Positions 1 to 24,546 of a DNA stretch of 24,546 bases are shown here, piece after piece; position 1 is the first letter of the stretch; the number at the start of each line of letters is the position of its first letter. A program made the position numbers and the translations under genes. The stretch covers positions 1-24,546 of the forward strand of contig CALEDJ010000060.1 in assembly GCA_937951485.1 (NCBI GenBank). The letters run 5' to 3'. This DNA is from an uncultured bacterium (GTDB lineage: Bacteria > Hydrogenedentota > Hydrogenedentia > Hydrogenedentales > CAILVY01). The notes beneath the pieces were generated by a model. That model ran no database searches and was not told where the DNA came from. It worked only from the letters and a program-made list of their open reading frames with translations.

Positions 1-136
1 TGTTGCTCCCTCTCCCTCCGGGAGAGGACGTTTACCGCGCCACCTGCGGCATGCTGTTGCTCCCTCTCCCTCCGGGAGAGGACGTTTACCGCGCCACCTG
101 CGGCATGCTGTTGCTCCCTCTCCCTCCGGGAGAGGG
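1..136. repeat. Palindromic tandem array, 3 units of 54 bp (cut by window start)
   Basis: Three near-identical units lie at a 54-bp period. Each contains CCCTCTCCC, a 3-nt TCC loop and GGGAGAGG(A/G), with the palindromes at 8-28, 62-82 and 116-136. The spacers between them share a core GCGCCACCTGCGGC and are almost identical to each other. The same unit appears at 9055-9288 and, more diverged, at 2284-2358 and 24330-24546. The window starts in the middle of a unit, so the array probably continues to the left. The 54-bp period is a multiple of three, so it leaves open frames encoding an 18-residue repeat; I do not regard these as genes. Confidence 0.9.
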
Positions 137-323
137 GTGGGGTGAGGGGGAACAAAAACAGGAGACCCTGGCACACGGGTCAACGATGCCTCAAAAATTC
201 CCACGGAGAGGTTTGCGTACAGGATACCCCCCCCACATCATCTTGATTCAAATTCAACAGGATTTTCGCAGGGTTTTGGGCATGGACTTTCGTCTCCTTA
301 ATAATCTGTTTTGGACAACACTG
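137..323 (+). mobile_element. Conserved end 'A' of a MITE-like repeat element, with terminal inverted repeat
   Basis: This 187-bp stretch follows the array directly and aligns along its whole length with the reverse complement of 8881-9045. Shared blocks include CACACGGGTCAACGATGCCT (one to three mismatches in the other copy), GTACAGGAT, ATTCAACAGGATTTT and AATAATCTGTTTTGGACAAC. It ends with TTTTGGACAACACTG (309-323), the reverse complement of the left terminus of the complete element at 8881. No transposase is present. The sequence just beyond (about 326-361) differs from the flank at 8880, so the element boundary is near 323. Confidence 0.7.
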
Positions 324-621
324 GTTTGAGGGGAATCTTTCTCGCTGCGATCGAAATGACAACGCTGCACTTGAAGCAGGCCGCTTGCCCTCTACCACTT
401 ACAAAGTGGGTCCCGTTCTTTTGCGAATCGCCGCCCAAGGAAGTGGGGGACTCGCCAGGCCGGGTATTATTGTGCGTTCGCACCATGCCGCGCGGTTGCT
501 CCTGTAACCCATCCGTCGAATGCTTGTTTGGCATGCGCCTTTAGGTGATCATTGATTTCCGTCGCCCATTGTTGCAAGATGATGACACGGCGTGATATGC
601 GCCGGTGGAGGAAATCCGTCC
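324..621. other. Intergenic region without a recognisable gene
   Basis: About 300 bases lie between the repeat end and the GspE-like gene. Short frames exist on both strands, but none has a ribosome binding site or resembles a known family. A small hairpin (CCACTT-ACA-AAGTGG) lies near 397-411. A stretch around 326-361 reads like another short dispersed intergenic repeat, but I see only one copy here. The promoter of the downstream gene should be in this region; no convincing -35/-10 pair stood out. Confidence 0.5.
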
Positions 622-1887
622 ATGTCGAAAACCAGAAAACCCGAACATGACCTGGCGCGTGCGATGCCCCTGGCGGCCATCCAGGAGCGTATCATTGAAA
701 GCCTGGAGAATAATGACGATACCGGGGTGGCCGATGCGGTGGACCTGATGATCAGTCAGGGCGCCTATCACACCGCCAGCGACATCCATATTGAGCCATG
801 GTCGGACTGTCTCTCTTTGCGCTATCGTATTGACGGCATCCTGCAACAGATTGCGGTTATATCACAGGAGTACCAGCCGAAAATCACCGCCCGCCTGAAG
901 GTGCTGGCGGACTTGGTGGTTTATCGCAAAGATGTGCCGCAGGATGGACGCATTGACAGCGAGAAAGCCTCCTGCGGCCGCCCGATGCGCATTTCCACCG
1001 TGCCGACCATCCGGGGCGAAAAGATTGTCATCCGGCTGCTGGGAGATTCCCCTGATTTATATCAACTGGACACCCTCGGATTTCAGAAGCATATCACCAG
1101 CGCGCTCAGGGACATCATCACGAGGTCACAAGGCACGCTGTTGTTGACCGGCCCGAGTTCGAGCGGCAAGACCACGACCATTTACGCCCTGCTGCGGGAA
1201 ATGATGAAACTTCAGAGGAATGCCACCAATATTGTCACCATTGAGGACCCCGTCGAGTACACCATAGACAAGGTGGCGCAAATCCAGGTGAATCCCCATG
1301 TGGAATTCACCTTCGCCAACGCCCTCCGATCCATCCTCCGCCAGGACCCGGAAGTCATCATGGTCGGTGAAATTCGCGACGTGGAAACGGCCAAGATGGC
1401 GGTCCAGGCCGGACTGACCGGGCATTTTGTCATCAGCACAATCCACAGCGGCACGGCGGCGGGTGTCTTTACCCGCCTGCTCGACATGGGTATCGAACCG
1501 TTTCTGGTCGCTTCGAGCGTGAGCGGCGTGCTGGCCCAGCGCCTGCTGCGTCTCAATTGCCCCGACTGCGCCAGGCCCTACACGCCCGACCCCATCCTGT
1601 TCCGCCATTTCGGACAGGAAGAGGAGAAGGGGGAGTTCTTTCGCGGCAAAGGCTGCAAGGCATGTCAGGGCATTGGATATCGCGGCCGTGCGAGTGTTGG
1701 CGAGTTGCTCCCGGTCAATCTGGAGATCGCGGAATATGTGTTGCAGCGCCCGACCACCGCGCAGTTGCATCGGCTGGCTGTGAGCAAAGGCATGAAGACG
1801 CTTGCCGATGATGCCATGGAAAAAGCCAGAAAAGGGATCACCACCATTGAAGAACTGGCGCGCGTGCTGCCGCTGTCCAACGCATAG
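622..1887 (+). CDS. GspE/PilB-type secretion or pilus-assembly ATPase
   Basis: A 421-residue hexameric motor ATPase of the type II secretion/type IV pilus family, which powers pseudopilus or pilus assembly at the inner membrane. The sequence shows the N2-like domain (SDIHIEPW, RYRIDG), Walker A GPSSSGKTT at about residues 167-175, an Asp box (TIEDPVEY), Walker B (DPEVIMVGEIRD), a His box (GHFVISTIHSG) and a tetra-cysteine zinc site (CPDC and CKAC). The start is ATG 622, with GGAGG 10 nt upstream; the frame also opens at GTG 592. At 421 residues it lacks the extra N1 domain of long GspE proteins. The His box ends HSG instead of the usual HTN. No other secretin, pilin or platform gene is in the window, so the exact system is unknown. 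An 84-residue gene follows 14 nt downstream. Confidence 0.9.
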   Translation: MSKTRKPEHDLARAMPLAAIQERIIESLENNDDTGVADAVDLMISQGAYHTASDIHIEPWSDCLSLRYRIDGILQQIAVISQEYQPKITARLKVLADLVVYRKDVPQDGRIDSEKASCGRPMRISTVPTIRGEKIVIRLLGDSPDLYQLDTLGFQKHITSALRDIITRSQGTLLLTGPSSSGKTTTIYALLREMMKLQRNATNIVTIEDPVEYTIDKVAQIQVNPHVEFTFANALRSILRQDPEVIMVGEIRDVETAKMAVQAGLTGHFVISTIHSGTAAGVFTRLLDMGIEPFLVASSVSGVLAQRLLRLNCPDCARPYTPDPILFRHFGQEEEKGEFFRGKGCKACQGIGYRGRASVGELLPVNLEIAEYVLQRPTTAQLHRLAVSKGMKTLADDAMEKARKGITTIEELARVLPLSNA

Positions 1888-1901
1888 GAGGGAGACTCGA
1901 C

Positions 1902-2156
1902 ATGGACGATTTTGTCAAGGCGGCGGAGATCGGGAATGAGTTGGAGGCGGGACTTCTGGAATCGCTGCTTGTGGAGGAGAACATCCCGCATATCATGCGT
2001 TCCTACTATGATGCCGTCTATGACGGCGTTTTTCAGGTGCAGAAAGGATGGGGATGTGTGCAGGCGCCCGTGGCGCATCACGGACGCATCCACGAAATGC
2101 TGCGCGAATTGCGCGTCGCCGCCCACGAAGAAGATGCCGACGATGCGTCTTCCTGA
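1902..2156 (+). CDS. Small DUF2007-like protein
   Basis: An 84-residue acidic soluble protein. The pattern AAEIGNELEAGLLESLLVEE followed by NIPHIMR resembles the DUF2007 family ('putative signal transducing protein'), whose members begin with an 'EA..L.S.L...GI' motif and are often fused or adjacent to other genes. The function of that family is not established. The start is ATG 1902. A very strong Shine-Dalgarno sequence, AGGAGGGAG (1886-1894), overlaps the stop codon of the ATPase gene, so the two are almost certainly translated from one mRNA. The C-terminus (HEEDADDASS) is low complexity. The family assignment is from the sequence pattern only. Confidence 0.75.
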   Translation: MDDFVKAAEIGNELEAGLLESLLVEENIPHIMRSYYDAVYDGVFQVQKGWGCVQAPVAHHGRIHEMLRELRVAAHEEDADDASS

Positions 2157-2270
2157 TTCGGTATGCGAATTCTTGCAAAGGATCTGATACGGTTCGCTGT
2201 CTTCCCGCATAGCGCAATGGTGGGTTCCATCGCGATTCGTGCTGTAGAACCCAATCAGGACTTTTCTGTG

Positions 2271-2429
2271 CCCCTCACGCCACCCCTCTCCCGGAGGGAG
2301 AGGGAGCAGCCGCATTCCTCATGTTTCGCAATAAACTCCCTCTCCCGCTGGGAGAGGGGCGGCGTGAGGGTGGCAGATCAACATGATGGATGGCGTGTCA
2401 TAGCGCCAAGAATATTTCTGCCGGCACTG
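2271..2429. mobile_element. Partial, diverged repeat element: 2-unit palindromic array plus end 'B'
   Basis: Two palindromes (2284-2304 and 2338-2358, 54 bp apart) are followed by a copy of the 'B' end found at 9289-9358 and, inverted, at about 24256-24330. Shared blocks are CAACATGATGGATGGC (CAATATGATCGAAGGC at 9308), GCGCCAAGAATATTT and GGCACTGTTCTGCGCTA. The terminal CACTG lies at 2425-2429, only 8 nt before the stop codon of pabBC on the other strand. No 'A' end is recognisable to the left (2157-2270), so the copy looks truncated or rearranged. It may also form the transcript end between the two convergent genes. Confidence 0.65.
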
Positions 2430-2436
2430 TTCTGCG

Positions 2437-4173
2437 CTAGTAATCATGGTCAACCCGGTCGGTCTTCATCCATTGACGCACCGAGTTGATGAGAAAGAGT
2501 TCCCGGGCGCGTGAAATGTCCTCTTTTCTTAATACATCCTCGCGAATTGTCCCCGTTTCCAGCAGATGCGCCCGAAAACATCCCGCAAGCAGGCCGGCGG
2601 ATTGGTGCGGCGTCAACAGCGCGCCATCTATATCCACCACGATATTCGCGACAGTGCTCTCGGTGATTTCCCCTCGCTCATTCCAGAGAATAACGTCATC
2701 GCAATCGGGGCGCGCGACGCGGGCGCGTTCATAGACCTTCCGGTGCGTGGTCTTGTGATATAGAAAAACATCGCTGGAATCCACGGGAAAGGGCGAAAAT
2801 CCCACGCGAAGCCGCCCTGCCGGAACGACCGGCGCACTCTCGATGTGCAGTTCACCCTGGCGGTGCAAGAGCAGCCGGACCTTTCGCGCGCCCGGGCCAA
2901 GACCTCTTGCGTAGTCCAACAGGTGCTGGCGCACCCGCTCGCCATCCATGGCATATCCGAAATACGTGGCGCTTGCCGCCAGGCGCTGGAGATGCGCTTC
3001 CAGGAGAAAATAGTCAGTGTCGTACAACAGACTTTCCAGCAGGGCGAATTCCGGTCGGCGCAGGGTGAGAAATGCGGCCTTGGTTCGACATTCTTCATAT
3101 TCGAGGGTGGCGCTGGAATCCCAGGTGATCCCTCCGCCTACGTGACATTGCGCTTCCCGCTTTTCCGTGTCCACCACGACGGTACGGATGGCAACGTTGA
3201 ACCGGGCGCGACGGCCCGGGCCGCACCACCCGACCGACCCGCAATAGACGCCGCGCGGATACGGTTCCACCTCGTGGATGATGCGCATGGTCTCGATTTT
3301 CGGCGCACCCGTGACGGAGCCGCAGGGAAAGAGCGCACGGAAAATTTCCGGCAATCCGGCCGCCGTGCGGCCCGTGATGGTGGAAGTCATCTGCCAGACG
3401 GTTTCGTACCGCTCGACATCAAAGAGACGCTGGACGGCAACGGAACCGGTTTCGCAGATGCGGCCGAGATCGTTTCTCAGCAGGTCCACAATCATCACGT
3501 TTTCGGCGCGGTCCTTGTCCGAAGCGCGCAGTTCCTCCGCGCGCCCCTGGTCTTCCTCCGGCCAGCGACCGCGCGGGCGCGTCCCCTTCATGGGCCGCGT
3601 TGTGATGATGTCGCCGTCGAGGTCGAAGAAAAGTTCCGGGGAAATGGACAACACCCTGAAACGCCCCGTGTCAATGAAGGCGCAATAATCGGCGCGCTGC
3701 GCCGCGCACAACGTTCGGAACCAGCCCAGCGCATCGCCCTGGAACGGGGCGCACATGGGGAAGGTGAAGTTCACCTGGTAGGTGTCGCCCGCCGCAATAT
3801 GTTCCCGAATCCGGGCAATGGCCGCGTCATATGCCGGTCGGTCCAGGCGGGAATCCCATGGGCCTGCGACGTGTGCCGCTGGCCATGCCGTAGGCGGCGG
3901 GGCTGTCTCAAGGGTGTCGTACAAACCGAACCAGGCCAATGGCAGGTCCGGGTTCGGGTGAACGCGAAATGCAGGGTCAAAGGCCGGGGCTGCCTCATAT
4001 GCGATGAAACCGGCGGCATGACGACCCTTTGCGACCGCGGCTTCCACCGCTTCCAGAATACTTGGTACTTCGCCGACGGTGGACGCAATCAATACCTCGC
4101 GCGGACGCCGAAACACGAGTTCCACATCGCGCCCTGGAAAACGCGCTTCGCCATATTCTGTGGAGATGTTCAT
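2437..4173 (-). CDS. pabB: Aminodeoxychorismate synthase component I fused to aminodeoxychorismate lyase (PabB-PabC)
   Basis: A 578-residue two-domain enzyme for p-aminobenzoate, the folate precursor. Residues 1-370 are a chorismate-binding domain: SISPELFF (176-183), RPMKGTRPRG (193-202, with the Lys of the PabB PIKGT motif at 196), SVTGAPKIETMR (286-297) and GGGITWDSSATLEYEE. Residues about 375-578 are a class IV aminotransferase fold like PabC: YHKTTHRKVYE with the likely PLP lysine at 474, WNERGEITESTVANI (497-511), and GLLAGCFRAHLLE. The start is ATG 4173. The family reaction is chorismate + ammonia -> 4-amino-4-deoxychorismate -> PABA + pyruvate. The glutamine amidotransferase PabA is not in the window. 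The stop codon lies 8 nt from the repeat element at 2271-2429. An anthranilate synthase role is unlikely given the lyase fusion and MKGT motif. Confidence 0.93.
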   Translation of the reverse strand: MNISTEYGEARFPGRDVELVFRRPREVLIASTVGEVPSILEAVEAAVAKGRHAAGFIAYEAAPAFDPAFRVHPNPDLPLAWFGLYDTLETAPPPTAWPAAHVAGPWDSRLDRPAYDAAIARIREHIAAGDTYQVNFTFPMCAPFQGDALGWFRTLCAAQRADYCAFIDTGRFRVLSISPELFFDLDGDIITTRPMKGTRPRGRWPEEDQGRAEELRASDKDRAENVMIVDLLRNDLGRICETGSVAVQRLFDVERYETVWQMTSTITGRTAAGLPEIFRALFPCGSVTGAPKIETMRIIHEVEPYPRGVYCGSVGWCGPGRRARFNVAIRTVVVDTEKREAQCHVGGGITWDSSATLEYEECRTKAAFLTLRRPEFALLESLLYDTDYFLLEAHLQRLAASATYFGYAMDGERVRQHLLDYARGLGPGARKVRLLLHRQGELHIESAPVVPAGRLRVGFSPFPVDSSDVFLYHKTTHRKVYERARVARPDCDDVILWNERGEITESTVANIVVDIDGALLTPHQSAGLLAGCFRAHLLETGTIREDVLRKEDISRARELFLINSVRQWMKTDRVDHDY

Positions 4174-4220
4174 GCCGGGGTACCAGAACCATTGCGCGGG
4201 TGTATCGCCTGCAGACTGAA

Positions 4221-4271
4221 CAGGCTAAAGCCTGTACTCCAGAGATTTGACAGGCTAAAGCCTGTACTCCA
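4221..4271. repeat. Two direct copies of a 21-bp palindromic repeat, 30 bp apart
   Basis: CAGGCTAAAGCCTGTACTCC plus A occurs at 4221-4241 and again at 4251-4271. Each copy contains an inverted pair, CAGGCT and AGCCTG, with a 2-nt loop. The pair sits in the 129-bp gap between the Cys-rich gene and pabBC. Transcribed leftward, it would form two short hairpins in the pabBC leader or in the downstream part of the respiratory transcript. Confidence 0.85.
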
Positions 4272-4302
4272 AAACCTTCCTCCGGAGTGATCCTCCCGAT
4301 GT

Positions 4303-4512
4303 CTATCGGCGGCTGAAGATATTCCATATCCGGATAGGCAAGGTCGGGCTGTATTCGGGGCAATTGTTGTCGGCGTTGATCAGGCGGCAATAGGCCGGCT
4401 CCTGGCTCAGGGTCTGCATAGCGCCGTCGCAACGGCAGAATTGCACCTTCCGCTTCACGCAGCGGAGTTCCTTATTGTCATCAATGGCGTGTCGGCAGAC
4501 TTCACACTGCAT
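4303..4512 (-). CDS. Small cysteine-rich protein, unknown function
   Basis: A 69-residue protein with seven cysteines: CEVC at residues 3-6, C18, CRC at 26-28, C42 and C51. The YCRLINADNNCPEY pattern, including NADNNC, resembles small zinc-ribbon-like or metal-binding proteins, but I do not recognise a named family. The start is ATG 4512: GGAGA lies 7-8 nt upstream, and this start removes overlap with the cytochrome gene, whereas the frame itself stays open to 4551. It begins 13 nt after the stop of the CydA-like gene and is probably the last member of that operon. It has no signal peptide or membrane segment. A role in metal or heme handling for the operon is speculation. Confidence 0.72.
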   Translation of the reverse strand: MQCEVCRHAIDDNKELRCVKRKVQFCRCDGAMQTLSQEPAYCRLINADNNCPEYSPTLPIRIWNIFSRR

Positions 4513-4525
4513 CACGAGGTCTCCT

Positions 4526-5959
4526 TCATGGGATGCTCTGTGCAACGGCATGCGCCGCCGTGTCCCTGTTGAGCATAACGTCCAGGTAATCCTGCAATGC
4601 TCCGATTTCTTCCGGGCGTCCGACGAGCGGAGGCATGTAGGCGCGGTATATCAGGTCTTCGGGATAGTCGCGCAGCGATTTCAGGAAGCCGCCGATGCTC
4701 TCGTGGTCGCGCCCTTTCATGAGTGTACGCATGGCGCGATAGCCGTCCACCGTATGGCAGGACATGCACTGTCCGCGAAACATCAGTTCCCCCCTGGCGA
4801 GATGTGCGGCGCCTGCCGCCTCTCCGCTGCGAGCCGGATTGGCGGCATCCCAGAGACGGCGCTCTTCCGGGCGCGCCCAGATTGTCTTTACAAGATAACC
4901 CTCACGGTTTATCCGGTCCACTTCAAGCGTGCGCACGCCGCTCGAATACATGTGGTGCCCGATGACATAGGGTTTGCGGAGCATCTCGCGTGAGTATTCG
5001 GTGGAGGCGGTGGCCGCCAACGCCAGCAGCAGCAGCGCGACGGCATGGCCGAAACCGAAATCCCCGGGATTCCGCCACGCCAGAAGATACACAATGACCG
5101 CAATGGTGGCCGAGGTCATAATCGTCACCAGCGCCATGCGCGTGACCTGGGTAAAGGTGCCTTGGCCGATGGTGCTGATGCCCAGGCGCAACAGGTCCAA
5201 TTGGGATGCAGGCACATTCCACAGGTACCAAAGGAATCCGACCGGCAGCAGAACAAAGGACGGAATAAGCCACAAAGCGGACCAGCGCATGACTTCCGTC
5301 TTCAGTTCCGGCCGGGCGTAACTGTCAATGCGGCTGGCTGTCACAAACGCCCACAAGCCCGCCAGGGAGAAGCATATCAGCGTGCGCAGCAAGAGGCTCG
5401 GCCACATGGTGGGATTGAAGAAGGCCTGCCAGAACATGGACGCCTCGTTGCCGCTGCCGGCGACGCCCAACCACGACGGCCCCGGCGTCAGCATGAAAGT
5501 CAAAATGCCATTGATGACGAACAGGCTCATCCACGCGGTGGCGGCATAGACCCACCCGATGGCCAGATGCAGGCGGTTGGAGACGCGACCCCATGTGTAG
5601 TAGTACACCGCGGCAGCGGTGATTTCCATGATGAAGAAGGTCCACTCGATGGCCCACGCGAAGACGAAGTTGCGGATCAACGTGCTGGTGGCTTCGGGAT
5701 GCGCCAGACCAATGGCGAACCAGATGCCGACACCCGTCATCGCCCCGAACACGGCAGTGAGAATCAGGAAGAATTTGGAATGCCCTCGGAGCACTTCCAG
5801 CCAGTCTTCGCGACCTTCGCGCAGCGCTTTGCGCTCGGCCAGCGGCAGATAGAAACCCCCGCCGATGGCGAAATGCGAGATGAGCACGTGAATGATCGCG
5901 ATGATGCCGATTACCCATCCCCCGCCGATGATGGGAACCTCCCATGCCGGATAATTCAT
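4526..5959 (-). CDS. CydA-like (bd-superfamily) oxidase subunit fused to cytochrome c
   Basis: A 477-residue protein. About eight transmembrane helices (residues 10-325) are followed by a periplasmic class I cytochrome c domain with CMSCH (398-402) and a likely Met ligand in YMPPLVG (about 442). The membrane part aligns with CydA: IIHVLISHFAIGGG (His24, equivalent to the heme-ligand His19 of E. coli) and AIEW...IME (Glu105, Glu112, like Glu99/Glu107). The stretch where E. coli has His186 reads SLLLRTL, so the b558 ligand seems missing. There is no GRQPW motif and no long quinol loop. The start is ATG 5959, with GGGAGA 7 nt upstream; TTG 5974 is less likely. It lies 27 nt after the cytochrome b gene. 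Cytochrome c-fused bd-family groups are known; I infer electron entry from the Rieske/cytochrome b partner rather than directly from quinol. Confidence 0.87.
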   Translation of the reverse strand: MNYPAWEVPIIGGGWVIGIIAIIHVLISHFAIGGGFYLPLAERKALREGREDWLEVLRGHSKFFLILTAVFGAMTGVGIWFAIGLAHPEATSTLIRNFVFAWAIEWTFFIMEITAAAVYYYTWGRVSNRLHLAIGWVYAATAWMSLFVINGILTFMLTPGPSWLGVAGSGNEASMFWQAFFNPTMWPSLLLRTLICFSLAGLWAFVTASRIDSYARPELKTEVMRWSALWLIPSFVLLPVGFLWYLWNVPASQLDLLRLGISTIGQGTFTQVTRMALVTIMTSATIAVIVYLLAWRNPGDFGFGHAVALLLLALAATASTEYSREMLRKPYVIGHHMYSSGVRTLEVDRINREGYLVKTIWARPEERRLWDAANPARSGEAAGAAHLARGELMFRGQCMSCHTVDGYRAMRTLMKGRDHESIGGFLKSLRDYPEDLIYRAYMPPLVGRPEEIGALQDYLDVMLNRDTAAHAVAQSIP

Positions 5960-5986
5960 GCCATATTCTCCCAAAAGCGCCGGGGC

Positions 5987-7123
5987 TTAATGTCCCGCCG
6001 CGCCGTAAACTTCCCAATAACCCATCACGGTCAGACCGATAAGACCAATCACCGCCAGCAGTCCAAACCACGTGGCGATCCGCGCCCGCCTGGCCAGTTT
6101 GCTGTCGCGGTCATAAAGCGGTATCAGTGCCCAGAGCAGGCCGCCGATGCTGAACATGCCGATGCCCGCAAATTCTCCCGCGGCGCCCGGTAATATTCGC
6201 CCGAAAACCTTGAGCGCCTGGAACTGGCTCATGAAATACCATTCCGGATGAATGCCCACCGGGGCCGCCGCAAGCGGATCCGCCGGCGGCCCCAACTGCC
6301 ACGGATAGACCGATGCCAGCAGCGCCAGCACGTTCAGCGCGATCAGCCACATCGCCAAATCCTTCATGAAGAAATTCGGGAAGAAAGGAATGGTATGCCG
6401 TTCCGATGCCGGCTTCTCCGCTTCGCTCGGCGGCACCGCATTGCCATGAAAGACAACCAGCGCCAGATGCACCGTCAGCACACCGATGAAAACCAGCGGC
6501 AACACCACCACGTGCAGGGCGAAAAAACGCGCAATGGTGATCCCCGTGACTTCCGGACCGCCTTGCACGAGGTTCTCGATAATCGGCGCCATCCCAGGCA
6601 TGGTCTTGGGGATTTCCAAGCCGATCTTCGTGGCGAAATAGGCCAATTCATCCATCGGCAGGAGATAACCGCTGAAGCCGAATACCATGGTCATGCCCAG
6701 CAACGCCAGCCCGGTCCACCAGCCGAACTCGCGGGGGGGGCGGTAGGCTTTCATAAAAAACACTGAAAACATATGAACAAAGACACAAAACACCATAAGG
6801 TTGGCCGACCAAGAATGGGCGGATCGGATGAGCCAGCCAAATTCAATTTCATAGGTGATGATCCGGACGGAATCATAGGCTTCCGGCCCCGGGCGGTAGT
6901 ACAGCAGCAGCAGAATTCCCGAGACCACCTGCACCACGAAGAAAAACAGCGACAGACCGCCCCAGTAGTACCAGAAGGAATAGCGATGTTCCGGGACCAC
7001 CTTTTCCCGGGCCAGCGCGAGGATGGCGTCCAGGCCGATGCGATCGTCCAGCCATGCGTAGAGGTAATCCTTGGGGCGCGTAGATGCCATGTTGTCATGC
7101 GCGGGTAATGATGATGTGCTCAT
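5987..7123 (-). CDS. Cytochrome b (b6-type N-terminal half plus PEWY-containing subunit IV-like half)
   Basis: A 378-residue integral membrane cytochrome b of a bc1/b6f-type complex, which oxidises quinol with the Rieske protein. Heme-ligand pairs are His103/His117 (13 residues between) and His204/His219 (14 between, the spacing typical of cytochrome b6 rather than mitochondrial-type b). The Qo motif PEWY is at 293-296 and SGYLLPMDE at 151-159. Both halves are in one chain. The start chosen is ATG 7123, which has GGAGG 6 nt upstream and overlaps the Rieske gene by 29 nt. The frame extends to 7297, but that would lie wholly inside the Rieske gene, and ATG 7090 has no ribosome binding site. The tight overlap implies translational coupling with the Rieske subunit. 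Confidence 0.92.
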   Translation of the reverse strand: MSTSSLPAHDNMASTRPKDYLYAWLDDRIGLDAILALAREKVVPEHRYSFWYYWGGLSLFFFVVQVVSGILLLLYYRPGPEAYDSVRIITYEIEFGWLIRSAHSWSANLMVFCVFVHMFSVFFMKAYRPPREFGWWTGLALLGMTMVFGFSGYLLPMDELAYFATKIGLEIPKTMPGMAPIIENLVQGGPEVTGITIARFFALHVVVLPLVFIGVLTVHLALVVFHGNAVPPSEAEKPASERHTIPFFPNFFMKDLAMWLIALNVLALLASVYPWQLGPPADPLAAAPVGIHPEWYFMSQFQALKVFGRILPGAAGEFAGIGMFSIGGLLWALIPLYDRDSKLARRARIATWFGLLAVIGLIGLTVMGYWEVYGAAGH

Positions 7124-7583
7124 CGCTGACCTCCACTTGAAATACGGACAGGGGCTTGGGCGGCGGCCCGGCGATATTTTTTCCGCTCTGCGGGTCATAA
7201 ACGCCGCTATGACATGCGCAAAAGATGCGACCTTCCTCCGGTTGATACTGCACCGTGCAGCCCAAGTGGGTGCAGACCGCGCTGTAGCAAGCCACATGGC
7301 CGTCCGGCAGGTGAATCAGCATCGCCGGGGTGACCCCGAATCGGAACATCATCGCCGTGCCGGGTTTCGGCAGGTCCGCTTTGGGCAGGGTGACTTGTGT
7401 TACGGCGGCCAGTTCCCGCGCCTGTTCTGCAGGCGATACGAGGTACCTGTATACAGGATAGGCGATGGCTGCGGCGTAGCATACACCCATCGCGCCCAGA
7501 CCGGCGGCCGCAACAAATTGCCTTCGCCCCATTTCGTCGGCAGGGTTGTTCAGGGTCCCAACATCCTCAGGCATATTGCTCAT
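7095..7583 (-). CDS. Rieske iron-sulfur protein of a bc-type complex
   Basis: A 162-residue protein with a twin-arginine-like N-terminus (MGRRQFVAAAG, residues 18-28), one membrane anchor (about 23-48) and a C-terminal Rieske fold. Box I is CTHLGC (104-109) and box II is CACHSG (122-127). By family knowledge Cys104, His106, Cys122 and His125 bind the 2Fe-2S cluster, and Cys109-Cys124 form the disulfide. Box II reads CACHSG instead of the commoner CPCHGS. The start is ATG 7583, with AAAGGAG 4-5 nt upstream. It overlaps the upstream membrane-subunit gene by 17 nt and cytochrome b by 29 nt. It should pass electrons from quinol to the heme c domain encoded two genes downstream. Confidence 0.95.
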   Translation of the reverse strand: MSNMPEDVGTLNNPADEMGRRQFVAAAGLGAMGVCYAAAIAYPVYRYLVSPAEQARELAAVTQVTLPKADLPKPGTAMMFRFGVTPAMLIHLPDGHVACYSAVCTHLGCTVQYQPEEGRIFCACHSGVYDPQSGKNIAGPPPKPLSVFQVEVSDEHIIITRA

Positions 7584-8682
7584 CCACTCCTTTCGCGCGC
7601 GCCGCCACGGAAATCATCCACCCCATGACGGCGACCATGACCACAAAGAGCAGCAGGAATACCGCCACCACGCCCCAGTTTGTATTGACCGGACTTTGCC
7701 ACACATCAAATCCGTTCAATTTCAGTGTGAGATCGCGAATGCCGTCGCGATATACCGTCATCAACAGCAGATTGACGAGCACCGCACCGGCGCAAAGGCC
7801 GCACCAACCCCATGATCGCCGGTGTTCCTGCTGCGCCGCCTGGAATCCCAGCGCCGCCACGGCCAGCGCACTCAGGATGAGCAGCCCGCCGCAGAACAGG
7901 TAGAAGGTGTTGCCGCGCAGCGCCGTCCGCACCGCTTCCGGTTGTGACGAATACACGCGCCACGCCAGAGGAATCTGCACCAGGGCGAAAATGCCCAAAA
8001 GGCGTCCGCCGCGCCGCCGCATGAACGAGGCCGCGTCCGCCGGAATGCGCCGCTTCATACCCAGCAGCATCACCATCGCCCCGCTGACTCCCAACGACCC
8101 GATCATCATATAGAGCCATCTCGGCATGACGGTGGGATCGCCTTTTGGCAATTGGAAACCCAGGGGGTTCTGCCGGTACATCTCCGGCCAGACCTCCGGC
8201 CGCAACATCAGCGTCATGTTGGCGGAATAGAGATAGCCGACCTTGAGCAGCAGCACAATCGCGATCATGCTGAGCCAGTGATAGGCGCGCCCCATGTCGG
8301 CCCGCTTCGCCATCTGATAGAGGATGAAATACGCCGCCATGACCAGAAACACCACCGACACCCACCACACACCCATCAGGATGCTGGAGGTATAAAGCGC
8401 GCGGCCGTAGAGCACTTGCGCGAAAAGCAGCGGCGGCACCCCCAGGTTGATGACATAGGCCATGAGGATGGGCAAGCGGTGGACAATCACGCCGCTCGCA
8501 TTCATCCGATCCGGCGCGTATCCCGGACGACCCCGCAGATACCACCACGTCGCCAGAATCAGCCCGCCAACCATGCATTGCACCGCCGCGAAATGCAGCG
8601 CCAGCGTTACCGCGTGCAGCGCCTTGAACACCCAGACCGGCGCGGGCAATGGGATGGGATCAATGGCAGGGAATACTTCCAT
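7567..8682 (-). CDS. bd-like oxidase second membrane subunit (CydA'-like)
   Basis: A 371-residue hydrophobic protein with about eight or nine membrane helices and no soluble domain. Its first helix, KALHAVTLALHFAAVQCMVG, carries two histidines (23 and 30) in the position where CydA-type proteins have their first heme ligand. The following INLGVPPLLFAQVLYG resembles bd-superfamily membrane subunits. I see no Glu pair like that of the downstream CydA-like protein, so this may be the structural partner, analogous to CydB or CydA' in two-CydA-type complexes. The start is ATG 8682 with GAGGAAG 6 nt upstream. It is the first gene of the operon and overlaps the Rieske gene by 17 nt. The function is inferred from context more than from conserved residues. 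Confidence 0.72.
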   Translation of the reverse strand: MEVFPAIDPIPLPAPVWVFKALHAVTLALHFAAVQCMVGGLILATWWYLRGRPGYAPDRMNASGVIVHRLPILMAYVINLGVPPLLFAQVLYGRALYTSSILMGVWWVSVVFLVMAAYFILYQMAKRADMGRAYHWLSMIAIVLLLKVGYLYSANMTLMLRPEVWPEMYRQNPLGFQLPKGDPTVMPRWLYMMIGSLGVSGAMVMLLGMKRRIPADAASFMRRRGGRLLGIFALVQIPLAWRVYSSQPEAVRTALRGNTFYLFCGGLLILSALAVAALGFQAAQQEHRRSWGWCGLCAGAVLVNLLLMTVYRDGIRDLTLKLNGFDVWQSPVNTNWGVVAVFLLLFVVMVAVMGWMISVAARAKGVDEQYA

Positions 8683-8755
8683 GACATCTTCCTCTGTTGT
8701 TCGATGTGATGCGGTCGGGAAACGCTATGTTTCCACCCCAGTGCATAACAATCAG

Positions 8756-8784
8756 ATTCTATATCAGCCCGGATTCTGTTTCAA
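8756..8784 (-). promoter_or_regulatory. Candidate sigma-70-type promoter of the respiratory operon
   Basis: On the minus strand, TTGAAA (8784-8779) and TAGAAT (8761-8756) are separated by exactly 17 bp. Each matches the consensus in five of six positions. Transcription would start near 8749, about 65 nt upstream of the ATG at 8682. It lies between the operon and the repeat element at 8881. Confidence 0.5.
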
Positions 8785-8824
8785 ACTGTTGACAGCATTA
8801 CGGGACGCTTGATGGTTTGTGATC

Positions 8825-8870
8825 AAGCAAAGGACAGCAAGGACAAAAAGGATAAAAAAGACAAAAAACA
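8825..8870 (+). repeat. Purine-rich tract on the left flank of the repeat element
   Basis: This stretch is nearly all A and G, built from variants of AAGGACA, AAGGATA and AAGACA. Its GGACAGCAAGGACA (8832-8845) is the reverse complement, with one mismatch, of TGTCCTTGCTGTTC at 9496-9509 on the far side of the element. The two tracts therefore form an inverted pair around the mobile element. Confidence 0.75.
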
Positions 8871-8880
8871 TTTGTGCGCT

Positions 8881-9358
8881 CAGTGTTGTCCAAAACAGAT
8901 TATTGAGAAGATGGAAGACCTCGCCCAAAGCCCCTGGAAAATCCTGTTGAATTAATGTGGCGGGCTTATCCTGTACGTAAACCGCTGCGTGGGACTCCTG
9001 AGGCATCATTGACTCGTGTACCAGGGTGTTCTGTTTTGTTCCCCCTCACCCCACCCCTCTCCCAAAGGGAGAGGGCGTTTATCGCGCCACCTGCGGCTGC
9101 TCTTGCTCCCTCTCCCAAAGGGAGAGGGCGTCTACCGCGCCACCTGCGGCATGCTGTTGCACCATCTCCCAAAGGGAGAGGGCGTCTATTGCGCCACCTG
9201 CGGCTGCTCTTGCTCCCTCTCCCTCCGGGAGAGGGCGTCTACCGCGCCACCTGCGGCTCCTGTTGCTCCCTCTCCCTCCGGGAGAGGGGTGGGGTGAGGG
9301 GGAAGGCCAATATGATCGAAGGCTATTCTCAACGCCAAGAATATTTTGGACAGCACTG
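8881..9358. mobile_element. Complete 478-bp MITE-like element with terminal inverted repeats and internal array
   Basis: The left terminus reads CAGTGTTGTCCAAAACA and the right terminus, reverse-complemented, reads CAGTGCTGTCCAAAATA, so 15 of 17 positions match. The order is end A (8881-9045, inverted relative to 137-323), a five-palindrome array (9055-9288) bounded by inverted CCCCTCACCCCACCCC blocks, then end B (9289-9358). End A has a second copy at 137-323. End B has copies at 2359-2429 and about 24256-24330. No transposase is encoded, so movement would need a trans-acting enzyme. The 9 bp on either side (TTGTGCGCT and TTTTGCGCT) look like a target duplication. However, TTCTGCGCT also follows the B end at 2430, so these bases may belong to the element. 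Confidence 0.7.
9055..9288. repeat. Palindromic array, 5 units, period 53-54 bp
   Basis: The palindromes CCCTCTCCC-N3-GGGAGAGGG begin at 9055, 9108, 9162, 9215 and 9268. The third left arm reads CCATCTCCC. The loop is AAA in the first three units and TCC in the last two. The 32-33-nt spacers are near identical, with core GCGCCACCTGCGGC, and vary mainly in CTGCTCTTG versus ATGCTGTTG. The loop change within one array suggests exchange between arrays of two subtypes. Confidence 0.92.
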
Positions 9359-9384
9359 TTTTGCGCTATAGCATTCAGTTTGTG

Positions 9385-9525
9385 CTGTTCTCGTTGTCCC
9401 TGCTGCCCCTTTAATCCTTATCTGTCCCTGCTGTCGTTGTTGTACTTTCTCTCCTTTCTGTCCCTTTAATCCTTATCTGTCCCTTCTGTTCCCGCTGTCC
9501 TTGCTGTTCTTTCTGTTCTTGCCGG
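9385..9525 (+). repeat. Pyrimidine-rich tract with a 23-bp direct repeat
   Basis: About 140 nt are dominated by C and T, built from TGTCCCT, TGCTGTCC and TTTCTGT variants. The 23-bp stretch 9407-9429 (starting CCCTTTAATCCTTATCTG) recurs at 9462-9484, 55 bp later. The tract mirrors the purine-rich stretch at 8825-8870. There is no gene between 8683 and 9636; the remainder (9526-9636) is the leader of the next gene. Confidence 0.8.
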
Positions 9526-9636
9526 TTTTCGCCCGGCCCGACCATTGTTTTGCGCGCGTCATCTTTGAAGCGGTCCGGTCATTTGTGCTAGAGCATAGGA
9601 GCATCACTTGGTCTCATTCTTTGAAGGTATTGATGA

Positions 9637-10914
9637 ATGTCGCATATCAAGACGGTCTATGTTCAGAAATCGGGAAAAATCATGACGGAGCGCTGGCTGC
9701 GGGCGCAGCGCAACGCGGCGGAACTACACCTGATTTGCACGGCAGACACGGCGGCATGGGCGCGGGAGCGCGCCGCATTGTATCCCGCAGTGAAACGGGT
9801 TGTTGAAATCCCCGCCTTCCCTCCCGAAGAGGCGGCATGTGTCAGGGAAAAAGAACCGGAACTCACGTCGCTCTTGACTGATGGCGCAGTCTTTCCCGTC
9901 GCCCCGAATACCGTCAAATTGCGGTTTCTTCCAGGCAATCACATTCCCTGGATTCAACCATACTATGCGGATTTCCGCAGGCTTTGGTTGTTGGGTGCGC
10001 GGCGGGTGGCGTTATATACGCCGGGCGGAACAGCCGAATTTGAAATACCGCACCTTCTGGATGATTTCTACCGCGTACACGCAGGACAGCGCTGTTTTGT
10101 GGCGGGCAATGGGCCAAGCCTGAATGAAATTGATATGACCCGATTGAAAGACGAACTGGTTTTCGGGTCCAACCGCTGTTATCTCGGCTATGAGAAGTGG
10201 GGCTTCGCTTTCCCCTACTGGGGCATTATGGACCGGCTCCAAATCGAGGAGTATGGACCGGAATACGAAGACAATGTTCCGGAGGATTGCGTCAAATTCT
10301 TTCCCTTTGAATATCTTCCCTGCCTGCGGATGAAAAATGCATGCCCGATGAATTTTTCCTATGATTCCCGACCTCCCTATCGTTTTTCGGGCAGACCGGA
10401 CATCGTTTATCTGGGCTTTACTGTCACGCATGCGCTTTTGCAGGTGGCCGCGATGATGGGCTGCAATCCAATTATTCTCGTCGGCGTGGACCACCGCTAC
10501 AACCTGGCGCAGGCGGACAAACCGGAAACCATCCGCCCCAAGGCTCAGTCCCTCGTGTCGCGGTTCAAGGACCGCGCAAAGCAGACCGCCGCCTACGATG
10601 TGTGGCAGGCATACAAGCAGGTGCGCGCCGCGCGTCGTCAGGACGCAGCCGGGACTACGCCCACCTCGAAATCAGAACAACAGCCCCCGCTGTCCAAACT
10701 CTGGGTGGCGAAGGATGCGTCGAAGCCGACCCACTTCAGTGAAGACTATACCGGCGGACCGAAGAAATTCGTGATGCCGCAACCGGAAAAATCCGAGGCC
10801 GCCTTCGATGCCGCGGCCGCATGGGCGAGGGAAAACGGCGTCGAGATTCTTAACGCCACCCCCGGCACCGCACTGAAATCATTTCCACTTGTGGACTTCA
10901 ACAGCCTGTTTTGA
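9637..10914 (+). CDS. MptE-like / DUF115 family protein
   Basis: A 425-residue soluble protein. The segment CFVAGNGPSLNEIDMTRL (153-170) with FGSNRCYLGY (176-185) is the hallmark of the 6-hydroxymethylpterin diphosphokinase MptE-like (DUF115) domain. ILVGVDHRYNL (280-290) and HFSEDYTGG are typical later motifs. In archaea the domain phosphorylates a pterin. In bacteria, relatives are found mostly in surface-glycan or flagellin-glycosylation loci, often with unknown chemistry. The start is ATG 9637, with GAAGG 9 nt upstream. The C-terminal part (about 330-360) is polar and low complexity. The gene stands alone on its strand, with no glycosyltransferase or sugar gene nearby, so the substrate cannot be assigned. 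Confidence 0.82.
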   Translation: MSHIKTVYVQKSGKIMTERWLRAQRNAAELHLICTADTAAWARERAALYPAVKRVVEIPAFPPEEAACVREKEPELTSLLTDGAVFPVAPNTVKLRFLPGNHIPWIQPYYADFRRLWLLGARRVALYTPGGTAEFEIPHLLDDFYRVHAGQRCFVAGNGPSLNEIDMTRLKDELVFGSNRCYLGYEKWGFAFPYWGIMDRLQIEEYGPEYEDNVPEDCVKFFPFEYLPCLRMKNACPMNFSYDSRPPYRFSGRPDIVYLGFTVTHALLQVAAMMGCNPIILVGVDHRYNLAQADKPETIRPKAQSLVSRFKDRAKQTAAYDVWQAYKQVRAARRQDAAGTTPTSKSEQQPPLSKLWVAKDASKPTHFSEDYTGGPKKFVMPQPEKSEAAFDAAAAWARENGVEILNATPGTALKSFPLVDFNSLF

Positions 10915-10932
10915 TTTTCTTCCAGACTGCAT

Positions 10933-10975
10933 GAAAGAAGCGGCGCGGAAGCATCCGCGCCGCCCGGTTTCTTTC
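10933..10975. terminator. Bidirectional intrinsic terminator between convergent genes
   Basis: A perfect 10-bp GC-rich stem, GCGGCGCGGA (10940-10949) and TCCGCGCCGC (10954-10963), has an AGCA loop. GAAAGAA lies on the left and TTCTTTC on the right, which extend the pairing and supply a U-rich tail on both strands. It lies between the stops of the genes at 10914 (+) and 10984 (-). Confidence 0.85.
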
Positions 10976-10983
10976 CGGTCTGA

Positions 10984-12573
10984 TCAGGATAGTTGAGAAC
11001 GCGCGTCTCCGGCGACCCGCACCTTGAATCCGAGATGCAGGCAAAGCGCGACGAGTTCGCGCAGAATGTCACCGTAGCCGATTACGATATGGTTGGACAT
11101 GTGCGTCGCCATGAGTTCATTGCGGCCATAGCCGGGGATGTGGACGTTGGCGATGGGCCATACCGGCGTGGTCTTTTCCAGTCGGTCGTGCAGGTCATCC
11201 TCCGGCAGCGTCACCACTTCGCCGGTGCCGCAATCCATGCCCAACTCCCCATACGCCTCATAGCAGCGCGCCCACGTGATGACGCCCGGTTTGGACACGC
11301 CCGAACAGGTGCCTCCGCCCAGCGGAAAATACATCGGCGGCTGGCGGTAGATGTGCGCCTTTTTCCATCCGCCGAAGTGGGCCGGCGGCGCGCCGCCGGA
11401 AATGAGAAAGACCCACACGAACTTGTCGCCGGCCATCCGCCCCCACCGCACATCATGCAGCGTGGTTTCCGTCGGCATGCCTTTGCGTTCATAAATGTTA
11501 TTCATGAGCAACTGCGGTATGCCTGCGCCCATGTCGCCCTCGTTGAAATGCACGATGGGCTTGCCGGGATTGACGATCTGGCCGGATTCGGGGTCACGCA
11601 CCGGCGGACGGTCGGCGTTGTTCAGCATGCCCTCGACAAGGTCTGACGCCGGCACACATCGCACCAGCCCATACTGGTAGGGAATGCCGATGGCGCTGAG
11701 GCCGTACCGCTGATAGATGCGCGCCGCGGCGGCATACATTTTCATCTGCGACATCACCTGGCCGTGCACCAGGTCCTTGTACTGGTTCGTGCCCCAGTGG
11801 AAGTTCGCTCCTTTGCGCAGCAGCCAGTCGAGATGCTTTTGGGCTTCCTGATCGCTCACCAGGTTCATCTCGGCGACCAGGTCCGATTGGTTCAGGTATT
11901 CGATGGGCAGGCCGACCGCGCCGAGTTTTGCGGGGTCCATGACGGCGTTCAGCATGCCCATGCAGCCGGGATCCAACTGCCCCATGATGCGGCGCGCGCG
12001 CAGGATGTCAGCGGCCAGTTCGCGGCCGAAGCGGTCCGCCGCGCCGCCCACTTTCAATTTCGCGGCATCCGTCACATGCGCGTCATTGTGCGTTGTTTTT
12101 CCCGTGCGCGCCCACTCCTCCAATTTCTTCATGAAATATTCGTCCTTGAGGAAACTGTCGCTCCACAGGCGGGAGTGGGGGACGTTCAACCGGTCCAGGG
12201 TGCCGGAGTGGTTCAACAGGGCGACAAGGCCGGGCCAGGTGCCGTCGAAATTCGCCAGAAGAAGAATCGGGCCTTTGTGGGTTTGCAGCGGACCGGAGAC
12301 GTGATGGGAGTACGCCCAGCAACTCAACACGACCACGATCGGCGCTTTGGGATCAATTTTTGACAATACGGAAGTGCCGTCACATTGGCGGGTGATGAAT
12401 CCATGCTTGCGCTTCGGGTCGTACTTTGGAAAGACCTCCGTCGTATAGCCGAGTTTAGCGAACGCTTTTCTCACCTCCCTCAGCGTGAGGTCCTGCATGG
12501 GCCAGCAATTCTGGCAGGCCGAATCCCGAAAATCTCCGTTGGAAATCAAGTAAATCGTCTGTTTCTTGCTCAT
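10984..12573 (-). CDS. L-fucose/L-arabinose isomerase-like protein
   Basis: A 529-residue soluble protein resembling the FucI/AraA isomerase superfamily. The N-terminal part has Rossmann-like strands (PIVVVLSCWAYSHH, GPILLLANFDGTWPGLV). The C-terminal part contains IVHFNEGDMGAGIPQLLM, KAHIYRQPPMYFPLGGG and HMSNHIVIGYGD, where superfamily members place metal- and substrate-binding residues. The family interconverts aldoses and ketoses, but members this divergent are usually annotated only as isomerase-like. The start chosen is ATG 12573, with GGGGA about 8 nt upstream; ATG 12588 in the same frame has no ribosome binding site. It lies 145 nt downstream of the creatininase-family gene on the same strand. 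The specific sugar cannot be told from the sequence. Confidence 0.75.
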   Translation of the reverse strand: MSKKQTIYLISNGDFRDSACQNCWPMQDLTLREVRKAFAKLGYTTEVFPKYDPKRKHGFITRQCDGTSVLSKIDPKAPIVVVLSCWAYSHHVSGPLQTHKGPILLLANFDGTWPGLVALLNHSGTLDRLNVPHSRLWSDSFLKDEYFMKKLEEWARTGKTTHNDAHVTDAAKLKVGGAADRFGRELAADILRARRIMGQLDPGCMGMLNAVMDPAKLGAVGLPIEYLNQSDLVAEMNLVSDQEAQKHLDWLLRKGANFHWGTNQYKDLVHGQVMSQMKMYAAAARIYQRYGLSAIGIPYQYGLVRCVPASDLVEGMLNNADRPPVRDPESGQIVNPGKPIVHFNEGDMGAGIPQLLMNNIYERKGMPTETTLHDVRWGRMAGDKFVWVFLISGGAPPAHFGGWKKAHIYRQPPMYFPLGGGTCSGVSKPGVITWARCYEAYGELGMDCGTGEVVTLPEDDLHDRLEKTTPVWPIANVHIPGYGRNELMATHMSNHIVIGYGDILRELVALCLHLGFKVRVAGDARSQLS

Positions 12574-12718
12574 AGCGCCATTCCCCATAAGTTAAATCAG
12601 CCGCTCCGGACTGTTATCCGGGCCACCACACACTTTGGCGTGCATTTACAGCGTCCGCGCGCCGAAAGCAGCATAGCACAGGCTGTCCGGTACAGAAAAA
12701 TCTGATCTGTGATTGGAG

Positions 12719-13450
12719 TCAGATCGTTGCCAGCGCCTCGCGAAGCAACTCGGTCATGCGCGCCAGATTCAGGGCGATGGCCTGTTGCCCGCGTTCTGCG
12801 CTTGCCGTGGTGCGGGGGTCTTCATCGCCAACGGCAACCGGAAACACGCTGGGATCGGGATCCAGATATTCCATGTGAACGAGGTGCGGATGCATGGCCA
12901 TCATCAGTGAGGTTTCATTACCGCCGGCATGATCGGTCTGGATGCCGAGTCCATCGCTTTCATCCTCGCGCCAGCAGGAGAAGATTTTCAGGCCATGCCG
13001 CCGCTCCCATTCCTCACAATTGGCATACACACACTGGACGGAAGGCGCGTGGCCATGGGCCACCACGATGCGGAATCCCGCCCGGCGCAACTGCGCCAGA
13101 CAATGCTCCATCAGTTGGGCGAAGAATTCATCCGGCACCCAATAGGCGCTGCCCTCCAGTTGGTGCGCCTCATCGCCGGGGAAGCCAAAATAGTCCATGC
13201 CAAAATACGCTGCGCCCTTGATCTCGAAGCGCATGTCCGGCGCCAGAAACAACATCGGCAATACAATTCCCCCGACTTCCCGCGCCAGCCGTTCAAAAAA
13301 CCCCTGTGCCTGCAAGCCATCGGAGCCCAGCGGAAGATGCTCACCGTGCCATTCCAGGGTGCCCAGGGGCAGGTAGGCTATGGGCGCAGCCGCCAGCCGC
13401 GCACGGAACGCCTTCGGCGTGAGTTCCGCATAATACACGCTGTCTGTCAT
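12719..13450 (-). CDS. Creatininase-family amidohydrolase
   Basis: A 243-residue metal-dependent hydrolase. LGTLEWHGEHLPLGSD (29-44) gives the conserved Glu33, His35 and Asp44; AHGHAP (131-136) gives further His ligands; and DHAGGNETSLMMAMHP (173-188) carries the conserved Glu179. The family includes creatinine amidohydrolase, the mycofactocin protease MftE and FAPy deformylase ArfB, so the substrate is open. The start is ATG 13450, with GGAG 7 nt upstream; the frame is open to 13681, but those extra residues resemble nothing. Its leader contains a 7-bp tandem repeat. It is followed by the isomerase-like gene, which may share its transcript, although a weak hairpin (CCGGA/TCCGG, 12606-12621) lies between them. 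Confidence 0.87.
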   Translation of the reverse strand: MTDSVYYAELTPKAFRARLAAAPIAYLPLGTLEWHGEHLPLGSDGLQAQGFFERLAREVGGIVLPMLFLAPDMRFEIKGAAYFGMDYFGFPGDEAHQLEGSAYWVPDEFFAQLMEHCLAQLRRAGFRIVVAHGHAPSVQCVYANCEEWERRHGLKIFSCWREDESDGLGIQTDHAGGNETSLMMAMHPHLVHMEYLDPDPSVFPVAVGDEDPRTTASAERGQQAIALNLARMTELLREALATI

Positions 13451-13469
13451 GGTATGTCTCCATTTTTTG

Positions 13470-13497
13470 GCGAGTAGCGAGCAGCGAATAGCGAGTG
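13470..13497. repeat. Four tandem 7-bp units GCGARYR in the creatininase leader
   Basis: The units GCGAGTA, GCGAGCA, GCGAATA and GCGAGTG follow each other without gaps, 20-47 nt upstream of the ATG at 13450 (minus strand). They could alter leader structure or simply be a simple-sequence intergenic repeat. Confidence 0.85.
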
Positions 13498-13808
13498 GGG
13501 GAAAGCGGTTCAGCGTTTTTTCATCAACGAACGGATGAGTCCGCGGGTCATTTTTCCCAGTGAGGTCGTCCGCTCCGTTATTGCACGCACCTGAGTCTTC
13601 TCCAACAACGCCACGATTGCAGCCAACAGCACATGGGTTTCCAGTTCTCTTAAACTCCCTTGAGAAATCCGCAGAAAGCAAACAAACCCGCCGGGCGTTT
13701 CGCGTCCCCCATCCTTCGGCGATGCTCGCCGGAATACTGCCGGCCGCCCTTCGTATTCGCGATGTCAGACCAAATATCGCTTCCGTCGAAAAGGACTTAT
13801 CTCACCAT
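13498..13808. other. Intergenic region without a recognisable gene
   Basis: About 310 bases lie between the creatininase leader and the aspS stop. Open frames on both strands are short, lack ribosome binding sites and resemble nothing. I see no tRNA, terminator with a clear T-run or repeat from the other families here. It must contain the creatininase promoter, which I could not identify. Confidence 0.5.
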
Positions 13809-15581
13809 CTATTTCTCCGGCATTTTGATTTCCAGGTGCAGTTCCTTTAACTGGCGGGGCGTGACTTCGCTGGGCGCACCCATGAGGAGGTCCTGCGCGC
13901 GTTGGTTCAACGGGAATGCGATCACCTCGCGGATGTTCGGCTCATCGGCAAGCAACATGACAATGCGGTCGAGTCCCGGGGCGATGCCTCCGTGCGGGGG
14001 GGCGCCGTAATGAAACGCCTTCCACAGTGCGGGAAACTTGGTCTTGACCGCTTCCTCGTCATATCCCGCAATCTGGAATGCTTTCAGCATAATGTCCGGG
14101 CGATGATTGCGGATGGCGCCGGAAGATAACTCGACCCCATTGCAGACAATATCATACTGATAGGCAAGCACATCCAGCGGATCCTTGCTCTCCAGGGCTT
14201 CCAATCCGCCCTGCGGCATGGAAAACGGATTGTGGGAAAAATCAATTTTTTTCTCTTCTTCGTTCCACTCGAACATCGGGAAATCCACAATCCAGCAGAA
14301 TGCCACGAGGTCTTTGTCAATCAAGCCCAATTGAGAGGCGAGATACCCCCGCACTTTACCCAGCAGCGCGTTCGTTTCTTTGCGCGCGCCCGCCCCGAAG
14401 AACAGCGCGTCGCCGTCTTCCGCGCCGGTGCGGGCGACAAGCCCCTGTTTCTCCTCGTCGCTGAGGAACTTTACGATGGGACCTTTCATCTCACCGTCGC
14501 GGAGCGCGATCCACGCCAGCCCTTTCGCCCCTTCGGTCTTGGCATAGGCTTCCACGTCATCGAAGAATCTGCGGGGCTGCGCGGCGGCGCCCTTGGCGCT
14601 AATCACCTTCACCGCGCCGCCGGATTGCACCTGACTACTGAAAACCTTCAGCGCGCACCGGCCGAAAAGGTCCGTGCAGTCAATCATTTCCAAGCCGAAG
14701 CGAAGGTCGGGCTTGTCGGTCCCGTATTTCTCCATTGCGTCCCGGTAGGGGATACGGGGGAACACTTCCGCCTGAATCCGCTTGCTGCTGAGTTCGCGAA
14801 AGATCCGGACCATCAGGAGTTCCATCTCCCCGAACAAATCATCCTGCGTGATGTAGGACATTTCGATGTCAATCTGATAAAACTCACCGGGGCTGCGGTC
14901 GGCCCGGGAGTCTTCATCTCGGAAACAGGGCGCGATCTGGAAATACCGGTCGAAACCGGAGACCATCAGCAGTTGTTTGAACTGCTGGGGGGCCTGTGGA
15001 AGAGCATAAAACTTGCCGGGATAGAGGCGGCTGGGCACCAGGTAGTCTCGCGCGCCTTCGGGCGAGGAACTGGTGAGGATGGGCGTGTGGAATTCGGTGA
15101 ATCCGCGTTCTGTCAAATGTTGGCGGACAAGCGCTGTCGCGCGCGACCGCAGTAAAATGTTCCGGTGCATACGCTCGCGTCGCAGGTCCAGAAAACGGTG
15201 TTCGAGGCGGGTCTCTTCCGGGCATTCCAGTTCCTGATTCACAGGAAAGGGCAGTACTTCGCAGAAAGATTCCACCGCGAAATCCGAAGCCACCACTTCG
15301 ATTTCGCCCGTAGTCATGTTGGGATTTACGGTCTCCGGCGTGCGCGCCACCACATCGCCGGTCACGATGATGACACTCTCATTACGAACCCGTTCCGCTT
15401 CCTCGAAAAAAGCCTTGCCGGGGTTCACCACCACTTGTGTGATGCCGTAATGGTCGCGCACGTCAATGAAAACCACCCCTCCGTGATCGCGTTTGCGGTT
15501 GACCCAACCGGACAGGCGCACAGTCTTCCCGGTGTCCGTCTTGCGCAATTCTCCACAGGTATGTGTACGATAGGGATGCAT
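13809..15581 (-). CDS. aspS: Aspartyl-tRNA synthetase
   Basis: A 590-residue class II aminoacyl-tRNA synthetase, the usual bacterial length. It attaches aspartate to tRNA-Asp (or also tRNA-Asn in non-discriminating forms; I cannot tell which). The N-terminal OB-fold anticodon-binding domain includes [20 protein letters not shown] (22-41). Motif 2 contains [20 protein letters not shown] (219-238), slightly different from the common RQPEFTQID. The bacterial GAD insert lies around 290-420. The ERxxE-type region ends with motif 3, [12 protein letters not shown], near the C-terminus. The start is ATG 15581, which has AAAGGG upstream and gives the family's usual N-terminus; TTG 15623 is an unneeded extension. 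A candidate promoter lies about 110 nt upstream. Confidence 0.97.
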
Positions 15582-15689
15582 GGGACCCTTTCTTTTATCC
15601 TCAGCCGCTGCGACTGGATACAATTCGGCCTTTTATGGCTGAAAACGCTGGAAAATCCGTCCATCCGAAGACGCCGTGTGAGCGATGAT

Positions 15690-15718
15690 ATACTAACCGC
15701 CGCGGGCAATAATGTCAA
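15690..15718 (-). promoter_or_regulatory. Candidate sigma-70-type promoter of aspS
   Basis: On the minus strand a perfect -35 hexamer, TTGACA (15718-15713), and TAGTAT (15695-15690, four of six consensus positions) are 17 bp apart. The start would be near 15683, leaving a leader of about 100 nt before ATG 15581. The rest of the 260-nt gap to the hydrolase gene shows nothing I can name. Confidence 0.45.
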
Positions 15719-15841
15719 ACCCGGGAGCATCTTTGGATTTGCCGGATGTTGCCTCAAGACGCATATTGCTTGCGAACCATTCAGGGAACCCGGCTGTTTA
15801 TCCCCAAGAAGCACGGCCCCCATGGCAATCCTGCGGGTACA

Positions 15842-16765
15842 TTATTCCGATATTCCTGCCAGGAACGCCAGAATCTCGCCTTTTGCCATCTCACGGTCAT
15901 GGTCCCAGAAAATGTGGTGGTTGGAACGAGGCAGGCGAATCAGGCGTTTTACTGTGGATTCCATTTGCAGCAGGGCAAGTTCCGCCGCTTCGCAGGAAGA
16001 TGCCGCGTCGTCCTCGCCCAGCAGCATCAGCACGGGACAGCGCACCTGGCGCAGGAGTCGGGGCGCGTTTACGCGCCGGTGCGCCTCCAGCAGAATTTGC
16101 GCACTCTGCGGCGGCAGCCATGTGTACGCGATGATAAGCGGTTTGGCTTCTGCGCGATTGACCTGCAGGAAAAGACGTCCTTTGTAACACCACGGCAACA
16201 CAGGATGAAGCAGACGGAGCCAGGTTTCCGGGCGCAGCCCGTAATACCAGCGCTGGGCCACGCCAAAATAGGGCGCGGCCAGGATGATGCCATCAAGCGG
16301 CATCTCCGCGGCGGCCATCACACACAAGGATGCCCCGAGCGAGTGCCCGGCCAGCACCAGCCGGTCATGTCGGGCGCGCAGCGCCGCCGCTTCGCGCAGC
16401 ACTGCCCGGATCAGTCCGTCCAGGCGCTGTTCTGACAGGTCTTGCGGCGTGGTGCCGTGTCCCGGCAGCCGCATGACGCGAACGCGCCAGCCATTCTGCG
16501 CGACCGCATCCGGAACCTCGCCGAAATTATTGCCGGAACCGGCCAATCCATGCACAAACAAAACCGCGCCCGGCGCATCGTCGGGGCCAAATTCGCACGC
16601 TTCAGCGCCAATCACGATATTCGTATCGGGGGCGCGCGGCGCGCCGCGCTCTTCGCGGTCGGCGGCAAGATTCAACAGCATCCACGAGCCTGCCAGAAAC
16701 AGGCCCACCCCTCCCCACAGGCAGGCCGCCACGCGCATGAACCGCCCGTTGAATCGTTGAACCAC
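15842..16765 (-). CDS. Membrane-anchored alpha/beta hydrolase (esterase/lipase type)
   Basis: A 307-residue protein with one N-terminal membrane segment (about residues 12-32), placing the catalytic domain outside the cytoplasm or at the membrane face. The alpha/beta hydrolase core shows the oxyanion motif VHGLAGSG (71-78), the nucleophile elbow GHSLG (Ser142), an acid in LLGEDDAAS (Asp252 or Asp253) and the catalytic His in SNHHIFWDHDRE (His283/His284). The late HHxxxxDxD pattern resembles carboxylesterase/monoacylglycerol lipase relatives. GTG 16765 is taken as start because the extra residues give a basic n-region; ATG 16738 is possible and neither has a strong ribosome binding site. It begins 27 nt after the 47-residue membrane protein gene, so the two may be co-transcribed. 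The substrate is unknown. Confidence 0.85.
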   Translation of the reverse strand: MVQRFNGRFMRVAACLWGGVGLFLAGSWMLLNLAADREERGAPRAPDTNIVIGAEACEFGPDDAPGAVLFVHGLAGSGNNFGEVPDAVAQNGWRVRVMRLPGHGTTPQDLSEQRLDGLIRAVLREAAALRARHDRLVLAGHSLGASLCVMAAAEMPLDGIILAAPYFGVAQRWYYGLRPETWLRLLHPVLPWCYKGRLFLQVNRAEAKPLIIAYTWLPPQSAQILLEAHRRVNAPRLLRQVRCPVLMLLGEDDAASSCEAAELALLQMESTVKRLIRLPRSNHHIFWDHDREMAKGEILAFLAGISE

Positions 16766-16792
16766 GACGACAGGATGCTTTCAAAAAGGCGT

Positions 16793-16936
16793 TTATTCCA
16801 GCAGGGACCATTCGGGAATCGAATCAGTCGCCCATAGACACTGGCCGATCAGGAACGCGATGCGTCCGACAATCAGATAAATAAATGCCACGAGCGCCGC
16901 CCAAATCCCTTCCAATTCAGGAATCTCGATTGACAT
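16793..16936 (-). CDS. 47-residue single-span membrane protein, unknown function
   Basis: The frame gives 47 residues with a short acidic start (MSIEIPELEG), one hydrophobic helix (about 11-36, containing ALVAFIYLIVGRIAFLIG) and a polar tail (ATDSIPEWSLLE). The ATG at 16936 is preceded by AAAGGAGGTG with proper spacing, the strongest Shine-Dalgarno sequence in the window, which makes this a credible gene despite its size. It lies 27 nt upstream of the hydrolase gene on the same strand. I do not recognise a family. The longer version of the frame, up to 17305, runs through a simple repeat and is not coding. Confidence 0.72.
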   Translation of the reverse strand: MSIEIPELEGIWAALVAFIYLIVGRIAFLIGQCLWATDSIPEWSLLE

Positions 16937-17216
16937 GGCCCACCTCCTTTCATTTGCCGCGAATCGCCGTGCAGTCACCTGTTGCACCCTAGCGCAAACT
17001 CTGGACAAAACGCAACTCAGCAGATGACATGGCGAAGATGGAAGATTTCGGGAAACCAGGATGTACAGGACTTGTAAGACCCATATAATAAGGAATATGA
17101 CCTTTGCATTGGGCGGCTTGATGGAACAGACAAGAACGGAAAAATCTGGACGTCCAGCCGGAGCGGACGGATCAGTCTGACGCGATCGGTTCTTCTGTAG
17201 TTCCTGGTCAGTTCCA

Positions 17217-17279
17217 TCCGTCTTGTTGGTCGTATCGGTTCTATCGGTTCTATTGGTCCTATGGGTCTTATTGGTCTTC
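17217..17279. repeat. 9-bp minisatellite (TYGGTYYTA), about seven units
   Basis: The units TTGGTCGTA, TCGGTTCTA, TCGGTTCTA, TTGGTCCTA, TGGGTCTTA and TTGGTCTTC follow in register (17226-17279), preceded by a weaker unit at 17217. The array ends 25 nt before the stop of the histidine kinase gene. Because 9 is a multiple of 3, it creates an open minus-strand frame of T-D/N-R/K triplets that I reject as a gene. The rest of the 368-nt gap (16937-17304) contains no other gene. Confidence 0.88.
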
Positions 17280-17304
17280 CCGGTGGCGCCTGTTCCTCGA
17301 GTCA

Positions 17305-18732
17305 TCAGAGCGCGGCACGGTCCTGTGGAACCGCCGGCAATTCGATGAAAAAGGTGCTGCCCCGATTGGGAGCGCTGGAAACCCCCACCGTGCCCTTGTG
17401 CGCCTGCACAATGCGCTGCACGATGGACAACCCCAGTCCGCTGCTCGACCCCATCTTGTCCGCTATGGCCGCGTGGGGTTTCAGGCGGACAAACTCCTGG
17501 AAGAGGCGATCTTGCTCCTTCTCCGCAATGCCGATGCCGTTATCTTCGACTTCAATACGAACAACATTGTTCCCCGCCTTCCCCCGGACTGCGATACGCC
17601 CGCCGTCGGGCGTGTATTTGAGCGCGTTGCTCACGAGGTTTGCCAAGGCTTCGCGCAGAAGACGTTCGACGCCAAGGACGCGCAGCGGACGGGCCGCAGG
17701 CATATATTCCAGCGTGTGGTTGCGGTTTTGCGCGGCTTCGTGAAAATTGTCGGTGACCTGTCCAATGATTTCGTTGATATCCACCAGTTTCGCATGCTGC
17801 ATCAAATCGGCGGATTCCAAAAGCGCAAGCACTTCGAGATCGTGCAGAAAGTCCATTTGCTCTTTCAGCCTGACCTTGCATCGGTGCAACCATTGCGCCT
17901 GTTGCTCATTCAACTGATTCTCCAATATCGCCTCCAGATTGAGCAGGTATTGGGATACGGCGGCGACCGGTGATTTCAGGTCGTGCAGGACGATATGCAG
18001 AAAATCACGGCGCATGGCCGAAAGACGCTCCAGTTCCGCGTTGGCCTCGCGCAAGCCGCGCTCCACGGAACGCAGCATGGTCATCAGACTGTTAAGTGTA
18101 ACGGAAGATAAGGTGAAAAGGAGTCCATAAACGGCAAGAATGGTGAGCACATAGCGACCGTCGAACCTCTCGCCGCCGCATACAGCCCCTTCCGGATACC
18201 ACTGCGGTATCCATTCAAGCCATTGTCCGACCACCAGCGTGGTCAGCAGGACGTAGCCTGCGATGGCCTGGCCGTATGCCGCACTCCGCGATAGAAAGAC
18301 CCCGGCGAGAATCACGTGAAAGAGGTAAAACGCGAGAAACGGCGACTTGGCCCCGCCCACCATCCACACCGCCACGGTCAGGAAAATGAAATCCACCATG
18401 ACCGTAGCATGCATCCATCGGCGCAGGGCGGAATAGGACGTTGAAGCGCGGTCGCGGTACGGGCGGATAAGATAGAAGACCACCGAATTATACAGCGCCA
18501 ATACTATCCCCAGTACCGTCAAAGCGCGAACAGGCAGTCCCTCGATGCCCACCACGTACCGCGCAAAAAAAGCCGAACCCACAATCGTTGCCGCCACGGC
18601 GAAACGCACCAAGGCATAGAGATACAGGCGGTCTCCCATCCGCCGGCTGTGCACCAGCAATGCGCGCACGGTTTCCATCAGGTGTTTCCATCCCGCATAT
18701 GCGCTGCCGGTTGCCGCGCCGTATGCCATCAT
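17305..18732 (-). CDS. Membrane sensor histidine kinase
   Basis: A 475-residue protein. About six membrane helices (residues 38-215) have little periplasmic loop, a short coiled coil follows (about 218-242), and then the kinase core. The H-box is HIVLHDLKSP (phospho-acceptor His250), the N-box is LREALANLVSNALKYTPDGG (359-378), the G1 box is DNGIGI (397-402), and the G2 box is GSSSGLGLSIVQRIV (428-442). It has no receiver domain, and no response regulator gene is in the window. The start is ATG 18732 with AGGAGA 5 nt upstream; a second ATG follows directly. It begins 45 nt after the PPDK_N-like gene, so the pair is probably one operon. The input signal is unknown; the membrane domain may sense something within the bilayer. 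Confidence 0.92.
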   Translation of the reverse strand: MMAYGAATGSAYAGWKHLMETVRALLVHSRRMGDRLYLYALVRFAVAATIVGSAFFARYVVGIEGLPVRALTVLGIVLALYNSVVFYLIRPYRDRASTSYSALRRWMHATVMVDFIFLTVAVWMVGGAKSPFLAFYLFHVILAGVFLSRSAAYGQAIAGYVLLTTLVVGQWLEWIPQWYPEGAVCGGERFDGRYVLTILAVYGLLFTLSSVTLNSLMTMLRSVERGLREANAELERLSAMRRDFLHIVLHDLKSPVAAVSQYLLNLEAILENQLNEQQAQWLHRCKVRLKEQMDFLHDLEVLALLESADLMQHAKLVDINEIIGQVTDNFHEAAQNRNHTLEYMPAARPLRVLGVERLLREALANLVSNALKYTPDGGRIAVRGKAGNNVVRIEVEDNGIGIAEKEQDRLFQEFVRLKPHAAIADKMGSSSGLGLSIVQRIVQAHKGTVGVSSAPNRGSTFFIELPAVPQDRAAL

Positions 18733-18777
18733 CGTTTCTCCTGCATCTGTTGGGACATCGTTTCAATAATCATGGAA

Positions 18778-21375
18778 TCAGGACAAATAAAAAACCACTT
18801 CCCGGGTCATGGCGTCAGCCCAGAGGTGCGCGTCATTCGGCTCGATTACGCGCACCACGTGTTGGAGCGCGGCCGCATCGGGAATGAGTTCCGCCAGGCG
18901 ATTCTCTGCTTCCGAAAAGAATGCACGGTTGATGCGGATTGATTCTCTGTCGAGACGGAATGCGAAATACAGCACGTCATTTTCCACTAAATCCCCGAAG
19001 AAATGGGTGCCGAAGGAGACATCGGGCTTGAGATCATCGCGCATTGCGGCAACTTCGCACAGCACCGATACGTGATTGATTTCCGCATATGCCACCGGCA
19101 CGCCCAAAGATGCCATTTTCGAACCCCATCGTCCAGGCCCTATCAGCATGACAGTCGGAGGGACGACGGCCTTTGGGGTCAGGGCGTTGATCCTTCCGAT
19201 CAGCCGCGCCACGGCATGGCGCGTTGCTTCGGGCAGCCGTCCGTACTCCTCCAGAGAAACATACACAATGCGATCAATTGGACACCACCGGCTGCGGCCC
19301 ACAACGGGACCCGTTACCCGCATGATCAACTTGTCATCGGGGATGTCATCCAATGGTTCCAGCGGTTGGCTGATGCCTTTTGTCTGCAAGGGACGGCATT
19401 GGAGCAGGGCTATCTGATACGACGCATCGTTGTGAAACGTGGCGGCGAATTCAATATCCACGGGGTACGCATATGCTCTTTCCAGCGTCTGGAGCATCGT
19501 CTGCATATCCTGGGCGAACGGGGTGTGTTGGAGTAATCCGTCAAACGTCAACCGTTGGAAATGATGGGACCGCATGCCCCGTTCCCGGCCGGCACGTGCA
19601 GCCCGGGCATTCTGTGACACGAGCAGATTCCGCACCACATCCGGTATTTTTTCAGCGACATCTTCAAAATCCGCCGTGCATAGGCGATTCTTCTCCAAGT
19701 CAACCACATCCATCCGCCGTTGCGCCGGCCTCGTGGATGTTTCCGCGTCCTCTTCCGGCTGCAACTCAGGCGCATTCAAAGCGACCAGGCGGGTGTGGTC
19801 GTCGTCGCGGCGGTCCACTGCGCGCGTTCCCAGGCCGCATACCAGCCGGAGCACGCCCGCATGCGGGTCAATGCGATCATGCCAGACATAGGGATTGAAG
19901 GAATACCCCACGCCGGCCACGTGGGGAAAATGGTAGCGCCCGTGTTGCGCCCCGGACACCCGCTGCACGAGCAGCGCCATCTGCTCGTCGCTTTGCAGCA
20001 GGCCATGCCGGGCGCGGTAGGCCAGCGCCTCCCGGCTCATGGTGCTGGCATACACGGTCTTCACCGCGGCGATGAACCCCTCAAGACGTTCTTCGCGCGA
20101 TCCCTGGTTGGCGCAATAAACGCTGTCATATTTGCCCGCGAAGGAATTGCCGAAACTGTCCTCCAGCAGGCTGCTCGAACGCACGACCAGCGGGGTCTGG
20201 CCGAAATAGTCCAGCATTTCCGCGAACCGTTTTTCGATGTGCGCGGGAAAACTGCCCTGCAGAATCGCCTGATAGGCCTCCTCGGTCCCTTTCAGGGGAT
20301 CGTCCGCGCTTAATTGCCTTTTCCGAATCGCCCAACATCCATTGCGCACGAGATAGGTATAGAAGATATCCGAGGGCACAAAGAAAGGATCGTTCGGTTC
20401 GAGCAGTTCGCGCCAGCGCGGGTCGGCCTGGAACAAAACTTTCCGGGCAATCAGCAATTCCACCGATTTTCCGCCAATCAGACCGGTGCCCAGCATGCGC
20501 GTACCCAGCCAGACGAGATCGTCAAGGTCCAGATGCCGCGCGGCCAGGCGCAACATGCGTTCTTCGCGCGTAATCGCCATCCGGATGAGATGGCGGGATG
20601 TTTCGCGCACCCGTTCCTCTGACACATTCCCCGCGCGCCATTCTTCCAGCAGCGTCTCCGCCTGCATGAAAGACCGCGTCCATACCCCCAAATGGCGCTG
20701 GATGAGGCCGAGTCCCGCGCGCGGCGCCCCCACCATGACCCGCGCAATGGCCCCGCTTTCCTGCAATGGTTGCACGGTATCCCCATCCAGCACAAAGAGG
20801 CGATGGAGTCGGCCAGACGCGGACCGCCCTTTCACGCGATGCGGATGAAGATAGAGTTTGTTTTCGTGGCGATGCACATCCAACAGAATTTGCGTGGTCT
20901 GCTCTATGGGGTCTGTTGCATACGCGGAATGAAAATCACGCAATAACGCAAAATAGGCCACCGCCTTGAACACGCGCAGAAAGGGACAGGTCAGCATAAA
21001 GAAATTGCCGACCATCTGGTCGCTGCACCATTCCGCCAGCAGGTCGGAGATGGAATCGAATACATATGCGCCACCCTCGCCATTCTCGCGGATACTGTGA
21101 TGGATTTGATCCAGAAATGCTTCAAAACCGCGCTGAGGGTCCAGTCGGACCACTTGAACGCGTTCGGAGGCTTCCAGCAACGGGGCATGCCGGGCAAATC
21201 GAAAATAGGTCACGCGGATGCCGCGGGATGAGGCGCTTGCCGCGAAAGGCCGCACGAACGGCGCGTAATGTTCAACCGCGTCCACCTGCCAGACCACATT
21301 GTCCCCAGGCATCAGCCCGCAAAGAATCTCATCCAGATCGCGCAAACCCGTCCCCGGAACCAAGTCATCCGTCAT
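18778..21375 (-). CDS. Degenerate KaiC-like domain fused to PPDK N-terminal ATP-grasp (PEP/pyruvate-binding) protein
   Basis: An 865-residue cytoplasmic protein. Residues 1-200 look like a KaiC/RecA-type domain (GTGLRDLDEILCGLMPGDN, VTYFRFA, AYVFDSISDLL) but have no Walker A; the expected GxxGxGKT position reads GDNVVWQVD. Residues about 290-665 match the ATP-grasp of pyruvate phosphate dikinase/PEP synthase: GGKSVELL (301-308), VVRSSSLLEDSFG (397-409), FAGKYDSVY (412-420), YPVDIEFA (637-644) and LLQCRPLQT (657-665). Residues 700-865 contain GPGRWGSKMASLGVPVAYAE (746-765). The swivelling phosphohistidine domain and PEP-binding barrel of true PPDK are absent, so it cannot catalyse the full reaction alone. 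The start is ATG 21375 with only a weak ribosome binding site. It lies directly upstream of the histidine kinase. Its role is unknown; nucleotide-dependent phosphotransfer or signalling is an inference. Confidence 0.82.
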   Translation of the reverse strand: MTDDLVPGTGLRDLDEILCGLMPGDNVVWQVDAVEHYAPFVRPFAASASSRGIRVTYFRFARHAPLLEASERVQVVRLDPQRGFEAFLDQIHHSIRENGEGGAYVFDSISDLLAEWCSDQMVGNFFMLTCPFLRVFKAVAYFALLRDFHSAYATDPIEQTTQILLDVHRHENKLYLHPHRVKGRSASGRLHRLFVLDGDTVQPLQESGAIARVMVGAPRAGLGLIQRHLGVWTRSFMQAETLLEEWRAGNVSEERVRETSRHLIRMAITREERMLRLAARHLDLDDLVWLGTRMLGTGLIGGKSVELLIARKVLFQADPRWRELLEPNDPFFVPSDIFYTYLVRNGCWAIRKRQLSADDPLKGTEEAYQAILQGSFPAHIEKRFAEMLDYFGQTPLVVRSSSLLEDSFGNSFAGKYDSVYCANQGSREERLEGFIAAVKTVYASTMSREALAYRARHGLLQSDEQMALLVQRVSGAQHGRYHFPHVAGVGYSFNPYVWHDRIDPHAGVLRLVCGLGTRAVDRRDDDHTRLVALNAPELQPEEDAETSTRPAQRRMDVVDLEKNRLCTADFEDVAEKIPDVVRNLLVSQNARAARAGRERGMRSHHFQRLTFDGLLQHTPFAQDMQTMLQTLERAYAYPVDIEFAATFHNDASYQIALLQCRPLQTKGISQPLEPLDDIPDDKLIMRVTGPVVGRSRWCPIDRIVYVSLEEYGRLPEATRHAVARLIGRINALTPKAVVPPTVMLIGPGRWGSKMASLGVPVAYAEINHVSVLCEVAAMRDDLKPDVSFGTHFFGDLVENDVLYFAFRLDRESIRINRAFFSEAENRLAELIPDAAALQHVVRVIEPNDAHLWADAMTREVVFYLS

Positions 21376-21588
21376 CGCCGCACACCCCAGGTTTCATTTT
21401 CTTCAACGGTAGGATACTCTGTTGCCCCCGGTCGCTGTCCATTTCCCGCCCAAGAACGGGCGAGTGGGCAAAAAACGAGGAATATTCAACAGGAAATGGA
21501 TTTTGTACAGAATACATGCTCGGCGTCATGACTGGATGGATTATTCAAGTCCCGACGCGCCTGGCATTTCTTAAAAGGAGCGCAGACG

Positions 21589-23418
21589 ATGACACGGGAT
21601 CAGGCGTTGATCTTCTTCATTCTCCTGGCCACCATCATCATGTTTCTTTGGGGGCGATGGCGTCATGACATGGTGGCGATGGGGGCGCTGCTGGCATGCG
21701 TATTGACCGGCCTGACGCCGAGCGCCAAGGCATTTGCCGGTTTTGGGCATCCCGCCGTGATCACGGTGGCCTGCGTGCTAATTCTCAGCCGGGCACTTCA
21801 GGATACCGGCGCAGTGGACGCGCTGGCCAAGCGGGTGTTGCCCACCAATGCCGGGCCGACGTTGACCATTGCGGCGGTCACCTCCCTGGCGGCGATGCTG
21901 TCAGTTTTCATGAACAATGTCGGGGCGTTGGCCCTTACGATGCCTGTCGCCATGCAAATCGCATCGCGACAGAACCTCCCGCCGGGGCGGGTGTTGATGC
22001 CGATGGCGTTCGGTTCCATTCTCGGCGGCATGACGACGCTCATCGGCACGCCGCCCAACCTGGTCGTGTCCGGGTTCCGCGCAGAGAACGGCATCGGCGG
22101 TTTCGCCATGTTCGACTTCACGCCGGTGGGTTTCGCCGTGGCGGCGGCAGGTATCGTCTTCACGGTGCTGCTGGGCTGGCGTCTGGTGCCGGCGCGCCAG
22201 CAAGGAGGAAACAAAGGCTTCGAGACGAGTGCGTATCTGACCGAAGCGCGGGTGCCGGAAAAAAGCAAGGTCGCGGACATGACGCTGCGCGAAATTGAAG
22301 CGACCTTGGGCGATATGGACGCCCAGGTGATCGGGTTGATTCGGGATGATACGCGCATTCCGGCGCCGCACCCCGCCAGAAAAGTGCGGGCCAACGATAT
22401 TCTGGTGATCGAGGCGGAACCCGAAGCGCTCTCCTTGGCCTTGTCGAATCTGGGTCTTAAACTGGAGGAGGACAAACGCAAGGAGATTAAGGACGCCGAC
22501 AAGGCGGAAAAGGCAAAGGTGGCGGAAGCCGATGAGACCATCAAGAATGCCATTCAGACAGATGAGATTGTGCTGATGGAATTTACGGTCTTGCCGGAAT
22601 CCGCGATTGAAGGGCGTTCCGCCACGCAACTCCGCTTGCGCACACGCTACGGCATCAATCTCCTCGCTGTGTCGCGTCAAGGGCGGCGCTCGCTGGCGCG
22701 GTTGCGCACGATGACCATTCGGGCGGGGGATGTACTGTTGCTTCAGGGAGCCCCCGACACTCTGACGGAATTCGCCGCAAGCGCGGGTCTCGTTCCGCTC
22801 GCGGAGCGGGCGGTGCGCATTCCCGACAAACGCGGCGCCATCATCGCCTCCGCGATCATGCTGGTCGCCGTGGCCGGTGCGGCGTTTGGGCTGCTGCCGG
22901 CAGCCATTGCCTTCGCCGCCGGCGCACTGGCCTGTCTGGCGCTGCGCGTGGTCTCGCCGAGAACCGTCTACACCGCCATTGATTGGCCGGTCGTGGTGTT
23001 GCTGGGCGCCATGTTTCCGGTGGCAGGCGCGATGGAAAGCACGGGCGCGGCCGATTGGACCGCCCAATTATTGCTGAACAGCGGCGCGCAGGGCCGTGCC
23101 GTCATCGCGCTGATGGCGATATTGCTGGTGACCATGATTTTTTCCAGTTTCATGAACAACGCCGCCACTGCCGCAGTGATGTGCCCCATTGCCATCGGCA
23201 CCGCATCCAGACTCGAAGTCAATACGGATGCCTTTCTCATGGCCGTCGCGGTGGGCGCTTCCTGCGCTTTCCTGACCCCCATCGGACACCAGAACAACAC
23301 CCTGATTCTTGGCCCGGGCGGGTTCCGTTTCGGCGACTACTGGCGGCTCGGCCTGCCCCTGGAAATCATCGTTATCGCTGTCGGCGTGCCGATGATTCTT
23401 CTCGTCTGGCCCTTGTGA
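21589..23418 (+). CDS. SLC13/DASS-type sodium-anion symporter with two TrkA_C domains
   Basis: A 609-residue inner-membrane transporter. Two inverted membrane halves (residues 5-200 and 415-609) each carry the family signature: MNNVGALALT with LIGTPPNLVV (108-160) and MNNAATAAVM with TPIGHQNNTLI (522-573). Between them lie two cytoplasmic TrkA_C/RCK_C domains (about 225-290 and 328-405) joined by a very charged linker (291-320). Relatives move sulfate, phosphate or dicarboxylates, and TrkA_C domains usually bind a regulatory ligand. The start is ATG 21589 with AAAGGAG 9 nt upstream. It is divergent from the PPDK_N gene; the 213-nt space between them shows no promoter I trust. A GC hairpin with a T-run follows. 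The substrate cannot be assigned. Confidence 0.9.
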   Translation: MTRDQALIFFILLATIIMFLWGRWRHDMVAMGALLACVLTGLTPSAKAFAGFGHPAVITVACVLILSRALQDTGAVDALAKRVLPTNAGPTLTIAAVTSLAAMLSVFMNNVGALALTMPVAMQIASRQNLPPGRVLMPMAFGSILGGMTTLIGTPPNLVVSGFRAENGIGGFAMFDFTPVGFAVAAAGIVFTVLLGWRLVPARQQGGNKGFETSAYLTEARVPEKSKVADMTLREIEATLGDMDAQVIGLIRDDTRIPAPHPARKVRANDILVIEAEPEALSLALSNLGLKLEEDKRKEIKDADKAEKAKVAEADETIKNAIQTDEIVLMEFTVLPESAIEGRSATQLRLRTRYGINLLAVSRQGRRSLARLRTMTIRAGDVLLLQGAPDTLTEFAASAGLVPLAERAVRIPDKRGAIIASAIMLVAVAGAAFGLLPAAIAFAAGALACLALRVVSPRTVYTAIDWPVVVLLGAMFPVAGAMESTGAADWTAQLLLNSGAQGRAVIALMAILLVTMIFSSFMNNAATAAVMCPIAIGTASRLEVNTDAFLMAVAVGASCAFLTPIGHQNNTLILGPGGFRFGDYWRLGLPLEIIVIAVGVPMILLVWPL

Positions 23419-23462
23419 AGAAGAATATGCCGCATGGCGTCAATACGGGACAAGGTTGGCGT

Positions 23463-23481
23463 GCGCAAGCCACGCTTGCGC
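23463..23481 (+). terminator. Likely intrinsic terminator of the SLC13 gene
   Basis: GCGCAAGC (23463-23470) and GCTTGCGC (23474-23481) form a perfect 8-bp stem with a CAC loop, followed at once by TTTT. It lies 44 nt after the transporter stop codon. The same hairpin occurs inverted at 23554-23572, so it may be a dispersed palindrome used as a terminator. Confidence 0.6.
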
Positions 23482-23553
23482 TTTTCCCTGGAAATCACGG
23501 GAAACTACGAGAATACGCCATACGCAAAGACATTGGCGATTTAGAAAGCGAAA

Positions 23554-23572
23554 GCGCAAGCACGGCTTGCGC
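23554..23572. repeat. Second, inverted copy of the GCGCAAGC hairpin
   Basis: GCGCAAGC-ACG-GCTTGCGC repeats the stem at 23463-23481. Flanking bases (AAAGCGCAAGC, GGCTTGCGCA) match the reverse complement of the first copy, so the two form a facing pair 72 nt apart. The rest of the 263-nt gap (23419-23681) contains no other recognisable feature except a GGGCATAYTGGGCATA-type short repeat near 23606. Confidence 0.75.
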
Positions 23573-23681
23573 AGTCCAGAGAGATACCGGTGATTTTGCA
23601 GATTCGGGGCATATTGGGCATACTGGGTGCAAGCGCGGATTGATCTATCGTGTTTTCCATCTGCGGCTTCGTGGAGATGCC

Positions 23682-24104
23682 ATGCAGCGGTACGGTGCCA
23701 TGTGGAAGAATCCATACTCGCAATTTGCCAAGAAAGAATTGACGCTTAACGACTACCTGGCGATTGACCGGACGGTGCTGGCCAACGAACGCACGTTGTT
23801 GTCGTATGTCCGCACATCGCTCACGTTGCTGGTCATCGGCGGCACCTGCTTCAAATTCTTCGACGTGCTTTGGCTGAATATCCTGGGGCTTGTCTTCATG
23901 GCCATTGCAGTGGTGGTGGCATTGCGCGGTTGGATGCGGTACCGCCGCATGCACCTGCTATTGGGGGCGGCGCTCAGGCATGAAACGGGCACGCCTTCGC
24001 ATCCACTGGAGGGTGAAGTCCGGTCGGATTCCAATGAAATACCAGAAGACAAGGAAACGATACAAAAAGGGTCAACGGAATCACAGTCATCCCATAGGTT
24101 CTGA
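23682..24104 (+). CDS. DUF202 family membrane protein
   Basis: A 140-residue protein. LTLNDYLAIDRTVLANERTL (20-39) with the following SYVRTSLTLLVIGG is the DUF202 (YidH/Vtc1-like) signature, seen in small bacterial membrane proteins of unknown role and in the yeast polyphosphate polymerase subunit Vtc1. Two clear membrane helices (about 43-61 and 64-82) are followed by a basic stretch and a polar, repeat-free tail (about 100-140). The start is ATG 23682 with GTGGAG about 6 nt upstream. The frame runs open far upstream into the transporter gene, but that part is a shadow. ATG 23700 is an alternative. It follows the transporter after 263 nt and a terminator, so it is probably transcribed separately. 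Confidence 0.85.
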   Translation: MQRYGAMWKNPYSQFAKKELTLNDYLAIDRTVLANERTLLSYVRTSLTLLVIGGTCFKFFDVLWLNILGLVFMAIAVVVALRGWMRYRRMHLLLGAALRHETGTPSHPLEGEVRSDSNEIPEDKETIQKGSTESQSSHRF

Positions 24105-24255
24105 TGTTGCGTTGAAAATCCTTTGTTTTTGTTGCCTGAATGGCTTTTTTGAGCACATACGGTGTTCATGATTTTCTCTAATTGGCGTGTAGGCTTTGTC
24201 AAGAACAGTCATGTGCTGTCCCACAGCATTGCTGGTGAGAAAGGTCATCTCCACC

Positions 24256-24546
24256 TGGTGCTGTGCAAAATATGCTAAGCGTTGAGAATAGCCTTCGATC
24301 ATGTTGGATTTCCCCCTCACCCCACCCCTCTCCCAAAGGGAGAGGGAGCAACAGCATACCTCAGGTTTCGCGGTAAACACCCTCTTCCGCTGGGAGAGGG
24401 AATAACAGCATACCTCAGGTTTCGCGGCAAACGCCCTCTCCCGCTGGGAGAGGGAATAACAGCATACCTCAGGTTTCGCGGCAAACGCCTGCTCCCTCTG
24501 GGAGAGGGAATAACAGCATACCTCAGGTTTCGCGGCAAACGCCTGC
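24256..24546. mobile_element. Partial repeat element: inverted end 'B' and palindromic array running off the window
   Basis: 24256-24330 is the reverse complement of the B end at 9289-9358. Shared blocks are ATGATCGAAGGCTATTCTCA and ATATTTTG, while the terminal repeat is diverged (TGGTGCTGTGCAAAAT). Next come palindromes with right arms at 24338-24346, 24392-24400, 24446-24454 and 24500-24508, exactly 54 bp apart. Their spacers (core CAGCATACCTCAGGTTTCGC) are a diverged, inverted version of those at 1-136. The last unit is cut by the window end. The 24105-24255 stretch contains no gene I can support. Confidence 0.75.

Follow-up and report, generated by a model that had tools for sequence, protein, structure and literature searches.

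A Rieske/cytochrome b pair encoded between the two subunits of a cytochrome c-fused bd-type oxidase: a probable bc-bd quinol oxidase in Hydrogenedentota and other phyla

The window analyzed here, a stretch of 24,546 nucleotides, is contig C60 of a 4.55-Mb MAG whose nearest named relatives belong to Candidatus Hydrogenedentota. Gene calls and inspection of the sequence revealed a four-gene set on the minus strand (8682-4526), in which neighboring genes overlap or abut. In reading order, the genes encode a bd-fold subunit II of 371 residues (7567..8682, start read from the sequence), a Rieske [2Fe-2S] protein of 162 residues (7095..7583, Pfam match and start read from the sequence), a one-chain cytochrome b of 378 residues (5987..7123, Pfam match and ATG at 7123 read from the sequence), and a CydA-like subunit I with a C-terminal heme c domain, designated CydA-c, of 477 residues (4526..5959, ATG at 5959; identified by Pfam, fold, and heme ligands). 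All four genes thus lie where an earlier sequence-only reading had placed a group of overlapping or tightly spaced genes. The longest open reading frame (ORF) for cytochrome b begins at 7297; this start was set aside, the ATG at 7123 being preferred from the sequence. The subunit II and Rieske genes overlap by 17 nt, the Rieske and cytochrome b genes overlap by 29 nt, and the inner starts are preceded by purine-rich, Shine-Dalgarno-like sequence. These overlaps of the first three genes, together with the Shine-Dalgarno-like sequence, indicate that the four genes are likely to be co-transcribed as a single unit. The downstream flank is a gene resembling aminodeoxychorismate synthase, as judged by eye, and the upstream flank is an unrelated gene on the opposite strand; neither was common to the relatives compared (those of the same order and the 80 loci described below). 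Two tandem arrays are located upstream of the operon, one consisting of 4.4 copies of a 53-bp unit (9055-9288) and the other being C/T-rich with units of 18-55 bp (9395-9516). A Cys-rich small ORF of 69 residues (MQCEVCRHAI..., 4303-4512, minus strand) begins approximately 14 nt past the CydA-c gene, ahead of the next gene.

The Rieske protein matched Pfam family PF00355 (1e-11) and contains one transmembrane (TM) anchor and has an RR-x-F start. Both cluster motifs, CTHLGC (7274-7257, minus strand) and CACHSG (7220-7203, minus strand), were complete in 77/77 relatives. The cytochrome b matched the Pfam Cytochrome_B and B_N_2 families at about 1e-39 to 1e-40 (PF13631, 4e-40) and PF00032 at 2e-7, the b6 and subunit IV regions being present in a single chain. 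The Qo motif PEWY (6247-6236, minus strand) was found in all 80 cytochrome b relatives, and the His pairs of the b hemes are conserved in the alignment (simple patterns matched 70/80 and 78/80 sequences). These matches and motifs bear out the Rieske protein and the one-chain, PEWY-containing cytochrome b of the earlier reading. The position that we take to correspond to the b6 cysteine holding heme c_n appears to be aromatic in the module cytochrome b. Cytochrome bc complexes have a dedicated c-type subunit (c1, f, or diheme c); none is encoded in the operon, and an ORF with any CxxCH motif was present within 5 kb in only 9/80 loci. Since no gene for cytochrome c1 or f lies nearby, the heme c fused to CydA-c is the likely acceptor of the Rieske electrons.

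CydA-c matched Pfam family Cyt_bd_oxida_I (PF01654, 4e-20). Over residues 1-338, its model (pTM 0.69) matched E. coli bd-II residues 2 to about 460, corresponding to helices 1-8, with a VIA Z of 25.6. Neither the ninth helix nor the long Q-loop is present, and the cytochrome c domain starts just past the region equivalent to GRQPW. Heme c attachment is expected at CMSCH (4768-4754, minus strand) and the distal Met in YMPPL, in which MPP is conserved; CxxCH was present in 80/80 relatives and CxxCH-x30-60-MPP in 73/80. Residues were compared in an alignment of 38 module CydA-c sequences, nine canonical CydA sequences (E. coli included), and twenty two-gene c-fused relatives. The active-site heme ligands H19 and E445 (E. 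coli numbering), the proton-path glutamates E99 and E107, and the equivalents of R448 and P450 were kept in all 38 module sequences. The b558 ligands H186 and M393 were kept in none of the 38, nor were the Q-loop residues K252 and E257 that characterize qOR enzymes. W441 was replaced by Glu in all c-fused forms aligned. This pattern indicates that the oxygen site is intact and that the canonical quinol entry has been lost. The conserved active-site and proton-path residues favor O2 rather than NO as the substrate. The description of this protein as CydA-like, with a C-terminal heme c and without the quinol loop motif, is therefore confirmed by the PF01654 match, the CMSCH motif, and the absence of K252 and E257, and the fold comparison places the 477-residue protein inside the bd superfamily. 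That superfamily was split into the qOR, OR-C, and OR-N groups by Murali, Gennis and Hemp (2021), as cited in PMC10839748 and PMC13189123. Judged by its residues, CydA-c fits the OR-C definition, namely, a fused heme c and no quinol site, as that definition is given in secondary citations.

Three of the four proteins could be assigned by Pfam. For the 371-residue protein, the Pfam search gave no real family match, either for the protein itself or for its family alignment, and profile comparison revealed no sequence similarity to its partner CydA. Its assignment to the bd family thus relies on the fold and on its homology with other OR-C second subunits. The AlphaFold model (pTM 0.83) matched E. 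coli bd-II subunit 1 (CydA) with a VIA Z of 27.8 across 353 residues. Full-length matches to bd oxidase subunits had Z values of 25-28, versus 15-18 for alternative complex III and polysulfide reductase membrane subunits and <9 for unrelated chains; Foldseek scored CydA-like and CydB-like chains alike. Comparison by hhalign related the 371-residue family to subunit II of Thermus, Methylosinus, and Agrobacterium (E = 8.5e-29); in Thermus thermophilus, Methylosinus, and Agrobacterium, this subunit is encoded on plasmids, immediately following the gene for c-fused CydA. On these comparisons, the 371-residue protein is homologous to subunit II of the two-gene OR-C oxidases and is no additional part. 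The "bd-like membrane subunit" of the sequence-only reading has therefore kept its place in the superfamily, with a more precise identity as an OR-C second subunit. His30, invariant in 72/72 and 19/19 relatives, is located in TM1 in the same H-x8-G register as the active-site ligand and may be a ligand of a further, putative heme. Asp313 was considered as an E445-like ligand and dropped because it is not conserved in two-gene relatives. A single-sequence search of the genome contigs with the 371-residue protein returned no match, whereas the alignment-based CydA search succeeded.

All four genes were found in identical order in 15 relatives of the same order. A CydA-alignment search was then performed over 84,980 named species genomes, and the best 80 of at least 576 relatives were retained; because the search used CydA alone, synteny was not selected for. 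These best 80 belong to about eight phyla (Hydrogenedentota, Acidobacteriota, Verrucomicrobiota, Lentisphaerota, Planctomycetota, Armatimonadota, Sumerlaeota, and Chlorobiota). The order subunit II-Rieske-cytochrome b-CydA-c was intact in 71/80 loci, the other nine ending at a contig edge or having a split ORF. Cytochrome b was encoded upstream of CydA-c in 80/80 loci, with the Rieske and subunit II genes ahead wherever the contig sufficed, and the same overlap length between module genes recurred across phyla. The gene set is thus not due to chance, and the synteny check proposed in the sequence-only reading bears out the four-gene order. The 80 loci were also examined for a further conserved gene within or next to the operon, and none was found. 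Pairwise distances of the four proteins correlated with r values of 0.73-0.84, which shared ancestry inflates; such a correlation is as expected for co-inheritance, though shared ancestry alone also produces one.

Genes inserted in or located near the operon were observed in some loci (designated by L numbers). A gene for a 23S_rRNA_IVP four-helix bundle (PF05635, 2e-35 in L087) was present inside the operon, between the cytochrome b and CydA-c genes or between the Rieske and cytochrome b genes, in several Acidobacteriaceae loci and one Verrucomicrobiota locus (L087, L093, L107, L117, L125, and L080), the gene set being unbroken. A short-chain dehydrogenase (SDR) gene was located between the Rieske and cytochrome b genes in three Acidobacteriaceae loci (L090, 7896-8660; L113, 7624-8388; L123, 7581-8345). 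Both kinds of insertion, SDR and IVP, were confined to Acidobacteriaceae and the one Verrucomicrobiota locus. Upstream of five Acidobacteriaceae operons (L092, 133-705; L087; L089; L115; L120), a divergent gene encodes an Rrf2-family regulator that has a three-Cys motif, a hint that the operon may respond to Fe-S or NO/redox signals.

Two-gene OR-C pairs were found in Acidobacteriota, Thermus, Methylosinus, and Agrobacterium. At some level, 74/247 sampled Acidobacteriota genomes matched the CydA profile. Eight high-scoring genomes encode cytochrome b directly upstream, the Rieske gene being visible in seven of these short loci. The sampled middle-scoring genomes contain two-gene sets, in which a CydA-c with one to three CxxCH motifs is followed by subunit II; Rieske and cytochrome b genes were absent within up to about 8 kb, as far as the contigs reach. 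In quick trees with SH-aLRT support, the module CydA-c sequences formed one clade (SH-aLRT 100) beside the two-gene c-fused sets, and a deep member of this clade (genome G313) has all four genes. The module cytochromes b likewise formed one group (SH-aLRT 94). The phylogeny suggested in the earlier reading accordingly groups the CydA part with c-fused bd relatives, apart from qOR and from bd-like proteins of 620-770 residues, in a tree built without reference-labelled OR-C sequences. The simplest history would be a single insertion of the bc pair between the two OR-C genes, with reversal of their order. The proteins of 620-770 residues have weak CydA similarity (L193, L194, L195, and L020) and occur in Acidobacteriota and in one genome of the Hydrogenedentota order; they are probably OR-N-like, the OR-N label being our own.

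The distribution of oxidases was examined in 60 genomes of the order, mostly incomplete MAGs and including that of the window. The module and canonical CydA were each detected in 19/60 genomes, and both were detected in 1 versus 6 expected (p = 0.002 by genome and 0.03 by genus), the single genome with both being 7% contaminated. Near exclusion is the pattern expected if one quinol oxidase replaces the other, and in these bacteria the module seems to take the place of canonical cytochrome bd. It is seldom the sole oxidase, since 15/19 module hosts of the order also have a heme-copper oxidase. Neither a heme-copper oxidase nor canonical CydA was detected in three module hosts, G003 (97% complete), G047, and G049. 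The genome of the window encodes a single heme-copper oxidase, which is of the caa3 kind, and canonical CydA was not found in that genome. The caa3-kind oxidase adjoins an apparent alternative complex III cluster, as judged by gene sizes, order, and sequence. Other Rieske/cytochrome b loci were observed in the order. Hydrogenedentota encode a protein of about 440-460 residues in which a Rieske domain is fused to the C terminus of the nitrate reductase gamma subunit (L216-L220, L210; G033:C149, G006:C8, G010:C464, and others). Its gene adjoins that of a cytochrome b that groups nearest to the module cytochrome b; this locus would be another bc unit built into a reductase. In the genome of the window, L197 (5252-13620 of G000:C25) comprises Rieske and cytochrome b genes followed by those of a CxxCH protein and of proteins of 1157 and 375 residues. 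The latter pair resembles a molybdoenzyme and its Fe-S subunit, making a bc-linked nitrate reductase-like set possible.

We consider it probable that the four genes encode one obligate bc-bd quinol:O2 oxidoreductase. Quinol would be oxidized at the Qo (PEWY) site of cytochrome b. One electron would pass through the Rieske cluster straight to the fused heme c, and the second would be recycled via cytochrome b in a Q cycle. The fused heme c would replace both cytochrome c1 and heme b558 and would deliver electrons to the di-heme bd site (oxygen-binding heme d or b), at which O2 would be reduced to water with protons taken from the cytoplasm. Based on established bc and bd mechanisms, the yield would be about 2 charges per electron, one from the bc unit and one from the bd unit, versus 1 for canonical bd. 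Economy is the main argument for this scheme: cytochrome c1/f and b558 are both missing, and a single fused heme c could serve in place of both. The route from quinol through Rieske/cytochrome b and heme c to a bd-like site, already put forward in the sequence-only reading, is supported by synteny, by the absence of c1/f, by the loss of b558 and the Q-loop, and by the near exclusion of canonical CydA. Against a single route, the parts could still be connected or circumvented by a soluble cytochrome c whose gene lies elsewhere.

Alternatively, the genes could encode co-transcribed but separate enzymes without a supercomplex, Rieske/cytochrome b reducing a pool of diffusible cytochrome c that the OR-C bd core would oxidize. 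In keeping with this, there are two-gene OR-C sets devoid of bc genes, which presumably use soluble cytochrome c, and a single-domain cytochrome c gene does follow one such set (Methylosinus). We regard this arrangement as unlikely, because there is no c1/f subunit and almost no CxxCH gene beside the 80 loci, and because the bc genes are fixed between the two bd subunits and retained clade-wide. Reduction of NO at the bd site, or of O2 for scavenging only, would turn the module into a quinol-linked NO reductase or a protective oxidase. The divergent Rrf2-family regulator of five Acidobacteriaceae loci is in keeping with such a role, as are bd-like proteins of uncertain function that adjoin nitrite oxidoreductase, according to PMC3578206. 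This role is nevertheless improbable, since every residue linked in E. coli CydA to the reduction of O2 and the uptake of protons is invariant, canonical CydA is nearly excluded, and three genomes have no other detectable oxidase. Reverse use, by which a high-potential donor would reduce quinone via heme c and Rieske/cytochrome b with a structural or regulatory bd part, is very doubtful, because the catalytic residues are kept in all sequences and most of the host groups are known or presumed heterotrophs. Such use was proposed, in PMC3578206, for bd-like proteins of nitrite oxidizers that lack quinol sites.

Beyond the quinol:O2 oxidoreductase favored here for the locus, we propose with middling confidence a widespread, previously uncharacterized class of obligate bc-bd supercomplexes. 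Its members would combine a Q cycle with a copper-free bd site, use one heme c in place of c1, soluble c, and b558, conserve per electron about twice as much charge as canonical bd, and contain a subunit II whose TM1 His perhaps binds a further heme. No description of the four-gene bc-bd set was found in the literature searched, which is weak evidence of novelty, since Murali 2021 itself lies outside that search and might mention Rieske/cytochrome b neighbors.

The module is best called a real, widespread variant of bd oxidase of the OR-C type, equipped with a bc unit of its own. It shares with the two-gene OR-C sets a CydA core with active-site ligands and no quinol site, a C-terminal heme c, and a homologous bd-fold second subunit. 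It differs from them by the Rieske protein and one-chain cytochrome b encoded between subunit II and subunit I, by the reversed order of the bd subunits, and by a single heme c, versus two or three in many of the Acidobacteriota two-gene relatives. The fold and the active-site and proton-path residues are those of canonical qOR CydAB, but the Q-loop, the b558 ligands, and a CydB of the usual family are absent, a heme c replaces the ninth helix, and quinol oxidation is expected at the bc unit. Textbook bd oxidases bypass complex III, trading energy yield for affinity. As in the obligate bcc-aa3 III2IV2 supercomplex of Actinobacteria, described in PMC8361435 and PMC4505504, a bc unit would be wired to an oxidase by a bound heme c without free cytochrome c. 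The terminal enzyme of the module belongs to the bd superfamily and bears one mono-heme c domain; in bcc-aa3, the terminal enzyme is a heme-copper oxidase, and a diheme c subunit forms part of the bc unit. A quinol oxidizer is also encoded next to a non-quinol bd-like oxidase in Nitrospirales, in which alternative complex III lies beside OR-N5 CydAA' (as presented in PMC12342949); there, the combination is alternative complex III with OR-N rather than Rieske/cytochrome b with OR-C.

The set provides annotation with a simple marker, where family models at present yield a weak CydA match, a cytochrome b resembling b6, a Rieske protein, and an unknown membrane protein. If the proposed bc-bd enzyme is real, it would explain the electron supply to one group of c-fused, quinol-blind bd relatives. 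It would also represent a further way to respire O2, copper-free yet coupled to a Q cycle, in some eight phyla commonly found in soil, sediment, and water and rarely cultured.
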